Source: Iodobacter fluviatilis (GTDB lineage: Bacteria; Pseudomonadota; Gammaproteobacteria; Burkholderiales; Chitinibacteraceae). Taken from it: a stretch of 64,000 nt of DNA. The notes below the pieces were generated by a model. That model was not told where the DNA came from, did no database searches, and saw only the letters and a list, made by a program, of their open reading frames with translations. The position numbers and the translations under genes are program-made. Shown here piece after piece: positions 1 to 64,000 of the stretch. The first letter of the stretch is position 1. Each line of letters starts with the position of its first letter. The DNA is taken from assembly GCF_004194535.1 (NCBI RefSeq), contig NZ_CP025781.1, positions 2,046,001 through 2,110,000 of the forward strand. Direction: 5' to 3'.

Positions 1-641
1 TAGGTATTGCCATTCCAGTTTACAAAATTCTTCAATAAGCTTAGACCAGCATGATGACTTTTTTCAGGATGGCATTGAATAGCAAAGATATTATCCCTTG
101 CAACCGCCGCTGCAAAGCGATATGGATAGGCACTTTCTAACACGGCGATGTTTTCACTGGGCTGAAAATGATAGCTGTGTACAAAGTAAAAGCGCTCCCC
201 ATCGGGAATCCCAGCCCACAGCGGGTGGTCTTGTACTTTAAACATTTCATTCCAACCCATATGCGGCACTTTTAATTTTTGCCCTTGGGCATCCAACATT
301 TTTTCCTTAGGAAAGCGCACCACTTTGCCCTTAAATACGCCAAGTCCTGGGGTATGTCCTTCTTCGCTTGATTCAAATAAAAGCTGCGCACCTACGCAAA
401 TACCAAGAAAGGGCTTGTTTTGGGCCGCATCAAGTACCGCTTGTTTTAAGCCGCGCTCGGTCAGCTCTTTCATACAATCGGGCATCGCCCCTTGGCCGGG
501 GAAGACCACTTTGTCTGCTTCTGCAACAATAGCTGGATCGGCAGTTAGCACAATATTGGCTAAATCGCCTGCTACATGTTCTAAAGCCTTGGTGACTGAG
601 CGTAAATTACCCATTCCATAATCAACAACTGCAATTTTCAT
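1..641 (-). CDS. hisH: Imidazole glycerol phosphate synthase, glutaminase subunit HisH (3' end at window edge)
   Basis: Glutamine amidotransferase subunit that supplies ammonia to HisF in the fifth step of histidine synthesis in the cytoplasm. Translation from the ATG at 641 begins MKIAVVDYGMGNLRSV, the class I amidotransferase start of HisH. The nucleophile is in GICVGAQLL (Cys82), and the His/Glu pair is in FAIQCHPEKSHH near the C-terminus. 213 codons are visible, about the usual HisH length, and the last two bases before the window edge read TA on this strand, so the stop codon may be cut in half. The gene starts 9 bases after the stop of the small exported-protein gene upstream and is distal in the hisD-hisB operon. 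Confidence 0.95.
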   Translation of the reverse strand, partial: MKIAVVDYGMGNLRSVTKALEHVAGDLANIVLTADPAIVAEADKVVFPGQGAMPDCMKELTERGLKQAVLDAAQNKPFLGICVGAQLLFESSEEGHTPGLGVFKGKVVRFPKEKMLDAQGQKLKVPHMGWNEMFKVQDHPLWAGIPDGERFYFVHSYHFQPSENIAVLESAYPYRFAAAVARDNIFAIQCHPEKSHHAGLSLLKNFVNWNGNT

Positions 642-650
642 GGTGTATTT

Positions 651-1103
651 TCAGCGTTTGATCAGGGCCGCATCGCCGCAGATCGGGTGATTGATATCAG
701 CTTGATACTGACACAGTTGCAAGGCTGTGCCACGTGTTTTCTGCTCATTGATCAGGCAAGCGACAGCATGTACCGTACCAGCCAAATTTTGAGTAAGAAA
801 ATCATGGCCAGCAAGCTGCGCGATCACTGTGTTTTGCCGTATCAATAGGTGTTTTAGGCTGGCGCTACGCCCCGTTTGGCAATCGACCGCTACGCTGGTT
901 TGGCGGGTGTCGAAATGGCCATCTGAGCTACTCTGGGTGTTTAAGTAGCGCCATTGGTAGTGGTAGTAAACGTGGTTACGGCGCTCGATCACAGAATCGG
1001 TATCGATCCAGCTGCTGGACTCGCTATCCTTTGCCCATTGTAGCCAGTTGCTGCTGTAGCTTGGGCTGACAAACAGCAGCAGCAAGATGCAGATGATGCG
1101 CAT
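651..1103 (-). CDS. Small exported protein, surface-adhesin-E-like
   Basis: 150-residue protein with a clear N-terminal signal peptide ([18 protein letters not shown]) and a predicted periplasmic or surface location. The mature part has W-W spacing, an SSWIDTDSVIERR segment, YYHYQWRYLN and a VDCQTGRSASL stretch. This layout resembles the surface-adhesin protein E / CNP1-like families common in betaproteobacteria, where a Trp-rich strand is followed by a short Cys-containing strand. There are four later Cys residues. Its ATG overlaps the hisB stop by one base (TAATG) and hisH follows 9 bases downstream, so it is probably translationally coupled within the his operon, although no histidine role is evident. 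The family assignment is by pattern only. Confidence 0.7.
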   Translation of the reverse strand: MRIICILLLLFVSPSYSSNWLQWAKDSESSSWIDTDSVIERRNHVYYHYQWRYLNTQSSSDGHFDTRQTSVAVDCQTGRSASLKHLLIRQNTVIAQLAGHDFLTQNLAGTVHAVACLINEQKTRGTALQLCQYQADINHPICGDAALIKR

Positions 1104-1696
1104 TAGCCGACGAGTGTGCCCTTGGTGGATGGCGTAATGCCTGCCATACGTTCATCTCGCTCCACCGCCATGCGTAAGGCACGGCCTAGTGCTTTAAACA
1201 CGGTTTCGGCCTGATGATGGGCGTTTTGGCCTTTTAGGTTATCAATATGCAGGCTGATGGCGGCATGATTGATAAAACCACGGAAGAATTCGCCAAATAA
1301 ATCAACATCAAAACCACCAATCATGGCGCGCGTGTAGTTAACGTTGTATTCCAAACAGGGGCGGCCAGATAAATCAACCACGACACGGCTTAACGCCTCA
1401 TCGAGTGGTACATAACTATGGCCGTAGCGGCGAATGCCTTTTTTATCACCCACTGCTTGAGCAAATGCTTGGCCAAGGGTGATGCCTACGTCTTCTACGG
1501 TGTGGTGAGCGTCGATATGCAAATCGCCAACCGCCTTGATTTCGATATCAAATAGGCCATGGCGAGCCACTTGATCCAGCATATGTTCAAAAAAGGGCAC
1601 GCCAGTATCAAATTTTGATACCCCTGTTCCATCCAAATTTAAAGTGACGGTAATTTGAGTTTCCAGCGTATTACGGCTAACAGTGATCTGACGCAT
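1103..1696 (-). CDS. hisB: Imidazoleglycerol-phosphate dehydratase HisB
   Basis: Monofunctional IGP dehydratase (197 residues; no N-terminal HAD phosphatase domain as in enteric HisB). It removes water from imidazole glycerol phosphate to give imidazole acetol phosphate. The two metal-binding repeats are visible: HHTVED at residues 64-69 with the preceding DLHIDA, and [12 protein letters not shown] from residue 160. [14 protein letters not shown] near residue 35 is also diagnostic. Its stop overlaps the next start by one base. A decayed copy of its own first codons lies just upstream at 1724-1789. Confidence 0.97.
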
Positions 1697-1723
1697 TAAT
1701 AAATCCCCGAAGGTGGTTTATTT

Positions 1724-1789
1724 AAAAATAATATCGGCATCAAATTTTTATACCAGTGTCTTATCTGGGTTCAGCGTGACAGTGATCTG
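1724..1789 (-). pseudogene. Decayed duplicate of the hisB 5' coding end
   Basis: On the minus strand these bases translate as QITVTLNPDKTLV, a stop, then KFDADIIF. Residues 14-36 of the intact HisB next door read [13 protein letters not shown] then [10 protein letters not shown]. The nucleotide match is also obvious by eye over about 55 bases. The segment has an in-frame stop and no start, so it is a relic rather than a gene. It sits in the slot between hisD and hisB where hisC is found in many betaproteobacterial his operons. Confidence 0.75.
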
Positions 1790-1862
1790 GCACCGGTTTG
1801 ATTTTTGATCAAATGGCGATTTTCATCTCAATTGTCTACGAGAACGGTGCCGCCGTGAAGCC

Positions 1863-1976
1863 TTAGCGTTGACGTAAAGCAGCGGCAATGCCTTTTTTTG
1901 CCCAAATCACTATTTCCTCTTGTTCTTCAAGGGCGGAGTTTGGAAGCGGGTAGTAAGCCATCCCTTGCACACTCAT
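1863..1976 (-). CDS. 37-codon ORF coupled to hisD
   Basis: Short ORF whose ATG overlaps the hisD stop (TGATG), encoding [19 protein letters not shown] followed by an acidic-to-basic helix ending AALRQR. The overlap is the type used for translational coupling, but there is no independent support for expression. I do not recognise the peptide. It shows no match by eye to the HisC N- or C-terminus, so it is not obviously the remnant of the missing hisC. It could be a real small protein or a chance extension left by the rearrangement that removed hisC. Confidence 0.35.
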   Translation of the reverse strand: MSVQGMAYYPLPNSALEEQEEIVIWAKKGIAAALRQR

Positions 1977-3271
1977 CAATCTTTCAAACGATATTCCGCT
2001 GATCGTGCATGGGCGGTTAGCCCTTCGCCGTGGGCTAGGGTGCTGGCGATGCGGCCTAGGGTTTGGCTACCGGCCTCGGAAACCTCGATCAAACTCGTGC
2101 GTTTTTGAAAGTCATATACCCCTAGCGGGCTGGCAAAACGGGCGGTGCGGGCGGTGGGTAATACATGGTTTGGCCCAGCACAATAATCGCCTAAAGACTC
2201 GCTGGTAAATCGCCCCATAAAGATTGCACCCGCGTGACGCAGCTCAGGTAGGTAGACTTTTGGGGTAGCTATAGACAATTCTAGGTGTTCTGGGGCGATA
2301 TAGTTGGCTATTTCGCAAGCTTCATGTAAATCTTTTACTAAGATAAGCGCGCCTCGGCCGGTGAGGGACGCGCGAATAATGTCTTGTCTTGGCATGGTGG
2401 GGAGTAGCTTTTCGATGCTGGCAGCAACTTGCTGGATGAAATCTTTATCTGGGCAAAGCAAAATGGCTTGGGCGATTTCATCGTGTTCGGCTTGGCTGAA
2501 TAAATCCATCGCGATCCAATCTGGATCGGTTGTGCCATCGCAAATTACTAGAATCTCTGAAGGGCCAGCCACCATATCGATGCCGACAATACCAAACACT
2601 CGGCGTTTGGCTGCGGCCACATAGGCGTTGCCGGGGCCGGTTATTTTATCCACAGCAGGCACGGTTTCTGTACCAAAAGCCAGCGCGCCCACGGCTTGTG
2701 CGCCGCCAATACAGAATGCACGGCTGACACCGGCCACATAGGCTGCGGCCAGTACCAGATCATTTTTTTCGCCGCGTGGTGTTGGCACCACCATAATAAT
2801 TTCGGCCACACCAGCTACATGGGCGGGAATGGCATTCATTAATACGGATGATGGATAGCTTGCCTTACCACCTGGCACGTAAATCCCCACCCTATCTAAG
2901 GCGGTAACCTGCTGGCCTAGCACCGTGCCATCGGCTTCGGTGTATTGCCAAGACGCCATTTTTTGATGTTCGTGATATTTGCGCACTCGCTCTGCTGCGG
3001 CTACTAGCGCATCTCTTTGCACATTGGGCAGGCGCTCGAAAGCGGCTTTTAGCTCGGCCTGCGTGAGCTCTAACTCTTCCATGCTTTGTGCAGGTACGGC
3101 ATCAAAGCGCTGGGTGTATTCCACCACCGCCGCATCGCCGCGTGCTTTTACGTCAGCCAGAATATCTGCAACTCGGGTATCCACATCCGGATCTTGCGAG
3201 GTTTCAAAAGCCAGCAGGGCGGCGAGTTGTGATTGAAAATCAGCAGAACGAGAATCAAGGCGACGCAACAT
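1976..3271 (-). CDS. hisD: Histidinol dehydrogenase HisD
   Basis: NAD-dependent, zinc-requiring enzyme for the last two oxidations of histidine synthesis (histidinol to histidine). The family signature runs through [18 protein letters not shown], the [13 protein letters not shown] and [15 protein letters not shown] nucleotide-site segments, [11 protein letters not shown] (Glu and His ligands), and [13 protein letters not shown] (Asp ligand). 431 residues from the ATG at 3271 match the usual length. An in-frame TTG at 3283 is a less likely start, since GGA upstream is well placed for the ATG. It is now the first gene of the truncated his operon, 21.4 kb from hisG, and needs its own promoter in the AT-rich DNA upstream. 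Confidence 0.96.
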
Positions 3272-4081
3272 GGCAGGGTCCAAAAATATATCGTGGGACG
3301 ATTATACCCAAAGCTTTGGCCGGAGCTGGAGTCATATTTAGGTGGAAAATGTTTAGAAATTGCAGATTAACTTACAATTAATTTTCATAAAATATGCTTT
3401 TATATTACAAATTACTGACTTTATTGGTTTGTTTGTGTCTGCTGTTTGAATTTATGTGCATAGTGGTAAATCATGAATTTAATAGTTACAGATTTTACAA
3501 AAATGAAAGACAATAAAATATGTTTGGCTGGTATTGATTTAGAAAGTAAACTTTTAATAAGACCTTTGCCATATATTTACACTCCATGGGCTTTAGATAG
3601 GGGGATTTCACCAGGCTCAATATTGAAGGGTGAATGGTGGCCTAAAGAATCTTTGTTAGCTCCTCATTTGGAGGATTGTAGTTATAAAAATTTAGAAGTT
3701 GATCTTATTTATAGGAGTGTTGATTTATTTTCTGTGTTGTCTGAAATATGCAGCAATTCAATTGTAGAAGGTTTTGGGGGTATTGTTGCAGGAAGTAAAA
3801 AAATGAGTAATACATCTTTAGTAAAGACCTCAATTGTAACTATTAAAATAAATGCACGCTGTTCTTCTTTGTCTTCAGATTCTGAAGGAAAAATTAGAGT
3901 AGATATTAAGGATGGTGCAGGTGATTTATATTGCGATTTATCATTAACTGACTATAATTTACTTAGTAAATTGAATTTTGATAAAAAACAGATAGAATCT
4001 TTTAATGAAAGCATTAGGATTTCTAACAATGTGAATTGCACCGGGTTTCGCGGAGGCTCCAATTCTTGAGAGAATGGCACC

Positions 4082-4402
4082 ATGAAGAAATCAACTCACT
4101 TTTCCCCCGAAGTCCGTGAACGAGCAGTTCGCATGGTCATTGAACACCTTGCTGAATACCCATCCGAATGGGCTACCCTCGTTTCAATTGCCAGCAAAAT
4201 AGGCTGCACGCCCGAAACACTGCGCACATGGTGCCGTCGACAAGGCGGCGATACCGTTCAAGCCAACAAAAATTCAGCAGAGAACGAACGAATCAAAGCG
4301 CTGGAACGAGAAGTACGCGAACTTAAAAAGGCCAATGAAATTCTGCGCCTAGCCAGCGCGTATTTCGCACAGGCGGAGCTCGACCGCCGCTTGAAATCGT
4401 AA
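4082..4402 (+). CDS. IS3-family transposase OrfA
   Basis: 106-residue helix-turn-helix protein. Its opening ([18 protein letters not shown]) and [19 protein letters not shown] form the DNA-binding part. It is followed by a leucine-zipper-like coiled coil ([20 protein letters not shown]) and the family ending [16 protein letters not shown]. It binds the IS ends and supplies the N-terminal part of the OrfAB fusion transposase. OrfB lies in the -1 frame relative to it and overlaps its 3' end. Confidence 0.93.
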
Positions 4403-5301
4403 GGTCATTCATCGATTCCCATCGTGGTCAGCACGGGGTCGAGCCGATCTGCAAACTGTTACAGGTCGCTCCGTCTGCCTATCGACGTTATGTCGCTCGA
4501 CAGCGCAATCCCGCGTTACGTTGCCAACGTGCCATTCGTGACGAGCAACTGAGCGGTGAAGTTACGCGCGTCTGGCAAGAGAATCATCAGGTGTATGGTG
4601 CCGTCAAAGTCTGGCGGCAACTCAAGCGCGATGGGCATCTTGTGGCGCGGTGTACCGTTGAGCGTTTGATGCGCAGCCTAGGTTTGCGCGGAATATCGCG
4701 TGGTAAAGCGGTGCGCACGACACGCCCAGACCCTGCCGTTGCTTGCCCACTCGATCATGTGAACCGACAATTTGTCGCCGAACGACCGAATCAGCTCTGG
4801 GTTTCGGATTTTACCTACGTATCGACTTGGCAAGGCTTCGTGTATGTGGCGTTTGTGATTGATGTATTCGCTCGGTATATCGTGGGCTGGCGAGTGAGTC
4901 GCAATATGCAAACCGAGTTTGTGCTGGATGCGTTAGAGCAAGCCCTTTGGGCGCGGCAACCGGAGCGAGAAGCGCTGATTCATCACAGCGACCGTGGATC
5001 GCAGTATGTATCGATTAGATATACCGAGCGATTGACTGAAGCAGGCATCGAGCCATCGGTTGGTACGACCGGCGACAGTTACGACAATGCACTCGCTGAG
5101 ACGATTAACGGACTCTACAAAGCGGAAGTGATTCATCGTTTGGGGCCTTGGAAAAGCCTAGAATCTGTGGAGCTAGCGACATTAGAATGGGTTTCGTGGT
5201 TCAATCACCATCGTTTGCTTGGGTCGATTGGTCATATCCCACCTGCGGAAGCAGAAGCAAATTATTATCGTAATCAAAGCGAGCAGGCCATGTTGGTCTG
5301 A
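4339..5301 (+). CDS. IS3-family transposase OrfB (catalytic, -1 frame)
   Basis: The frame is open from just after a TGA at 4336-4338, and the recognisable protein begins near [19 protein letters not shown] at about 4396. It continues with the helix-turn-helix [17 protein letters not shown] and an rve integrase core: Asp in [10 protein letters not shown], Asp in [11 protein letters not shown], and Glu in [15 protein letters not shown]. There is no convincing independent start, so it is most likely made as an OrfAB fusion by -1 frameshifting between 4339 and 4402. An earlier A-run at 4325-4330 cannot be the slip site, because the -1 frame meets the TGA at 4336. I do not see an obvious slippery heptamer in the usable interval. 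Confidence 0.9.
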
Positions 5302-5436
5302 CTCAAACCAAACAGCCTCCGCGAAACCCGGTGCGATTCAATGTTTATGCTAGGATTGGGTTGACTCGTATTTTTAAAGGAGAATTTTGGCTTCAAGTGA
5401 ATGGGTTGTATATTTTTAATTAAGGAATTAATATTT

Positions 5437-5880
5437 ATGAGCGAAATATTTACAATTGGATTTACTGATAAAAGCGCTCGAGAGTTTTTTTATTTGATAT
5501 CACAAAATAATGTTAAGCGTATTATTGATACTCGGATTAACACTGGCTCTCAGTTGTCTGGTTTTGCAAAAAAAAATGACTTGCAATATTTTCTAAAAGA
5601 AATATGCAATGTTGATTATGTTTGGGTCGCCGATTTTGCGCCAACAAAAGATTTACTTAGCCGTTATAGAAGTAATGGTATTACGTGGACAGAGTATGAA
5701 AATTTGTATGTCGATTTGATAATAAAAAGGAAAGTTGAAAAAAAATATTCTCCTGAATTTCTTGATGGGAGCTGTTTGTTGTGTAGTGAACATCAACCAC
5801 ATTTTTGCCACCGAAGATTATTAGTAGAGTACTTAAACTTATCTTGGGGATCGTCTTTTGAAGTTAAACATTTATTATGA
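5437..5880 (+). CDS. DUF488 family protein
   Basis: 147-residue protein of the DUF488 family, whose biochemical role is not settled. Visible signatures are IFTIGFTDKSAREFF at the N-terminus, the RIIDTRINTGSQLSGF strand-loop, and the C-terminal Cys cluster: C113, C116 and C124 followed directly by H125 (CLLCSEHQPHFCHRR). The start at 5437 is chosen because AAGGA lies about 10 bases upstream and the product begins at the conserved strand; an in-frame ATG at 5401 would overlap the end of the upstream gene. The stop overlaps the next gene's ATG by four bases (ATGA), showing coupling. DNA is AT-rich like its neighbours and unlike the chromosome around it, which suggests acquisition. Confidence 0.85.
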   Translation: MSEIFTIGFTDKSAREFFYLISQNNVKRIIDTRINTGSQLSGFAKKNDLQYFLKEICNVDYVWVADFAPTKDLLSRYRSNGITWTEYENLYVDLIIKRKVEKKYSPEFLDGSCLLCSEHQPHFCHRRLLVEYLNLSWGSSFEVKHLL

Positions 5881-6482
5881 ATAGAATATTGATTTATTAT
5901 CCAAAAAATTTTAAAGTTGAAGGTTTTTTTGTAGATAAAGTTAGTACATTGATAAGCGGTCTTGAAGATTGTGAAATTGTAGTTTTGAATGATTATAATG
6001 GTTTTGTTATTTCTAATTTTTCTATCAAATATTCGGTTAAAAATATTACTGAGGATCATAATTATAAATATAATGTAAATAAAGAATTGAAAACAATAAC
6101 GCACGCAATAGTTTTTTGGGATGGAAGAGGTATTGAGTGGCTAGTTTACTCTTTATTTTTGATGAAAATATCTAATAGGATTATTGCAGTTGAGGTTACT
6201 GAAGTTGCCAATAAAGATGTAGGTGATAAATATGATGTATACATTGGAAGGGGGACTCCTTGGGGGAATCCATTTCCAATTGGTGAAGATGGAATGAGCA
6301 GAGAAGATGTAATTAATAAATATAGATTGTATTTTGAAAAAGAAATTTTGACTGATCCAATTAAAAGAAAAAATATATTATCTTTGAAGGGGAAAATTCT
6401 TGGGTGCCATTGTAAACCTTTACCTTGTCACGGAGATGTAATTGCTGAGTATTTAAATACATTTAAAGGTGATGATGATTAG
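5877..6482 (+). CDS. SLOG-like / DUF4326 fusion protein
   Basis: 201 residues in two parts. Residues about 1-108 look like a degenerate Rossmann-type SLOG (YpsA/DUF2493-like) domain: an N-terminal strand, then ITHAIVFWDGRGIEWLVYS, matching the 'AD-IxFWDG-S-GT' strand-turn of that group, and a final strand RIIAVEV. Residues about 119-195 are a DUF4326 domain: YDVYIGRGTPWGNPFPIG, then EDVINKYRLYF, then the cysteine cluster C177, C179, C184-H185 (GCHCKPLPCHGD). Both domains are associated with nucleotide or nucleobase handling, and SLOG proteins occur in conflict systems. The pairing with DUF488 and a DuOB gene in one coupled operon suggests a joint nucleotide-modifying or sensing function. The N-terminal call is weaker than the C-terminal one. 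Confidence 0.75.
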   Translation: MNRILIYYPKNFKVEGFFVDKVSTLISGLEDCEIVVLNDYNGFVISNFSIKYSVKNITEDHNYKYNVNKELKTITHAIVFWDGRGIEWLVYSLFLMKISNRIIAVEVTEVANKDVGDKYDVYIGRGTPWGNPFPIGEDGMSREDVINKYRLYFEKEILTDPIKRKNILSLKGKILGCHCKPLPCHGDVIAEYLNTFKGDDD

Positions 6483-6540
6483 GTGTTGTAAATGTATGCT
6501 GATACTATTTTAGTTCGATGTAACTTTATATTTCTTTGAA

Positions 6541-7155
6541 TCACCAGCTAAACAGCACATCCGCTCGCTCTTTGCTGGCTTCAATTAGCTTTGCATTCGG
6601 GCCGTCAGTGTTGCGTACCCATTCGATAGCTGCGGCTTCGCTGCGGCCAAATTGCATATGGCGCTGGATAAGCCGGGATTCTCTGAGCGCGTGGTCTACG
6701 TCTACATACCAAGTTTCATCGAGCAAGCTATGTAATTTGGCCCAATGCCCGCTGCTCAGCAGCAGGTAATTGCCTTCAACGATGATGAGCTGTTGATCAG
6801 GCTGGATAGGAATGGCGTTGGCGATGGGTTCTTCGATTTCGCGGCGAAACTCGGGGACGTAGATGGTTTCGCCTGCGGGCTGGGTTTTTAGTCGCTGAAT
6901 CATTGCGGCAAAACCTGCGCTATCAAAGGTATCTTCTGCGCCTTTTCTTGCTGCTTTGCCAAGGCGGGCTAACTCGCTATTGGCCAGATGATAACCATCC
7001 ATCGGCACAACTATGCTTTGCTCTGGATAAAGCTGCTGAATCTCTTGTGCTAGCGTCGATTTGCCCGATCCGGGCGGGCCGACGATGCCGAGTAGTTTGC
7101 GCTGGCCATTGGCCAATAGGGCGTCGATTCTTGCCAGATAGTGGGGCTGGATCAT
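6541..7155 (-). CDS. P-loop nucleoside/nucleotide kinase family protein (YggC/uridine-kinase-like)
   Basis: 204-residue cytoplasmic kinase with Walker A GPPGSGKS at residues 26-33, PMDGYHLANSEL (the substrate-side Asp-Gly-Tyr-His of pantothenate/uridine-kinase-like proteins), and YVPEFRREIEEPIANAIPI followed by a Walker B-like strand in IIVEGNYLLL. The C-terminal part has the lid arginines (ESRLIQRHMQFGR). The true substrate cannot be named from sequence; relatives include fructose and pantothenate kinase-like enzymes. It is separated from the TRAP operon upstream by a strong terminator at 7192-7232, so it is a separate transcription unit. Confidence 0.82.
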   Translation of the reverse strand: MIQPHYLARIDALLANGQRKLLGIVGPPGSGKSTLAQEIQQLYPEQSIVVPMDGYHLANSELARLGKAARKGAEDTFDSAGFAAMIQRLKTQPAGETIYVPEFRREIEEPIANAIPIQPDQQLIIVEGNYLLLSSGHWAKLHSLLDETWYVDVDHALRESRLIQRHMQFGRSEAAAIEWVRNTDGPNAKLIEASKERADVLFSW

Positions 7156-7191
7156 TTTGCGTTTTTCTCGGCAAGTGGGGAATCAAAACTA

Positions 7192-7232
7192 ACACAGGCC
7201 CCAGCTGCTATCAATGCGGCTGGGGCCTGTGT
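7192..7232 (-). terminator. Rho-independent terminator of the TRAP transporter operon
   Basis: Perfect 14-bp stem (ACACAGGCCCCAGC at 7192-7205 against 7219-7232) with a 13-base loop, 22 bases past the dctM stop. On the minus strand it is followed by a T-rich run (TTAGTTTTGATT). Confidence 0.9.
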
Positions 7233-7253
7233 GGTTTGTGCGTTAGTAAAGGT

Positions 7254-8639
7254 TTACATCATTCCCATCGCTCTTGGCAGCCAGAGTGAGATGGCGGGTA
7301 CATAGGTTACCAGCAGTAAGAAGCCCAGCATGGTGAGTAGCCACGGCCAAACGGCGATGGTGAGCTCGGTGATGCCCATTTTGGTGATGCCGGATGCCAC
7401 GTAAAGATTTAGCCCTACTGGCGGATGGCACATGCCGACTTCCATATTTACGGTGATCAAAATCCCAAAGTGAATCGGATCAATCCCCAGCTTGATAGCA
7501 ACAGGGAACAAGATAGGGGCCATGATCAGGATGATGGACGATGGCTCCATCACATTACCTGCCAGCAACAGCAGAATATTCACGGCCAGCAAGAAGGTGA
7601 TCGGGCCAAGGCCCATGCCCAGTAGCCAATCGGCCATGGCTTGCGGAATGCCTTCGTTGGTCATTACAAACGAGAACAACACGGCGTTGGTAATGATATA
7701 GAGCAGCATGGCGCTCATGCTGGCCGAATCGAGCAGCACTTTAGGCACGCGGCTGAGTGGCAGATCACGGTAGACAAATACGGAGATGATAAAGGCATAA
7801 ACGGCGGCAATCGCTGCGGCTTCGGTAGGCGTGAAAATACCGGTGTAAATCCCACCTAGCACTACCACAATCAGCATTAGCCCCCATACCGAGCGGCGAA
7901 ATGCGGCCCAACGCTCGCCCGCAGTGGCTTTAGGCATACGTGGATAGCCAAATTTACGTGCACGCCACCAAGTAGTTAGCCCTAGCAGGAACGCTAACAT
8001 CAGGCCGGGCACAACCCCCGCCATAAACAGTGCGCCAACCGAGGTATTGGTGGCAACCGAGAACATCACCATGGCGATGGAGGGTGGAATCAGAATCCCC
8101 AAAGCGCCCGCTGTGGTGATCACCCCTGCGCCAAACTGACGTGGAAACCCCTGCTTAATCATGGCGGGTAAGAGGATGGAACCAATCGCCACCACCGTGG
8201 CTGGGCTGGAGCCTGAAACAGCGGCAAATAAGGCGCAGGCAAGTACGCCCGCCAAACCTAAGCCACCATGAAAGTGGCCCACCATGCTGGTGGCAAAATC
8301 GATCATGCGGCGAGCCACGCCACCGTGGGTGAGGAAATTACCGGCCAGAATAAAGAAGGGAATGGCCATAATTTCAAATTTTTCTATCCCCGTGAACAAT
8401 TTCAGTGCCACCGATTCAATAGGCACATTGGTCATGGTAAATAAGAAGGTAAGTACGGTAAGGCCTAGTGCGATGGAGATCGGCATACCGGTGGCCATCA
8501 GCGCCAGCAGCAGGCAGAACACAACGGCTTTATTGCCACCGACGATGGCGATAATGGCGAGGGAGCCAAATAATAGGGCAGGGATTTTTATGGACCAGTT
8601 TGCCTCTGCAACCGGGATAAGGCTGGGCGTGCTGCTCAT
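7254..8639 (-). CDS. dctM: TRAP transporter large permease subunit DctM
   Basis: 461-residue inner-membrane protein with about twelve hydrophobic segments, of the DctM/SiaM type that performs sodium-coupled transport of the ligand delivered by DctP. Typical segments are ATGMPISIALGLTV, FFILAGNFLTHGGVARRMIDF, the helical hairpin in SSPATVVAIGSILLPAM, AGALGILIPPSIAMVMFSV, and FTPTEAAAIAAVYAF. The start overlaps the dctQ stop by four bases (ATGA). The divergent DctS/DctR pair points to a C4-dicarboxylate or related organic acid as substrate; the exact ligand is not readable. Confidence 0.94.
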   Translation of the reverse strand: MSSTPSLIPVAEANWSIKIPALLFGSLAIIAIVGGNKAVVFCLLLALMATGMPISIALGLTVLTFLFTMTNVPIESVALKLFTGIEKFEIMAIPFFILAGNFLTHGGVARRMIDFATSMVGHFHGGLGLAGVLACALFAAVSGSSPATVVAIGSILLPAMIKQGFPRQFGAGVITTAGALGILIPPSIAMVMFSVATNTSVGALFMAGVVPGLMLAFLLGLTTWWRARKFGYPRMPKATAGERWAAFRRSVWGLMLIVVVLGGIYTGIFTPTEAAAIAAVYAFIISVFVYRDLPLSRVPKVLLDSASMSAMLLYIITNAVLFSFVMTNEGIPQAMADWLLGMGLGPITFLLAVNILLLLAGNVMEPSSIILIMAPILFPVAIKLGIDPIHFGILITVNMEVGMCHPPVGLNLYVASGITKMGITELTIAVWPWLLTMLGFLLLVTYVPAISLWLPRAMGMM

Positions 8640-9241
8640 GCTGGTTTTCCTTCTTCTTCTTCTAAGCCTTCAACGTGGGCCACGTCATGGTGAGGCAGCT
8701 CGCCAGTGCGCATAAAGGCGGCGGCAACTTGTAAAAACCGGAAGCACATTAGGCTAGTGCCTAGTGGAATTGCGCTGTAAACCATCCATGTTGGCCACTC
8801 TAGATCTGGGGTGGTTGGGCCTTCGTAGAGGCTCCCCATTGCCATACCAAAAGCATGGTTAAAGGCATAATGCGCGCCATTTCCCCACACAAATTGCGTG
8901 CCAAGGATGGCAACAATGCCGGTAAAAAGCACGCCAGCAAGCAGGCCAATCATGACAAAGGCGGTGCGATACTTAGGCTCTAGCCGGTTAATAATCACAT
9001 CAACACCTACGTGAATGCCGGTGCGTACCCCATACGCCGCGCCAAATTTAGCCATCCATACAAATAAAATAATGCACAGCTCTTGAGCCCAAGAAAGGTT
9101 GATGCTGAGCAGCCAGTTTTGGATGATGGGCAGATGGGCTCCGGAGGCGTAGCGGTGGAGCACGGCGATAAAAATCACCAGCGTCGCCACCGCCATCAGA
9201 GAGGCAATCAGCCACTCTTCCAGGTGATCGAGTATTTTCAT
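8636..9241 (-). CDS. dctQ: TRAP transporter small permease subunit DctQ
   Basis: 201-residue four-helix membrane protein that scaffolds DctM in the inner membrane. Hydrophobic helices lie near residues 10-30, 55-70, 90-115 and 150-170, with the family feature WAQELCIILFVWMAKFGAAY and the following VRTGIHVGVDVI. GGAG sits about 6 bases before the ATG at 9241. It is longer than many DctQ proteins because of a loop between helices 3 and 4 (HAFGMAMGSLYEGP) and an acidic tail (EGLEEEEGKPA). It overlaps dctM by four bases. The 500-base space to dctP is unusual for this operon type. Confidence 0.92.
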   Translation of the reverse strand: MKILDHLEEWLIASLMAVATLVIFIAVLHRYASGAHLPIIQNWLLSINLSWAQELCIILFVWMAKFGAAYGVRTGIHVGVDVIINRLEPKYRTAFVMIGLLAGVLFTGIVAILGTQFVWGNGAHYAFNHAFGMAMGSLYEGPTTPDLEWPTWMVYSAIPLGTSLMCFRFLQVAAAFMRTGELPHHDVAHVEGLEEEEGKPA

Positions 9242-9740
9242 GAAAGTCTCCGAAGGGACGGTGGTTTTATTTAGAGGGGCTTGTGGCCCCTTGTTGGGCG
9301 GGGTGGAACCCGCGTATTTGCGTATTTATTCAGCATTACTAGCGGGTTTTATTTCATGTACGTAAACCAAAGCTAAGCAAAGTCAAAAAGATCTTTTTAG
9401 TGCCTTCGGCACGTTGATTTAGGTGCGGACGTCCCGCTGGACCTTCCTTTCTTGCGCGGCCAAGAAACGAAGCCAAAGAAGGCCGCCCCGACCAGCACGA
9501 CGGCCCCTTACTGCGGACAATCGAGTCGGCTGCTGCGGGACTCGCTTCGCTCAAACAGGCATCAAAGAAACCCCGCCCGTTTGTTCCTCGCTTCGGCGTG
9601 CTTCAAGGGGAGTTCTTAAGCCCTATGTAGAGAGCGTGGTCTGTTTGCTAATGCAAAATCAAATTGGTAAGTATCAGCCCGATGCAGAAGTTGTAGGGTG
9701 GGCAAGTTTTAATGCCCACGCTGCATACCCTCAAATCCAT
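9242..9740. repeat. Non-coding 500-bp spacer with GC-rich repeat-like block and a stem-loop
   Basis: No supported gene. Bases 9420-9615 are a GC-rich block containing the run TTGCGCGGCCAAGAAACG and GACTCGCTTCGCTCAAAC. This composition and wording is what I recall of interspersed non-coding repeats in betaproteobacteria, often misread as ORFs. At 9698-9719 a perfect 7-bp stem (GTGGGCA / TGCCCAC) lies 22 bases past the dctP stop and may limit transcription into dctQM or protect the dctP message 3' end. The repeat identity is a recollection, not a search result. Confidence 0.5.
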
Positions 9741-10736
9741 TTATTCAACCGGCTTAAACGCTGTTTCTTTGTAAATCTCAGTCAGCAAATCTTGGCCAAA
9801 GCGGGAGGACATTTTTTGGTGGACGGGGATGAGTGCTTTGCGAAAAGCAGCGCGTTCGGCGGCGGTTGGGGTGTAGATAGTGGTTTTGCCGCTGGCTTTG
9901 ATGGCGGCCAGTGCTTTATCAGTTTCTTGCTTGGCAATCTGATTGGCGTAAGTCGATGAATCATTCATCGCGGTGGTGAGTGTGGCGCGAATATCTGCAG
10001 GCAGGCCTTCCCAGAAGGTTTTGTTGACGATGACGGCATAACCAAGGAAGCCGTGGTTGGTGAGGGTGAGATGTTTTTGTACTTCAAAGGCTTTGCTGGT
10101 GTAGAGATTGGAAGGCTCTAGCTCTGTACCATCTACTACACCGGTTTGTAGCGCTTGGTAAACCTCAGAAAACGCCATTACCTGTGGCAATGCGCCCAAG
10201 GTGCGCATTTCTTCATCCAGTACTTTTGAGGATTGAATGCGGATTTTCATGCCGCGTAAATCGTTAGGAGTGCGTATGGGTTTATTGCTGGAGAAATTCT
10301 TAAAGCCGTTTTCCCAGAAACCCAGCGCTTTAATGCCCTTGGTCTCTAGCTTGGTAAATAGCTTGGCACCAATTGGGCCTTTCATCACTTTATCGACTTC
10401 GGCATAGCTATCAAAAATATACGGCAGATCGAAAATCTCGAATTCTTTAACGCCCAGCGGGCCAAATTTGGCAAGGCTAGGGGCCAACATTTGCACTGCG
10501 CCTAATTGCAGCGCTTCCATTTCTTCTTTGTCTTTGTAAAGCTGGCTGTTTGGATAGACCTCAACTTTTACGCGGCCCTTGGTGCGCTCTTCAGCGATTT
10601 TTTTGAAGTAATCAGCAGCTTTGCCCTTGGGGGTATCCACGGCAACCACATGGCTAAACTTGATCACGATCGGTGCTTCAGCCGCGAAGGAAGAAGTGAC
10701 AGTAAGAGCCAAGATGGCCGCTAGTAAAGTACGCAT
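9741..10736 (-). CDS. dctP: TRAP transporter periplasmic substrate-binding protein DctP
   Basis: 331-residue periplasmic binding protein with signal peptide MRTLLAAILALTVTSSFA and cleavage near AEAP. The DctP fold is seen in IKFSHVVAVDTPKGKAADYF, KVEVYPNSQLYKDKEEMEAL, FENGFKNFSSNKPI-like GFWENGFKNFSSNKP, GMKIRIQSSKVL (ligand-carboxylate Arg strand), and QALQTGVVDGTELEP. The ATG at 10736 is preferred over the TTG at 10748, because the GGAG of that TTG codon region is an ideal ribosome-binding site for it. It is first in the operon and faces the dctS gene across a short divergent promoter region. Confidence 0.95.
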   Translation of the reverse strand: MRTLLAAILALTVTSSFAAEAPIVIKFSHVVAVDTPKGKAADYFKKIAEERTKGRVKVEVYPNSQLYKDKEEMEALQLGAVQMLAPSLAKFGPLGVKEFEIFDLPYIFDSYAEVDKVMKGPIGAKLFTKLETKGIKALGFWENGFKNFSSNKPIRTPNDLRGMKIRIQSSKVLDEEMRTLGALPQVMAFSEVYQALQTGVVDGTELEPSNLYTSKAFEVQKHLTLTNHGFLGYAVIVNKTFWEGLPADIRATLTTAMNDSSTYANQIAKQETDKALAAIKASGKTTIYTPTAAERAAFRKALIPVHQKMSSRFGQDLLTEIYKETAFKPVE

Positions 10737-10811
10737 TACAATCTCCAAATCTGTTGAATGTATTGATGATTGTTGATGAGAGAGAGCATCTTTTCAATTG
10801 CGGTTGTCACG

Positions 10812-10829
10812 ACTGTGGTAAACCACAGT
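10812..10829. promoter_or_regulatory. 18-bp perfect palindrome between dctP and dctS, candidate operator
   Basis: ACTGTGGTAAACCACAGT is a perfect inverted repeat in the 126-base divergent spacer between the dctP and dctS starts, 34 bases before the dctS ATG. Its size and symmetry suit a dimeric FixJ/LuxR-type regulator, and the obvious candidate is DctR encoded nearby. Binding is inferred, not shown. Confidence 0.55.
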
Positions 10830-10862
10830 AAGTATAAAATTGCGCTGTGCTAACATTGGAGT

Positions 10863-12761
10863 ATGCATTTGCTTACAACTATTTCACGCTATCTTAGTGC
10901 ACATCCTTGGTTCTTACCAAGATTGGCCTTGGTCTTGTTTCTGGCCACGGTGCTGGGCTTATTCGCCTATTTGCGCCACGGCGAGCGTGAAGAAGCGCGG
11001 CTGGTGCTGATTAGTGATGTGTTGTGGGTAGAGCAAAACTTGCGTTTTGTATTGGGGCAATCGGAAGAACGCTTGGCTGCACTATTAGAGCAATCTCGCG
11101 ATGGTAGCTTAAGCGAGGCCGAGTTTCGTGGCCGTGCTCATTTGGTTATTGGCGCAAATGCGGCGATTACCGGTATTCAACTACGCACTAAAAATCAGAG
11201 CTTTAGCTATGGTCAGCGTTTATCGGCTGAGGTCACTCGGGAGCCGATTGCCTTGGCAAAAGGAATAGGCCGGCCTAGTTATACGGTGCCGCTTTACCCT
11301 AAGGGAATGATTGCGCTGATTTTGGCTGAGCATGATTTAGAGCTAGTGGCATCGATTGCCCTGCCAAAACTCTTACAGCAACAGGTGCCGTGGTGGTTCG
11401 CTTATAAATATCGGCTGGCGATGATTGATGTGGACGGGCGGGAAGTCGCCAGTAAATCAAAAATTGAGGCCGATGATACTAATCTCAGCTATCAGCTGCC
11501 CTTTGATTTAGTAAGTAGTGGCTTACTACTGCGGATCACAGCTTACCGCCATCCTACTGGCCTCGTGCAAAAGCTGCTCACTGCCAGCGTGATAGGCTTG
11601 GCCTTGATTGTATTGTTTAGCTGGTGGCGATTGCGCCGCCAAATGCAGGCGCGGATTTTGGCAGAAAACGCCCTGCGCGAAGAACATGCGTTTCGCACCG
11701 CCATGGAAAACTCGCTCTCGGTGGGGATGCGCGCCCGAGATATGCAAGGGCGAATTGTCTACGTAAACCCAGCGTTTTGCGGCATGGTGGGTTATTCCCC
11801 CGAAGAGCTGATCGGCACGCTGCCGCCTTACCCATACTGGAAGCAGGAAGATATCGCAGGGCATCAAGCACAAAATGATATTGTGCTCAGCGGCCGCGCC
11901 CCACATGAGGGATTTGAATCGATGGTGCGCCATCGCGATGGGCATTCGGTGGCGACGCGTGTTTACACCACGCCGCTGATTGATGCTACCGGCAAGCAGC
12001 GGGGCTGGATGAGTTCGGTCGTGGATATCACGGCCTTAAAAGCCGCCGAAGCGCGGGAAAGGGAGCAGGAAGAAATGCTGCGCCATACTGGCAAGCTGAT
12101 TACCATGGGTGAAATGGCATCTACCTTGGCGCACGAGCTAAATCAGCCACTGATGGCCATGAGTAACTACGCCAGCGCCGCTAGGCAGTTTGCTAATCAA
12201 AATAATCAGGAGATGCTGGATTCAACGCTTAGCAAAATTGCTGGGCAGGCTCAGCGTGCCGCCGCCGTGGTGAAGCGTATTCGCGAGTTTGTGCAAAAGC
12301 GTACCCCTCTACGCTCTTACTGTGATCTGAATGATATTGCGAGCAATGCCTTTGAATTAATCGATGCAAGCGCACGCAGCCAAGGCGTGCGACTGCACTT
12401 TAATTTGGCTGCCGACTTGCCGCAAATTCATGCGGATGAAGTGCTCTTGGGGCAGGTGGTGCTCAATTTATTACGCAATGCGTTGGATGCAAGTGGAGAG
12501 CAGCCACAAAGCCGCCGCGATGTATGGCTGGCAACCTCTTGCGATAAAGATGGCGTGTATCTTTCGGTATGCGACCGTGGTGCGGGCATTTCACCCGAAG
12601 TGGCTAATCGCTTATTTGACGCTTTTTTTACCACCAAATCACTGGGCATGGGCATAGGCTTAAATATTTGCCGCTCTATTTTGGAGCAGCACCAAGGTAA
12701 ACTTTGGTTTGAAGCCCACCCGCAAGGCGGCACCTATTTTTATATGAGCTTACCGCGATGA
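10863..12761 (+). CDS. dctS: Sensor histidine kinase, DctS-type, PAS-containing
   Basis: 632-residue membrane sensor. Transmembrane helices lie at about 18-37 and 237-255, enclosing a periplasmic sensory domain of about 200 residues. They are followed by a PAS domain (about 275-393, with IVYVNPAFCGMVGYSPEELIG). The HisKA H-box is STLAHELNQPL with the phosphoacceptor near H424. The HATPase part has N-box NLLRNALDAS, DRGAGISPE and GMGIGLNICRSILEQHQG. The arrangement matches DctS, which partners DctR to control dctPQM in Rhodobacter. It overlaps the response regulator by four bases (ATGA) and diverges from dctP. The stimulus is presumably the TRAP substrate or a relative of it. Confidence 0.9.
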   Translation: MHLLTTISRYLSAHPWFLPRLALVLFLATVLGLFAYLRHGEREEARLVLISDVLWVEQNLRFVLGQSEERLAALLEQSRDGSLSEAEFRGRAHLVIGANAAITGIQLRTKNQSFSYGQRLSAEVTREPIALAKGIGRPSYTVPLYPKGMIALILAEHDLELVASIALPKLLQQQVPWWFAYKYRLAMIDVDGREVASKSKIEADDTNLSYQLPFDLVSSGLLLRITAYRHPTGLVQKLLTASVIGLALIVLFSWWRLRRQMQARILAENALREEHAFRTAMENSLSVGMRARDMQGRIVYVNPAFCGMVGYSPEELIGTLPPYPYWKQEDIAGHQAQNDIVLSGRAPHEGFESMVRHRDGHSVATRVYTTPLIDATGKQRGWMSSVVDITALKAAEAREREQEEMLRHTGKLITMGEMASTLAHELNQPLMAMSNYASAARQFANQNNQEMLDSTLSKIAGQAQRAAAVVKRIREFVQKRTPLRSYCDLNDIASNAFELIDASARSQGVRLHFNLAADLPQIHADEVLLGQVVLNLLRNALDASGEQPQSRRDVWLATSCDKDGVYLSVCDRGAGISPEVANRLFDAFFTTKSLGMGIGLNICRSILEQHQGKLWFEAHPQGGTYFYMSLPR

Positions 12762-13351
12762 AAACTGTTTATTTAGTGGATGACGATATCGCCGTGCGCG
12801 ATTCACTCGGCTTATTGCTGCTGTCACATGGCTATAGCGTGCACGCCTTTGCAAGTGGCGAGCAGCTCTTGGCCGAGATTCATCCAGAGAGTGAGGGCGT
12901 GGTGCTGCTGGATGTACGCATGCCGGGCTTAAGTGGGCCAGATGTATTTAAGCTGCTGTATGACATGGGAAGTGAGCTGATTGTGCTGTTTTTATCTGGC
13001 CACGGTGATATCCCAATGGCAGTGCAAGCCATACGCCAAGGTGCCTTCGATTTTCTAGAAAAACCATGCAGCGAAAAGCAATTATTGGAGCGGATTAATG
13101 ATGCTTTAGATGTAGCGATTGGCCGTCATCAGCTGAGAAATAATCAGCAACGACTAGAAAAATGCCTTAGCTCGCTCACCCCTCGTGAGCGGGAAGTGAT
13201 GGATTGGATTTTACAAGGCAAGCTCAATAAACAAATTGCCGATGAGATGCAGATTGCAATTCGCACGGTAGAAGTCCACCGCGCCAACGTCTTCGCCAAA
13301 ATGGGCGTGCGCTCGGCTTTGGATTTATCTCAATTATTGAAGATGGCATAA
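12758..13351 (+). CDS. dctR: Response regulator, DctR/FixJ family
   Basis: 197-residue two-domain regulator. The receiver domain has DDD at 8-10, phosphoacceptor D52 (VVLLDVRMPGLSG), the Ser/Thr switch in LFLSGHGD and the Lys in FLEKPC. The C-terminal LuxR/FixJ helix-turn-helix is LTPREREVMDWILQGKLNKQ then IAIRTVEVHRANVFAKMGVR. It is coupled to the kinase gene by an ATGA overlap. It likely activates the divergent TRAP operon, and the palindrome at 10812-10829 is the natural candidate site. A damaged copy of its last codons is found 6.4 kb away at 19781-19827. Confidence 0.92.
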   Translation: MKTVYLVDDDIAVRDSLGLLLLSHGYSVHAFASGEQLLAEIHPESEGVVLLDVRMPGLSGPDVFKLLYDMGSELIVLFLSGHGDIPMAVQAIRQGAFDFLEKPCSEKQLLERINDALDVAIGRHQLRNNQQRLEKCLSSLTPREREVMDWILQGKLNKQIADEMQIAIRTVEVHRANVFAKMGVRSALDLSQLLKMA

Positions 13352-13490
13352 AGATTGATCACTGCAGCTATGCCGCTGGCCGTATAAAAAGCTTCAGCTA
13401 AAGCAGACTAGGTACAGCGCGATGTAAAATTTGCTAGCCTAGCAAAAGGGCACTTATGCTACGATGGGTAGTAAGCAGGTGGTGACGGAG

Positions 13491-13575
13491 TAACTGGGGC
13501 AGAGCAAACTTAAATCCTGTTATATTTCATATACTTAGAGCCGAAGCAAGCAGATTTAACTTTATTCTTCCCGAC
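13491..13575 (+). repeat. Degenerate copy of the MITE-like palindromic repeat
   Basis: The 372-base gap between dctR and the pilin gene holds no supported gene. It does contain TAACTGGGGCAGAG, TTAAATCCTG, ACTTAGAGCC and AGCAGATTTAACTTTATTCT in the same order and spacing as the intact repeat at 59423-59516, with several substitutions and a degraded right end. It shows that the repeat family is spread beyond the 57-64 kb array and that some copies are old. Confidence 0.75.
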
Positions 13576-13677
13576 TGAGCATGGATGATTTTATCTCAAT
13601 AAAATTTTTTTACCATATCAGTCATGATGTTTTCCTTTATTTAATCATTTTAGTAAATAATTAGAAATTTACTGCAA

Positions 13678-13710
13678 AAAAAAGGCCAACTTTATAAGTT
13701 AGCCTTTTTT
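13678..13710 (-). terminator. Terminator downstream of the pilin gene
   Basis: Stem AAAAAAGGC-AACTT against AAGTT-GCCTTTTTT with one internal C/A mismatch and a 3-base loop, 14 bases past the pilin stop. The A/T ends make it usable on either strand. Confidence 0.8.
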
Positions 13711-13723
13711 ATTCAGTTTTTTA

Positions 13724-14137
13724 TTATTTGCAGTACTTAGCAGCTAAACAATTACCTGATTGTGCCCAAGTAATTGCCGTACCTTGAGCATTCAAAGAAG
13801 GAGATAAAATAAAAGTATATCCACCTGCTGCGGCTGTTCCAGTAAAATTAATCACGCCATTAGAAACAGTACCACCAGTAGCCAAACCAGTAGTAGCAAC
13901 AGTGGGAGTTGCAGGAATACCCTGAGTGCCTGCATTACATCCGGCAAAGGTATTCAAATCAGAGTGGCATAATGCAACAGCTTGTTTGTAAGAATCAGAA
14001 ATACTTAATACTTCAGAGTACTTCGCTTTCTTGGTGTAATCCTGATAAGACGGAATAGCGACAGCAGCTAAGATACCAATAATAGCCACAACAATCATCA
14101 GTTCGATCAGGGTAAAACCCTTTTGCATGTTTTTCAT
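13724..14137 (-). CDS. Type IV pilin (PilA/PilE-like major pilin family)
   Basis: 137-residue prepilin. A short basic leader (MKNMQKG) is followed by the [20 protein letters not shown] helix with the conserved Glu5 after the G/F cleavage site, then [19 protein letters not shown]. Two Cys pairs are present: C53 and C63 in the body, and a C-terminal disulfide-type loop ([11 protein letters not shown]). It would be processed by a prepilin peptidase and assembled into a pilus. It stands alone with its own terminator and is of the PilA class, distinct from the MSHA-type operon at 34-47 kb. I looked for a sigma-54 promoter upstream and found no convincing match. Confidence 0.93.
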
Positions 14138-14302
14138 CTCTTGCTCCTAAGTCTTTAATTCAAAATATTTTTTCCCTGAGTATTATTTATGCGCTGTCTT
14201 TGCATTGCTTGAGTATGACATAGTAATATTAATACCTAGCTATGCCACTTTTACTGCAAAGCTGATTAACGGCAGATTGCTGCCATATACTTGATTAACG
14301 AT

Positions 14303-14378
14303 GCCGTTGTAGCTCAGTTGGTAGAGCAACTGACCCGTAATCAGTAGGTCGGGTGTTCGATTCACCCCAACGGCACCA
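14303..14378 (+). tRNA. tRNA-Thr, anticodon CGT, with C at position 33
   Basis: 76-nt cloverleaf with encoded CCA: acceptor GCCGTTG / CAACGGC, D arm GCTC / GAGC, anticodon stem ACTGA / TCAGT, T arm GGGTG / CACCC. The seven-base anticodon loop reads CCCGTAA, placing CGT at 34-36 and C, not the near-universal T, at position 33. The rest of the molecule is regular. It is followed by a strong terminator. Confidence 0.93.
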
Positions 14379-14391
14379 CTTCTTTTAAATA

Positions 14392-14417
14392 AAAAAAGAC
14401 CCTATTGGGTCTTTTTT
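14392..14417 (+). terminator. Terminator after tRNA-Thr
   Basis: Perfect 11-bp stem AAAAAAGACCC / GGGTCTTTTTT with a TATT loop, starting 13 bases past the tRNA 3' end; the second arm supplies the T-run. Confidence 0.92.
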
Positions 14418-14566
14418 ATTGTGGCGACTAGCTGCAATGTGACGAAAATAGTCAGGTAGCGCCCAATTTTGACATCAGATAGACCATTTATTCTAAATGT
14501 CATACTGTAAGCACAATGTGAGTAAGCTTAGAGTTAGTTTAATTTTTAGCTAAAAATTAAAGATTT

Positions 14567-14710
14567 TTAAGACAAAGCCGCTAATAAACCTAGTCCATGA
14601 CGAGCGAGTAGGGTGGCCGTATCGTGTAATGGCAAACCCATTACGCCGCTATAGCTGCCTTGCAGGTTTGAAATAAACAGTCCTGCCGTGCCTTGAATGC
14701 CGTAATAATC
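14567..14710 (-). pseudogene. maf: maf (nucleoside triphosphate pyrophosphatase) C-terminal fragment
   Basis: The minus-strand frame gives [20 protein letters not shown] followed by [20 protein letters not shown] and a stop at 14567. This is the C-terminal 45-50 residues of Maf (conserved YGIQG-A..FI..I.GSYS.VMGLPL.ET). The N-terminal three quarters are missing. Just upstream in reading direction the frame runs into the MITE-like end (TCTGACCCCGATTATT) and then the group II intron, and the other side of the intron (16.7 kb) holds an unrelated gene. So maf was cut at the repeat by insertion with loss or by recombination. Confidence 0.85.
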
Positions 14711-14720
14711 GGGGTCAGAA

Positions 14721-16621
14721 GTTCGCAGTAACAGTAATTTAGCTAGCGGGTTAAAGTCCCGCCCGAGGAATTGTCCATACGCCTCGGTAGTACGAAAGAG
14801 CGGCGTTTGAGTAATCAAGGGTCGTGAGTTCTTTACGACAAAGAGGCAGACCGTAACGAAAGTGAACCTAGAAGTAGCCTCGTTAACATTGCAGTTGCCG
14901 ACCTCGTTTCTGTATAGGGAAGGCCGTTGTGCTGATGTGTTGGCAATGGAAGCCACATCCGCGAGCTGTCGGGGTAGCAGGGGCGGTATGTTTTGGAAGT
15001 TAAATTACCCAGTGCTGGAGATCCATCACGGTGGCAGGGAGACTGCCAAGCGCAATGTATAAGGAAACGAAATCAGCGCGTATCGTGATGGAAGTCGGAG
15101 GGGTTCATAGTACCGTTTGAGATTGAGGGACAACATAACCCCAGTCGAGGGAAGGGACCCTGCTTTGTTCATGCAACTGAAGAGCTGAGGATCAGGAGAT
15201 TGCCATGTTGCTAATCACTCCGAATGAGATCAGGACGCTACAGAGGAAGCTGTACATCAAAGCCAAGCAGGAACCAAACTATCGTTTCTACGCACTCTAC
15301 GACAAGATTTACTGTGCTGACATCCTCAAGTTAGCGTGGCGACTGGTCAAGGCAAACAAGGGCAGTCCTGGGGTTGATGGGATTGACTTTGCTGCCATAG
15401 AAAGCGGCGAAGGGGTAGATTGCTACTTGTCGGTAATTAGTCAGGAACTGCAAGATAAAAGCTACCGGACTGGGGCAATCAAGCGCGTCATGATTCCCAA
15501 AGCGGATGGCAGTTTGCGTCCACTCGGGATTCCGACGATACGAGATCGCGTGGTTCAGATGGCGACCAAGCTGGTGATGGAGCCTATCTTTGAGGCGGAT
15601 TTTTGCGAGCACTCCTATGGGTTTCGCCCAAGGAAATCAGCACATCAAGCAATAGACGCCATTGCAGAAGCTTTGTGGCAAGGTAAAACGCAGGTCATCG
15701 ATGCTGATTTGTCGAAGTATTTCGACAGCATTCCTCACGCTAAACTGATGGCCACGGTAGCTGAGCGCATTGTGGATGGGGCTGTACTGGCCTTGATTCA
15801 ACAATGGCTTAAAGCGCCGGTTATTGGAAAAAGTGAGAATGGAAAAGCGGCAACGGTCAGTGGAGGAAAAGGGCAGCGCAAGGGCACGCCGCAAGGTGGG
15901 GTGATTTCTCCGTTGCTATCGAACCTTTACTTACATCTACTGGATAGAATCTGGCATCGCCACAATATAGGGAAGAAACTACAAGCGAGCTTGGTGCGGT
16001 ATGCCGATGACTTTGTAGTGCTCTGCCGTGGCGAGACCCAAAGCCCGCTGGCGCATATGAAGTGGATATTGGATCGGCTGGAATTGACGCTTAACGAAAG
16101 CAAGACAAAAATTGTTGATGCTAAAGCCGCGTCATTTCTATTTCTGGGATTTGATTTGCGCACGAACCTATCCGCTAAAGGCACTCGCTATCCCTATATT
16201 GAGGCCTCAGCTAAATCGGTAGAGAAAATCAAGACGCGACTAAATGAAATTACTGGAAGAACCCAAACATGGCGACCAATTGAAGAGGTGGTGCGAGATT
16301 TAAATCAAGCATTACGCGGTTGGTCGAGTTACTTCCATTACCGGAATTCATCCAAGCAATTTTATAAAGTGAAGCGTCATTCAGAAGAACGGCTAAGGAT
16401 ACATCTTCGCAAACGGCACAAAGTCAGCGATTGGAAAACGAGCATGCTCCGTTATCCAAGGCGGGTGCTAAATGAGCGATACGGTTTGTATTCATTACCG
16501 ACAGCAGCAGGTTGGAAATCAGCGCATGCTTGATGTGAAGAACATCGGAAAGCCGTGTGCGGGAAAATCGCATGCACGGTTTGATGAGGGAGGGCAGGTG
16601 AAAACCTGCTCTCTACTCTAC
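14721..16621 (+). mobile_element. Group II intron, full length 1901 bp (copy A)
   Basis: Boundaries come from comparison with the empty repeat at 59423-59516: the 5' exon ends GGGGTCAGAA and the intron begins GTTCGCAGTAAC. It ends CTCTACTCTAC and the 3' exon begins CAAAATTAAATCC. Domain V is at the 3' end (AAGCCGTGTGCGGG, GAAA-type loop, CGCATGCACGGTTT), followed by a domain VI stem (GGGCAGGTGAAAACCTGC) with the terminal AC. The first 480 bases are structured RNA without a protein gene, and the intron-encoded RT lies in domain IV. It is essentially identical to copies B and C, so the element moved recently. Confidence 0.93.
15205..16533 (+). CDS. ltrA: Group II intron reverse transcriptase/maturase (copy A)
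   Basis: 442-residue intron-encoded protein. RT blocks are seen in order: KGSPGVDGID (52-61), RPLGIPTIRDRVVQMA, YGFRPRKSAHQAI, VIDADLSKYFDSIPH, RKGTPQGGVISPLLSNLYL (226-243) and the catalytic YADD at 266-269, then LGFDLRT. A maturase X domain follows (RDLNQALRGWSSYFHYRNSS). The protein ends shortly after this at GWKSAHA, with no HNH endonuclease domain, so retrohoming would use a nicked or replicating target rather than its own second-strand cut. It acts as splicing cofactor and reverse transcriptase for its own intron. Confidence 0.95.
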   Translation: MLLITPNEIRTLQRKLYIKAKQEPNYRFYALYDKIYCADILKLAWRLVKANKGSPGVDGIDFAAIESGEGVDCYLSVISQELQDKSYRTGAIKRVMIPKADGSLRPLGIPTIRDRVVQMATKLVMEPIFEADFCEHSYGFRPRKSAHQAIDAIAEALWQGKTQVIDADLSKYFDSIPHAKLMATVAERIVDGAVLALIQQWLKAPVIGKSENGKAATVSGGKGQRKGTPQGGVISPLLSNLYLHLLDRIWHRHNIGKKLQASLVRYADDFVVLCRGETQSPLAHMKWILDRLELTLNESKTKIVDAKAASFLFLGFDLRTNLSAKGTRYPYIEASAKSVEKIKTRLNEITGRTQTWRPIEEVVRDLNQALRGWSSYFHYRNSSKQFYKVKRHSEERLRIHLRKRHKVSDWKTSMLRYPRRVLNERYGLYSLPTAAGWKSAHA

Positions 16622-16728
16622 CAAAATTAAATCCTACGATGCTTAATGCTATTAGAGCCAAAGAAAGCGGATTTAACTTTACTCTGACCCTAGTTATTTG
16701 ACCCTAGTTATTTGTATTTGTAAATTAT

Positions 16729-17166
16729 TTAAAACATGCCATTACCATTCGCATCTTTCTCTGGCACAGCTTGAATCACATCCCAATGTTCTGCGATCTT
16801 GCCATTTTTAACGCGAAAAATATCTACAATGGCCACACCACGCTCTCCGGCTTTATCTTGTGAATGGACATGCAGCATCACCAAATCACCTTCAGCAATC
16901 ACGCGTTTAATCACAGCACGCGAATTCGGTGAATTGGTTTTTAAATAGCGAATAAAATCTTGTAAAGGCTGTACGCCATTTGCGACTTCTGGATTATGCT
17001 GAATATAATCTTTGGCAATAAAGGGGACCACGGCCTCGGCGTCTAACTTATTAAATGCAATATCATAAAACTTAAGGACCAGTGCTTTATTCTTATCTTC
17101 CTTAGGCCCGGCAATCGCCGTAGCCGCTAATAAGCCCAAAATCATGGCAATCAGTAATTTTTTCAT
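16729..17166 (-). CDS. Exported SnoaL-like / NTF2-fold protein
   Basis: 145 residues with a signal peptide (MKKLLIAMILGLLAATAIAG) followed by one NTF2-like domain of the SnoaL type: ALVLKFYDIAFNKLDAEAVV, FIAKDYIQHNPEVANGVQPL, VIAEGDLVMLHVHSQDK, and the closing VDIFRVKNGKIAEHWDVIQ. This pattern (YIQHNP and GKI-EHWDV) is the SnoaL-like cyclase/isomerase subgroup. No substrate can be assigned. It is a single-gene unit next to the intron-bearing repeat. Confidence 0.85.
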   Translation of the reverse strand: MKKLLIAMILGLLAATAIAGPKEDKNKALVLKFYDIAFNKLDAEAVVPFIAKDYIQHNPEVANGVQPLQDFIRYLKTNSPNSRAVIKRVIAEGDLVMLHVHSQDKAGERGVAIVDIFRVKNGKIAEHWDVIQAVPEKDANGNGMF

Positions 17167-17335
17167 TTTGATATCCTTAAATGGTATGTTTAAATAAAAG
17201 TGAATAGCTTTAAAAACTTACTATTCATGGGTATGAAAAGACAAATTGCACGGTGTGTCAAGTCTCGCCAGATTATAAACTCGTTTTTTAAATAATTCTC
17301 CATAGTCGCCTTTAACTTCGCCAAAGAAAAATCAC

Positions 17336-17432
17336 GGGGTCAGGTTTTACATTTTACATAAGATAGAATTTACAGAAGTTTGCAAAGCCGCCTAAATTGA
17401 TTAATTCATGTTAAATGTAAGACCTGAACCTA
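17336..17432. repeat. Second type of palindromic repeat (imperfect 22-bp inverted ends)
   Basis: Ends GGTCAGGTTTTACATTTTAC and (reverse complement of right end) GGTTCAGGTCTTACATTTAAC are imperfect inverted repeats bounding about 97 bases. Like the MITE-like repeat it carries a GGGGTCAG motif at the outside, but the interior is unrelated. It lies in the 450-base gap between the SnoaL-like gene and the amidohydrolase, which otherwise shows no gene. Confidence 0.6.
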
Positions 17433-17585
17433 TAGGTTTTTTTATCAGTTATTAAGTTGATAGGATTGGGCTTGTATGGCGTGTAAAGGGGGATTTGGCT
17501 GATGGCTTGCGCTTGGCGAATACGGTGAATTGTTTGAGTTATTTGCATTTGGTAAATGGGTGTTGGGCTCGAGTCTGGATTAAAA

Positions 17586-17608
17586 GTGCACCCCACGATG
17601 GGGTGCAC
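17586..17608 (-). terminator. Terminator of the amidohydrolase gene
   Basis: Perfect 10-bp stem GTGCACCCCA / TGGGGTGCAC with a CGA loop, 8 bases past the stop, followed on the minus strand by CTTTTAATCC. Confidence 0.82.
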
Positions 17609-17616
17609 GGTGGGAT

Positions 17617-19445
17617 TTAGTCTTGGTGGGAATGCATATCGATCACGCTCGAGGTATTGAGCGCGTTGCTGGCGACTTTAAAGCAGGCTTCAGAATCGGC
17701 GCAGCGGCTTGAGACTTCTTTGTTGGCATTGCGGCGATAAACAGTTTTGCCTTCTTTAATGGTCTCTTGCACCTTAATTCCATTGATTTTCAGCGGGTCG
17801 ATGGTGAGTGGGTTTTGATCGAGTAGGACAAAATCGGCTAGTTTGCCGACTTCGATCGAGCCTTTGCTCTTGTCTTCAAAGTACTGGTATGCCGACCAAA
17901 GTGTTTGCGCTTTTAGCCCAATTAAGGGGGTAACACGGTGCTGTGGGCCAAGCACTTGGTCGCTGCGGGTGATACGGTTGACGGTGGCGTCGAGTACGCG
18001 CATTGAATCAGGCTTGGCGACCGGTGCATCGTGATGCGAAGTAAAAATCATGCCGCGTTGCATGGCCCAGCCCGTTGGCGAGATATTTTGGCCGCGCTCA
18101 GCGCCTAGCACTGAATCACGGTGCCAATCGCCCCAGTAGAAAGTGTGCATGGGGAAGAAGGAGGGCATGATGCCCAGCTCTTTAAAGGCATCGATTTGAT
18201 CGACACGGGCGGTGTGGGCATGGATGGCGACAGGGCGGCGATCGGCCTTGCCGTATTTGGCTTCGGCGGCTCTGACTGCTTTGAGGTATTGATCGATAGC
18301 CGCATCGCCGCTGAGGTGAGTTAATAGCTGCCAGCCATTGGCAAAGGCTTTGTCGACGTAAGCGGTAGCTTGCTCGTCTGTCATGGTGGCGTAGCCGTTG
18401 TAATCGGCTTTTTGGCCTGCAGGCACTTTATAGTAAGGCTTTGTCAGCCAAGCCGTTTTGCCCTGAGGTGAGCCGTCTAGGTTAAGCTTTGCCCCGCCGA
18501 TGCGCAGGTGATTGCTGTAGTTGCGTGAAAAGAGTGGCGCTTTAATCGTGCCTGCAGCTTCGATAATGTCGGAATAAACCACCACATCGATTTTAAGATC
18601 GCCTTGTTTGGCGGCGGCTTTCATCGTTGCAATCGCACTTGGTGTACCGCGGCCTTCTTGGGCGGTGGTGTAACCAAAACTTGCGTATAGCTCGGTGCCT
18701 GCTTTCAGAATGGCGATATTTTCTTTTGGGCCTAGCGTGCCTAATACCTTGAATATTGAATTAAAAAATGCGGCTTCTTCGAGTACGCCGCTTGGCTCTT
18801 GTGAGCCATCTTTGCGGCGAATCACACCACCTTCGGGTCTTTGCTGGCGGCGGTATAGCCTGCTAGCTCTAGCGCCTTGCTATTCATCGAGCCCAAATGC
18901 CCCGATTGATGCACGATCACCACTGGCAGGGTGGTGGAGACTTGGTCTAGATCTTCACGCGTTGGATGGCGTTGCTCTTTAAGCTGAGAATCATCATAGC
19001 CAAAGCCAATAATCCAGCCTACGGCATCGATGGCGGCTTGATTTTTGCTAGCCCAATCTTTAAGCAGACGTTGCAAAGCGGGGATATCAGCCCCTTCGCC
19101 ATCAGGTGGTGGTAGTAAATTGGCCGATAGCGCCTGAATGCCCGTCATAAACACATGACCGTGGCCATCAATCAGGCCTGGGATCATGGTCTTACCGGCT
19201 AAATCCACCATCTTGGTTCGCGGGCCACGCAGCTTCTTGATTTCATCAAGATAACCAACCGCTGTAATTTTACCGCCCTTAATCGCAACCGCCTCGGCTT
19301 CGGCTTGCAGCTCGTTGACCGTCACAATGGTGCCGCCACTATAAATGGTGTCAGCCATGGGCTGGGCTGCGTAGCTGGTGGAGAAACTTAATAAGCCCAA
19401 GAGGGCCATGCTGGCGGTGGATAGCGTAAAGTGATATTGGCGCAT
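17617..19445 (-). pseudogene. Exported YtcJ-like amidohydrolase, frameshifted
   Basis: Two minus-strand frames together make one metal-dependent hydrolase of about 608 residues. Part 1 (start 19445) has a signal peptide ending SYAAQP, DTIYSGGTIVTVNELQAEAE, and the metal motif MIPGLIDGHGHVF. Part 2 continues GGVIRRKDGSQEPSGVLEEA, then IGGAKLNLDGSPQGKTAWL, PVAIHAHTARVDQIDAFKEL, and the tail SIEVGKLADFVLLDQNPLTI. The switch is at about 18834-18837, where GACCCGAAGG should have one more base between CC and GAA; without it the first frame stops at 18822. Nothing else in either part is damaged, so this is either a young pseudogene or a base-calling error in a short G/C run. Confidence 0.85.
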
Positions 19446-19666
19446 CGTGTATTCCTCTGCCTGTTAGGGCATGTAAGAACCATCAAAGTCGTTCGGCGGT
19501 AGAAGCATTTGTAAATCATTAGTGGTGCGTAAGGCAAATCAAGTAGTAACGGTAATTGTCAAACTAGTTATCGCCTCAATCGTTAAATCCTAAGTCAATT
19601 CACGAGTGTCGATCTGTATGGAGGCGATGGGCTATATAAAATATCGACAAAAGCGGGCTGCTAGGC

Positions 19667-19753
19667 GTGAAAAATATCGGAAAGCCGTGTGGGAGAAAAT
19701 CGCATGCACGGTTTGATGAGGAAGGGTATGTGAAAGCCTGTTCTTTACTTTAC
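19667..19753 (+). mobile_element. Group II intron relic: domain V and VI only
   Basis: About 87 bases match the 3' end of the full introns: ATATCGGAAAGCCGTGTG, then CGCATGCACGGTTTGATGAG, a domain VI-like stem and the end TTTACTTTAC. They are followed by TTTCTGACCCCATAGG, the outer part of the MITE-like right end. No RT gene or 5' half is present. Differences from the active copies (GGGAGA for GCGGGA in domain V, many changes in VI) show it is an older or related intron, not a recent fragment. Confidence 0.85.
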
Positions 19754-19780
19754 CCATAGGTTTCTGACCCCATAGGCTCC

Positions 19781-19827
19781 CCAAAATGGGCGTGCGCTCG
19801 GCTTTAGATTTATCGTAGCTATTGAAG
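19781..19827 (+). pseudogene. Relic of the 3' end of a DctR-like response regulator gene
   Basis: CCAAAATGGGCGTGCGCTCG and the next five bases are identical to 13298-13322 inside dctR, then the match continues with scattered changes to TATTGAAG. The translation KMGVRSALDLS, stop, LLK corresponds to the DctR tail KMGVRSALDLSQLLK. With no upstream receiver or helix-turn-helix it is a fragment. It sits 28 bases after the intron relic. Confidence 0.75.
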
Positions 19828-19852
19828 GGAAGTTGATAGGCGGATGTATAAA

Positions 19853-19887
19853 GCTAAAAATCCAGCGCAGATCGCTGGATTTTTAGC
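19853..19887. terminator. Bidirectional terminator below the PEP-CTERM gene
   Basis: Perfect 15-bp stem GCTAAAAATCCAGCG / CGCTGGATTTTTAGC with a CAGAT loop, 14 bases past the PEP-CTERM stop. Confidence 0.88.
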
Positions 19888-19900
19888 TTAACGCGGAAGA

Positions 19901-20491
19901 TTATGTGTTTATTGTTTTTTTACGGCGTGCAGCAAATAAACCCACTAAACCTAAGCCCATCAAGGCGTAGGTTTCTGGCTCTGGAACGGGGGATACATTT
20001 GCTTTGAGGGAGTTTAAAGAGAAGATCCAGTTGCTTGCGCCATTGGTGTTATTGTTAAAACGTAAGTTAGCAATGCCAGTAGATACAAGAGAGAATGAGC
20101 CACCACCACCTACCTTGCCGGTTTCTAGCACAGAGCCTAAAGCATCATAGGCTGTATAAAAGGTAGCTCCAACGCCAGTACTGGTATAGCCATGATTATT
20201 GAAAGTGAAGTTCACAAAATTAGCTAGGCCGGTAAATTTTAAATCTAAAATCGAACTAGTTGGATATCTGCCTCTTGTGCTATTGGTCAGCCCGCCATAA
20301 TTAATGGCTGCGGCACCAGATGGGCCAGGGCCACCTAGTACGGCAAAAGTAACGCCATCAATTTGATTTGAAAGGAGAGTGCCTGGTGCGTAAGTGCTAA
20401 AGTTTGCATTGATTATTGCTGCAAATGAGCTGGATGAGAAGGCGATTGCGCTGGCGAAAAGAATAGAATGAGTAATGGCTTTTAGCTTCAT
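19901..20491 (-). CDS. PEP-CTERM sorting-domain protein
   Basis: 196-residue exported protein: a signal peptide of about 24 residues ending SSSFA, a beta-rich body (FSTYAPGTLLSNQIDGVTFA, FVNFTFNNHG, GASNWIFSLNSLKA) and a C-terminal PEP-CTERM tail VPEPETYALMGLGLVGLFAA followed by RRKK. The tail directs handling by an exosortase, typically for surface or matrix proteins. The body resembles secreted proteins that bind or decorate exopolysaccharide, but I assign no function. It is a monocistron with its own terminator. Confidence 0.9.
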   Translation of the reverse strand: MKLKAITHSILFASAIAFSSSSFAAIINANFSTYAPGTLLSNQIDGVTFAVLGGPGPSGAAAINYGGLTNSTRGRYPTSSILDLKFTGLANFVNFTFNNHGYTSTGVGATFYTAYDALGSVLETGKVGGGGSFSLVSTGIANLRFNNNTNGASNWIFSLNSLKANVSPVPEPETYALMGLGLVGLFAARRKKTINT

Positions 20492-20818
20492 GAATAATGC
20501 CCCTGAATATTTTTTGATTTAATGGATAGGAGTTGAAAATGGTGTAATCCACTTTCTTTATGATTTTTTTTCCATCTTGGCACAATAAATATACTTCAAA
20601 CTTACTTAGGCAATACATTGTATGTCGGCTTATAAGTGTTTGATGTTATATTTGGCTTGTATATAAAGCTAGAAATGAGAGCAAAAGCCTTATAACCCGC
20701 CACTTTTTCAGGGGTTTAATCCTTGCGACTACTTTGTTTTTTTACAACAAATTTAAAAAATTGATTGGCGTTTTTTATCCGTTTGATAAAGATTACTTGT
20801 CTTGAGGTGCAAAAAAAA
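20492..20818. other. Intergenic region, no gene seen
   Basis: AT-rich 327-base spacer between the PEP-CTERM gene and the mgtA terminator. It should carry the promoter for the PEP-CTERM gene. I see no gene, repeat or hairpin of note in it. Confidence 0.5.
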
Positions 20819-20847
20819 TGGCTCCAAAGGGCGCACCTTTGAAGCCA
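20819..20847 (-). terminator. Terminator of mgtA
   Basis: Stem TGGCTCCAAAGG / CCTTTGAAGCCA with one mismatch and a five-base loop, 28 bases past the mgtA stop. On the minus strand it is followed by eight T. Confidence 0.88.
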
Positions 20848-20875
20848 TGGATGATTAAGTTAATTTAGTTATTTT

Positions 20876-23494
20876 TCAAAACCACACCCCATAACGGCGG
20901 ATGTAGATAGTTTTAACGAATTGCGCCAGTGCCATATAGCCGATCATGGTGGCGATGAGCCAGTACCAGTAGGAAGAGTCGAGTGAGACAAAGCCAAGCG
21001 ATTCGGCAATGGGCGAGAAGGGTAACCAGCAGCCAATTGCAACGGCAATCACCGTAGAGAGCATCACTGGCCATGCTGCGCGGCTTTGCAGAAAAGGAAT
21101 CTTCTTGGTGCGTAGCATATGCACCACTAAGGTTTGCGATACTAAGCCAACAATAAACCAGCCAGAATTCATAATCAGCTGACCGCCGCCGTGGGCGTAA
21201 TAGGCGGCTCCTGCGCCAAATACGGTCCACATCAAAATATAAGTGGTGATATCAAATACCGATGAGGTTGGGCCAAGCCAGATCATAAAGCGGCGGATAT
21301 TGCCTGCTTCCCATTTACGTGGCTGCTGCAGGTATTCCTTATCCATTTTGTCCCAAGGTAAAACAATCTGGGAAATATCGTAGATTAAGTTTTGAATCAG
21401 TAATTGCATCGCCAGCATGGGCTCCCAAGGTAGCCAAGCCGATGCCACCAGCACCGAAAACACATTGCCAAACGCAGAGCTGGCCGTGATATTCAGGTAT
21501 TTCAGAATATTGCCGAAGGTTTCGCGGCCCGTAATGACCCCTTCTTCTAGCACCATCAAATCTTTGTCTAGCAAGATAATATCGGCAGTTTCTTTGGCAA
21601 TATCTGCCGCGCTATCCACCGAAATACCTACGTCGGCATCGCGTAGCGCTGGTGCGTCGTTAATCCCGTCACCCAAGAAGCCAACGGTGTGGCCATTGGC
21701 CTGTAGGGCTTTTACCACGCGTGATTTATGCAGCGGTGTAAGTTTGGCAAATACGCTGCAATCCTTGACGGCTTGGCAAAGCGCGATATCGTCCATCGCT
21801 TCGATTTCTGGCCCTAGCAGCGGGATGCCCGGCTCTAAGCCAACATCGCGGCAAATTTTACTGGTCACGATAGGATTATCGCCAGTAAGCACTTTGACCG
21901 TTACGCCGTAATCACGCAGCGCTTTAATGGCGGGTGCGGCCGAGGCTTTAGGTGGGTCGAGAAAGGTTAGAAACCCGCGCACGACTAGATCGGATTCATC
22001 AGCCACCAGATAGTGTTTTTTGTTTTTTGTAATGGTTTTAGTTGCCACTAATAAAACGCGGAAGCCTTGTTCGTTATAGGCTTGGGTTTGGCTGAGTAGG
22101 CGGCTCCTTGCGGCTTGGTCTAAGGCGAGAATGTTGGAGCCCGCTTGATAGTGTGTCGACACGGCCAGCATTTCTTCTACTGCGCCTTTACAAATCATCA
22201 GCTGCTGATCTTGCTGATCGGCGACGACTACAGTTAAGCGGCGGCGGATAAAATCAAAGGGTAATTCGTCTACCTTGTGGTAATTCCTAGGTAAATCGCT
22301 CACATCTTTGGCGCGCTCCAGCACCGCAATATCCATCAGATTTTTAATACCGCTCTGGTGAACGCTATTGAGCCACGCCAGCTGTAATATGCTTTCGTCC
22401 AGCAGTCCTTGGCAGTTGAAATGCTCTTCTAGAATGATTTTATCTTGAGTTAACGTGCCGGTTTTATCGGTACATAACACGTCCATTGCGCCAAAGTTTT
22501 GTACCGAATTCAGCCGTTTTACGACCACTTTGCGTTTGGCCATAGCGATTGCGCCCTTGGCCAAGTTGGCAGAAACAATCATCGGCAACATTTCTGGGGT
22601 TAAGCCCACCGCAACTGCCATCGCAAAGGTCAGTGCAGATAGCCAATCGCCCTTGGTTAGCCCGTTAATCAAAAAGACAATCGGTACCATTACCAGCATA
22701 AAACGAATCAATAGCCATGAAACGCTGCTTACTCCTCGGTCAAAACTGGTTTCTACCCGCTTATGGCTAAGGACATTTTTAGCTAGAGCGCCAAAATAGG
22801 TTTGGCTACCGGTGGCAACCACCCTAGCGCAGGCTGTGCCGCTAACTACATTGGTACCCATAAAGCAGATATTGTTGTTATCCAGTAGGCTTTCTGCCTC
22901 GCTACTGCTGGACTCGGCTGATTTTTCTGCTACATCGCCTAAGGTATCGTATTTCTCAACCGGCAGCGCTTCGCCGCTGAGTACGGCTTGGCTCACAAAT
23001 AAATCACGCGACTCTAGTAGCTCGATATCGGCCGGAATCATATCGCCAGCTTGCAAATAAACAATATCGCCAACCACCACATTGCTCATTGGCACTTCTA
23101 GTTTGCGCGCCAAGCCTGTGGCGTTAGTGCGTAAAACGGTGGCGGTATTGCTGACCAAGGATTTGAGTTTTTCAGCGGATTTACCAGTACGGTATTCCTG
23201 AAAGAAGCGTAATAAGCCACTTAAGGTCACCATGGTGGTGAGGATGATAATCCCTATCCAGCTTTGTTCGTCTGGGCCAACCATTTGCACATCGGTGATA
23301 TAGGTGATGATGGCCAATACCAATAGCACCATCACAAAAGGGTTTTTAAATGCGAGATAAAGTTGGATGATGGCGTGTGGCGGCTTATCGTGAGCGACTT
23401 CGTTAAGGCCATGGGTATGTAAGCGTTCGGCAGCTTGGCTGTCGCTTAAGGCTTTGGGGTGTTGCGGATGAGCTGGTGTGTGATTTTGCGTCAT
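20876..23494 (-). CDS. mgtA: Magnesium-translocating P-type ATPase MgtA
   Basis: 872-residue P3-type ATPase that imports Mg2+ across the inner membrane at the cost of ATP. In order: a soluble N-terminal region, two membrane helices (FVMVLLVLAIITYITDVQM), the actuator VLSGEALPVEKYD, the MAVAVGLTPEMLPMIVSANL helices with the Pro-containing ion site, phosphorylation site DKTGTLTQD, VKVLTGDNPIVTSKICRDVG, and the hinge FLGDGINDAPALRDADVGIS. The C-terminal helix bundle includes QLLIQNLIYDISQIVLPWDKMD, the MgtA/B-specific segment. Length is that of the family (about 900). It has its own terminator. Upstream lie a proline-rich leader ORF, 41 bases away, and an ACT-like protein gene. Confidence 0.96.
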   Translation of the reverse strand: MTQNHTPAHPQHPKALSDSQAAERLHTHGLNEVAHDKPPHAIIQLYLAFKNPFVMVLLVLAIITYITDVQMVGPDEQSWIGIIILTTMVTLSGLLRFFQEYRTGKSAEKLKSLVSNTATVLRTNATGLARKLEVPMSNVVVGDIVYLQAGDMIPADIELLESRDLFVSQAVLSGEALPVEKYDTLGDVAEKSAESSSSEAESLLDNNNICFMGTNVVSGTACARVVATGSQTYFGALAKNVLSHKRVETSFDRGVSSVSWLLIRFMLVMVPIVFLINGLTKGDWLSALTFAMAVAVGLTPEMLPMIVSANLAKGAIAMAKRKVVVKRLNSVQNFGAMDVLCTDKTGTLTQDKIILEEHFNCQGLLDESILQLAWLNSVHQSGIKNLMDIAVLERAKDVSDLPRNYHKVDELPFDFIRRRLTVVVADQQDQQLMICKGAVEEMLAVSTHYQAGSNILALDQAARSRLLSQTQAYNEQGFRVLLVATKTITKNKKHYLVADESDLVVRGFLTFLDPPKASAAPAIKALRDYGVTVKVLTGDNPIVTSKICRDVGLEPGIPLLGPEIEAMDDIALCQAVKDCSVFAKLTPLHKSRVVKALQANGHTVGFLGDGINDAPALRDADVGISVDSAADIAKETADIILLDKDLMVLEEGVITGRETFGNILKYLNITASSAFGNVFSVLVASAWLPWEPMLAMQLLIQNLIYDISQIVLPWDKMDKEYLQQPRKWEAGNIRRFMIWLGPTSSVFDITTYILMWTVFGAGAAYYAHGGGQLIMNSGWFIVGLVSQTLVVHMLRTKKIPFLQSRAAWPVMLSTVIAVAIGCWLPFSPIAESLGFVSLDSSYWYWLIATMIGYMALAQFVKTIYIRRYGVWF

Positions 23495-23535
23495 GCTGCT
23501 TATTCCTGTTCACCAGCGTGCAGGGGTGCGATGCA

Positions 23536-23655
23536 TTATTTAAGCAAAGCAGTCCCCTTGCGCACGGGTGTGGCGCTGAAATGAATAAAGAGATTTAATT
23601 CGCCCGCTGAATTGCTTAATTGCAATTCAGCGAGCGGTATCGGTTGGTCTGGCAT
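23536..23655 (-). CDS. 39-codon leader ORF upstream of mgtA, proline/acidic N-terminus
   Basis: Small ORF starting MPDQPIPLAELQLSNSAGEL, with AGGA 9 bases before the ATG at 23655 and a stop 41 bases before mgtA. The opening alternates proline with Asp and polar residues (P2, D3, P5, P7), like the Pro/acidic start of the MgtL leader of Salmonella mgtA (EPDPTPLP), where ribosomes stall or dissociate at low Mg2+ and alter leader RNA folding. A perfect 11-bp hairpin begins at codons 8-10 inside the ORF. A regulatory leader role is inferred from sequence pattern and position only; it could also be an ordinary small protein. Confidence 0.55.
   Translation of the reverse strand: MPDQPIPLAELQLSNSAGELNLFIHFSATPVRKGTALLK
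23605..23632 (-). promoter_or_regulatory. Perfect stem-loop inside the mgtA leader ORF
   Basis: CGCTGAATTGC (23605-23615) pairs with GCAATTCAGCG (23622-23632) around a six-base loop. It overlaps codons 8-17 of the leader ORF, so a ribosome on the proline-rich start would cover or expose it. It is not followed by a T-run, so it is not a terminator by itself. Confidence 0.6.
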
Positions 23656-23805
23656 GGGATTTATTCCTAAGCAATAAAAATGAATAACATGATTCTTAAT
23701 ATAAAATATTAAGGACGAGCGCACCCTATTCATTAATAAATGATTAAATAAACGATAGGCGCATTATTTAATGTGATAAACACTAAATAGTAAATTGCCT
23801 AGCAG

Positions 23806-24135
23806 CTAGCTCGGCTTGTGATTACGCCTTAAGCCCCACTTAATTTGGTTTACATCGTGATGCTGGCTGAGGCTGATGGCCATCTGGTTAAAATTTTGCT
23901 GCAGATGGGCCGATAAATGCAGCAAGACCGACAAGCAGTATTTGCCTTCAGGCAGGCGAAAAACCTTTAGCTGCTGCGCCTGCAGGCCTAAGTGATTTAG
24001 ATTTTGAATCAATAGCTTGCGCAGATTACTGATGCTAGATTCGGCACTGGTAATTTGCAAAAAATACTGTGAGTTATTGGTTTTACGGCCGTGCATAGCC
24101 CTTAGGGCAATAAAGATTTTTTTTAGATAATGCAT
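23806..24135 (-). CDS. ACT-like protein resembling the MgtC C-terminal domain
   Basis: 109-residue protein beginning MHYLKKIFIALRAMHGRKTN. The start at 24135 is set by GGAGGAAAATC directly before it; an in-frame start 17 codons earlier lacks such a site. Residues about 24-104 fit a beta-alpha-beta-beta-alpha-beta ACT-like pattern: YFLQITSAESSISNLRKLLI, then LQAQQLKVFRLPEGKYCLSV, then QMAISLSQHHDVNQIKW. This closely resembles the cytoplasmic tail of MgtC/SapB proteins (ending 'V..V.W'), but the MgtC membrane part is absent. Upstream of mgtA it may be a free regulatory partner of the transporter. Family assignment is tentative. Confidence 0.6.
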   Translation of the reverse strand: MHYLKKIFIALRAMHGRKTNNSQYFLQITSAESSISNLRKLLIQNLNHLGLQAQQLKVFRLPEGKYCLSVLLHLSAHLQQNFNQMAISLSQHHDVNQIKWGLRRNHKPS

Positions 24136-24590
24136 GATTTTCCTCCGGTTAGGGGAGGATGCGCGGCTCTTGAAGAGCCAAATCAATAAGCGTGTACCGG
24201 CCCATTAAACCCTGTACGCATAGGCGTAGGAGCAGTTTATTAAGCGCTGATTCTTTCAGCAACAATGGAATAGATGAGTACGGGCGGCAAAAAGCCAAAA
24301 GACACCACACCCTGCGTAACAGGATATGGCAGATTGAATCTACTTTATCCTGCTATGCCGCGGTTACAAACACAGATTGATTACATCCGTCGTTGTCCAC
24401 AGACAGCCTCTTAGATAGTTAATATGCAGCGGATTTTACCCAATAATTAATTAATGTCAATGCGACTTAATTAATTATTTTGTATTTGTGATTATTCAAT
24501 GTGTTGAGTATTAAATATCTATTTGGGATTGAGTAGATTATCAGGCGTATTCATCTGCTTGAAATAAGCAGATTTGAATAGCAAGGTTCA
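24136..24590 (-). promoter_or_regulatory. Long untranslated leader/promoter region of the Mg transport locus
   Basis: 455 bases with no supported gene between the ACT-like gene and the hisG terminator. On the minus strand it contains a short hairpin GGCTC-TTCAA-GAGCC at 24168-24182, just before the Shine-Dalgarno sequence of the ACT-like gene. There is also a possible 12-codon ORF (MRTGFNGPVHAY) ending a few bases before that hairpin. ATCTGCTTGAAATAAGCAGAT at 24552-24572 is another small hairpin. I compared it by eye with the M-box (ykoK) Mg2+ riboswitch and saw no match. A transcript start within it would give a leader of one to several hundred bases. Confidence 0.4.
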
Positions 24591-24595
24591 GAAAA

Positions 24596-24620
24596 AATGC
24601 CCTCAAGAGATGAGGGCATT
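24596..24620 (-). terminator. Terminator directly after hisG
   Basis: Perfect 10-bp stem AATGCCCTCA / TGAGGGCATT with an AGAGA loop, 23 bases past the hisG stop, continued by a T-run on the minus strand. It ends the mla-murA-hisG transcript before the inserted segment. Confidence 0.9.
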
Positions 24621-24643
24621 AAGCTTGCGTAGAAAGGCTGTGT

Positions 24644-25291
24644 CTAAGCGTTGCGCGCCGCTACTGTCGCGGCAAAGGCATCAATCATGGGTTGGATTCG
24701 GCTGTGCTTTAGCTTGAGTGAGGCCTGATTAACCACAAGGCGAGAGCTAATCTCACGGATGTCTTCTACTGCTACCAAATTATTGGCTTTAAGCGTGCTT
24801 CCTGTGGACACCAGATCGACGATGGCATCGGCTAGGCCCACCAGTGGGGCTAGCTCCATCGAGCCGTAGAGCTTGATTAGATCAACGTGTACGCCCTTGT
24901 TGGCAAAATGCTCGCGTGCGCACTGGGTATATTTGGTAGCAATGCGTAAACGCGCACCTTGCTTGACTGCGCCTTCGTAATCAAAGCCCTGCTGCACCGC
25001 CACCATTAGCCGGCACTTGGCGATCTCTAAATCTAGCGGCAGATATAAGCCCGCACCACCGTGCTCTAGTAGCACATCCTTACCAGCAATCCCCAAATCT
25101 GCAGCACCGTATTGCACATAGGTGGGTACATCGGTTGCGCGAACAATAATCAGCCTGACGTCTTCCAAATTGGTGCCAATAATCAGCTTGCGGCTGGATT
25201 CTGGTGCTTCAGAAGGGACAATGCCTGCTGCAGCCAAGAGCGGCAGCGTTTCCTCGAAGATACGACCTTTAGACAGTGCAATGGTAATCAT
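24644..25291 (-). CDS. hisG: ATP phosphoribosyltransferase, short form HisG(S)
   Basis: First enzyme of histidine synthesis, joining ATP and PRPP. 215 residues: the short catalytic form, lacking the C-terminal ACT-like regulatory domain, which needs the HisZ subunit (not in this window) for activity and feedback control. Seen: [19 protein letters not shown], the [10 protein letters not shown] segment, [19 protein letters not shown], and the PRPP loop [20 protein letters not shown]. It is last in the murA cluster and is terminated on its own, 21.4 kb away from hisD, which normally follows it. Confidence 0.96.
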
Positions 25292-25336
25292 GGTGGGTAC
25301 CCGTGTAGGGGGCGCGGCAGCCGTGCCCTATGGCGA

Positions 25337-25741
25337 TTATTTAAACAATTTAAACGAAACGGGATATTTAGAAGGCCAGCCATTAATGGCTTTCGCGCCT
25401 TCCCATAGTGCAAAAATAGCGGAGCCTATGGCTACCCACCAAAGTGGTAGCAGGCTTTGCAGGGCAAAACCTGCCAGCATCGCCAAGGCATAAAAGCAGC
25501 CCATTAAGAGCTGAAAATTGCAGGCGTTAATGGCATGTTGTTCAACAAAATCTGAATGCACCCGCGCAAATTGCAGTACCAGCACGGGAATCAATAGCGC
25601 CAGCGCCGCCATCGGCAAAATAGGTAGCCAAAATACACCCGCTAGATGGGCAAGGGCGGCGGCTCCTTTTTCGTTTTGTGAGGGAGGGCGCGGCTTATCG
25701 TCCTGCTCCTCTGCTGCGGGTTTGGGATTGAAAATCAGCAT
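25337..25741 (-). CDS. DUF4870-like small membrane protein
   Basis: 134-residue protein: a charged N-terminus (KPAAEEQDDKPRPPSQNEKG), then three to four hydrophobic segments. AALAHLAGVFWLPILPMAAL, the QHAINACNFQLLM motif and the ending WEGAKAINGWPSKYP fit the DUF4870/Tic20-like family ('H..G.f....P.i.wl', 'vr.ha.eAlNfqit', 'a..A..G...ryP'). Function of the family is unknown. It lies in the operon between murA and hisG. Confidence 0.8.
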   Translation of the reverse strand: MLIFNPKPAAEEQDDKPRPPSQNEKGAAALAHLAGVFWLPILPMAALALLIPVLVLQFARVHSDFVEQHAINACNFQLLMGCFYALAMLAGFALQSLLPLWWVAIGSAIFALWEGAKAINGWPSKYPVSFKLFK

Positions 25742-25788
25742 GGAGATACCTAGGTGTATGGGCGCGGCATGCCGCGCCCAACAAGCAA

Positions 25789-27132
<1,344 letters not shown>

Positions 27133-27143
27133 TCACTAGGGGG

Positions 27144-27323
27144 TTATTTAAAACAATACCAAAGCAGCGCGGCAAGACCGGCGATTAGCCAAGGCAGATT
27201 GGTCAGTGCTGCCAGCTTTTGCGAGCTGCGATCCAGTGGTTTTCTGGCTTCAACGATGGCTTGCTCAAGCTTGGCGCGATTGTTTTCAATGGCGTCTAGA
27301 TTGAAGCGATCATCTTGGCTCAT
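27144..27323 (-). CDS. 59-residue protein with one C-terminal membrane helix
   Basis: Starts MSQDDRFNLDAIENNRAKLE, continues as a charged helix (QAIVEARKPLDRSSQKLAAL) and ends with a hydrophobic segment LPWLIAGLAALLWYCFK, so probably a tail-anchored inner-membrane protein. Its ATG overlaps the bolA stop by four bases (ATGA), giving a good case for coupled translation. Codon use resembles that of its neighbours. I do not recognise the family. Confidence 0.65.
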   Translation of the reverse strand: MSQDDRFNLDAIENNRAKLEQAIVEARKPLDRSSQKLAALTNLPWLIAGLAALLWYCFK

Positions 27324-27565
27324 TGGAATTGTTCAGCCCATTCGCTAGGAGTCAGCGTTTTTTCCAGCGATAGGGCGTGCAGTTCGCCAGAGTCGAGCTC
27401 TGGTTTAACCGATTCTTTCACTAAGCGATGACGCGCCAAAAGGCCAAGGCCTTCAAAGCGTGGGGATGCGATCCGTGCGTAAAAATGATGGCCATCGCCG
27501 GTGACTTCAACGGCGGTTGCGGCGAGGCGCTCGGTAAGCAAGGCTTGTACTGATTCGGGAGTCAT
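27320..27565 (-). CDS. BolA family protein (IbaG/YrbA type)
   Basis: 81 residues: TPESVQALLTERL, EVTGDGHHFYARIASPRFEG, LLARHRLVKESVKPEL, and the ending ELHALSLEKTLTPSEW. This is the short BolA fold of the IbaG/YrbA subgroup, which pairs with monothiol glutaredoxins in Fe-S handling. The conserved HxxV (here HRLV) and the His in HAL are the typical cluster ligands. It sits directly between the ABC exporter and murA, the usual position of yrbA next to murA. Confidence 0.92.
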   Translation of the reverse strand: MTPESVQALLTERLAATAVEVTGDGHHFYARIASPRFEGLGLLARHRLVKESVKPELDSGELHALSLEKTLTPSEWAEQFQ

Positions 27566-27569
27566 GGGT

Positions 27570-28325
27570 TTATTGCCTTAATTTGTAACCAGATTTAATC
27601 AATGCGTAGGCAGCGCTGGCCACAATAGCCAAAGAAAGCGCCGCAACGGCTAAAGCATGCCAGGGCGATACATCGCTTACGCCAAAGAAGCCATAGCGAA
27701 AACCGTCAATCATATAAAAAATTGGGTTCCAGCTTGAGATGCCCTGCCAAAAGGCAGGTAAGCTATGAATGGAGTAAAACACGCCAGATAAAAACGTCAG
27801 TGGCATGATTAAAAAGTTTTGAAACGCTGCAAGTTGGTCGTACTTTTCTGCCCAAATCCCTGCCAGTATGCCAAGCGCAGCCATCAGCGCGGAGCTAGTC
27901 AGCGCAAAGACTAAAATCCATAGCGGGTGAGCAAAAACAGGCAGGTTAAACCACATGGTCACCAGCAAAACACCAGCGCCGACGACAAGCCCCCGCACCA
28001 TGGCCGCCAGCAGATAGGCAAGGAAAAACTCTAGGTGCGATAGCGGTGGCAGTAGCGCAAAAATCAGGCTGCCAGTGACTTTGGATTGAATCAGGCTGGA
28101 TGATGAATTAGCAAAGCTATTTTGCAAAATCGACATCATCACCAAGCCAGGAATCAAAAATGCCGTGTATTGCACACCAGGATAAGGCTCTACATGGCTA
28201 TCAAGTACATGGGCAAAAATCAGCAGATACATCAGTGCGGTGAGCACTGGCGCTGCAACGGTCTGAAAAGCAACTTTCCAAAAACGCAGTACTTCTTTAT
28301 AAAACAGCGTGTAAAAACCTTGCAT
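27570..28325 (-). CDS. ABC-2 type transporter permease
   Basis: 251-residue inner-membrane permease with six hydrophobic segments and the ABC-2 signature in the middle: LIPGLVMMSILQNSFANSS, LPPLSHLEFFLAYLLAAM, and FLIMPLTFLSGVFYSIHSLP, then the SSWNPIFYMIDGFRYGFFG motif of the YadH/NodJ-like group. It partners the ATPase encoded upstream at 28598-29488. The exported substrate is unknown; the pair is conserved next to mla genes in betaproteobacteria. The two subunits are usually adjacent, whereas here a 272-base repeat-like segment lies between them. Confidence 0.92.
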   Translation of the reverse strand: MQGFYTLFYKEVLRFWKVAFQTVAAPVLTALMYLLIFAHVLDSHVEPYPGVQYTAFLIPGLVMMSILQNSFANSSSSLIQSKVTGSLIFALLPPLSHLEFFLAYLLAAMVRGLVVGAGVLLVTMWFNLPVFAHPLWILVFALTSSALMAALGILAGIWAEKYDQLAAFQNFLIMPLTFLSGVFYSIHSLPAFWQGISSWNPIFYMIDGFRYGFFGVSDVSPWHALAVAALSLAIVASAAYALIKSGYKLRQ

Positions 28326-28597
28326 AATCTCGTCTTGGCGTATGGGGCATTTGTAAAAAACTATTGGGGAGAAACCTTGTGCATTCGAGCGCCAGTGTAT
28401 TTTTATTTAAACCCAAAGCATGCACCTCGGAGTACACAGAAGGCTCGGAGCCACGTAAAGAAAAGCTGCAAACTGAGTATTGCATTCGTGTTTGTAACCT
28501 TATTGCCTTTCTCTGTACTCCTCTGCGTTATCTTTTTACTCTGTGTGGCGCAAAATTTGGGTTTTCAGGCGATGTAGCTAAAAATCGCGTGCCCACC
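28326..28597. repeat. Repeat-like insertion between ABC ATPase and permease genes
   Basis: No gene supported. GGAGTACACAGA near 28429 faces CTCTGTACTCCTCTGCG near 28511 in opposite orientation, flanking about 70 bases. This is the layout of common 'CTCTGTGTACTCCTCTGCG' interspersed palindromes. The two genes it separates are normally close together, so the segment looks inserted. The repeat family is a recollection. Confidence 0.4.
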
Positions 28598-29488
28598 TTA
28601 CTGCATCATATCCACAAAAATGGTTTCTAGATCTGGCTTGCCTACTTCGATATCTCTGAGCTGTACGGCGTTATTTCTAAGCTCGCTTAAGATCGTTTCA
28701 AGATCGCGGCAGTCTGCAAGTTTTAGCTCAAAGCCACTGTCTCTTTCGCAAATCAGCAGTGGGGTGAGTGATGCGGGAAGGATGGCGGGCTTAATCTTGA
28801 TAAACAATTCGCGTGCAGCGCCACGGCTCATCAGCGTATCTTTATCTTCTAGTGAAATCAGCTCGCCTTTTTTGAGCATGGCGATGCGGTTACACAGTGC
28901 TTCGGCTTCTTCTAAATAATGCGTAGTCAGCACAATGGTGTGGCCGTTTTTATTGAGGCGGCGGATAAAGTCCCACAGGGTTTTACGTAGCTCCACATCA
29001 ACGCCTGCCGTTGGTTCATCTAACACAATCACTGGCGGGCGATGCACTAAGGCTTGCGCCACCATGACCCGGCGTTTCATCCCACCAGAGAGCGCACGCA
29101 TATTGGTATCGGCTTTGTCGGTGAGGCCTAAATTGTGGAGAATTTCATCAATCCACGCACCGTTATTGCGTAAGCCAAAATAGCCAGACTGAAACGTCAG
29201 TGTTTCACGCAGGGTAAAAAAGGGATCGAAAACCAGCTCTTGCGGAACAATTCCTACCGCGCGGCGTGCTTCGCGGTAATCTTTTTGTACATCAAAGCCC
29301 ATCACCGAGATCTGGCCCGATGTTGGGCGTGAAAGGCCTGCTAAAGCCGAGATCAGTGTGGTTTTGCCTGCGCCATTAGGGCCAAGTAGCGCAAAAAAAT
29401 CACCTTGCTCTACAGTAAAGCTCACCCCTTTTAAGGCGTGGAAATCGCCGTATTGTTTGGCTACGGAGTCAAAAATAATGGCGCTCAA
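28598..29488 (-). CDS. ABC transporter ATP-binding protein (YadG/NodI-like)
   Basis: 296-residue ATPase: Walker A GPNGAGKTTL, Q-loop in GIVPQELVFD, signature ALSGGMKRRVMVAQALVHRP, Walker B VIVLDEPTAGVDVELR and the switch His in VLTTHYLEEAE. The C-terminal extension (about residues 215-296) is the accessory region of the DrrA/YadG/NodI class. Its stop is followed by the repeat-like spacer and then the permease. Its ATG overlaps the mlaA stop by four bases, so it is translated as part of the mla transcript. Confidence 0.94.
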   Translation of the reverse strand: MSAIIFDSVAKQYGDFHALKGVSFTVEQGDFFALLGPNGAGKTTLISALAGLSRPTSGQISVMGFDVQKDYREARRAVGIVPQELVFDPFFTLRETLTFQSGYFGLRNNGAWIDEILHNLGLTDKADTNMRALSGGMKRRVMVAQALVHRPPVIVLDEPTAGVDVELRKTLWDFIRRLNKNGHTIVLTTHYLEEAEALCNRIAMLKKGELISLEDKDTLMSRGAARELFIKIKPAILPASLTPLLICERDSGFELKLADCRDLETILSELRNNAVQLRDIEVGKPDLETIFVDMMQ

Positions 29489-30297
29489 GGGGCAACCCCA
29501 GCTGTGGCACTGGCGGTAGCAGGCGCGCTGGCGGGGGCACTTGTATTGGGAGCTTGTGATTTAGCTTTATCTGCCGCATCTATCGCATCCAATTCTTCAT
29601 CGCTTGGCCCTAATTGCAGTGGTTTAGGTGGAGCACCATCCCATACGCGGTAATAACGCCGCTGCAGGTAAGAGTCACGCAAGAAAGCATAGGGATCCGC
29701 TTGTGCATCGATCACTTGATCTAAAGGCAATAGTTGGCGGCGCTGTTCTATGCCCCAAACGCCATAGCGAGTAATTTGCGTGCTGAGCTCTTGCGAGCCA
29801 TTCCAAATATCTAGAGGATCCGCAAAGAATCGTACCGCTAGATCACTACTGTCGCGGAGCGTGGTTGGCCCACGTAGAGGAATCATTAAATAGGGGCCGG
29901 TGTCCATTCCCCAGCTACCAAGGGCTTGACCGATGTCTTCATCGCTTTTTTTAAGGCCCATATCACTGGCCCAATCAACTAAGCCAAACATGCCCAAGGT
30001 GGTATTGATGGCGACTCGGCCTAAGCTGTGACCGGCATCAGTGCCTTTACCTTGCAATAAAGCACCAAAAGAGACGAAAAAGTCATCAATATTTGAGAAG
30101 AAATTGTTCGCGCCCTGTTTGACTGGGCCTGGCGAGTATTTCTCGTGTGCTTCAGCCGCAGGCTTGAGAACCGCTTTATCAACGGTATTATTGAAGGCGA
30201 AAATGCCACGGTTTACCGGCTCGATGGGGTCGTAGTTATTCTGTGGCGTCGCACATGCGCCAAGTAAGAGAGCAAATAGAGGAATAAGGCGGCGCAT
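29485..30297 (-). CDS. mlaA: Outer-membrane lipoprotein MlaA (VacJ)
   Basis: 270-residue lipoprotein with lipobox LLGAC (Cys15), then the VacJ domain: YDPIEPVNRGIFAFNNTVDK, VKQGANNFFSNIDDFFVSFG, RVAINTTLGMFGLVDWASDM, the EDIGQALGSWGMDTGPYLMI signature and PTTLRDSSDLAVRFF. A low-complexity Ala/Pro/Ser tail of about 30 residues follows. It extracts phospholipids from the outer leaflet and passes them to MlaC. It is placed at the distal end of mlaFEDCB, the usual betaproteobacterial order. The 178-base gap before it holds no gene. Confidence 0.95.
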   Translation of the reverse strand: MRRLIPLFALLLGACATPQNNYDPIEPVNRGIFAFNNTVDKAVLKPAAEAHEKYSPGPVKQGANNFFSNIDDFFVSFGALLQGKGTDAGHSLGRVAINTTLGMFGLVDWASDMGLKKSDEDIGQALGSWGMDTGPYLMIPLRGPTTLRDSSDLAVRFFADPLDIWNGSQELSTQITRYGVWGIEQRRQLLPLDQVIDAQADPYAFLRDSYLQRRYYRVWDGAPPKPLQLGPSDEELDAIDAADKAKSQAPNTSAPASAPATASATAGVAP

Positions 30298-30475
30298 GTG
30301 TGTGATTTGTTCAGTGATTAAGGTAGATATTCTAGGCTGATTTGGCCTGTTGCGGGCTGATAAATGATTACCTGCTCACTGGATAAACAGAACGCAGTGA
30401 TACTTGCAAAACTACCGCAAATGTTGCCCATTATTTTAGGCTGCAAAAACTGTAGTGCAGTGTGGCCAAAAACGG

Positions 30476-30742
30476 CTATTTCAAGGGCAGTATTGCACTT
30501 ACATCATAGAGGCGAATCAGCCCAGCAAGGCCCTCAGGTAGTTCAGAGAAGCAGAGCTCTGCGCCTTGTTTGCGAGCATTACGCAGCCAGTACAGCAACA
30601 CCGCCACTGCGGAGGAATCTGCTGCACTGATTTGGCTAAGGTTTACTTCCAGTCGCTCGCCTTGGCTAAGCGTTGGCAAGGTAGCCAGCTGTGCTACGGC
30701 CGTGTCTAAAGTGAATTTACCACTGGCTTGAAATACATTCAT
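30476..30742 (-). CDS. mlaB: STAS-domain protein MlaB
   Basis: 88-residue cytoplasmic STAS protein (FQASGKFTLDTAVAQLATLP, LEVNLSQISAADSSAVAVLL, WLRNARKQGAELCFSELPEG). The Ser-Ser in ISAADSSAVA is at the usual phosphorylatable STAS position. It stabilises the MlaFE ATPase-permease complex. It overlaps mlaC by four bases. Confidence 0.9.
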   Translation of the reverse strand: MNVFQASGKFTLDTAVAQLATLPTLSQGERLEVNLSQISAADSSAVAVLLYWLRNARKQGAELCFSELPEGLAGLIRLYDVSAILPLK

Positions 30743-31341
30743 TTGCTTGCGTTACGCTGTACGTTGTTGCGATCAGAAAGCTGCTTGATTAAGCCATCAA
30801 TACCGTCTTTGCGGATGATTGCATTGAACTGATTGCGGTTGTTATTGATAAAGCTAATACCATCTACGGCAATATCGTAGGTTTTCCAGCCTGCATCGGT
30901 TTTTTCGAAGCTAAAATCAAGCGGAATTGGTTTTTGGCCTGGCAGGCTCACTTCGGTGCGCACGGCCATTTCGTTTGCATCATTCCCCGGACGAGTGCCT
31001 TTTACATCGACTTGGGCATTTTTATAAATTGAAAGTGCCGATAGGTAAGTGCGTACCAGCATGGTTCTAAATTCACGCGTCAAGGCTTGCTGCTGCTCTG
31101 GTGTGGCTGTTTTCCAATAACGGCCAACGGCCAGCATGGTCATGCGGTTGTAATCAGCCAAAGGGGCAACGCGGGCATCAACGAGATCGCGGGCTTTAAG
31201 CGGCTCCTTATCGTTTTTCTTGATGATATCCAGCACATCGCGGCTCACATTCTTAACGATGACTTCTGGTGCTTCAACCACTGCAGCTAGGCTACAAGTG
31301 GCGATAAAACTCATTGAGAGGGATAAGATCCATTTTTTCAT
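30739..31341 (-). CDS. mlaC: Periplasmic phospholipid carrier MlaC
   Basis: 200 residues with a signal peptide (MKKWILSLSMSFIATCSLAA). The MlaC fold appears as LVDARVAPLADYNRMTMLAV, GRYWKTATPEQQQALTREFR, LVRTYLSALSIY, and the lipid-pocket strand GWKTYDIAVDGISFINNNRN. It ferries phospholipid between MlaA at the outer membrane and MlaFEDB at the inner membrane. Its ATG overlaps the mlaD stop by one base. Confidence 0.95.
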   Translation of the reverse strand: MKKWILSLSMSFIATCSLAAVVEAPEVIVKNVSRDVLDIIKKNDKEPLKARDLVDARVAPLADYNRMTMLAVGRYWKTATPEQQQALTREFRTMLVRTYLSALSIYKNAQVDVKGTRPGNDANEMAVRTEVSLPGQKPIPLDFSFEKTDAGWKTYDIAVDGISFINNNRNQFNAIIRKDGIDGLIKQLSDRNNVQRNASK

Positions 31342-31823
31342 TATTTTTGCTCCGATTTTTGTTCACCAGCGGTTTCTGCTTTGTTAAACAGGACACGGCT
31401 AATTAATTGTTCCAGCACGATGGCTGAAGAGGTAATGGTAAAGCTGTTGCCAGTGGCAAGCATTTTGCTGTCTGCACCTGAGGTCACACCAATATATTGC
31501 TCACCCAAGAGGCCGGAGGTTAGGATTTCTGCTGAGGCATCTTTGCTAAAATGATAGCGGCTATCCATATCCAGCTTCACCCGTGCAACGTAACGCTCTG
31601 TATCTAGAGTGATACTACTCACACGGCCCACTAAAACCCCAGCACTTTTCACGGGTGCGCGTACTTTTAGGCCACCGACATTTTCAAAATTTGCAATCAG
31701 CTCATAGCTATTGGATGCCGGAAGCGTGGTTTGGCTGCTAACGCGTAACGATAAAAACAGTAAGGCGGCAATGCCTGCAGCGGCAAATAGACCTACCCAA
31801 AAATCAATCATGCCTCGTTTCAT
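31341..31823 (-). CDS. mlaD: MCE-domain protein MlaD
   Basis: 160 residues: one N-terminal membrane anchor (IDFWVGLFAAAGIAALLFLS) and one MCE domain (SYELIANFENVGGLKVRAPV, KSAGVLVGRVSSITLDTERY, SAEILTSGLLGEQYIGVTSG). It forms the hexameric periplasmic ring on MlaE and receives lipid from MlaC. Length is close to the family norm. It lies between mlaE (70 bases away) and mlaC. Confidence 0.95.
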   Translation of the reverse strand: MKRGMIDFWVGLFAAAGIAALLFLSLRVSSQTTLPASNSYELIANFENVGGLKVRAPVKSAGVLVGRVSSITLDTERYVARVKLDMDSRYHFSKDASAEILTSGLLGEQYIGVTSGADSKMLATGNSFTITSSAIVLEQLISRVLFNKAETAGEQKSEQK

Positions 31824-31893
31824 TGTTTAAAAACCCCTTAATCTGATACGTAACGACAACTGACACATAACGAAAAAACCTAAACTTGCTGCA

Positions 31894-32718
31894 TTAGATG
31901 CCTCTAAACATAAAGGCCGTGAGTACAAAATCGAGTGCCAGAATAACCAGCGAGCTTGTGACCACGGTACGAGTGGTGGCTCCTGAAACGCCCTCGGCGG
32001 TAGGTGGTGCGTCATAGCCTTCAAAAACGGCAATCAGCGAGATGGCAATACCAAACACCACACTCTTGATTACGCCATTGATGACGTCTTGGCGAAAATC
32101 AACGGCGCTTTGCATTTGCGACCAAAAAGCGCCCTCGTCCAGGCCCAGTAGTTTTACACCGACTAAATAACCACCAAAAATCCCCATCGCGCTAAACATG
32201 GCCGCCAAGAGCGGCATAGAAATCACCCCGCCCCAAAAGCGCGGCGCAACCACACGGGCAATCGGGTTAACCGCCATCATTTCCATGGCGGCTAATTGTT
32301 CGGTGGCTTTCATAAGGCCGATTTCGGCGGTAATCGCGGAACCTGCTCGGCTGGCAAAGAGCAAGGCACCAACTACCGGCCCAAGTTCGCGAACTAAAGA
32401 CAGCGCAACTAAAATGCCCAGCGATTCGGTCGCACCAAAGCGCTGCAGTGTGTCATAGCCTTGCAGGGCTAACACCATGCCAACAAATAAGCCTGATACC
32501 GCAATAATCAAGACCGATAACACGCCTGCAAACCAAATTTCACGCATTGTAAGCTGAAATCGGAGTAGTGATGTGGGGGAATGACGCAGAATAGCCAGCA
32601 TAAAGCGGCAGGCAAAGCCCAGTTTGATGATGACGTTGCTAAATGGTCGGCCCAATGTTGAAAAGGCTTTAAACAAAAAATTAGGCAAGGCGCGGCTCCA
32701 GACCAAGATCCGTGACAT
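31894..32718 (-). CDS. mlaE: Phospholipid ABC transporter permease MlaE
   Basis: Up to 274 residues, with the MlaE/YrbE signature throughout: GLFVGMVLALQGYDTLQRFG, LSLVRELGPVVGALLFASRA, GSAITAEIGLMKATEQLAAM and EMMAVNPIARVVAPRFWGGV. It is the membrane permease of the Mla lipid system. The ATG at 32718 overlaps mlaF by 38 bases. A TTG at 32688, only a few bases before the mlaF stop, would give 264 residues, nearer the usual 260, so the true start is uncertain. Confidence 0.94.
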   Translation of the reverse strand: MSRILVWSRALPNFLFKAFSTLGRPFSNVIIKLGFACRFMLAILRHSPTSLLRFQLTMREIWFAGVLSVLIIAVSGLFVGMVLALQGYDTLQRFGATESLGILVALSLVRELGPVVGALLFASRAGSAITAEIGLMKATEQLAAMEMMAVNPIARVVAPRFWGGVISMPLLAAMFSAMGIFGGYLVGVKLLGLDEGAFWSQMQSAVDFRQDVINGVIKSVVFGIAISLIAVFEGYDAPPTAEGVSGATTRTVVTSSLVILALDFVLTAFMFRGI

Positions 32719-33505
32719 ATGGCATGGCGGGTTTATGGAAAGGCACTGGGCCGTCTGTTTCCCCGTTAATAAACTGTTTTACAAAGGGGTGAGTTGAGGC
32801 GCGAACCTGCTCTGGCGTACCTTCAGCCACAATTTTGCCGTCGGCCAAAAAGTACACATAGTCGACAATCGAAAGCGATTCTTCTACATCGTGGGTCACA
32901 ATCACCGATGCCGTGCCCAGTGCATCGTTTAGATCTCGAATAAGCTTGCCGATTGTGGCGAGTGAGATTGGGTCTAGCCCAGTAAATGGCTCGTCATACA
33001 ACATCACCGCAGGGTCTAGTGCAATAGCGCGGGCCAGAGCCACGCGACGTGCCATTCCGCCGGAGAGTTCGGAGGGCATTTGCTCGCTGACTCCGCGCAG
33101 GCCAACAGCGTTCAGCTTCATTAGCACTAAATCATGGATCATGGCTTCGGGCAGATTGCTACGCTCCCTAAGTGGGAAGGCCACATTGTCGAAGACGGAT
33201 AGATCGGTAAATAAAGCGCCAAATTGAAACAACATGCCGAGCTTTTCGCGCATCTTGTAAAGGCGAGCTTCATTCATGCTGCCAACATCGTCACCAGCAA
33301 CATTGAGCTTGCCAAGATCTGGACGAATTTGCCCGCCGATGAGTTTGAGGAGCGTGGTTTTGCCTGAGCCAGATCCACCCATGATGGCGACCACTTGCCC
33401 ACGCTTAATGCTAAGGGATACGTCGGTGAGTACCGCCCGTTCGCCATAGGCAAAGCTTACATTCTCAAATTGCACCAGAGGCATTTCGCAAGATACTCCA
33501 GCCAT
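32681..33505 (-). CDS. mlaF: Phospholipid ABC transporter ATPase MlaF
   Basis: 274 residues: Walker A GGSGSGKTTL, Q-loop LGMLFQFGALFTDLSVFDNV (the MlaF-type 'FQ.GALF.dl.V..NV'), signature ELSGGMARRVALARAIALDP, Walker B VMLYDEPFTGLDPIS, and His switch VTHDVEE. It powers lipid transport by the MlaFEDB complex. An internal ATG at 33484 (MPLVQFENVSFAYGE) is an equally good start by homology, and neither has a strong ribosome-binding site. It is the first gene of the operon and diverges from the pilus genes. Confidence 0.95.
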   Translation of the reverse strand: MAGVSCEMPLVQFENVSFAYGERAVLTDVSLSIKRGQVVAIMGGSGSGKTTLLKLIGGQIRPDLGKLNVAGDDVGSMNEARLYKMREKLGMLFQFGALFTDLSVFDNVAFPLRERSNLPEAMIHDLVLMKLNAVGLRGVSEQMPSELSGGMARRVALARAIALDPAVMLYDEPFTGLDPISLATIGKLIRDLNDALGTASVIVTHDVEESLSIVDYVYFLADGKIVAEGTPEQVRASTHPFVKQFINGETDGPVPFHKPAMPYVTDLGLEPRLA

Positions 33506-33879
33506 AAAGAGGGCTATTGTAGGTGGCTATGCTTCAATCAGATAGATGAAGTTTGTATGATTGTGTACGGAATTATTGCCATGCAACAAAGGTAGTCAGC
33601 AGGCCGTGCAGCTAATTCACTGTTATGACAAGCGTGTAGCTACACTTTCTTGCATTTGCTTATATTGTTTTTGCTTAAAAACCATGGATAAAAAAACCTA
33701 AATACAACACTTTAATTTAGCTATTTTGCAAATGTTACAAAATCTAGCTCCACACTATTGCAGTGCATTTTGCACTGTATTTAAGTTAATGCGCTCTGCA
33801 TTTAGCTAGTCCGCTGTTTGTTTTACGTAATCCGCGTACTAGTATGAAAGCCAGTATTCATGTTTTGGCAGGATTACTT
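33506..33879. promoter_or_regulatory. Divergent promoter region between mlaF and mshM with inverted repeat
   Basis: 374 bases without a supported gene, serving as promoter region for both the mla and msh operons. CAGTGCA-TTT-TGCACTG at 33761-33777 is a perfect 7-bp inverted repeat about 105 bases before mshM and a possible operator. No clear -35/-10 pair stands out. Confidence 0.4.
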
Positions 33880-35196
33880 ATGTATTTAGAGCACTTTGGC
33901 TTAAATGAACCCCCGTTTAGGATTACACCGCACCCAGAGTTTTTTTATACAGGTGCGGAGCGTGGTGCTACGCTAGATGCACTTATCTATGCGGTGCTGG
34001 CAGGGGAGGGTTTAGTTAAAGTGGTGGGTGAGGTGGGCAGTGGTAAAACGATGCTCTGTCGTGTTTTAGTTGAGCGCTTACCAGCCAATATTGATAGCGT
34101 TTACATTGCTAATCCGGCCATGAAACCAGATGAGCTGATGTTGATGATTGCAGATGATTTAGGCTTGGCCTGCGATGCAACGCATACCAGCGCTAAAGTC
34201 AGAGATTTGCAAGCCGCCTTGCTAGAGCGTTTTGCTGCAGGGCGGCAAGTGGTTATTTTGATAGATGAAGCGCACGCCATGCCGACGGCTAGTTTAGAAG
34301 CCGTAAGGTTGCTGTCTAATCTAGATCATGGCCACCATAAATTATTGCAAATTGTATTATTTGGCCAGCCAGAATTAGATAGCCGCTTAGCGCAACAAGA
34401 TTTACGTCAATTACGTGAGCGCGTAACTCATGCTTTTCAGCTTGCCCCATTAAAAAGCGATGATATTGAAGCCTATATCGAATTTCGTATGCGTACAGCA
34501 GGCTATCGTGGGCCTGAGTTATTTCAATCTCAGGCGCTTAGGAAAATATTTATTGAATCAGAAGGCTTAACTCGGCGAATTAATATTCTGGCAGATAAAT
34601 CATTAATGGCGGCATTTAGCCGTAGTGAGCATTCAGTGAATGCGCGGCATGTAAAAGCTGCAATTAAAGACAGTGCTTTTAAATCGCTTAGAAAGAAACC
34701 GATGATGGCGTGGTTACTCCTCTTGGGCGTGTTAACCGGAGGAGTTGGGGCAAGCTTAATTCAGCCATCAAATATAAAAGTGGCCTCGGCACCAGTTGCT
34801 GCCCCATTGCCTTTGCAATTAGCAAACACGGCCAGCGTTTCAATGCCAAGCCTTCAATTAAGTGAGGGGTTAAAAAATAAATTAAGCCAATCCAGGCAAA
34901 AATTTAATCGTGCCGAAGCAAATCATATTGGCATTATGCTCTTGGTTACGGATCGTGAGCATAATGAAGAGTTGGAAAGATATTTTTTAAAAACCAGCCA
35001 ATTAATACCTAAAGATCAATTGCTTATTTACCCAGCAGAAATACGTGGTAAAAAAGGCTGGGGTTTGGTCTATGGTTTATTTACAGATAAATCTAGTGCT
35101 CAAGTAGCAATGCTGGCTTTGCCGGATCGATTAAAGAAAAACAAACCCATTTTGCGCACCGTGGCAGGAATGCGTGATGAGTTGTGGAATTTATAG
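33880..35196 (+). CDS. mshM: MSHA-type pilus ATPase MshM (ExeA-like AAA)
   Basis: 438 residues from the ATG at 33880 (MYLEHFGLNEPPFRITPHPE, then FFYTGAERGATLDAL), the conserved start of ExeA/MshM proteins, with AGGA six bases ahead. An in-frame ATG at 33844 is less likely. Walker A GEVGSGKTML, Walker B VVILIDEAHAMP, and sensor region LQIVLFGQPELDSRL are present. A membrane helix lies at about 278-296 (PMMAWLLLLGVLTGGVGASL), followed by a periplasmic region with an SPOR-like ending. It probably helps place or assemble the secretin MshL encoded next. Confidence 0.92.
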   Translation: MYLEHFGLNEPPFRITPHPEFFYTGAERGATLDALIYAVLAGEGLVKVVGEVGSGKTMLCRVLVERLPANIDSVYIANPAMKPDELMLMIADDLGLACDATHTSAKVRDLQAALLERFAAGRQVVILIDEAHAMPTASLEAVRLLSNLDHGHHKLLQIVLFGQPELDSRLAQQDLRQLRERVTHAFQLAPLKSDDIEAYIEFRMRTAGYRGPELFQSQALRKIFIESEGLTRRINILADKSLMAAFSRSEHSVNARHVKAAIKDSAFKSLRKKPMMAWLLLLGVLTGGVGASLIQPSNIKVASAPVAAPLPLQLANTASVSMPSLQLSEGLKNKLSQSRQKFNRAEANHIGIMLLVTDREHNEELERYFLKTSQLIPKDQLLIYPAEIRGKKGWGLVYGLFTDKSSAQVAMLALPDRLKKNKPILRTVAGMRDELWNL

Positions 35197-35260
35197 CTTA
35201 ATCTTCGCAGATTAATCATCTGCTTTATTTTATCTGTAGTATAAGCATGAGCACTTATCA

Positions 35261-37111
35261 ATGCGGTGGCAAATTCCTATTCTGCTTTTTGTACTGAGTG
35301 CATGCGCTAATCAAACGGGCTTGCAAGTTGAAAGCGGACGCCATTTAGAATTAAAACCCATAGCCAGTAATATACCCAAGCCAATATCAAGCGCGCCAAT
35401 GTTAGCTAAACCACAAGCGGTAGCAAAGACGGCTACTTATAGCGTGGTGGTGCACAATGTGCCGGTGGCAGAAATATTATTTGCCTTAGGGCGTGATGCA
35501 AAAATTAATGTGGATGTGCATTCTGGAGTCAACGGCAATGTAACCTTGAATGCTATTAATCAAACCCTGCCGCAAATTTTAGAGCGAATGAGCCGGCAAG
35601 TTGATTTGCGCTGGGAGTTGGAAAATGGCGTTTTAATTATTACCCCAGATATTCCTTATTTTAAAATTTATAAGATGAACTATTTTAATTTATCTAGGAA
35701 TGTAAAATCTAATGTTACCTTAGCTAATTCGGTAAGTAGTGGGAGCAGCGGTTCTGGTTCTGGTAATAGTTCAAGTACGCAAATTGATATGGTGGCAGAG
35801 CATCAATTGTGGAAGCAAATAGAGGCAAATTTAAAAGAAATTTTAAATGTAGTAAAAAACGATGCACAAACAAGTGGAGCACAGCTGGGAAGTATTGTGC
35901 AGGATAAAAGCGCCATCGCCGTAAAAACAAACAGTTCTACTGATAAAAAAGAAGTGGTTCAAACGGCGGCAGAGGCAGCAAAAGCAGCTAAAGACGTTGC
36001 GCAAGCAAATAAAATAAATGCAGAAACTGAGAAATTAAAAGCGGGTGAATCACAGCCGATTAATAAAACTATATCCCCTTCAGCGATTAATAATAGCCGC
36101 CTTGTGATTATGAACCCAGAAACAGGAATTATCACCATAAAAGCCAGCCAAGCTGAGCATGTAAAAGTAGCTGAGTATTTAAGTGCGATTCAAGGTGGCG
36201 CATTACGGCAGGTATTGATTGAGGCAACAATTGTAGAAGTATTGCTTTCTGACCAATATCAAGCAGGTGTGGATTGGAGCCGTATTGGTACTACAGAAAA
36301 TCAATTAAATTTCACTCAATCTAATGTAGCCAGTAATATGGCTGCGCCGCCATTTAGTCTTTTGAGTTACGCTAAAACAGGCGGTGTATTTAATGGGACA
36401 TTTAATTTTACTATAAAGATGTTAGAGCAATTTGGCCGTACTCGCGTGTTATCTAGTCCTAAAATAATGGCGCTTAATAATCAAACAGCGGTCATGAAAG
36501 TCGTAGAAGAGCAGGTGTATTTTACGGTTAAAGTCACTCCCCCTGTGATTACTGATGGGAAACCAACCACTCAAGCCACTTATGATAGTGAATTGCATAC
36601 CGTGCCGATTGGTTTGGTGATGCAGGTTACACCGCAAATATCTGAAGATGGCCAAATTGCCTTAAATGTGAGGCCGACTATTACTAATATTAATTCCTTT
36701 GTTGAAGACCCTGCGGTCGCTATTTTGGCGGCTAACAGCTCATCGCCGATTAAAAGCTTAGTGCCTATTTTGCAAGTCAGAGAATTTGATTCCACATTAA
36801 AAGTGGCCAGTGGGCAGGTGGCTATTTTAGGGGGGTTAATTCAAGACTCTTTAAATAATGATAGGCAGGGAGTGCCTGGAATTTCACGCTTGCCCTATGT
36901 GGGTGATTTATTTAGCTATCGGAACGATAAAGTTAAAAAAATTGAATTGGTGATATTTCTGCGGCCAGTTTTAATTAAAGATGCAAGCACGCAGGGTGAT
37001 TTAAAAGATTATCAGCAGTTTTTGCCTAATGATCAATTTTTTAAAGGCAGTATGGATCATGATTTATCGGCATTTCAATCGGGTAATACGCCACTAGAGT
37101 CATCGCCATGA
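35261..37111 (+). CDS. mshL: MSHA-type pilus secretin MshL
   Basis: 616-residue outer-membrane lipoprotein secretin: lipobox LSAC (Cys15), an N-terminal STN-like domain (VPVAEILFALGRDAKINVDV, TLPQILERMSRQVDLRWELE), a Gly/Ser-rich linker (SVSSGSSGSGSGNSSS) and a coiled Ala/Lys region (AAEAAKAAKDVAQANKI) longer than in typical MshL. The secretin core follows: LIEATIVEVLLSDQYQAGVD, RTRVLSSPKIMALNNQTAVM and GQVAILGGLIQDSLNNDRQG. Its stop overlaps the mshN start by four bases. Confidence 0.94.
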   Translation: MRWQIPILLFVLSACANQTGLQVESGRHLELKPIASNIPKPISSAPMLAKPQAVAKTATYSVVVHNVPVAEILFALGRDAKINVDVHSGVNGNVTLNAINQTLPQILERMSRQVDLRWELENGVLIITPDIPYFKIYKMNYFNLSRNVKSNVTLANSVSSGSSGSGSGNSSSTQIDMVAEHQLWKQIEANLKEILNVVKNDAQTSGAQLGSIVQDKSAIAVKTNSSTDKKEVVQTAAEAAKAAKDVAQANKINAETEKLKAGESQPINKTISPSAINNSRLVIMNPETGIITIKASQAEHVKVAEYLSAIQGGALRQVLIEATIVEVLLSDQYQAGVDWSRIGTTENQLNFTQSNVASNMAAPPFSLLSYAKTGGVFNGTFNFTIKMLEQFGRTRVLSSPKIMALNNQTAVMKVVEEQVYFTVKVTPPVITDGKPTTQATYDSELHTVPIGLVMQVTPQISEDGQIALNVRPTITNINSFVEDPAVAILAANSSSPIKSLVPILQVREFDSTLKVASGQVAILGGLIQDSLNNDRQGVPGISRLPYVGDLFSYRNDKVKKIELVIFLRPVLIKDASTQGDLKDYQQFLPNDQFFKGSMDHDLSAFQSGNTPLESSP

Positions 37112-38528
37112 GCTTATTGCTGCAGGCGCTTAAAAAAGCGGAAGAAGCAAAACGATTGCGCGAAGCCGCTGCTCTGGAAGGTGAGCCGCAGGCTGAAGAG
37201 AGCGTAGCGGCTAGCCAGTTAGTGGCCACGCCGCTTAGCTTAAGTGAGTTAGCTTTGGAGCTGGAGGCCCCGACGGCGCCGCCGCATGACCTGAACCCAC
37301 CGGTTAGTGAGGCACCAGTGCCACCGCCAATAGAGGCGAGCCCGTCCGTTGAAGAGTGGCAGTTTGTGCCTCTGCCCTTGCTTGAAGCGGCAGTGCTTGA
37401 GGCCGAACCAAGCTCTGTTATTCCCTTGCCTGAGCCATTAATGGCGACAGAGCCAGCAGGTTCGACTGCGGATATCCCTCCGCCAGTTGAGGATGATTTA
37501 ACTTGGCTACAACCAGTTCCTGTGGCCCTCTCTCCTGTTCGTATCGCCTCAGTTACACCCGCGCCACAAGCAGAGCCAACCCTAACGCCTACTCCACCTG
37601 CTCCTGTGGCAAAGCCCTTAATTAAAGCGGCTTCACGCTCCAAAACACTGCCTTGGTTGGTGCTGGCAGGGGTGTTGATTGCGGGGGGGATGGGGGGTAT
37701 TTTTGGTGGCAATATCAATCCTTAATGGTTGAGCACACACCTGCTGTTGCTGCGGTAGAGGCCGCAGCGCCGCCAGCTGCGTCAGCGTCTATTGCTATCT
37801 TGCCACCACCATCGCCTGCGGCTATAGAGCTGAATGAGCCTGCTGGGCAGGTAGAAGCGGCTGCACAACAAATCGCGCCTACAGCGATGCCACGGCAATT
37901 TAAGAGCGATGTGGCTAGCGTAAAAGAGCGCTCTGGCGGGCCTGATGGGGCGGGTGTGCGCTTTGATACGCAAAATAATGAGGCGGCAGTGCCACTGCCG
38001 CTGGTGATTGCTTACCGTGCCTTTCAAGAAGGGGACTATCGCCGCGCAGAGGAGGCATATCGGCAGATGCTGCAGCTTGATGTGCGCAACCGAGATGCTT
38101 TATTAGGCATGGCAGCGTTGGCGACGAAGCGGGGTGCGGGCAGTGAGGCGGCGCAGTTTTATCGGCAAATTTTGGCGCTTAATCCACGGGATGAGGCGGC
38201 TCAAGCGGGCTTGTATGCACTAACGCCAAGCAGCGAAGGTTCAGAGGCTGGTTTACGCCAATTAGCTAGCCAGCAGGCAGGGGCGGCGTTTGCTCTGGCT
38301 AATCTCTACGCAGGGCAAGGCCGCTGGAGCGAGGCGCAGAGTGCGTATTTTCAAGCTTTATCTCTGGATAGCAATAATGCCGACTACGCCTTTAATTTGG
38401 CAATTAGTCTAGAGCATTTGCAAGAGACTAAAACCGCAGCACGGTATTACCGCCAAGCCTTGGCAGGGCGTGGCTCTTTTGATCGGGCTGTTGCCGAAGC
38501 AAGACTAAAGGAGCTGGAGTTGCCATGA
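37108..38528 (+). pseudogene. mshN: MshN-like TPR protein, split by a one-base shift in a poly-G tract
   Basis: Frame 1 (37108-37725) gives MSLLLQALKKAEEAKRLREA, a Pro/Ala-rich acidic segment and a membrane helix LPWLVLAGVLIAGGMGG, then fails after IFGGNINP. The other frame takes over at GG-YFWWQYQSLMVEHTP and runs to 38528 with a periplasmic TPR domain (YRAFQEGDYRRAEEAYRQML, FALANLYAGQGRWSEAQSAY). Joining them gives an uninterrupted MshN of about 473 residues. The shift falls in GCGGGGGGGATGGGGGGTAT (runs of seven and six G, 37683-37697), where removing one G restores the frame. This may be slippage-based phase variation, a true mutation, or a base-calling error. The gene overlaps mshL and mshE by four bases each. 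Confidence 0.85.
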
Positions 38529-40231
38529 ACGTGCCGGTCAGAAAACTGCCGCTGGGCGAGCTGCTGGTTTCTAAAGGCCTGCTTTCAGAAGACCAACTGC
38601 GGATTACCCTGTTTGAGCAGCGCCGCAGTGGCGTGCCCTTGGGCAAGTTGATGGTGTCGTTGGGCTTTATCTCAGAAGGCATTTTGCGGGATGCGCTTTC
38701 AGAAAACCTAGGCCAAGTTAGCGTTGATTTATCCAAAATTCTGGCGGATACACAGGCAATTAAGCTGATCCCCAAGGATGTGGCCAAGCGCCATATGCTG
38801 CTTCCAGTATCGTTAGATGTAGAGCGTAATAAGCTCACGCTGGCGATGTCTAATCCAAATAATCTGGTTGCGCTAGATCAAGTGCGCATGCTGCTTAAAG
38901 ACAAGTACGAGCTAGAAACGCTGCTTGCAGCAGAATCTGATTTAAACCATGCCATCGATCAATACTATGGTTTTGAGCTGTCTATTGACGGCATTTTGAA
39001 TGAAATTGAAACCGGCGTGATTGATTACGCTAGCTTGCAAAATGCCGAGGCGGAGTACAACCAGCCAGTAGTGCGGCTGATCGATGCTTTGCTGGCCGAT
39101 GCCTGCACGCGCGGCGCATCGGATATCCACTTTGAGCCTGAATCCTCTTTTGTGCGGATTCGCTACCGCATTGACGGTGTGCTGCGGCAAATTCGCGCCC
39201 TGCACAAAACCTATTGGCCAGCGATGGTGGTGCGGCTAAAAGTAATGAGCAATATGAATATCGCCGAAACCCGCTCGCCACAAGATGGCCGAATCTCGCT
39301 GACCCTTGCTGGCCGCCCGCTGGATTTTCGGGTGGCGGCTCAGCCCACGACTTGGGGCGAGAACGTGGTTTTGCGGATTTTGGATCGTCAAAAAGGCTTG
39401 GTAAAGCTAGATAAACTGGGGCTTAGCAAAGAAAACCTCTATCTATTACAGCTGATGATCGCTCGCCCTGAGGGTATTATTTTGGTGACCGGCCCAACAG
39501 GCTCAGGCAAAACCACCACGCTTTATTCGATCTTAAGCAGCGTCAATACCGAAGCCGTCAACATTATGACGCTGGAAGACCCTGTGGAATATCCGATTCC
39601 TATGCTGCGGCAAACTTCGGTCAATGAAGCGGCGAAAATGGATTTTGTGAACGGTATACGCTCTATGATGCGGCAAGACCCAGACATCATCTTGCTGGGC
39701 GAAATCCGTGACCGAGATACCGCCGATATGGCATTTCGCGCGGCCATGACTGGCCACCAAGTTTACTCAACCCTACACACCAACTCCGCCATCGGCTCAA
39801 TTCCGCGCTTATTGGATATTGGCGTACTGCCTGATGTATTGGCGGGCAATATTATCGGCATTATCGCCCAGCGCTTAGCCCGAAAATTATGCCCGCTTTG
39901 CCGTGATCCTTATCAGCCAGATGACTTTGAACGTCGCTTACTTGGCGTACCTGAAGAGGTGGGAGAGCTCACAATTTATCGCCCAGCAGGCTGCCCAAAG
40001 TGCGACCACCAAGGCTATAAGGGCCGGATTACGGTGATGGAAGTATTAAAAATGAGCGTCGAGCTGGATGAGCTGATCGCCAGACGCGCCACTCGGCTAG
40101 AGATGAAAAAAGCCGCTGAAGTACAAGGCTTTAAAACCATGGCCGATGATGCCTGCCGCCACGTTATCGACGGCATGACCTCGCTGGCAGAAATTTCCCG
40201 AGTGATCGATCTGACCGACCGAGTGGGCTAA
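38525..40231 (+). CDS. mshE: MSHA-type pilus assembly ATPase MshE (GspE/PilB family)
   Basis: 568 residues: N-terminal MshEN domains (KLPLGELLVSKGLLSEDQLR, GVPLGKLMVSLGFISEGIL), which in MshE bind cyclic di-GMP, with the RLGELLV-like and LGK repeats visible. The ATPase core has GASDIHFEPESSFVRIRYRI, Walker A TGPTGSGKTTTLYS, Asp box TLEDPVEYP, Walker B ILLGEIRDRDTAD and His box QVYSTLHTNSA. A tetracysteine zinc site follows (CPLCRDPY and GCPKCDHQGYKG). It powers pilus extension from the cytoplasm. It is coupled to mshN by an ATGA overlap. Confidence 0.95.
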   Translation: MNVPVRKLPLGELLVSKGLLSEDQLRITLFEQRRSGVPLGKLMVSLGFISEGILRDALSENLGQVSVDLSKILADTQAIKLIPKDVAKRHMLLPVSLDVERNKLTLAMSNPNNLVALDQVRMLLKDKYELETLLAAESDLNHAIDQYYGFELSIDGILNEIETGVIDYASLQNAEAEYNQPVVRLIDALLADACTRGASDIHFEPESSFVRIRYRIDGVLRQIRALHKTYWPAMVVRLKVMSNMNIAETRSPQDGRISLTLAGRPLDFRVAAQPTTWGENVVLRILDRQKGLVKLDKLGLSKENLYLLQLMIARPEGIILVTGPTGSGKTTTLYSILSSVNTEAVNIMTLEDPVEYPIPMLRQTSVNEAAKMDFVNGIRSMMRQDPDIILLGEIRDRDTADMAFRAAMTGHQVYSTLHTNSAIGSIPRLLDIGVLPDVLAGNIIGIIAQRLARKLCPLCRDPYQPDDFERRLLGVPEEVGELTIYRPAGCPKCDHQGYKGRITVMEVLKMSVELDELIARRATRLEMKKAAEVQGFKTMADDACRHVIDGMTSLAEISRVIDLTDRVG

Positions 40232-40251
40232 GTTAAATAAGGAGGATAGCA

Positions 40252-40749
40252 ATGTATGTACGTGAACATATCTCACGAGTGATTGATGGCAAAACGTATA
40301 ACACCCGCACCGCTTTAAATTGCCATATGCACACCGAGTCAAAAGATGATCAGGGTGTGCCTTATATCATTGATCTTTATCGCACCAAGAAAGATCAATA
40401 TTTTTTGGTTGAGCACAACATTCCTCATCCCTATATGGAAAAGGAAAAAGCTGCTGTGGTAGATGTGTTAACACCCATCTCTCTAGAACAGGCCGAGGAG
40501 TGGGTCGAAAAATACTGCCCTTGGCGTAAGGAAAAAATATTTGCAATTAATAGCGAAGCAAACCTCACTACCTTAACGCTGCGAATCGACAAAATGACCA
40601 AGGCGCAATTGGTGGCACAAGCCACTAAACATAATTTAACGCTCAATGCCTACTGCTTGCTGAAGCTTGAAAAAATACTTTATGAAAAAGACGCTCCACG
40701 CGGTGGTGCAGGTGTTTTTCTTGAGCGTGGTTTGAATTTGCGTGATTAG
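40252..40749 (+). CDS. Unknown protein with possible C-terminal ribbon-helix-helix segment
   Basis: 165 residues, preceded by a strong ribosome-binding site (AAGGAGG). The N-terminal half (REHISRVIDGKTYNTRTALN, CHMHTESKDDQGVPYIIDLY, RTKKDQYFLVEHN) is not recognised. Residues about 107-140 read TLTLRIDKMTKAQLVAQATK then HNLTLNAYCLLKLEKIL, a strand plus two helices with the 'LN.Y....L' ending typical of CopG/Arc/HicB ribbon-helix-helix proteins. No membrane segment or signal. It sits between mshE and mshG in the pilus operon, where I know no standard msh gene of this kind; it may be a local regulator or a cargo gene. Confidence 0.6.
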   Translation: MYVREHISRVIDGKTYNTRTALNCHMHTESKDDQGVPYIIDLYRTKKDQYFLVEHNIPHPYMEKEKAAVVDVLTPISLEQAEEWVEKYCPWRKEKIFAINSEANLTTLTLRIDKMTKAQLVAQATKHNLTLNAYCLLKLEKILYEKDAPRGGAGVFLERGLNLRD

Positions 40750-40836
40750 CCCTACAACCATTCTATGGGCGCTTGCCGCATTCTCTTTGTAGGTGCTGCA
40801 CGGCATGTGGGGATTACAAGCAAATAAGGGAAGCAG

Positions 40837-42033
40837 ATGCAGTTTATCTATCGTGCTGTAGATAGCGCTGGCTTAATAAAAAAGGGTAAGTCAGAAGCTA
40901 ATAACCTAGCAGATTTAGAGCTGCGTCTAGAGCGCTTGGGCCTCAGCCTGATTCACGCTAATGAGGCTTCTATAGGTGGTGTTTTGGGGGGTAAAAAAGT
41001 AGATAGGCGGGAGCTGATTACTTTTACTTTTCATATGGAGCAGCTAATACGGGCAGGGGTGTCTATTTTGGAGGGGCTATCTGATTTGCGCGATAGCTTA
41101 GAAGAGCCGCACTTTCGTGCCGTGATTGCCAATTTAATTGAAGATATTGAAGGGGGCAGCCAGTTTTCACAGGCTTTGGCGGCACACCCACAAGTTTTTG
41201 ATGCTATTTATGTAAATTTAATTAAGGCAGGAGAAGCCAGCGGTAAATTACCTGAAGTATTACTTAATTTAACCGATTCATTAAAATGGCAAGACGAACT
41301 GATCTCTCAAACTAAAAAAATCATTATGTACCCCGCTTTTGTGGGGGTGTTGGTGTTGGGAGTAATTACCTTCTTAATGATTTATTTAGTGCCTCAACTC
41401 GTTTCCTTTGTGGCGGCAATGTCGCAAACCTTGCCTTTAAATACAAGAATATTGATTGCTATTTCAAATGTATTTATTAATTATTGGTGGGCAATATTTA
41501 GCACCCCTGTTATTTTGTTTTTTTCAATTCGTTTTCGCCTGCGCCATGATGAAAAGTTCAGACATCAATTTGATGGCTGGAAATTAGCGATCAAACCCTT
41601 TGGCCCTATTTTGCATAAAATTATTTTGGCACGTTTTGCCAATTTTTTTGCGCTGATGTATGCGGCAGGGATTCCTATTTTGGATTGCATTAAGATTTCA
41701 GAAGGGATTGTTAGCAATAGCGTTGTGGCTGAATCTTTACAGCGTATTCAGGCGCAAATTCGAGAGGGGCAGGGGGTTACGGCGAGTTTTAGCCAGGAAA
41801 AAATGTTCCCTCCCTTGGTATTACGCATGTTAAAAGTGGGCGAGGGTACAGGGCAGTTGGATCATGCTTTGATGAATATCTCCTATTTTTATAACCGTGA
41901 TGTCAAAGAATCTATTGAGCGCGTACAGGCCCTCGTAGAGCCCTCGCTTACCGTGGTATTGGGGCTGATTTTGGCGTGGATTATGTCCTCAGTGCTGGGG
42001 CCGATATTCGATACGATTAGCAAAATACGATGA
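40837..42033 (+). CDS. mshG: MSHA-type pilus inner-membrane platform protein MshG (GspF/PilC family)
   Basis: 398 residues with two T2SSF domains: MEQLIRAGVSILEGLSDLRD, IEGGSQFSQALAAHPQVFDA and IKAGEASGKLPEVLLNL in the first, then FANFFALMYAAGIPILDCIK, FPPLVLRMLKVGEGTGQLDH and MNISYFYNRDVKESI in the second. Three membrane helices, including YPAFVGVLVLGVITFLMIYL and VEPSLTVVLGLILAWIMSSV. It connects MshE with the growing pilus. GGGAAGCAG precedes the ATG. It overlaps the next gene by four bases. Confidence 0.95.
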   Translation: MQFIYRAVDSAGLIKKGKSEANNLADLELRLERLGLSLIHANEASIGGVLGGKKVDRRELITFTFHMEQLIRAGVSILEGLSDLRDSLEEPHFRAVIANLIEDIEGGSQFSQALAAHPQVFDAIYVNLIKAGEASGKLPEVLLNLTDSLKWQDELISQTKKIIMYPAFVGVLVLGVITFLMIYLVPQLVSFVAAMSQTLPLNTRILIAISNVFINYWWAIFSTPVILFFSIRFRLRHDEKFRHQFDGWKLAIKPFGPILHKIILARFANFFALMYAAGIPILDCIKISEGIVSNSVVAESLQRIQAQIREGQGVTASFSQEKMFPPLVLRMLKVGEGTGQLDHALMNISYFYNRDVKESIERVQALVEPSLTVVLGLILAWIMSSVLGPIFDTISKIR

Positions 42034-43595
42034 GCCATATTCACCGCACCCTTTTATTATCAAATACGCATTTGATTGCCTTGCATATAGAGCAAGGCCA
42101 ATTAGTTGAAGAGGATTGCTTTGGTTTAGATGAGATGGGGAAAGAAGCGTTTTTAATTTATTTGGAGCAGCGAAAAGAGTTTGTTTTTAGTTTATTAGTG
42201 GATGTGGTGGAAGAAGATTTTCAATTGGAATCTATTCCTCATTTGGGAAAAACAGATCGCCGTGCCTTATTAATGCGCCGTTTAGAGCAAAACTACCGTA
42301 CCACGCCTTATCGCCGCTTTATTGTGCAAAAAGAAGGGAAAAAGGGAGAGCAAGATCAGGTATTACTATCGGCCTTAAGCCCTGCTGCGCCGATTGGTGC
42401 GGTGGTGAATGCCTTATTAGAGAAAAAAGTAGTGTTGCAAGGCATTTACTCGGTGGCGCTATTGGCAGGGGAAATGATGCACCGCTCAGGTCTAGGGCTT
42501 GCACATTATTTGTTGATTTCATTTAGCTCTGACGGTGGGATGCGGCAGACGTATTTATCGGCAGAAGGGCTTAAATTTAGCCGCGTGAGCAGTTTGCCAG
42601 AAGGAATAGATTTGCAAGACGCGGTGCGGATGGCCGAAGTGATTGTGCTTGAGTCCTTACGTGCTAGGCAATATTTATCCACCTTACGCATGCTTGGTCG
42701 TGACGATAAAGTGCAATTGGCCGTGGTGGCGCCTAATGGCTTAGATTGCCAAGCCGCGATCAGCCAGCGTTTGCAAGCCAGTGGAGAGGCGGGGCATTTT
42801 ACGATTAGTGATGTGCCGTTGGGTTTGTTGGCACAAAAATTGCGGCTCCCCGCCGGGGATTCGCTGCTTAGTATTTTATGTAGCTGGCTGATGCTGCGGC
42901 CACCCGCCAACCACTATGGGCAAGCCCAGCATTTAATCCACGCGATATGGCAAAAATGGGGGCGAATGCTGCGTTATGGCGCGTTTGTTGGTTTGTTTTT
43001 TGTGCTGATTTGGAGCGGCTTGGCGATGCAAGAGGCGAGCGATGTGCAGGCCTCGATTAACCAATCCTTGAAAAAAACGGCGCAAATTGATGAGCGTTTG
43101 CGCCGGTTTAATCTCTTGCTCAAGCAAAGCAATGCCAGTGATCCTGCTGCCATGAAAGGCGTGCATGAGCTATATAACCAGCATTTGCTGACTTGGCCTG
43201 ATATCGAATTAACGCTGCAACAAGTCAGCCAAGTGTTGCTGGAGTTTCCTGAGCTAAGCTTAGATGAGCTACGTTGGCACTCTGGCCGTGCGCCGGTAGA
43301 ACCTGCTACCCAAGCAGCAGCTGAGGCACCGGCTGAGGTGGCTCAGCTGCCCGTTGTTTTGGAGTTACAAGGGCGGGTTGAGCCATTTTCACAGCAGTAT
43401 CGGCAGGCTTTAAACAGTGTAAATCGCCTGAGTAGCCGCTTATCTACCTTACCAAATGTAAAAGTAGAGACGTTGCAATTGCCTTTAAATATTAGCTCTA
43501 CAGCCAGAGTGGAGGGGCAGGTGCTGGCGGATGCAGCCGATGATAAGCGGGTTGATTTTGTGCTGCGCTTAAGCTGGGGGCCAAAAGCACCATGA
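42030..43595 (+). CDS. PilM/PilN-like pilus inner-membrane protein (MshI-like)
   Basis: 521 residues. The first about 290 lack a membrane segment and resemble a divergent actin-like PilM/MshI part (LLLSNTHLIALHIEQGQLVE, LRARQYLSTLRMLGRDDKVQ). One membrane helix follows at about 312-330 (YGAFVGLFFVLIWSGLAMQE), then a coiled coil and a periplasmic PilN-like ferredoxin-like domain (LELQGRVEPFSQQYRQALNS, VNRLSSRLSTLPNVKVETL). It therefore seems to combine cytoplasmic PilM and membrane PilN functions. Assignment rests on topology and neighbours more than on motifs. Overlaps with mshG and the PilO-like gene are four bases each. Confidence 0.7.
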   Translation: MSHIHRTLLLSNTHLIALHIEQGQLVEEDCFGLDEMGKEAFLIYLEQRKEFVFSLLVDVVEEDFQLESIPHLGKTDRRALLMRRLEQNYRTTPYRRFIVQKEGKKGEQDQVLLSALSPAAPIGAVVNALLEKKVVLQGIYSVALLAGEMMHRSGLGLAHYLLISFSSDGGMRQTYLSAEGLKFSRVSSLPEGIDLQDAVRMAEVIVLESLRARQYLSTLRMLGRDDKVQLAVVAPNGLDCQAAISQRLQASGEAGHFTISDVPLGLLAQKLRLPAGDSLLSILCSWLMLRPPANHYGQAQHLIHAIWQKWGRMLRYGAFVGLFFVLIWSGLAMQEASDVQASINQSLKKTAQIDERLRRFNLLLKQSNASDPAAMKGVHELYNQHLLTWPDIELTLQQVSQVLLEFPELSLDELRWHSGRAPVEPATQAAAEAPAEVAQLPVVLELQGRVEPFSQQYRQALNSVNRLSSRLSTLPNVKVETLQLPLNISSTARVEGQVLADAADDKRVDFVLRLSWGPKAP

Positions 43596-44179
43596 AAATA
43601 GTTGGACAAGCCTGGCAATTTATTCGTCACGATTTAATCCTAAGTGGCGCAGCGCTGGTCTGTGCGTTGCTGCTTATTGGCCTTACACAAACTTACCTAG
43701 GCTATATGCAAGCCGAGCAGCAGGTTTTGCGTAGCCATTTGCAAAGCTTAACGTTGCAAGCTGATGCCCAAGAAACCGCGTGGAATAATGCGGTGCAATA
43801 TGGCGCGCTTTATCAGCGCTTAAGTAGACAGGGCATCATCAATGCGGAGCATCGGCTAGATTGGATTGAATACTTAACTGAATTAAATCGGGAAGTGCCG
43901 CAGTTGAAGATTGTTTTTCGGCTGGATCCACAGCGCCCTTTGAGCGCGGTGGTGGAAAACGTGCAGCTTTATGGCAGCAAAATGCAATTGAACTTTGAGC
44001 TTAAAAATGAAGAGGTGTTTTCAGATGTTCTAGCAGGGTTGCAGCACCTGCCTGGCTGGCCAGCTCCTGAGCAATGCGTCTTAACCCGCACTGAGGAGGC
44101 TAGAATAAAAGTGGCGTGTGATATTGAGTGGCTGAGCATCGGCCCTATTGCTCCGCCCGAGGGGGAGGTGAGCCAATGA
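43592..44179 (+). CDS. PilO/MshJ-like pilus assembly protein
   Basis: 195 residues: one N-terminal membrane helix (LILSGAALVCALLLIGLTQT), a coiled segment (QAEQQVLRSHLQSLTLQADA) and a periplasmic domain with strands (LKIVFRLDPQRPLSAVVENV, YGSKMQLNFELKNEEVFSDV). This is the PilO-like topology, but sequence identity to known PilO/MshJ is low by eye. It follows the PilM/PilN-like gene with a four-base overlap and is coupled to the next gene in the same way. Confidence 0.65.
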   Translation: MKIVGQAWQFIRHDLILSGAALVCALLLIGLTQTYLGYMQAEQQVLRSHLQSLTLQADAQETAWNNAVQYGALYQRLSRQGIINAEHRLDWIEYLTELNREVPQLKIVFRLDPQRPLSAVVENVQLYGSKMQLNFELKNEEVFSDVLAGLQHLPGWPAPEQCVLTRTEEARIKVACDIEWLSIGPIAPPEGEVSQ

Positions 44180-44478
44180 AGTACCGATTATTGCTGATGC
44201 TGTTCCCTAGCATGTTGGCTCATGCAGATTGGGGTAAGTTATTTTTTAGCCCTGCTGAGCGTGCCTTATCAAGGGGGGATGGAAGGCCGCAGGCAGAAGC
44301 GTCTGCGGTGATTGATACGTTTAGATTAGATGGTGAAATCAGCCGTAATGGTAAAAAGCTGCGCTGGGTAAATGGCGAGCTTAGCCGTATCCCGCTTCCC
44401 TCTGGGCTGAAAGTTGGCCAAACGCTGACGCGAGAAACGGGTGTGAAGCGCGATGTCTATCAGCCGCAGCAGGACTAA
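44176..44478 (+). CDS. PilP/MshK-like small periplasmic protein
   Basis: 100 residues from the ATG overlapping the PilO-like stop (ATGA). It has a signal peptide MKYRLLLMLFPSMLAHA and a short domain FRLDGEISRNGKKLRWVNGE, a pattern seen in PilP, MshK and GspC-type periplasmic connectors ('l.G.i...g....WvNG'). An upstream in-frame start at 44128 would destroy the signal peptide. It may link the inner-membrane platform to the secretin MshL. Confidence 0.65.
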   Translation: MKYRLLLMLFPSMLAHADWGKLFFSPAERALSRGDGRPQAEASAVIDTFRLDGEISRNGKKLRWVNGELSRIPLPSGLKVGQTLTRETGVKRDVYQPQQD

Positions 44479-44480
44479 GT

Positions 44481-46013
44481 ATGCAGCGCGGATTTAATCA
44501 ACGTGGCGCGATTGCCTTAATGCTATTGATGGTGGTGGGCCTAGGTATTGCCGCTGCTGTTTTATCGCGCTTTAGCCATCACACTTTTGAGCTACACCGA
44601 GAGCAGCAAACATTGAGTGCGCTGGCGCAAGCTAAGCAAATTTTGTTGGCCGATGCCTTGGCAAAGCGCGGAGGTACGTTGGTTCGCCCAGGCGAGTTTT
44701 ATTGCCCAGATCGCAATGTGCAAGGTGAGGCGGGCTATGGGCAGAGTGGTTTAGGTTTAGCCACGCCATCTTGCCCTAGTAATCAGCCCGCTACCCGTAT
44801 CGGCAGAATTCCTTGGGCAACTTACCACTCCGAAGAATTACGCGATAGCTCGGGTGAGCCTTTATGGATGGCGGTGGCCGATGGGTTTCAGGAAAGAATA
44901 ACGCAGCCGCTTAATAGCGATACCGCCCCCCAAGCGCCTAATCCTTGGTTTTTTGCCGCAGCCAATAGTGGCGCGCAAGCTTTATCTGATGCAAGTGATC
45001 CTATTGTGGTGGTGATTTTAGCCCCTGGCCCGGCTCTGGCTGGGCAAAACCGCAGTACTGCGGCGCAGCAACGTAACCCAAACAATTATTTTGAATGTAA
45101 TCGGCCAACGGTGGGGGGGGCTTGCCTTGGTTCCCCGAATAACTACGCTAATACTAATGCTACGCTAGGCCGTTTTTTAGATGGCCCACGCTTAGATAGC
45201 AGCGGCAATCCAACGCTAAACGATAGAATTATCACTATTCGGCGCAGTGAATTGCTGAGGCCTTTAGAGCAAAGAGCGGCCAGGGATTACCAGCAGTTAT
45301 TCGATTTATGGGCAAGGCAGGTGGGCAGCAAACGTCTGCTGCCTAGCCCGAGTAATCCGCTCGATGTGGGTTTGCCTTTCCCCGCCAAACCAGATGACGT
45401 GGGCTGTACGCAAACCGGCGCAGTTAGCTTGCTGCCATCGGCGTGTGCACCGAATCCCACCATTTGCCAAGGCCGCCCACCTAGATCGGTGGAGCTAACA
45501 GGGCTCGGTTTAGCGGTTTCTCCTTTGTATTTGGTGAACCCCATTAATATGCCCACCAGCATCGCTAGTCTGGCTAACTGGCAAAGCTTGCTGAGTGAAT
45601 ACGATTGGCTTTATCGCAATCGCTGGGAGCAAGTGTTTTTTTATGCGGTAGCCAATACACCAAGCTGCGCCTTGCCAGCTATGCAATTACTCAATATGCA
45701 GCTGCCTAGTGATATGGCAGGGGTAGAGGTGGTATTGATGAGCACAGGTGTGGCGCAAACGGGGCAGCTTCGCGGCACGGTTTTAGAAAGAGCCAGCCTA
45801 AGTAATTATTTAGATTTGGCAACCAGCCCTATTGCACCACCACCCTTTGCAAGCAACATTAACCAAACGGCTTGGGGTGCGTTGCCTAGCAACCGCTATG
45901 CCAAGATGCAAGCGGTGGATGTGGGCAATGATGCTTTGTATTATCGCTATACCTCAACCACTGTGCCGCCTGCAGCGCCGAAATGGCTGTATGCCCCAAA
46001 GGATAGACCATGA
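44481..46013 (+). CDS. Large pilin-like protein with class III-type N-terminal helix
   Basis: 510 residues. The N-terminus MQRGFNQRGAIALMLLMVVG then LGIAAAVLSRF is a basic stretch plus hydrophobic helix resembling a minor-pilin (PilX/GspK-like) start without the canonical Glu5. The body has GGTLVRPGEFYCPDRNVQGE and many Cys/Pro-rich loops (CNRPTVGGACLGSPNNYANT). The 'LPCPD..' theme is shared with the following pilin (LPCPANP). Because of its size it may be a tip-located adhesin-type minor pilin of the MSHA-like system. It is coupled to the next gene by a four-base overlap. Confidence 0.6.
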   Translation: MQRGFNQRGAIALMLLMVVGLGIAAAVLSRFSHHTFELHREQQTLSALAQAKQILLADALAKRGGTLVRPGEFYCPDRNVQGEAGYGQSGLGLATPSCPSNQPATRIGRIPWATYHSEELRDSSGEPLWMAVADGFQERITQPLNSDTAPQAPNPWFFAAANSGAQALSDASDPIVVVILAPGPALAGQNRSTAAQQRNPNNYFECNRPTVGGACLGSPNNYANTNATLGRFLDGPRLDSSGNPTLNDRIITIRRSELLRPLEQRAARDYQQLFDLWARQVGSKRLLPSPSNPLDVGLPFPAKPDDVGCTQTGAVSLLPSACAPNPTICQGRPPRSVELTGLGLAVSPLYLVNPINMPTSIASLANWQSLLSEYDWLYRNRWEQVFFYAVANTPSCALPAMQLLNMQLPSDMAGVEVVLMSTGVAQTGQLRGTVLERASLSNYLDLATSPIAPPPFASNINQTAWGALPSNRYAKMQAVDVGNDALYYRYTSTTVPPAAPKWLYAPKDRP

Positions 46014-46753
46014 AGCAGAGTGGCTTTACCCTGGCTGAAATTGCCATTGTGCTGGTGATTGTTGGCATTATGCTGGCGGGTGGTTTGGGGGCATTTAAGG
46101 CGCAAACCGATGCGCAGCGCAGCAATGATGGCCGCGCACAATTGGCTGAGATTAAAGAATCCTTACTGGGTTTTGCCGTACAAAATGGCCATCTGCCTTG
46201 CCCTGCCAATCCTGCCTTAACTACCTTTATTGAAGATCGAGCGGCTAACGGTACGTGCAACCGTGCCCAAGGCAGCATCCCTGGCGCTAGCCTAGGTTTA
46301 GCCAAATCAACCGATCCCTATGGCCAGCCGTTTACTTATCGAGTGAGTACCGATTTTGCCGATAATGGCCCTGCCTCATCTCCCCCAGTGATTACAGACA
46401 GCAATCAAACCTTGGGAGGATGCCCGCTTGGGAGTGTGGCAGCGGCTGGAATTAGTTTTATGCTTTGTTCGCAGGGGGATATTTCTGTGTTGCCAACCTC
46501 AGGCGCAGCAACGCCATTGGCTTCACAGCTGGTGGCGGCGATTGTGATGCACTTTCGCCACGGCCCACCCAATGCAGGGGTGGGATCGGTGGATGAGCAA
46601 GAAAACACCAGCAACAACACCACATTTATTAGTAAATTACGCGTCGATGATAATCCGGCCACGCCAGCGGACGAAGAATTCGACGATATAACGGTTTGGA
46701 TCAGCCCCTCTATTTTGATCGCCAAAATGCTGGCGGCGGGTAAACTACCTTAA
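46010..46753 (+). CDS. Type IV prepilin-like protein of the MSHA-type operon
   Basis: 247 residues with a prepilin start: MKQSG / FTLAEIAIVLVIVGIMLAGG, with cleavage after G5 and Glu at +5 of the mature protein. The body begins QTDAQRSNDGRAQLAEIKES and contains HLPCPANPALTTFIEDRAAN, with four to six Cys. It is last in the operon and followed by a strong terminator. It shares the PCP motif region with the large pilin-like protein just before it, so the two may form a pilus tip pair. Confidence 0.82.
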   Translation: MKQSGFTLAEIAIVLVIVGIMLAGGLGAFKAQTDAQRSNDGRAQLAEIKESLLGFAVQNGHLPCPANPALTTFIEDRAANGTCNRAQGSIPGASLGLAKSTDPYGQPFTYRVSTDFADNGPASSPPVITDSNQTLGGCPLGSVAAAGISFMLCSQGDISVLPTSGAATPLASQLVAAIVMHFRHGPPNAGVGSVDEQENTSNNTTFISKLRVDDNPATPADEEFDDITVWISPSILIAKMLAAGKLP

Positions 46754-46766
46754 TTGGTTAAGCATA

Positions 46767-46798
46767 AAAAAACCCCACAGCCGGCTGTGGGGTTTTTT
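46767..46798. terminator. Perfect bidirectional terminator between the msh operon and secA
   Basis: 32-base perfect palindrome with no unpaired loop in the DNA (AAAAAACCCCACAGCC / GGCTGTGGGGTTTTTT). It ends 15 bases from the secA stop and starts 13 bases after the last msh gene; it serves both strands. Confidence 0.95.
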
Positions 46799-46813
46799 GT
46801 GGGGCTAAGCGCT

Positions 46814-49558
46814 TTAAGCCACTTGGCCGTGGCAGTGTTTAAACTTCTTGCCAGAGCCGCATGGGCAGGCATCGTTGCGGGATACGCCAGAGAATTGCAG
46901 CTTTGGGCCGCCTTCTGCTTGCATTGCCTGCATCAAAGCGGCTTTGATTTGCTCATCGTCACCACTGGCTAAGATGGCTTCTAGATCGGCATGGTTAAAT
47001 TGCAGTGCCGAAGCAGGGATTTCTTGTGGGCGCACGGCTTCTACATCTTCTTGCGAGCGTACTTGCACGGTCATTACAATTTGCATGACCTCACGCTTGA
47101 TGTTGTCTAATAGTTGCGAGAACAGCTCGAACGCTTCACGTTTGTATTCTTGCTTAGGATTCTTTTGCGCATAGCCGCGCAAATGAATACCTTGGCGTAA
47201 ATGATCTAGCGATGACAAATGCTCACGCCAGCTTTGATCAACGTGTTGCAGCAGTACCGAGCGTTCAAACTGGCGGAAAGTAGTTTCGCCAGCTAATTCA
47301 ACTTTGGTGTTATAGCTTTCAGCCGCAGCCACCTGTACGCGCTCTTTCATCGCTTCAATGGTGAGCGTGGTATCGTTTTTAACCCAATCAGCAATCGCTA
47401 GCTCGATATTTAGCTCGCCTAGGGCGCGCTCAAGACCTGCCACATCCCACTGCTCTTCCATTGAATCGGCTGGAATATAAGAGTTGAATAGATCAGCAAT
47501 CATGCTGTCGCGCATTGCGCTGATGGTGTCGCTGACTTCTTCGCTTTCTAAGATCTCATTACGCTGGCCGTAAATCGCCTTGCGCTGCTCGTTAGATACA
47601 TCATCGTATTCCAGCAATTGCTTACGAATATCGAAGTTGCGGCCTTCAACCTTGCGCTGTGCTGATTCAATCGCGCGGGAAACCATACCCGCTTCAATTG
47701 GCTCGCCTTCAGGCATTTTCAAGCGGTCCATCACCATTGCCACGCGATCGCCAGCAAAAATACGCAGCAGCGAATCTTCTAGCGATAGGTAGAAGCGGCT
47801 AGAACCCGGGTCACCTTGACGGCCAGAACGGCCACGCAGCTGGTTATCAATACGGCGTGATTCATGACGCTCAGTACCAATAATATGCAAGCCGCCCGCA
47901 GCAACCACGGCATCGTGGATGATTTGCCAATCGGCCTTCATGCTGGCGATTTTTGCGTGTTTGTCGGCGTCACTCAGCTCAGTGTCTTGCTCAACGGCTT
48001 TGACTTCGCGCTCGATATTACCGCCCAGCACGATATCCGTACCACGGCCCGCCATATTGGTGGCAATGGTAATCACGCCAGGCGAGCCTGCTTGGGCCAC
48101 GATATCGGCTTCACGCGCATGCTGTTTGGCGTTCAGCACATTGTGCTTGAAGCCGTCTTTTTCCAGCATTTCAGAGAGCAGCTCAGATTGCTCAATTGAA
48201 GTAGTGCCTACCAAAACGGGTTGTTTACGCTCTTGGCAGCCTTTGATATCGGAAATGATGGCGTTGTATTTTTCGCCAGCGGTTTTGTAAACCTGATCTT
48301 GTCTATCGTCACGCACCATAGGGCGATTCGTTGGCACTATCACGGTTTCTAGGCCGTAAATTTGCTGGAATTCGTAAGCTTCAGTATCGGCAGTACCGGT
48401 CATACCTGATAGCTTGCTATACATGCGGAAGTAATTTTGCAGGGTAATCGTGGCAAGAGTTTGGTTCTCTTGATTGATTTCCATGCCTTCTTTGGCTTCA
48501 ACCGCTTGATGCAAGCCTTCAGACCAGCGACGGCCAGACATTAAACGGCCAGTAAATTCGTCAACGATGACGATCTCGCCTTCGTCGGTCACCACATAGT
48601 GCTGATCGCGCTGGAATAATGAATGTGCGCGCATTGCAGCATAAAGGTGATGAACCAAGCTGATATTGATCGCAGAATAAAGGCTGTCGCCTTCTTTTAG
48701 CAGGCCTTTTTGGCTGAGAATAGCCTCAACTTTCTCGTGACCTGCTTCAGAGAGCAATACTGAATGGGCTTTTTCATCCACCCAGAAATCGCCTTCAGAT
48801 TCTTCCTCAGATTGGCGAGTCAGTTGGCCGGGGATATCGTTAACCAGTTGATACATCTCGATGCTGTCTTCAGCAGGGCCAGAGATAATCAAAGGAGTGC
48901 GCGCTTCATCGATCAGAATCGAATCCACTTCATCGACAATCGCGTAGTTGAGTTTGCGCTGTACGCGCTCACCCACGGTGAACACCATATTGTCGCGCAA
49001 GTAATCAAAGCCGAATTCATTATTGGTGCCGTAAGTAATATCGCAGGCGTAAGCTTGCTGCTTATCGTCGTGCTGCATTTGGCCCAGATTCACACCGCAA
49101 GTTAACCCTAAGAAGTTATAGAGCTTGCTCATTGTGGCCGCATCGCGGCTGGCGAGGTAATCGTTTACGGTAATAACGTGTACGCCATTACCTGATAAGG
49201 CATTTAAATAGGCGGGCAAGGTTGCAACTAGTGTTTTACCTTCACCGGTACGCATTTCAGAAATCTTGCCTTGGTGTAGCGCTAAGCCACCCATTAGCTG
49301 TACGTCAAAATGACGCATGCTTAAACTGCGCTTAGAGCCTTCGCGGCAAACAGCAAAGGCTTCTGGCAAAATTTGATCAAGCGTTTCACCTTGGGCGACG
49401 CGCGTTCGGAACTCAGCTGTTTTAGCCCGCAAGTCATCATCAGAGAGCGCTGCAATACCAGCTTCGAGCGCGTTGATCTGCTTTACGATGGTGCCATATT
49501 GTTTGAGCAGGCGGTCATTACGACTTCCGAAAACTTTTTTGAGCAAATTTGCAATCAT
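46814..49558 (-). CDS. secA: Preprotein translocase ATPase SecA
   Basis: 914-residue motor of the general secretion pathway at the inner membrane. Walker A is [20 protein letters not shown]. Other seen segments are [26 protein letters not shown], Walker [56 protein letters not shown] and [20 protein letters not shown]. The C-terminal zinc tail [15 protein letters not shown] binds SecB. Full length. It is followed by the shared palindromic terminator. The upstream neighbour M23 peptidase gene is the usual one in this lineage. Confidence 0.97.
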
Positions 49559-49658
49559 CTAAAGCTACCAGCAATGGGCAAGGCCCGGTTAGTGTGACAA
49601 CGGCGGTTAGAACATCCTAATCCGCCGTATATGCGACCATTTCAATCAAAATTCAAGG

Positions 49659-50558
49659 TCAATCGCCGGATTTTGTCGCAGCAATGTTAATTTCATTCGT
49701 GGCAGGGCCAATAAAGCGTAAAGGGTTTTGTGCAATTCCTTTGTAGCGAATCTCAAAGTGCAGATGTGGCCCAGTTGAACGCCCTGTGCTTCCTAGTAAG
49801 GCAATGGTCTGGCCAGCGTTGACTTGCTCACCTACTTTTACGGCTAATTTGGAGGCATGAGCATAGCGGCTAGTGATTCCATTGCCATGATCTAAGTCAA
49901 CCATATTACCATACTGGGGGTGGAAGGCCGCAAAGCTGACTTTCCCCGTCGCAGCCGCCATAATGGGTGTGCCGCTTTCGCCCACAAAGTCGATTCCTTC
50001 ATGAAAGACTTGGTTGCCGTTAAAGGGGTCTATCCTTTTGCCAAAGCTTGATGATTGTAAACCTACATTCAGCGGGGCTTTGGAAGGCAGTTGCCATGTC
50101 TTTGGCTGCAGTAAGATGCTTTCTGCTAAGGCGAGCTGATCCAGCCTCGCGTTTAAACTGCTGCTCGCCGCATCAATTTCACTACCAAGAGTGGCGGCCG
50201 TTAAGGGGGTGCCCGAGTGTTGTATCCCGCCACGTGGCACGGGTTGGCTAGATAAAAACGGCTTGATATCAATACCGGTTTTATTGCCAACTTGGCTGGC
50301 TAGCCCATCTAAGCGGAGTAATTTGGCCTGTAGCTCGCCTACACGAATGGCGAGTGCGTCGATTTCAGTTTGGCGGGTGTTATTGCTGCCCGGCATTAGC
50401 CGCCATAGCGCTTGATGAGAGCTAGGTTTGATTAGGGAACCTAAGGCGAAAGCGACCGATGCCACCAGCAAAAGCATAAGCAGGGCTAGACTTATAATTT
50501 GTCGGCTATCGAGCGAAACCGTTTTGCCTAGCCGATTAGACATCACAATGATATTCAT
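49659..50558 (-). CDS. M23 family (LytM-type) peptidoglycan endopeptidase
   Basis: 299 residues: an N-terminal membrane anchor (IISLALLMLLLVASVAFALG), a coiled coil (TEIDALAIRVGELQAKLLRL) and an M23 domain (residues about 175-285). The zinc ligands are in NQVFHEGIDFVGESGTPIMA (H and D) and STGPHLHFEIRYKG (HxH), and the active-site loop is GNGITSRYAHASKLAVKVGE. All ligands are intact, so it is likely catalytic rather than a degenerate activator. Divergent from dciA with only a few tens of bases between. Confidence 0.92.
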   Translation of the reverse strand: MNIIVMSNRLGKTVSLDSRQIISLALLMLLLVASVAFALGSLIKPSSHQALWRLMPGSNNTRQTEIDALAIRVGELQAKLLRLDGLASQVGNKTGIDIKPFLSSQPVPRGGIQHSGTPLTAATLGSEIDAASSSLNARLDQLALAESILLQPKTWQLPSKAPLNVGLQSSSFGKRIDPFNGNQVFHEGIDFVGESGTPIMAAATGKVSFAAFHPQYGNMVDLDHGNGITSRYAHASKLAVKVGEQVNAGQTIALLGSTGRSTGPHLHFEIRYKGIAQNPLRFIGPATNEINIAATKSGD

Positions 50559-50585
50559 TGAATTTAACCTTTGCGAACCATTTTA

Positions 50586-51026
50586 ATGCTGAAAAAAACC
50601 ACTCTGAAGCAGGTAGGAAATGATCGACAGCTCGCCAGCCTGATGCATCAGGTAGACGATTTGGCGAGAGTTTTAACCCAAGTGCGGGGTGTGCTGCCGC
50701 CAGCGATGGCGAGTCATTGCATTGGAGTGGCTTGGTCCGGCGATACTATATTAATTGGTGTGAGTGGCAGTGCTGCTGCATCAAGGGTGCGTCAATTTGC
50801 CCCACAGATTTTGGCCGCACTGCAAGCCGGCGGATGGAAAGCTACCGCAATCTTGCCCAAGGTGCAAGTTGGTTTGCAAAGCACAAAGGCCATGCGAAGC
50901 AAAGACTTATACTTAAAAGAAGGGGCTTGCGTGGCTTTTTCTGAGCTATCTGCCACTTTGGAGGATGGGCCTTTAAGAGAAGCAATTACATCATTGCTAA
51001 ATCGTCATTTACCTAAAAAAAGCTGA
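50586..51026 (+). CDS. dciA: DciA-like (DUF721) replication protein
   Basis: 146 residues from the ATG at 50586; a TTG 15 bases earlier is also in frame. The KH-like DUF721 core is LMHQVDDLARVLTQVRGVLP, CIGVAWSGDTILIGVSGSAA, ASRVRQFAPQILAALQ, with a C-terminal helix. DciA loads the replicative helicase in bacteria lacking DnaC. The location beside the M23-secA pair is the usual one for this gene, which supports the call although the family is divergent. Confidence 0.8.
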   Translation: MLKKTTLKQVGNDRQLASLMHQVDDLARVLTQVRGVLPPAMASHCIGVAWSGDTILIGVSGSAAASRVRQFAPQILAALQAGGWKATAILPKVQVGLQSTKAMRSKDLYLKEGACVAFSELSATLEDGPLREAITSLLNRHLPKKS

Positions 51027-51124
51027 ACTTCAGGATTTGGTCTATAAGTACTGTAAGGCTCTATAATCTAATGCTTTTATGGATTTCATGCCACATAGGA
51101 CTATATCTACGAAGGAGCGGAGCG

Positions 51125-51784
51125 ATGAGTATCAAGCAATGCAAGGGCCATGCTAAGCAAACAGGCTTTACCTTGGTTGAGTTAGCCATTGTGCTGGTGA
51201 TTATCGGCTTGATTTTAGGGATGGCGTTTAAAGGCAAGGATTTGATTGATGGGGCGAAGGTGAAGAGCCTCGCCGCCCAATATAATAAAATTCAAGCGGC
51301 GTTTAATATTTATTTTGAAAAATATGGCGCATATCCTGGGGATGGTTGTACAGCTTTACAGGTGCTTGGCACCTTTGTTCAATGCCCTACTGCAGGTAGA
51401 AACGGCATCCTAAATACTGTAAATGAGGCTAATTCTGCACTGATTCAGCTGCAAAATGCCAATATTCTAACTGCTGCTGATTTACAAACGCCTTTTGGTA
51501 CGACTTGGGCTGTATCTATTTCAACCTCAGCAGTTTTTCCGCCTGCGGGCACTAATTATTTATCATTTACCAATCCAGTAAACGCTGTGCCTATCGCAAC
51601 GGTTGCTGATGCTCGCTATGTTTGTGCATTAGATCGGATGATTGACAACGGTGATAGTGGCGCTGTCGCGGTAGGGGGGGCTGGGACGGTGGTTAGAAGT
51701 ACGACCGCACCTCTTTACACCAATGCGACGGATTGTTGGGCGCGTACAGGGACTTCGAATGTAGGTTTACGCTTATTGCCTTAA
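51125..51784 (+). CDS. Type IV prepilin-like protein (stand-alone)
   Basis: 219 residues from the ATG at 51125, set by AAGGAGCGGAGCG before it. The leader MSIKQCKGHAKQTG is long and basic, with cleavage before FTLVELAIVLVIIGLILGMA and Glu5 present. The mature body begins FKGKDLIDGAKVKSLAAQYN and has YFEKYGAYPGDGCTALQVLG, with Cys pairs C79/C91 and C179/C199-like spacing. 'AFKGKDLIDGAKVKSL' is typical of a group of single prepilins in betaproteobacteria. It could serve as an MSHA-type pilin, being not far from the operon that ends at 46.8 kb. Confidence 0.88.
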   Translation: MSIKQCKGHAKQTGFTLVELAIVLVIIGLILGMAFKGKDLIDGAKVKSLAAQYNKIQAAFNIYFEKYGAYPGDGCTALQVLGTFVQCPTAGRNGILNTVNEANSALIQLQNANILTAADLQTPFGTTWAVSISTSAVFPPAGTNYLSFTNPVNAVPIATVADARYVCALDRMIDNGDSGAVAVGGAGTVVRSTTAPLYTNATDCWARTGTSNVGLRLLP

Positions 51785-51871
51785 CCCCCTCGTAAAGACC
51801 TTAAGGGCGTACTCGAAGCGCAGCGCGCCTTACCCCATCAACATTCTCCGTCTAAAACTTAAATTTATTTT

Positions 51872-52585
51872 TTATCTAAAGAAATCCGAGCTTTCCCCCA
51901 GCTCGGGTTTACTTTGTCCAATGCCCCGAATCACTTCCCTAAGTAAAGACGCGGTCACTGGCCGTTTTTCGGTCAGGGAAAGATGATTGGCGATATCCAG
52001 ATGCTGATATAGCGTGGGTAAATCGCGTGAAGCGTGGCGTAGTAGATAATCGGCTAGATCATCGCTTAGCTCAAAACCTAAGCTAAAGGCGCGGCGCTTA
52101 AGGGCGTCGGCTTTTTCAGGATCGGATAACGGTTTCAGTTGATACACCAAGCCCCAACCTAAACGCGTGCTTAAATCTGGTCTAAGTAGCAGCAGCATGG
52201 GCGGTTTAGAGCCAGCGGCTAGCAGCAGCCCACCGCCATCTTTCAGCGTATTAAAGTGATCAAATAAGCGAATCTGCTCATCGCGGCTCAGCGCCTCAAC
52301 ATTATCGACGATCAGAGAGGCTTCTTGCGGCAGCGAGCTAGGCAGCGCGTCGTAGGCGGCATCAGTAAAAAAGATTTGAGCGCCAGCGGGTAGCATGGCG
52401 CGCGCGGCGGCGAGTAAGTGGCTCTTGCCACTGCCGCGTTCTCCCCACAAGTAGAGAAAACGCACGTCTCCCTCACCAAGGCTCCAGCAACCAAGTTGGT
52501 AGAGTAGCTCGGCGTTTTCGCCTCGAATAAAGTTCTCAAAAGAGGGCGGGGCTGGCAGTTGTAAGTCCAGCACGAGTTGCTTCAT
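51872..52585 (-). CDS. hda: DnaA regulatory inactivator Hda
   Basis: 237 residues from the ATG at 52585 ([20 protein letters not shown]). A longer in-frame reading to 52777 overlaps purM and is not homologous. AAA+ domain: Walker A-like [18 protein letters not shown], Walker [21 protein letters not shown], and the DnaA-like sensor 2 region in [20 protein letters not shown]. Length matches Hda (about 233). It promotes DnaA-ATP hydrolysis with the sliding clamp, whose N-terminal clamp-binding motif QLVLDLQL is present at residues 3-10. Divergent from purM, the usual arrangement. Confidence 0.93.
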
Positions 52586-52769
52586 GCGGGAGGGGCTCCA
52601 TTGGGTCGATGACGAGCGTGCGGGTGTTTTTTCACAAGATGCGATAAAATGCTTTGCTTTGCAGCAGGTGTTATCCCTTTTAGGGACACTCATCTGCACT
52701 AATATAACGAATGTTCGCCATTCTAGCGCAGAAGCCACTAGTGGCGCTGCCAGTTTCACGAGGCCTTGC

Positions 52770-53807
52770 ATGACCAATCAAAGCTTGAGCTACCGCGATG
52801 CGGGTGTCGATATCGATGCCGGCGATCAGTTGGTTGAAAATATTAAGCCCTACGCCAAGCGTACCATGCGCCCAGAGGTGCTGAGTGGTATTGGCGGTTT
52901 CGGCGGTTTAGTCGAAATCAGTAAAAAATACCAAGAGCCTGTTTTGGTGTCCGGCACCGATGGTGTGGGTACTAAACTCAAGCTCGCTTTCGAGCTAAAT
53001 CGCCACGATACAGTCGGCATTGATCTGGTTGCCATGAGTGTGAATGATATCTTGGTACAGGGTGCCGAGCCATTGTTCTTCCTTGATTACTTTGCCTGCG
53101 GCAAGCTCGATGTGCCAAATGCAACTGAAGTGATTCGTGGTATCGCCTTTGGTTGTGAGCAGGCAGGTTGTGCACTGATCGGTGGTGAAACGGCCGAAAT
53201 GCCTGGCATGTATCCTGCGGGCGAATACGATCTGGCTGGCTTTGCGGTTGGCGTGGTAGAGAAAAGCAAAATCATTACGGGCGACGATATCGTGCCGGGT
53301 GATGTGGTACTTGGTTTGGCATCGAATGGCGCACATTCCAATGGTTACAGCTTGGTGCGTAAAATTATGCACCGCGCTGAAGCGGATTACGCTGCAGAAT
53401 TTGACGGCGGCAAAAGCTTGGCCGATGTGGTGATGGCTCCAACCCGTATTTATGTGAAACCGCTGCTGAAACTTATGCAAGCGATGACCGTCAAAGGGAT
53501 GGCGCATATTACCGGTGGCGGGATCAGCGAAAACGTACCGCGTGTACTGCCAAATAATGTAGTTGCGGCCATCGATGCAAAATCTTGGACCATGCCTAAG
53601 TTATTTCAATGGCTGCAAAAAGAAGGCAATGTGGACGCGCAAGAAATGTACCGCACCTTTAACTGTGGCGTAGGCATGGTGGTGATTATGGCCGCAGATC
53701 AAGCTGCCGCAGCGATTGCCCTGCTTGAAGCCGAAGGTGAAACCGTTTACACACTGGGTACGATCCGTGCCCGCGTGGGTGATGAGCACCAAACGCAAGT
53801 TGCATAA
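52770..53807 (+). CDS. purM: Phosphoribosylformylglycinamidine cyclo-ligase PurM (AIR synthetase)
   Basis: 345 residues, the length of E. coli PurM, from the ATG at 52770 ([20 protein letters not shown]). It converts FGAM to AIR using ATP in purine synthesis. Seen: [20 protein letters not shown], the [20 protein letters not shown] nucleotide site, [40 protein letters not shown] and [15 protein letters not shown]. An upstream in-frame extension to 52584 lies in the hda divergent region and is not homologous. Confidence 0.97.
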
Positions 53808-53852
53808 ATGGCTGTAGGGGTGGGGCACTAAGGCGTGCACACCCCACAATAC

Positions 53853-53877
53853 AGGGCGAGGGCTCTTACCTCGCCCT
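53853..53877 (+). terminator. Hairpin terminator between purM and purN
   Basis: Perfect 9-bp stem AGGGCGAGG / CCTCGCCCT with a seven-base loop, followed by TTCGCTTTT. It lies 16 bases before the purN start, so it may act as a partial terminator (attenuator) within a purMN unit. Confidence 0.75.
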
Positions 53878-53893
53878 TTCGCTTTTGAGACTT

Positions 53894-54529
53894 ATGAAAA
53901 ATATTGTTATCTTGATTTCTGGCCGTGGCAGCAATATGCAAGCCATTGTGGATGCGCAAATTGCGGGGGCAAATATCTGCGCCGTGATTGCCAACCGCCC
54001 CGATGCCGCAGGCTTGGCGTGGGCTGCAGAGCGTGGCATGGCTACCGCTGTACTGGATCATAAGCTCTACGCTGGGCGTGCGGCGTTTGATACGGCCCTA
54101 GCTGCGCTGATCGATGGCTATGCCCCAGATCTGATCGTGCTGGCGGGCTTTATGCGCATCTTAACGGCTGATTTTGTAAATCATTATGCGGGCCGTCTCA
54201 TCAATATTCATCCTTCACTCTTGCCTGCCTATACCGGCTTAAACACGCACGCACGGGCCTTGGCTGATGGCGTAAAAGTGGCGGGTTGTACCGTACATTT
54301 TGTGACTGCTGAGCTAGATCATGGCCCTATCATTTTGCAAGCCGCTTTGGCTGTGCTTGATGATGATAGCGTAGAGAGCTTATCCAGCAGAATGCTGGTG
54401 CAAGAGCATCTTATTTACCCGCAAGCAGTACGCTGGTTTGTTGAAGATAAGCTGAGCATTGCGGCTGGAAAAGTGCGTGTAGCCAGCCATAGCGCTGCCG
54501 CTGTTTTGATTTCTCCGCCGGTGTTGTGA
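53894..54529 (+). CDS. purN: Phosphoribosylglycinamide formyltransferase PurN
   Basis: 211 residues from the ATG at 53894 (MKNIVILISGRGSNMQAIVD, conserved SGRGSN). 10-formyl-THF-dependent transfer to GAR in purine synthesis. Other motifs: VIANRPDAAGLAWAAERGMA, LIVLAGFMRILTADFVNHYA, the catalytic region GRLINIHPSLLPAYTGLNTH (Asn and His), and VKVAGCTVHFVTAELDHGPI (Asp). It is intact. The stop overlaps the start of the DUF3108 gene by one base (TGATG). Confidence 0.96.
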   Translation: MKNIVILISGRGSNMQAIVDAQIAGANICAVIANRPDAAGLAWAAERGMATAVLDHKLYAGRAAFDTALAALIDGYAPDLIVLAGFMRILTADFVNHYAGRLINIHPSLLPAYTGLNTHARALADGVKVAGCTVHFVTAELDHGPIILQAALAVLDDDSVESLSSRMLVQEHLIYPQAVRWFVEDKLSIAAGKVRVASHSAAAVLISPPVL

Positions 54530-55683
54530 TGGGGCGCTGGCCGGGCTTATTACTGAGTGTGGCCGCGCTGTTGTCGATGCTATTGCATTTGGGCTGGATT
54601 TTTAACGAGCAAATTTATGCTTGGGTCACGCAAAAGCCTTTTACAGAGAGCGAGCTTAAAAAAGTCACGCAAAAATTAAGCGCGATTAAAGATGCCGCTA
54701 GCAGTAAACCGGCAGGGCTGGCTGGGGTTAAGCCTGTTGAAAATCAGGTCGTGTATTTGCAAAAAGGGCAAAAACCGCAGCCCATTGCGCCGGTTCCACC
54801 CAAGGCGCAGCCTAAAGCCAAAGTGAAAACGGTTGCAAGTGCGGTGTTCGTGGCAAAAGCTTCTGAACCGGCTAGCGCAGCCAGTGCGGCAGTGGCAAAA
54901 CCTGTCGTGGCTGTGGCAAGCAGTGTGCCTGAGGTGGCTTCGCAAGTAGCGCAAGTCATTGTGGACTCGCAGCTTGAATCAACATTGCCGCCATTAAAAG
55001 AAAGCCCCTTGATGTTGGAGCAAAGCTATCCGGCGCAGGTAGAGATTACCTATGCTTATGGAATATTTCCGATCCGTATGAGTTGGAAAGCTGAAGCTGG
55101 GCACTATGCTTTGAAGTTGCGCGGTGCTTTGTTTTCTAAATCGCGTGAATTTATTAGCAATGGCGAAGTAGGCCCCGAGGGGGTCATCCCACAACGCTTT
55201 GCTGATTATCGTGACGGCAAAATGATTAATGAGGCGCTATTTGATTGGAAGGCCAAGCAAGTCACCTTAAATGACGGTGGCAGTAGTAAGCTTGAAGCGC
55301 TAAAAACAGGCGATCAAGATATTTTTTCTGCGGCTTTTCAGCTGGCCCTGCAAGGCGCAAAAATGAAAGACTTTACTTTCACCATTGCCAGTGGCCGCAA
55401 AATTTATAAAGACGTGCCGTTTGAAATCAGCGGCCAAGCCAGCTTGCATCTTGGTGATCGACAGATCGAAGCCATTTTGCTGCGCGGGCGCTTTGAGGAC
55501 CGAACGTTTGATTTCTGGCTAGCGCCACAGTGGCATAACATGCCCGTACGGATGACATTATCGCTAGGTAGCGAAGGTAGCTTCGATATCTGGGCCAACG
55601 ATATCAAAATTAATGGCGAAATGGTGTTGGAACCCCCAAGCAATAGCCGTAACGCCAACTCTAACCGCATGATGCGAAGATAA
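54529..55683 (+). CDS. DUF3108 family periplasmic protein
   Basis: 384 residues: an N-terminal membrane anchor (WPGLLLSVAALLSMLLHLGW), a long Pro/Ala/Val-rich linker (residues about 80-150) and a C-terminal DUF3108 domain (QVEITYAYGIFPIRMSWKAE, ALKLRGALFSKSREFISNGE, PQRFADYRDGKMINEALFDW). The fold and function of DUF3108 are not established; it is periplasmic and often neighbours purN in betaproteobacteria. A GTG three bases before the chosen ATG is also possible. It is close to the downstream methyltransferase gene (5 bases). Confidence 0.85.
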   Translation: MGRWPGLLLSVAALLSMLLHLGWIFNEQIYAWVTQKPFTESELKKVTQKLSAIKDAASSKPAGLAGVKPVENQVVYLQKGQKPQPIAPVPPKAQPKAKVKTVASAVFVAKASEPASAASAAVAKPVVAVASSVPEVASQVAQVIVDSQLESTLPPLKESPLMLEQSYPAQVEITYAYGIFPIRMSWKAEAGHYALKLRGALFSKSREFISNGEVGPEGVIPQRFADYRDGKMINEALFDWKAKQVTLNDGGSSKLEALKTGDQDIFSAAFQLALQGAKMKDFTFTIASGRKIYKDVPFEISGQASLHLGDRQIEAILLRGRFEDRTFDFWLAPQWHNMPVRMTLSLGSEGSFDIWANDIKINGEMVLEPPSNSRNANSNRMMRR

Positions 55684-55688
55684 AAGAC

Positions 55689-56956
55689 ATGATTGCTTTA
55701 AACAATAACCGATACCACGCCACTATTTCTGTTCTATCTGAAATGTTGGTTTTTGCTGCCCCATCCGATGCCACCATGTCGCGTTTCTTTCGCAGCAACC
55801 CCAATCTGGGCGGCCAAGATCGCCATATGATCGCTGAGTGTGTTTACGGCATTTTGCGCAATAAAATCCGCCTAGAGTGGGTTTTGGGTAGCCCGGGCAA
55901 TGCACGTAGCTTACTCACTGCTTATTTAGTGGTGGTGGAGCGTCGTAATCTGCGTGAATGTGGCGATTGGTTTCCAGATACCGAAAAAGACACCTTTGCC
56001 CTATGCAAAAGCAAAAAACTAGCTGAAGCACCGGTCTATGTACGTGCTGATTTGCCAGAATGGGTAGTGGCAGATTTAATCGCCGGTGGCATGAGTGATG
56101 CCGATATCCTAGCGCTTGGCGCGGGCCTGCAAGGCGCTGCGGCGCTGGATTTGCGTGTAAACAGTTTAAAAGCCAAACGCGAACAAGTCGCTGCCGAGCT
56201 AAAAGACGTGGGTGGAATTGATACCACGCCAACGCCATACTCACCTTGGGCCTGCGTGTAACGGGCAAGCCTGCCATCAACAAATATCGCGCCTTTACCG
56301 AAGGCCGTGTAGAAGTACAAGACGAAGGCAGCCAGCTTTTGGGCCTGCTTACCGGCGCAAAACGCGGCCAAATGGTGGTGGATTTCTGCGCGGGTGCGGG
56401 CGGTAAAACCCTGCTGCTGGGCGCAATGATGAATTCTAGCGGCCGTTTGTACGCCTTTGATGTATCAGAAAAGCGCCTGAATAACTTCAAGCCACGCTTG
56501 GCCAGATCGGGTCTATCCAACGTAAACGCGCAGCTGATTTCTAGCGAAAATGATCAAAAAATTAAACGCCTAGTTGGCAAAATTGACGCGGTATTGGTGG
56601 ATGCACCTTGCTCTGGTATGGGCACAGTACGCCGTAACCCAGACTTGAAATTCCGCCAAAACCCAGCCAGCGTGCTTGAGTTGAACGCCATGCAAACCAG
56701 TATTTTGGCCTCTGCATCCCGCCTAGTGAAATCTGCAGGGCGCTTGGTTTACGCCACATGCAGCTTCTTGCCTTCAGAAAACGAAGCCATTGTTGAAGCT
56801 TTCCTCGCCGCCAACCCAGATTTCAAACTACTCGACGCACCTGAGCTATTAAAAGCCGAGCAAGTAGAAATCGCACTAACCGGCCCTTACTTCAAACTAT
56901 CGCCACATCTGCATCAGGCCGATGCATTCTTTGCGGCGGTGATGCAAAAAATCTGA
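55689..56956 (+). pseudogene. RsmB/NOP-family rRNA m5C methyltransferase, frameshifted
   Basis: First part (55689-56261) has the NusB-like helices (FFRSNPNLGGQDRHMIAECV) and ends TPTPYSPWACV with a stop. The second frame (to 56956) continues LRVTGKPAINKYRAFTEGRV, the SAM site VVDFCAGAGGKTLLLGAMMN, the AFDVSEKRLNNF motif, DAPCSGMGTVRRNPDLKFRQ and YATCSFLPSENEAI, with both catalytic Cys intact. One missing G at about 56246-56252 (CCTTGGGCCTG should read one base longer) explains the break. Joined, it is about 422 residues of the family. A recent mutation and a base-calling error are equally possible. Confidence 0.88.
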
Positions 56957-56980
56957 TCCTGCGTGTCTTGTGATAATGCA

Positions 56981-57007
56981 AAAAGCCCATCTATGTGATG
57001 GGCTTTT
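56981..57007 (+). terminator. Terminator after the methyltransferase gene
   Basis: Perfect 11-bp stem AAAAGCCCATC / GATGGGCTTTT with a TATGT loop, continuing into more T, 24 bases past the stop. Confidence 0.9.
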
Positions 57008-57075
57008 TTTGGATAGGAATCAATTTATGGCGGAGCAAGGACATGGCTCGAAATAACTGTCCAAAATTAAGCTTT

Positions 57076-57254
57076 CAAAACCCCGTCTCCCCGAGTGATT
57101 TTGTCGGGGATCCAGCCGCGCCACTAGATTCCCGCCTGCGCGGGAATGACGGTATTCCAAGACGTTGATAAGGGCTTAATCAAGCAGGCTCACAAATTTT
57201 CTTTTGATCGAACACCAATTTCCCGCGCTCCATCACGAATAACTGGGGTCAGAA
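57076..57254 (+). repeat. Array repeat unit 1 (REP-like hairpins, gene-tail fragment, MITE left arm)
   Basis: In order: CCCCGA...TCGGGG stem, TTCCCGC-CTGC-GCGGGAA stem, and a stretch whose minus-strand reading is VMERGKLVFDQKKICEPA with a stop at 57180 (a decayed C-terminal gene fragment). Then comes AATAACTGGGGTCAGAA, where the group II intron copy B starts. Units 2 and 3 repeat the same content at 59261 and 59535 with a few substitutions. Confidence 0.8.
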
Positions 57255-59155
57255 GTTCGCAGTAACAGTAATTTAGCTAGCGGGTTAAAGTCCCGCCCGA
57301 GGAATTGTCCATACGCCTCGGTAGTACGAAAGAGCGGCGTTTGAGTAATCAAGGGTCGTGAGTTCTTTACGACAAAGAGGCAGACCGTAACGAAAGTGAA
57401 CCTAGAAGTAGCCTCGTTAACATTGCAGTTGCCGACCTCGTTTCTGTATAGGGAAGGCCGTTGTGCTGATGTGTTGGCAATGGAAGCCACATCCGCGAGC
57501 TGTCGGGGTAGCAGGGGCGGTATGTTTTGGAAGTTAAATTACCCAGTGCTGGAGATCCATCACGGTGGCAGGGAGACTGCCAAGCGCAATGTATAAGGAA
57601 ACGAAATCAGCGCGTATCGTGATGGAAGTCGGAGGGGTTCATAGTACCGTTTGAGATTGAGGGACAACATAACCCCAGTCGAGGGAAGGGACCCTGCTTT
57701 GTTCATGCAACTGAAGAGCTGAGGATCAGGAGATTGCCATGTTGCTAATCACTCCGAATGAGATCAGGACGCTACAGAGGAAGCTGTACATCAAAGCCAA
57801 GCAGGAACCAAACTATCGTTTCTACGCACTCTACGACAAGATTTACTGTGCTGACATCCTCAAGTTAGCGTGGCGACTGGTCAAGGCAAACAAGGGCAGT
57901 CCTGGGGTTGATGGGATTGACTTTGCTGCCATAGAAAGCGGCGAAGGGGTAGATTGCTACTTGTCGGTAATTAGTCAGGAACTGCAAGATAAAAGCTACC
58001 GGACTGGGGCAATCAAGCGCGTCATGATTCCCAAAGCGGATGGCAGTTTGCGTCCACTCGGGATTCCGACGATACGAGATCGCGTGGTTCAGATGGCGAC
58101 CAAGCTGGTGATGGAGCCTATCTTTGAGGCGGATTTTTGCGAGCACTCCTATGGGTTTCGCCCAAGGAAATCAGCACATCAAGCAATAGACGCCATTGCA
58201 GAAGCTTTGTGGCAAGGTAAAACGCAGGTCATCGATGCTGATTTGTCGAAGTATTTCGACAGCATTCCTCACGCTAAACTGATGGCCACGGTAGCTGAGC
58301 GCATTGTGGATGGGGCTGTACTGGCCTTGATTCAACAATGGCTTAAAGCGCCGGTTATTGGAAAAAGTGAGAATGGAAAAGCGGCAACGGTCAGTGGAGG
58401 AAAAGGGCAGCGCAAGGGCACGCCGCAAGGTGGGGTGATTTCTCCGTTGCTATCGAACCTTTACTTACATCTACTGGATAGAATCTGGCATCGCCACAAT
58501 ATAGGGAAGAAACTACAAGCGAGCTTGGTGCGGTATGCCGATGACTTTGTAGTGCTCTGCCGTGGCGAGACCCAAAGCCCGCTGGCGCATATGAAGTGGA
58601 TATTGGATCGGCTGGAATTGACGCTTAACGAAAGCAAGACAAAAATTGTTGATGCTAAAGCCGCGTCATTTCTATTTCTGGGATTTGATTTGCGCACGAA
58701 CCTATCCGCTAAAGGCACTCGCTATCCCTATATTGAGGCCTCAGCTAAATCGGTAGAGAAAATCAAGACGCGACTAAATGAAATTACTGGAAGAACCCAA
58801 ACATGGCGACCAATTGAAGAGGTGGTGCGAGATTTAAATCAAGCATTACGCGGTTGGTCGAGTTACTTCCATTACCGGAATTCATCCAAGCAATTTTATA
58901 AAGTGAAGCGTCATTCAGAAGAACGGCTAAGGATACATCTTCGCAAACGGCACAAAGTCAGCGATTGGAAAACGAGCATGCTCCGTTATCCAAGGCGGGT
59001 GCTAAATGAGCGATACGGTTTGTATTCATTACCGACAGCAGCAGGTTGGAAATCAGCGCATGCTTGATGTGAAGAACATCGGAAAGCCGTGTGCGGGAAA
59101 ATCGCATGCACGGTTTGATGAGGGAGGGCAGGTGAAAACCTGCTCTCTACTCTAC
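57255..59155 (+). mobile_element. Group II intron, full length 1901 bp (copy B)
   Basis: Same boundaries (GTTCGCAG ... CTCTACTCTAC), length and sequence as copy A at 14721 over all parts I compared. Inserted in repeat unit 1 with 3' exon CAAAATTAAATCC. The 5' exon ends GGGGTCAGAA. Confidence 0.95.
57739..59067 (+). CDS. ltrA: Group II intron reverse transcriptase/maturase (copy B)
   Basis: 442 residues, identical in translation to the copy A protein at 15205, with the intact YADD site, GTPQGG block and maturase domain. No damage is seen, so it can presumably act on all copies of the intron in trans. Confidence 0.95.
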   Translation: MLLITPNEIRTLQRKLYIKAKQEPNYRFYALYDKIYCADILKLAWRLVKANKGSPGVDGIDFAAIESGEGVDCYLSVISQELQDKSYRTGAIKRVMIPKADGSLRPLGIPTIRDRVVQMATKLVMEPIFEADFCEHSYGFRPRKSAHQAIDAIAEALWQGKTQVIDADLSKYFDSIPHAKLMATVAERIVDGAVLALIQQWLKAPVIGKSENGKAATVSGGKGQRKGTPQGGVISPLLSNLYLHLLDRIWHRHNIGKKLQASLVRYADDFVVLCRGETQSPLAHMKWILDRLELTLNESKTKIVDAKAASFLFLGFDLRTNLSAKGTRYPYIEASAKSVEKIKTRLNEITGRTQTWRPIEEVVRDLNQALRGWSSYFHYRNSSKQFYKVKRHSEERLRIHLRKRHKVSDWKTSMLRYPRRVLNERYGLYSLPTAAGWKSAHA

Positions 59156-59260
59156 CAAAATTAAATCCTACGATGCTTAATGCTCTTAGAGCTAAAGAAA
59201 GCGGATTTAACTTTACTCTGACCCCAGTTATTCTCCAGTTATTCTGACCTCAGTTATTTT

Positions 59261-59422
59261 AAAACCCCGTCATCCCCGAGTGATTTTGTCGGGGATCCAG
59301 CAGCGCCACTAGATTCCCATCTGCGTGGGAATGACGGTATTCCGCGTCGTTGATAAGGGCTTAATCAAGCAGGCTCACAAATTTTCTTTTGATCAAGCAC
59401 CAACTTCCCGCGTTCCATCACG
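59261..59422 (+). repeat. Array repeat unit 2 (upstream part of intron-free copy)
   Basis: Same content as unit 1 with a changed second hairpin: TTCCCAT-CTGC-GTGGGAA instead of TTCCCGC-CTGC-GCGGGAA. The G-C pair next to the TTCCC/GGGAA stem has become A-T, and the next pair C-G has become T-G, so pairing is kept. The minus-strand gene-tail fragment reads VMERGKLVLDQKKICEPA (stop at 59365). Confidence 0.8.
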
Positions 59423-59516
59423 AATAACTGGGGTCAGAACAACATTAAATCCTACTATGCTTAATGCTCTTAGAGCTAAAGAAAGCGGATTTAACTTTAC
59501 TCTGACCCCAGTTATT
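59423..59516 (+). repeat. Intact, intron-free MITE-like repeat (94 bp)
   Basis: Perfect 16-bp terminal inverted repeats AATAACTGGGGTCAGA and TCTGACCCCAGTTATT, and inner inverted TTAAATCC / GGATTTAA. It encodes nothing. This is the empty target: the sequence GGGGTCAGAACAACATTAAA is interrupted by the intron, after CAGAA, in four other copies. Palindromic structure and small size suggest a non-autonomous element; its mobilising enzyme is not in the window. Confidence 0.9.
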
Positions 59517-59534
59517 TTTTGACCTCAGTTATTT

Positions 59535-59714
59535 CAAAACCCCGTCATCCCCGAGTGATTTTGTCGGGGATCCAGCCGCGCCACTAGATTCCCGCCTGCG
59601 CGGGAATGACGGTATTCCAAGACGTTGATAAGGGCTTAATCAAGCAGGCTCACAAATTTTCTTTTGATCAAGCACCAACTTCCCGCGTTCCATCACGAAT
59701 AACTGGGGTCAGAA
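59535..59714 (+). repeat. Array repeat unit 3 (with MITE left arm)
   Basis: Third copy of the unit, hairpins as in unit 1, gene-tail fragment as in unit 2 (minus-strand stop at 59640), ending in AATAACTGGGGTCAGAA at the start of intron copy C. The mixed character suggests exchange between units. Confidence 0.8.
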
Positions 59715-61615
59715 GTTCGCAGTAACAGTAATTTAGCTAGCGGGTTAAAGTCCCGCCCGAGGAATTGTCCATACGCCTCGGTAGTACGAAAGAGCGGCGT
59801 TTGAGTAATCAAGGGTCGTGAGTTCTTTACGACAAAGAGGCAGACCGTAACGAAAGTGAACCTAGAAGTAGCCTCGTTAACATTGCAGTTGCCGACCTCG
59901 TTTCTGTATAGGGAAGGCCGTTGTGCTGATGTGTTGGCAATGGAAGCCACATCCGCGAGCTGTCGGGGTAGCAGGGGCGGTATGTTTTGGAAGTTAAATT
60001 ACCCAGTGCTGGAGATCCATCACGGTGGCAGGGAGACTGCCAAGCGCAATGTATAAGGAAACGAAATCAGCGCGTATCGTGATGGAAGTCGGAGGGGTTC
60101 ATAGTACCGTTTGAGATTGAGGGACAACATAACCCCAGTCGAGGGAAGGGACCCTGCTTTGTTCATGCAACTGAAGAGCTGAGGATCAGGAGATTGCCAT
60201 GTTGCTAATCACTCCGAATGAGATCAGGACGCTACAGAGGAAGCTGTACATCAAAGCCAAGCAGGAACCAAACTATCGTTTCTACGCACTCTACGACAAG
60301 ATTTACTGTGCTGACATCCTCAAGTTAGCGTGGCGACTGGTCAAGGCAAACAAGGGCAGTCCTGGGGTTGATGGGATTGACTTTGCTGCCATAGAAAGCG
60401 GCGAAGGGGTAGATTGCTACTTGTCGGTAATTAGTCAGGAACTGCAAGATAAAAGCTACCGGACTGGGGCAATCAAGCGCGTCATGATTCCCAAAGCGGA
60501 TGGCAGTTTGCGTCCACTCGGGATTCCGACGATACGAGATCGCGTGGTTCAGATGGCGACCAAGCTGGTGATGGAGCCTATCTTTGAGGCGGATTTTTGC
60601 GAGCACTCCTATGGGTTTCGCCCAAGGAAATCAGCACATCAAGCAATAGACGCCATTGCAGAAGCTTTGTGGCAAGGTAAAACGCAGGTCATCGATGCTG
60701 ATTTGTCGAAGTATTTCGACAGCATTCCTCACGCTAAACTGATGGCCACGGTAGCTGAGCGCATTGTGGATGGGGCTGTACTGGCCTTGATTCAACAATG
60801 GCTTAAAGCGCCGGTTATTGGAAAAAGTGAGAATGGAAAAGCGGCAACGGTCAGTGGAGGAAAAGGGCAGCGCAAGGGCACGCCGCAAGGTGGGGTGATT
60901 TCTCCGTTGCTATCGAACCTTTACTTACATCTACTGGATAGAATCTGGCATCGCCACAATATAGGGAAGAAACTACAAGCGAGCTTGGTGCGGTATGCCG
61001 ATGACTTTGTAGTGCTCTGCCGTGGCGAGACCCAAAGCCCGCTGGCGCATATGAAGTGGATATTGGATCGGCTGGAATTGACGCTTAACGAAAGCAAGAC
61101 AAAAATTGTTGATGCTAAAGCCGCGTCATTTCTATTTCTGGGATTTGATTTGCGCACGAACCTATCCGCTAAAGGCACTCGCTATCCCTATATTGAGGCC
61201 TCAGCTAAATCGGTAGAGAAAATCAAGACGCGACTAAATGAAATTACTGGAAGAACCCAAACATGGCGACCAATTGAAGAGGTGGTGCGAGATTTAAATC
61301 AAGCATTACGCGGTTGGTCGAGTTACTTCCATTACCGGAATTCATCCAAGCAATTTTATAAAGTGAAGCGTCATTCAGAAGAACGGCTAAGGATACATCT
61401 TCGCAAACGGCACAAAGTCAGCGATTGGAAAACGAGCATGCTCCGTTATCCAAGGCGGGTGCTAAATGAGCGATACGGTTTGTATTCATTACCGACAGCA
61501 GCAGGTTGGAAATCAGCGCATGCTTGATGTGAAGAACATCGGAAAGCCGTGTGCGGGAAAATCGCATGCACGGTTTGATGAGGGAGGGCAGGTGAAAACC
61601 TGCTCTCTACTCTAC
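59715..61615 (+). mobile_element. Group II intron, full length 1901 bp (copy C)
   Basis: Same boundaries, length and sequence as copies A and B. The 3' exon here is CAACATTAAATCC, exactly as in the empty copy at 59423, so the insertion is perfectly precise. The downstream repeat body ends TCTGACCCCAGTTATT at 61679-61694. Confidence 0.95.
60199..61527 (+). CDS. ltrA: Group II intron reverse transcriptase/maturase (copy C)
   Basis: 442 residues, identical in translation to copies A and B, all RT and maturase motifs intact. Confidence 0.95.
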   Translation: MLLITPNEIRTLQRKLYIKAKQEPNYRFYALYDKIYCADILKLAWRLVKANKGSPGVDGIDFAAIESGEGVDCYLSVISQELQDKSYRTGAIKRVMIPKADGSLRPLGIPTIRDRVVQMATKLVMEPIFEADFCEHSYGFRPRKSAHQAIDAIAEALWQGKTQVIDADLSKYFDSIPHAKLMATVAERIVDGAVLALIQQWLKAPVIGKSENGKAATVSGGKGQRKGTPQGGVISPLLSNLYLHLLDRIWHRHNIGKKLQASLVRYADDFVVLCRGETQSPLAHMKWILDRLELTLNESKTKIVDAKAASFLFLGFDLRTNLSAKGTRYPYIEASAKSVEKIKTRLNEITGRTQTWRPIEEVVRDLNQALRGWSSYFHYRNSSKQFYKVKRHSEERLRIHLRKRHKVSDWKTSMLRYPRRVLNERYGLYSLPTAAGWKSAHA

Positions 61616-61687
61616 CAACATTAAATCCTACTATGCTTAATGCTCTTAGAGCTAAAGAAAGCGGATTTAATTTTACTCTGACCCCAG

Positions 61688-62470
61688 TTATTTTTTTTGC
61701 CCTGTAACTAGAATCATACTGCCGTGACTAAAATACACACCCTCAGCATCAGCCTGTTCGCTATCCGTTTGATAGCGAAGCAGTTCATCCTCTGTAATAA
61801 TATTCTTGGCAATGGCTTCTTTTTCAAGTTTATCCATATCAATGATTTGCCTTGATAACGCATAATTTGTTGTGCTGAGAGGAAATACTTCAAAGGAAAC
61901 ATTACCTAAACCTTGTTTCTTAAATAAGCGATAGAGTTGGCGACCAGAAAACCCATTGTTGAGCATTTGCTCCGTGTAAAAACGATTCAATTTTCGCTCA
62001 ATATCAATCTCATTGGTATCCGTACTTATAGCCCCCCAATCTGTATCCAATACCACAACTGTGCCACCTACTTTTGTTACACGGGTCATTTCGTTTAAAG
62101 TCATTGCTGGGTTAAGCAAATGTTGGAATAGTCTCTCGCTACGGCAAGAGTTAAAATACCCTGTATCAAATGGTAGTGATGAGGCGTCGGCTTGTTTGTG
62201 CTTGACCCAAGCGCTTACACCCTCTTTCTGGGCGTGTTGCTCAGATTTAGTAATCATTCCATTATCGTAATCCACACCAAACACTTGCCCTGTTGAACCA
62301 ACAATTCGAGAGAGAGCTATTGTGTCAATACCGGGACCACACCCAACATCAAGAACTTTGTCCCCTGCTTTAGCCTGCATACTAGAATAAGTACGTTCTT
62401 TTAAACTACCAAGAAATTTCCCCATTGCTTGAAGGTACTCAGGGTCAACATATCCTTTCGGCATATCCAT
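61688..62470 (-). CDS. SAM-dependent methyltransferase (UbiE/class I type)
   Basis: 260 residues: SAM site VLDVGCGPGIDTIALSRIVG with the acidic loop GVDYDNGMI, then KQADASSLPFDTGYFNSCRS (motif II region, 'LPF-d..FD'), LNEMTRVTKVGGTVVVLDTD, and a helical C-terminal part. It is a class I small-molecule methyltransferase; the substrate is unknown. GGAGAG stands 6 bases before the ATG at 62470. Its stop codon TAA at 61688-61690 is supplied by the AATAAC end of the neighbouring MITE-like repeat, so the original 3' end may be altered. Lower GC than the housekeeping genes, and intron-bearing repeats lie on both sides; it looks acquired. Confidence 0.85.
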   Translation of the reverse strand: MDMPKGYVDPEYLQAMGKFLGSLKERTYSSMQAKAGDKVLDVGCGPGIDTIALSRIVGSTGQVFGVDYDNGMITKSEQHAQKEGVSAWVKHKQADASSLPFDTGYFNSCRSERLFQHLLNPAMTLNEMTRVTKVGGTVVVLDTDWGAISTDTNEIDIERKLNRFYTEQMLNNGFSGRQLYRLFKKQGLGNVSFEVFPLSTTNYALSRQIIDMDKLEKEAIAKNIITEDELLRYQTDSEQADAEGVYFSHGSMILVTGQKK

Positions 62471-62537
62471 TGTGTTCTCTCCTTTTTATTGAGGTTGATG
62501 CTGGCTTGAAACGGGTTAACGTTGAAGTGACCGGCTA

Positions 62538-62554
62538 AATAACAGGGGTCAGAA
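62538..62554 (+). repeat. MITE-like left arm at intron copy D
   Basis: AATAACAGGGGTCAGAA, one change from the family arm, placed directly before intron copy D. The flanking DNA differs from the 57-60 kb units, so this is an independent repeat location. Confidence 0.75.
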
Positions 62555-64000
62555 GTTCGCAGTAACAGTAATTTAGCTAGCGGGTTAAAGTCCCGTCCGA
62601 GGAATTGTCCATACGCCTCGGTAGTACGAAAGAGCGGCGTTTGAGTAATCAAGGGTCGTGAGTTCTTTACGACAAAGAGGCAGACCGTAACGAAAGTGAA
62701 CCTAGAAGTAGCCTCGTTAACATTGCAGTTGCCGACCTCGTTTCTGTATAGGGAAGGCCGTTGTGCTGATGTGTTGGCAATGGAAGCCACATCCGCGAGC
62801 TGTCGGGGTAGCAGGGGCGGTATGTTTTGGAAGTTAAATTACCCAGTGCTGGAGATCCATCACGGTGGCAGGGAGACTGCCAAGCGCAAGGTATAAGGAA
62901 ACGAAATCAGTGCGTATCGTGATGGAAGTCGGAGGGGTTCATAGTACCGTTTGAGATTGAGGGACAACATAACCCCAGTCGAGGGAAGGGACCCTGCTTT
63001 GTTCATGCAACTGAAGAGCTGAGGATCAGGAGATTGCCATGTTGCTAATCACTCCGAATGAGATCAGGACGCTACAGAGGAAGCTGTACATCAAAGCCAA
63101 GCAGGAACCAAACTATCGTTTCTACGCACTCTACGACAAGATTTACTGTGCTGACATCCTCAAGTTAGCGTGGCGACTGGTCAAGGCAAACAAGGGCAGT
63201 CCTGGGGTTGATGGGATTGACTTTGCTGCCATAGAAAGCGGCGAAGGGGTAGATTGCTACTTGTCGGTAATTAGTCAGGAACTGCAAGATAAAAGCTACC
63301 GGACTGGGGCAATCAAGCGCGTCATGATTCCCAAAGCGGATGGCAGTTTGCGTCCACTCGGGATTCCGACGATACGAGATCGCGTGGTTCAGATGGCGAC
63401 CAAGCTGGTGATGGAGCCTATCTTTGAGGCGGATTTTTGCGAGCACTCCTATGGGTTTCGCCCAAGGAAATCAGCACATCAAGCAATAGACGCCATTGCA
63501 GAAGCTTTGTGGCAAGGTAAAACGCAGGTCATCGATGCTGATTTGTCGAAGTATTTCGACAGCATTCCTCACGCTAAACTGATGGCCACGGTAGCTGAGC
63601 GCATTGTGGATGGGGCTGTACTGGCCTTGATTCAACAATGGCTTAAAGCGCCGGTTATTGGAAAAAGTGAGAATGGAAAAGCGGCAACGGTCAGTGGAGG
63701 AAAAGGGCAGCGCAAGGGCACGCCGCAAGGTGGGGTGATTTCTCCGTTGCTATCGAACCTTTACTTACATCTACTGGATAGAATCTGGCATCGCCACAAT
63801 ATAGGGAAGAAACTACAAGCGAGCTTGGTGCGGTATGCCGATGACTTTGTAGTGCTCTGCCGTGGCGAGACCCAAAGCCCGCTGGCGCATATGAAGTGGA
63901 TATTGGATCGGCTGGAATTGACGCTTAACGAAAGCAAGACAAAAATTGTTGATGCTAAAGCCGCGTCATTTCTATTTCTGGGATTTGATTTGCGCACGAA
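62555..64000 (+). mobile_element. Group II intron, copy D (cut by window end)
   Basis: First 1446 bases of the intron. It differs from copies A-C by at least three substitutions in the 5' RNA part (CCCGTCCGAGG for CCCGCCCGAGG; CGCAAGGTATAAGG for CGCAATGTATAAGG; ATCAGTGCG for ATCAGCGCG). It is thus slightly older or from another lineage. Confidence 0.92.
63039..64000 (+). CDS. ltrA: Group II intron reverse transcriptase/maturase (copy D, partial)
   Basis: The start is at the same offset as in the other copies (484 bases into the intron). About 320 codons are visible, through the YADD motif and LGFDLRT, without frameshift. The maturase domain lies beyond the window. Confidence 0.92.
   Translation, partial: MLLITPNEIRTLQRKLYIKAKQEPNYRFYALYDKIYCADILKLAWRLVKANKGSPGVDGIDFAAIESGEGVDCYLSVISQELQDKSYRTGAIKRVMIPKADGSLRPLGIPTIRDRVVQMATKLVMEPIFEADFCEHSYGFRPRKSAHQAIDAIAEALWQGKTQVIDADLSKYFDSIPHAKLMATVAERIVDGAVLALIQQWLKAPVIGKSENGKAATVSGGKGQRKGTPQGGVISPLLSNLYLHLLDRIWHRHNIGKKLQASLVRYADDFVVLCRGETQSPLAHMKWILDRLELTLNESKTKIVDAKAASFLFLGFDLRT

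Follow-up and report, generated by a model that had tools for sequence, protein, structure and literature searches.

A DuOB, DUF488 and mSLOG-DUF4326 gene trio in Iodobacter fluviatilis, a likely mobile defence or conflict module interrupted by an IS3-family element

The DNA analysed is a 64,000-nucleotide stretch of Iodobacter fluviatilis (contig NZ_CP025781.1, positions 2,046,001 to 2,110,000), referred to here as the window. An AT-rich block carrying three genes, hereafter A, B and C, separates hisD from a small kinase gene. The block spans approximately 3311..6543 (unstranded), its ends being placed where similarity to genus relatives is lost. The GC content is 0.28–0.33 at 3251–4000 and 5251–6500, versus ~0.50–0.57 across most of the flanking DNA, in keeping with an earlier note on this DNA that had described an AT-rich insertion beside the his operon. 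In four of eight genus relatives (L223, L225, L226 and L227) the corresponding flanks are 52–64 bases apart with nothing between them. Two others, G007 and G001, hold different cargo between hisD and the kinase gene, and in G003 and G006 the kinase is absent from the site or from the genome. The sister species G007 has in this site an AAA/OLD-type (OLD/Gabija-like) ATPase gene of 31% GC, the product of which matches AAA_15 (6.8e-31) and the PADLOC families AriA (1.1e-30), Old (7e-27) and GajA (3.7e-25). Gene C was found in one of 61 genomes, that of the host itself, and in none of 60 host relatives.

All features of the block lie on the forward strand. Gene A is present in two pieces, a 5' part of 186 codons plus one base (3473..4031) and a 3' remnant comprising the last 26 codons and the stop (5343..5423). 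Between them is a 1,309 bp insertion sequence (4032..5340) bounded by terminal inverted repeats of 27 bp (4032–4058 and 5314–5340) that are 96% complementary. It encodes OrfA (4082..4402, HTH_Tnp_1, 1.5e-9) and OrfB (4591..5301, rve integrase core, 8.9e-30), the frame of the latter staying open further upstream. An ATG flanks the element on both sides (4029–4031 and 5341–5343), and the pair is read as a 3-bp target duplication. The host genome holds six full-length copies with 99–100% identity; with OrfA and OrfB, inverted repeats, a short duplication and several copies, the element belongs to the IS3 family. It interrupts gene A 26 codons ahead of the stop, and the severed piece corresponds to the last strand of the second OB fold, as placed from the model of a relative. 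Through the removal of this strand, the module has probably lost its function in the host genome, though B and C are open. The earlier note had spoken of three near-coupled genes; the coupling stands, but the element that splits A went unmentioned. The 13-base gap and the ATGA overlap given there are real: the gap (5424–5436) runs from the stop of the 3' remnant (5421–5423) to the ATG of B, and is apparent only after the insertion inside A has been recognised, while B (5437..5880) and C (5877..6482) overlap through the ATGA. Promoter-like sites (10, versus 9.7 expected) and terminator-like sites (1, versus 3.2 expected) allow no claim.

A family profile for A was built from 94 distinct relatives, with the window excluded and identical rows removed. 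The 5' part matches this profile with E = 3.5e-11, where 1,000 shuffles gave 4.7 at best, and ends at profile position 198; the 26-residue 3' piece alone matches positions 194–219 with E = 0.0075. By the profile matches of both pieces, gene A encodes a divergent dual-OB (DuOB) protein, broken by the IS3-family element. The divergence is considerable. Relatives found by blastp are at most 36% identical to the 5' part over 162 residues, and the Pfam DuOB family PF22557 gives 0.013 and 16 bits on window A, below the cut-off of 27; a whole-genome search with PF22557 did not recover it. The homologues of A in loci L010, L003 and L057 exceed that cut-off. The PADLOC profile PDC-M45A matches homologues from A-B-C operons (L003, 2.3e-40; L057, 5.1e-43) and matches neither window A nor the A of L010, where the closest relative of C resides. 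A tblastn search of plasmids with window A gave no match, which we attribute to a sequence too divergent for single-sequence searching.

The structural view of A comes from the predicted model of a relative, L058 (pLDDT 94.7), and not from the sequence of window A itself. The top Foldseek matches of this model are RPA, Teb1 and RADX, which are tandem-OB binders of single-stranded DNA. The fold matches are middling, with one Foldseek match below 0.001 and a best Z of 7.8 over 73 residues (none reaching 8), and the in-depth comparison covered residues 1–90. The profile match, the relatives passing PF22557 and the resemblance of the model to tandem-OB proteins together uphold the earlier assignment of the first protein as dual-OB; assignment to an unrelated family was not the outcome. 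OB folds bind many kinds of thing. As a tandem OB-fold protein, A would most likely bind DNA, its targets perhaps being single-stranded stretches or ends in the DNA of an invader, and we consider it probable that A serves as the DNA-recognition part of the module.

Gene B encodes a 147-residue protein of the DUF488 'active N3' type, which matches PF04343 (1.8e-17), the 'Active DUF488-N3 subclade' PF22751 (1.6e-7; 32.1 bits versus a cut-off of 27) and, over residues 3–146 of 147, the short DUF488 profile PDC-M45C of PADLOC (1.6e-57). Residues C113, C116, E118, C124, H125 and R126 are kept in 80 of 80 aligned relatives. Gene C encodes a 201-residue fusion of mSLOG (residues ~1–110; PF22565, 1.2e-18, 67.6 bits versus a cut-off of 27) and DUF4326 (residues 113–191; PF14216, 1.7e-23, 83.5 bits versus a cut-off of 25), and residues G172, C177, C179, P181, C184, H185, G186 and D187 are kept in all 74 aligned relatives. 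In the predicted model of C (pLDDT 95.6) the first half appears Rossmann-like, with Z up to 8.8 over 96 residues in a list of solved-fold matches that spanned residues 1–105. In the second half, a modelled strand (174–177) leads into the Cys loop, which is followed by a helix (185–195). We take B and the DUF4326 half of C to be members of the rhodanese-phosphatase superfamily, a prediction from family knowledge; apart from this background, their kinship draws on a profile comparison of B and C that returned one 20-column match at a probability of 26%, which is a hint only. None of the three proteins falls into an NCBIfam family, and solved structures searched by sequence with the three profiles yielded nothing convincing.

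The three genes travel together. The gene-neighbourhood survey that the earlier note had proposed was run, and far from co-occurring rarely, as would have counted against a common function, the genes proved closely linked. The genome scan retained 80 loci from 129 relatives, of which nine with a partial or absent C were left out; another listing of relatives retained 80 of 391. Full-length C is present in the other 71 genome loci. Of these, 69 have B adjacent and 67 have A as well, with A not assessable in one at a contig edge. The exceptions are two loci with C and no B, and one with B and C and no A; in locus L213, A is followed directly by C. After 79 of 112 viral-collection loci were left out on the same grounds, B is present in 33 of 33 and A in 32, the last being at a contig edge, although several of these contigs were fetched twice. 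The pairing holds in six of six plasmid loci. Within the class, mSLOG exceeds the cut-off in six of 369 genomes, the host among them, and in each of the five others a DuOB gene lies no more than ~1 kb upstream. These frequencies favour the view, already taken in the earlier note, that the trio is one functional unit.

Within this unit the parts evolve at different rates. Over 62 shared loci A and mSLOG have mean identities of 0.30 and 0.33, versus 0.61 and 0.59 in B and DUF4326. The rank correlation of divergence is 0.78 for B-C, 0.30 for A-B and 0.28 for A-C, values reached in none of 2,000 permutations in which host kinship was uncontrolled. Inside the two subtypes of A, the A-B correlation rises to 0.80 and 0.54, which we read as A having been swapped from one subtype to the other and not as A evolving independently.

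Among 100 distinct B-C pairs, counted after removal of identical rows, A is broken or absent in six of the 96 that could be assessed, with B and C intact in all six. This bears on the idea of a toxin-antitoxin or plasmid-maintenance unit in which B or C would be toxic and A would neutralise it. Such a role would suit small overlapping genes on mobile elements, and toxin-antitoxin genes do occur near the trio in some plasmid regions. However, the loss of A with B and C intact, both in those six cases and in the window, is difficult to reconcile with an antitoxin role for A, and three genes headed by a tandem-OB protein make an unusual layout for such a unit, which we regard as very improbable. 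As a separate matter, A was considered as the part most often broken, and this was set aside: the counts (six of 96 for A, three of 100 for B and one of 99 for C) are too few and subject to draft-genome frameshifts.

The trio is carried by plasmids and by integrase islands. It is present in 14 of 5,426 complete E. coli genomes, where RefSeq labels it by domain name, and the four of these 14 places that were viewed are islands with an integrase, three at ffs and one by icd. The neighbourhoods of the trio are rich in defence families: at 1e-10, 148 neighbour proteins (of 632, from loci above 9,000 bases) match 266 PADLOC families versus seven matched by 148 control proteins (of 256), a contrast that counts families and not proteins, in which one protein may match many and the control stretches are from unmatched taxa. 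The family mad3 also matches in the control set. Taking mobility and neighbourhood together, the trio is likely to be a mobile defence or conflict module. The earlier proposal of a nucleotide-centred conflict system agrees with this context, which points to one centred on nucleic acid and to which the PADLOC-rich neighbours, the ATPase of G007 and the E. coli islands all contribute, and it is from such genomic context that we infer a role in phage defence. On the handling of modified nucleotides or nucleobases, also suggested in the earlier note, the findings speak neither for nor against.

The earlier note had not come across a described system made up of just these genes, a statement that the comparison with known systems does not support. 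The PADLOC candidate PDC-M45 consists of a DuOB protein (PDC-M45A), a long DUF488 protein (PDC-M45B) and a short DUF488 protein (PDC-M45C), and has the DuOB and short DUF488 families in common with the trio. The two differ in the third gene, for which the trio has the mSLOG-DUF4326 fusion instead of the long DUF488. PDC-M45B matches neither window C nor the C of three relatives; in PADLOC as a whole, window C has only a match of 0.022 with no stretch passing, and the same three relatives have none. In the absence of PDC-M45B from the third gene, the trio is a sibling of PDC-M45 and not PDC-M45 itself. A sibling with the gene order of PDC-M45 (DuOB, 6.1e-62, then long and short DUF488) is found in locus L008. 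Pfam already names DuOB, mSLOG and the 'active DUF488-N3' (DUF488-N3a), and these names fit the domain set of the trio. Burroughs and Aravind reportedly devoted a 2023 paper to an enzyme superfamily of DUF488 and DUF4326, and are said to have proposed DNA-end processing in conflict systems; both enzyme domains of the trio bear those family names. With a sibling in PADLOC and its domains in Pfam, and with labels in RefSeq, the trio is not of an unknown kind. In the literature searched, PDC-M45 was not found mentioned by name, and of the four terms dual OB, DUF488, anti-phage and defence system, no paper was found to combine three.

DUF488 proteins of the short family of B also occur elsewhere. 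In four of seven viewed plasmid regions with B and without C (L007, L009, L260 and L263), the gene adjoins uvrA or uvrB and formaldehyde genes, with neither A nor C annotated alongside, and the proteins of L007 and L009 share 43% and 47% identity with window B. A fifth region, L261, is near a gene for a replication-associated recombination protein. These neighbours provide a DNA link for B, and would also suit a cassette for DNA-damage repair or tolerance on mobile elements, not directed against phages. The uvr-linked cases, however, have B alone, and in those annotated regions of plasmids and E. coli that were viewed, no A-B-C set lies by uvr genes. The A-B-C neighbourhoods are instead those rich in defence families, G007 has a defence-type ATPase in the site between hisD and the kinase gene, and the DuOB-DUF488-DUF488 sibling in L008 adjoins CBASS genes. 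A repair cassette is thus an improbable account of the trio, although repair and defence roles are not exclusive and can coexist.

The reading that we prefer is a horizontally acquired and now broken mobile defence module of three genes, and we consider it probable in outline. Once A becomes engaged, the two conserved Cys-dependent enzymes B and DUF4326 would process DNA ends or nucleotides; the odds that they do so are close to even, and the chemistry is surmised from their families. The mSLOG half of C, with its putative nucleotide or dinucleotide pocket, may gate or supply the reaction. This presumed division of labour follows the fast evolution of A and mSLOG against the conservation of B and DUF4326.

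Alternatively, the trio could conceivably be an NAD or ADP-ribose module, in which an ADP-ribose-type ligand is bound by mSLOG and acted on, at its terminal phosphate or ribose, by DUF4326 and DUF488, and A is the sensor of infection, the enzymes being either a toxic effector or a signal processor. One paper raises the possibility that DUF4326 connects signalling based on NAD with the modification of DNA (PMC7824862), and the modelled first half of C is similar to Rossmann folds that bind nucleotides. The partners of C in the surveyed loci, namely DUF488 and a tandem-OB protein, point to DNA instead, as does the occurrence of B elsewhere by uvrA or uvrB, and we consider an NAD-based module rather unlikely.

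A more specific form of the DNA-directed defence module can be advanced only tentatively. The trio would then be a distinct type of defence system, in which the fast-changing tandem-OB protein A senses invader DNA or ends and switches on the Cys pair of DUF488 and DUF4326 for capping or stripping ends, mSLOG ties in a nucleotide, and phage DUF4326 is a counter-measure or a stolen part. With two subtypes exchangeable over one and the same enzyme pair, A would be the subunit that sets specificity. If the preferred reading is true, a small portable operon on plasmids and islands of Gammaproteobacteria employs two as yet uncharacterised families of enzymes to act on DNA ends or nucleotides. The window copy, being broken, matters little alone, and the intact copies present in E. 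coli put the question within direct reach of experiment.

The two enzyme families differ in their representation among phages. B matches phrog_2450 in PHROGs (function not known; 3.9e-11) and has no match in 50,697 phage records. The DUF4326 part of C matches phrog_464 (function not known; 1.6e-36) and phrog_24867 (4.4e-12). Phage and giant-virus proteins share the DUF4326 family with C, and some are described as fused to SLOG (PMC9503650, PMC7824862). A DUF4326 match is present in 1,998 of the 50,697 phage records, in every case covering less than 80% of C, and the activity of this domain would accordingly bear on the phage side as well.

Two minus-strand genes, hisD (1976-3283; read as such from its own sequence) and one for a small kinase (6541-7155; PRK family, 4.9e-8), enclose a block of 28–33% GC, compared with ~50–57% in most flanking windows. 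On the plus strand of this block, gene A, of the dual-OB (DuOB) type, starts at 3473; gene B (5437-5880) matches PF04343 (DUF488) at 1.8e-17 and the 'Active DUF488-N3 subclade' at 1.6e-7, and gene C (5877-6482) fuses mSLOG (1.2e-18) to DUF4326 (1.7e-23). The ATGA overlap that the earlier note claimed for B and C is present, and the 13-base gap claimed before B is real, running from the stop of a 3' piece of A to the start of B. That piece (5343-5423, plus strand) encodes a 26-residue tail ending at the stop, and is separated from the rest of A by an insertion element of 1,309 bp (4032-5340). This element has inverted repeats of 27 bp, encodes OrfA (HTH_Tnp_1) and OrfB (rve), and is bordered by ATG on either side. 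The window's copy of the module is broken; the tail lost to the insertion corresponds to the last strand in the predicted model of an A relative. The host genome holds six full-length copies of the element at 99–100% identity, so the insertion was probably recent. In an Aeromonas caviae record (L002, 5487-7552), gene A is likewise split, by a reading frame that has the look of a transposase.

The DuOB model matches the window's A weakly (0.013), and a search of the host genome with this model did not find it. When 94 distinct proteins from the upstream position, the window's own excluded, were made into a profile, A scored 3.5e-11 against it (4.7 for the best among 1,000 shuffles); the tail alone fits the end of the profile at 0.0075. 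The predicted model of an A relative (pLDDT 94.7) returned as top Foldseek matches RPA on ssDNA (6.5e-4), Teb1, RADX and a murine HIN-type DNA binder; the best Z, 7.8 over 73 residues, was for a telomere end-binding protein, the scores being middling and the fold common.

The C alignment, run against 84,980 species genomes in one scan, gave 129 relatives, 80 of which were kept for locus counts, with full-length C in 71. The view that the three genes form one unit is borne out: next to full-length C, B is found in 69 of the 71 loci and A as well in 67, with A at a contig edge, and so uncountable, in one further locus. The exceptions lack B (L021, L069) or A (L088). Counting broken remnants, loci from the viral collection, where some contigs were fetched twice, hold B in 33/33 and A in 32/33 plus one edge, and plasmid loci hold the trio in 6/6. 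All sources together, with the window, give 100 distinct pairs of B and C. In these pairs A is intact 90 times, broken 5 times, missing once and at an edge 4 times; B is intact in 97 and broken in 3; C is intact in 98, with one broken and one at an edge. In 369 genomes drawn evenly from the class, DuOB passed its cut-off in 11 and mSLOG in six, the host being one of these six; in all five others with mSLOG a DuOB gene lies ~1 kb or less upstream, with B between in four. Six DuOB genomes lack mSLOG: four carry two DUF488 genes, one a broken DuOB with B, and one neither a DUF488 pair nor B in the 3.65 kb viewed. A-B-C is a conserved unit. At one locus (L213, 1450-2665) C directly follows A, with no B between.

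The module is acquired in this host, the sole carrier of gene C among 61 genomes searched, with no match in its 60 relatives. The hisD and kinase flanks are 52–64 bases apart in four of eight genus relatives (L223, L225, L226, L227). The same site holds an AAA/OLD-type ATPase gene of 31% GC in a sister species (G007; L234, 8012-9772; AAA_15 6.8e-31; PADLOC AriA 1.1e-30, Old 7e-27, GajA 3.7e-25) and a TonB_C protein of 170 residues in G001; in G003 and G006 the kinase is missing at that place or only weakly matched. The gap is read as a small cargo site in the genus Iodobacter.

The operon is of a type already on record as a candidate system (PADLOC PDC-M45), whose models A, B and C are DuOB, long DUF488 and short DUF488, respectively. 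Gene B matches PDC-M45C at 1.6e-57, and mSLOG-DUF4326, which no PADLOC model recognises, takes the place of the long DUF488; the window's operon is thus a sibling of PDC-M45. All three PDC-M45 genes occur in the same order near CBASS genes in locus L008, where the gene ahead of the DUF488 pair is DuOB. Another DUF488-DUF488 pair (L262) adjoins csm6 and cas1 genes.

Residues C113, C116, E118, C124, H125 and R126 of B are invariant in 80/80 relatives, as are G172, C177, C179, P181, C184, H185, G186 and D187 of C in 74/74. The structure comparison of the C model (pLDDT 95.6) bears on its first half, which is Rossmann-like (best Z 8.8 over 96 residues). Further along, a strand (174-177) runs to the Cys loop and then a helix (185-195), an arrangement also seen at the active sites of rhodaneses and phosphatases. 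Across the 62 loci that are shared, B averages an identity of 0.61 and DUF4326 of 0.59, against 0.33 for mSLOG and 0.30 for A. Two subtypes of A can be told apart, with 17 and 45 loci, and A-B co-divergence, 0.30 across all loci, reaches 0.80 and 0.54 inside them. Given these identities and the subtype-wise co-divergence, A and mSLOG are taken as putative fast-changing parts, for recognition or for sensing, that act over an unchanging pair of enzymes, B and DUF4326. Phages keep one half of this pair: sequence resembling DUF4326 turned up in 1,998 of 50,697 phage records, and B's DUF488 type had no match in them.

The trio is found on enteric, Moraxella and Acinetobacter plasmids. Among 5,426 complete E. 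coli genomes 14 have it, 11 of them with a match spanning 80% or more of the query. Four of the E. coli sites were viewed: three are islands with an integrase that lie between ffs and ybaA, and the fourth is by icd. At a threshold of 1e-10, a sample of 148 proteins, taken from the 632 around the module, matched 266 PADLOC families, versus 7 for 148 proteins from 20 arbitrary stretches, a contrast that counts families rather than proteins and uses stretches taxonomically unmatched to the module loci. The neighbour families include type I specificity subunits, mad3/5/8, NsnA, GajA (6.6e-302) and PDC-M61. The module is real, conserved and mobile, and it is probably defensive.

Less probably, it could be a DNA-damage repair or tolerance cassette on mobile elements, a reading founded on seven regions with plasmid relatives of B lacking C. 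In four, on large plasmids (L007, L009, L260, L263), a short DUF488 has uvrA or uvrB and genes of the formaldehyde response as neighbours, with neither A nor C annotated next to it; two (L008, L262) carry DUF488 pairs and one (L261) is near a replication-associated recombination protein gene. These contexts support DNA as B's putative field of work.

In the most likely mechanism, A would engage the invader's DNA, B and DUF4326 would process DNA ends or nucleotides, and mSLOG would sense or supply a nucleotide. In the literature, DUF4326 is predicted to process the terminal phosphate of ADP-ribose (PMC9503650) and to bridge NAD signalling and DNA modification (PMC7824862). A 2023 paper by Burroughs and Aravind, listed among the references of PMC12419801, reportedly proposed DNA-end processing by this enzyme clade in conflict systems. 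The interest of the module lies chiefly in this predicted chemistry and in the E. coli copies ready to hand.

Elsewhere in the window, an AT-rich stretch holds a type IV pilin-like gene (13724-14137), and 15205-16533 is a reverse transcriptase of the group II intron type; both were named from their sequence.
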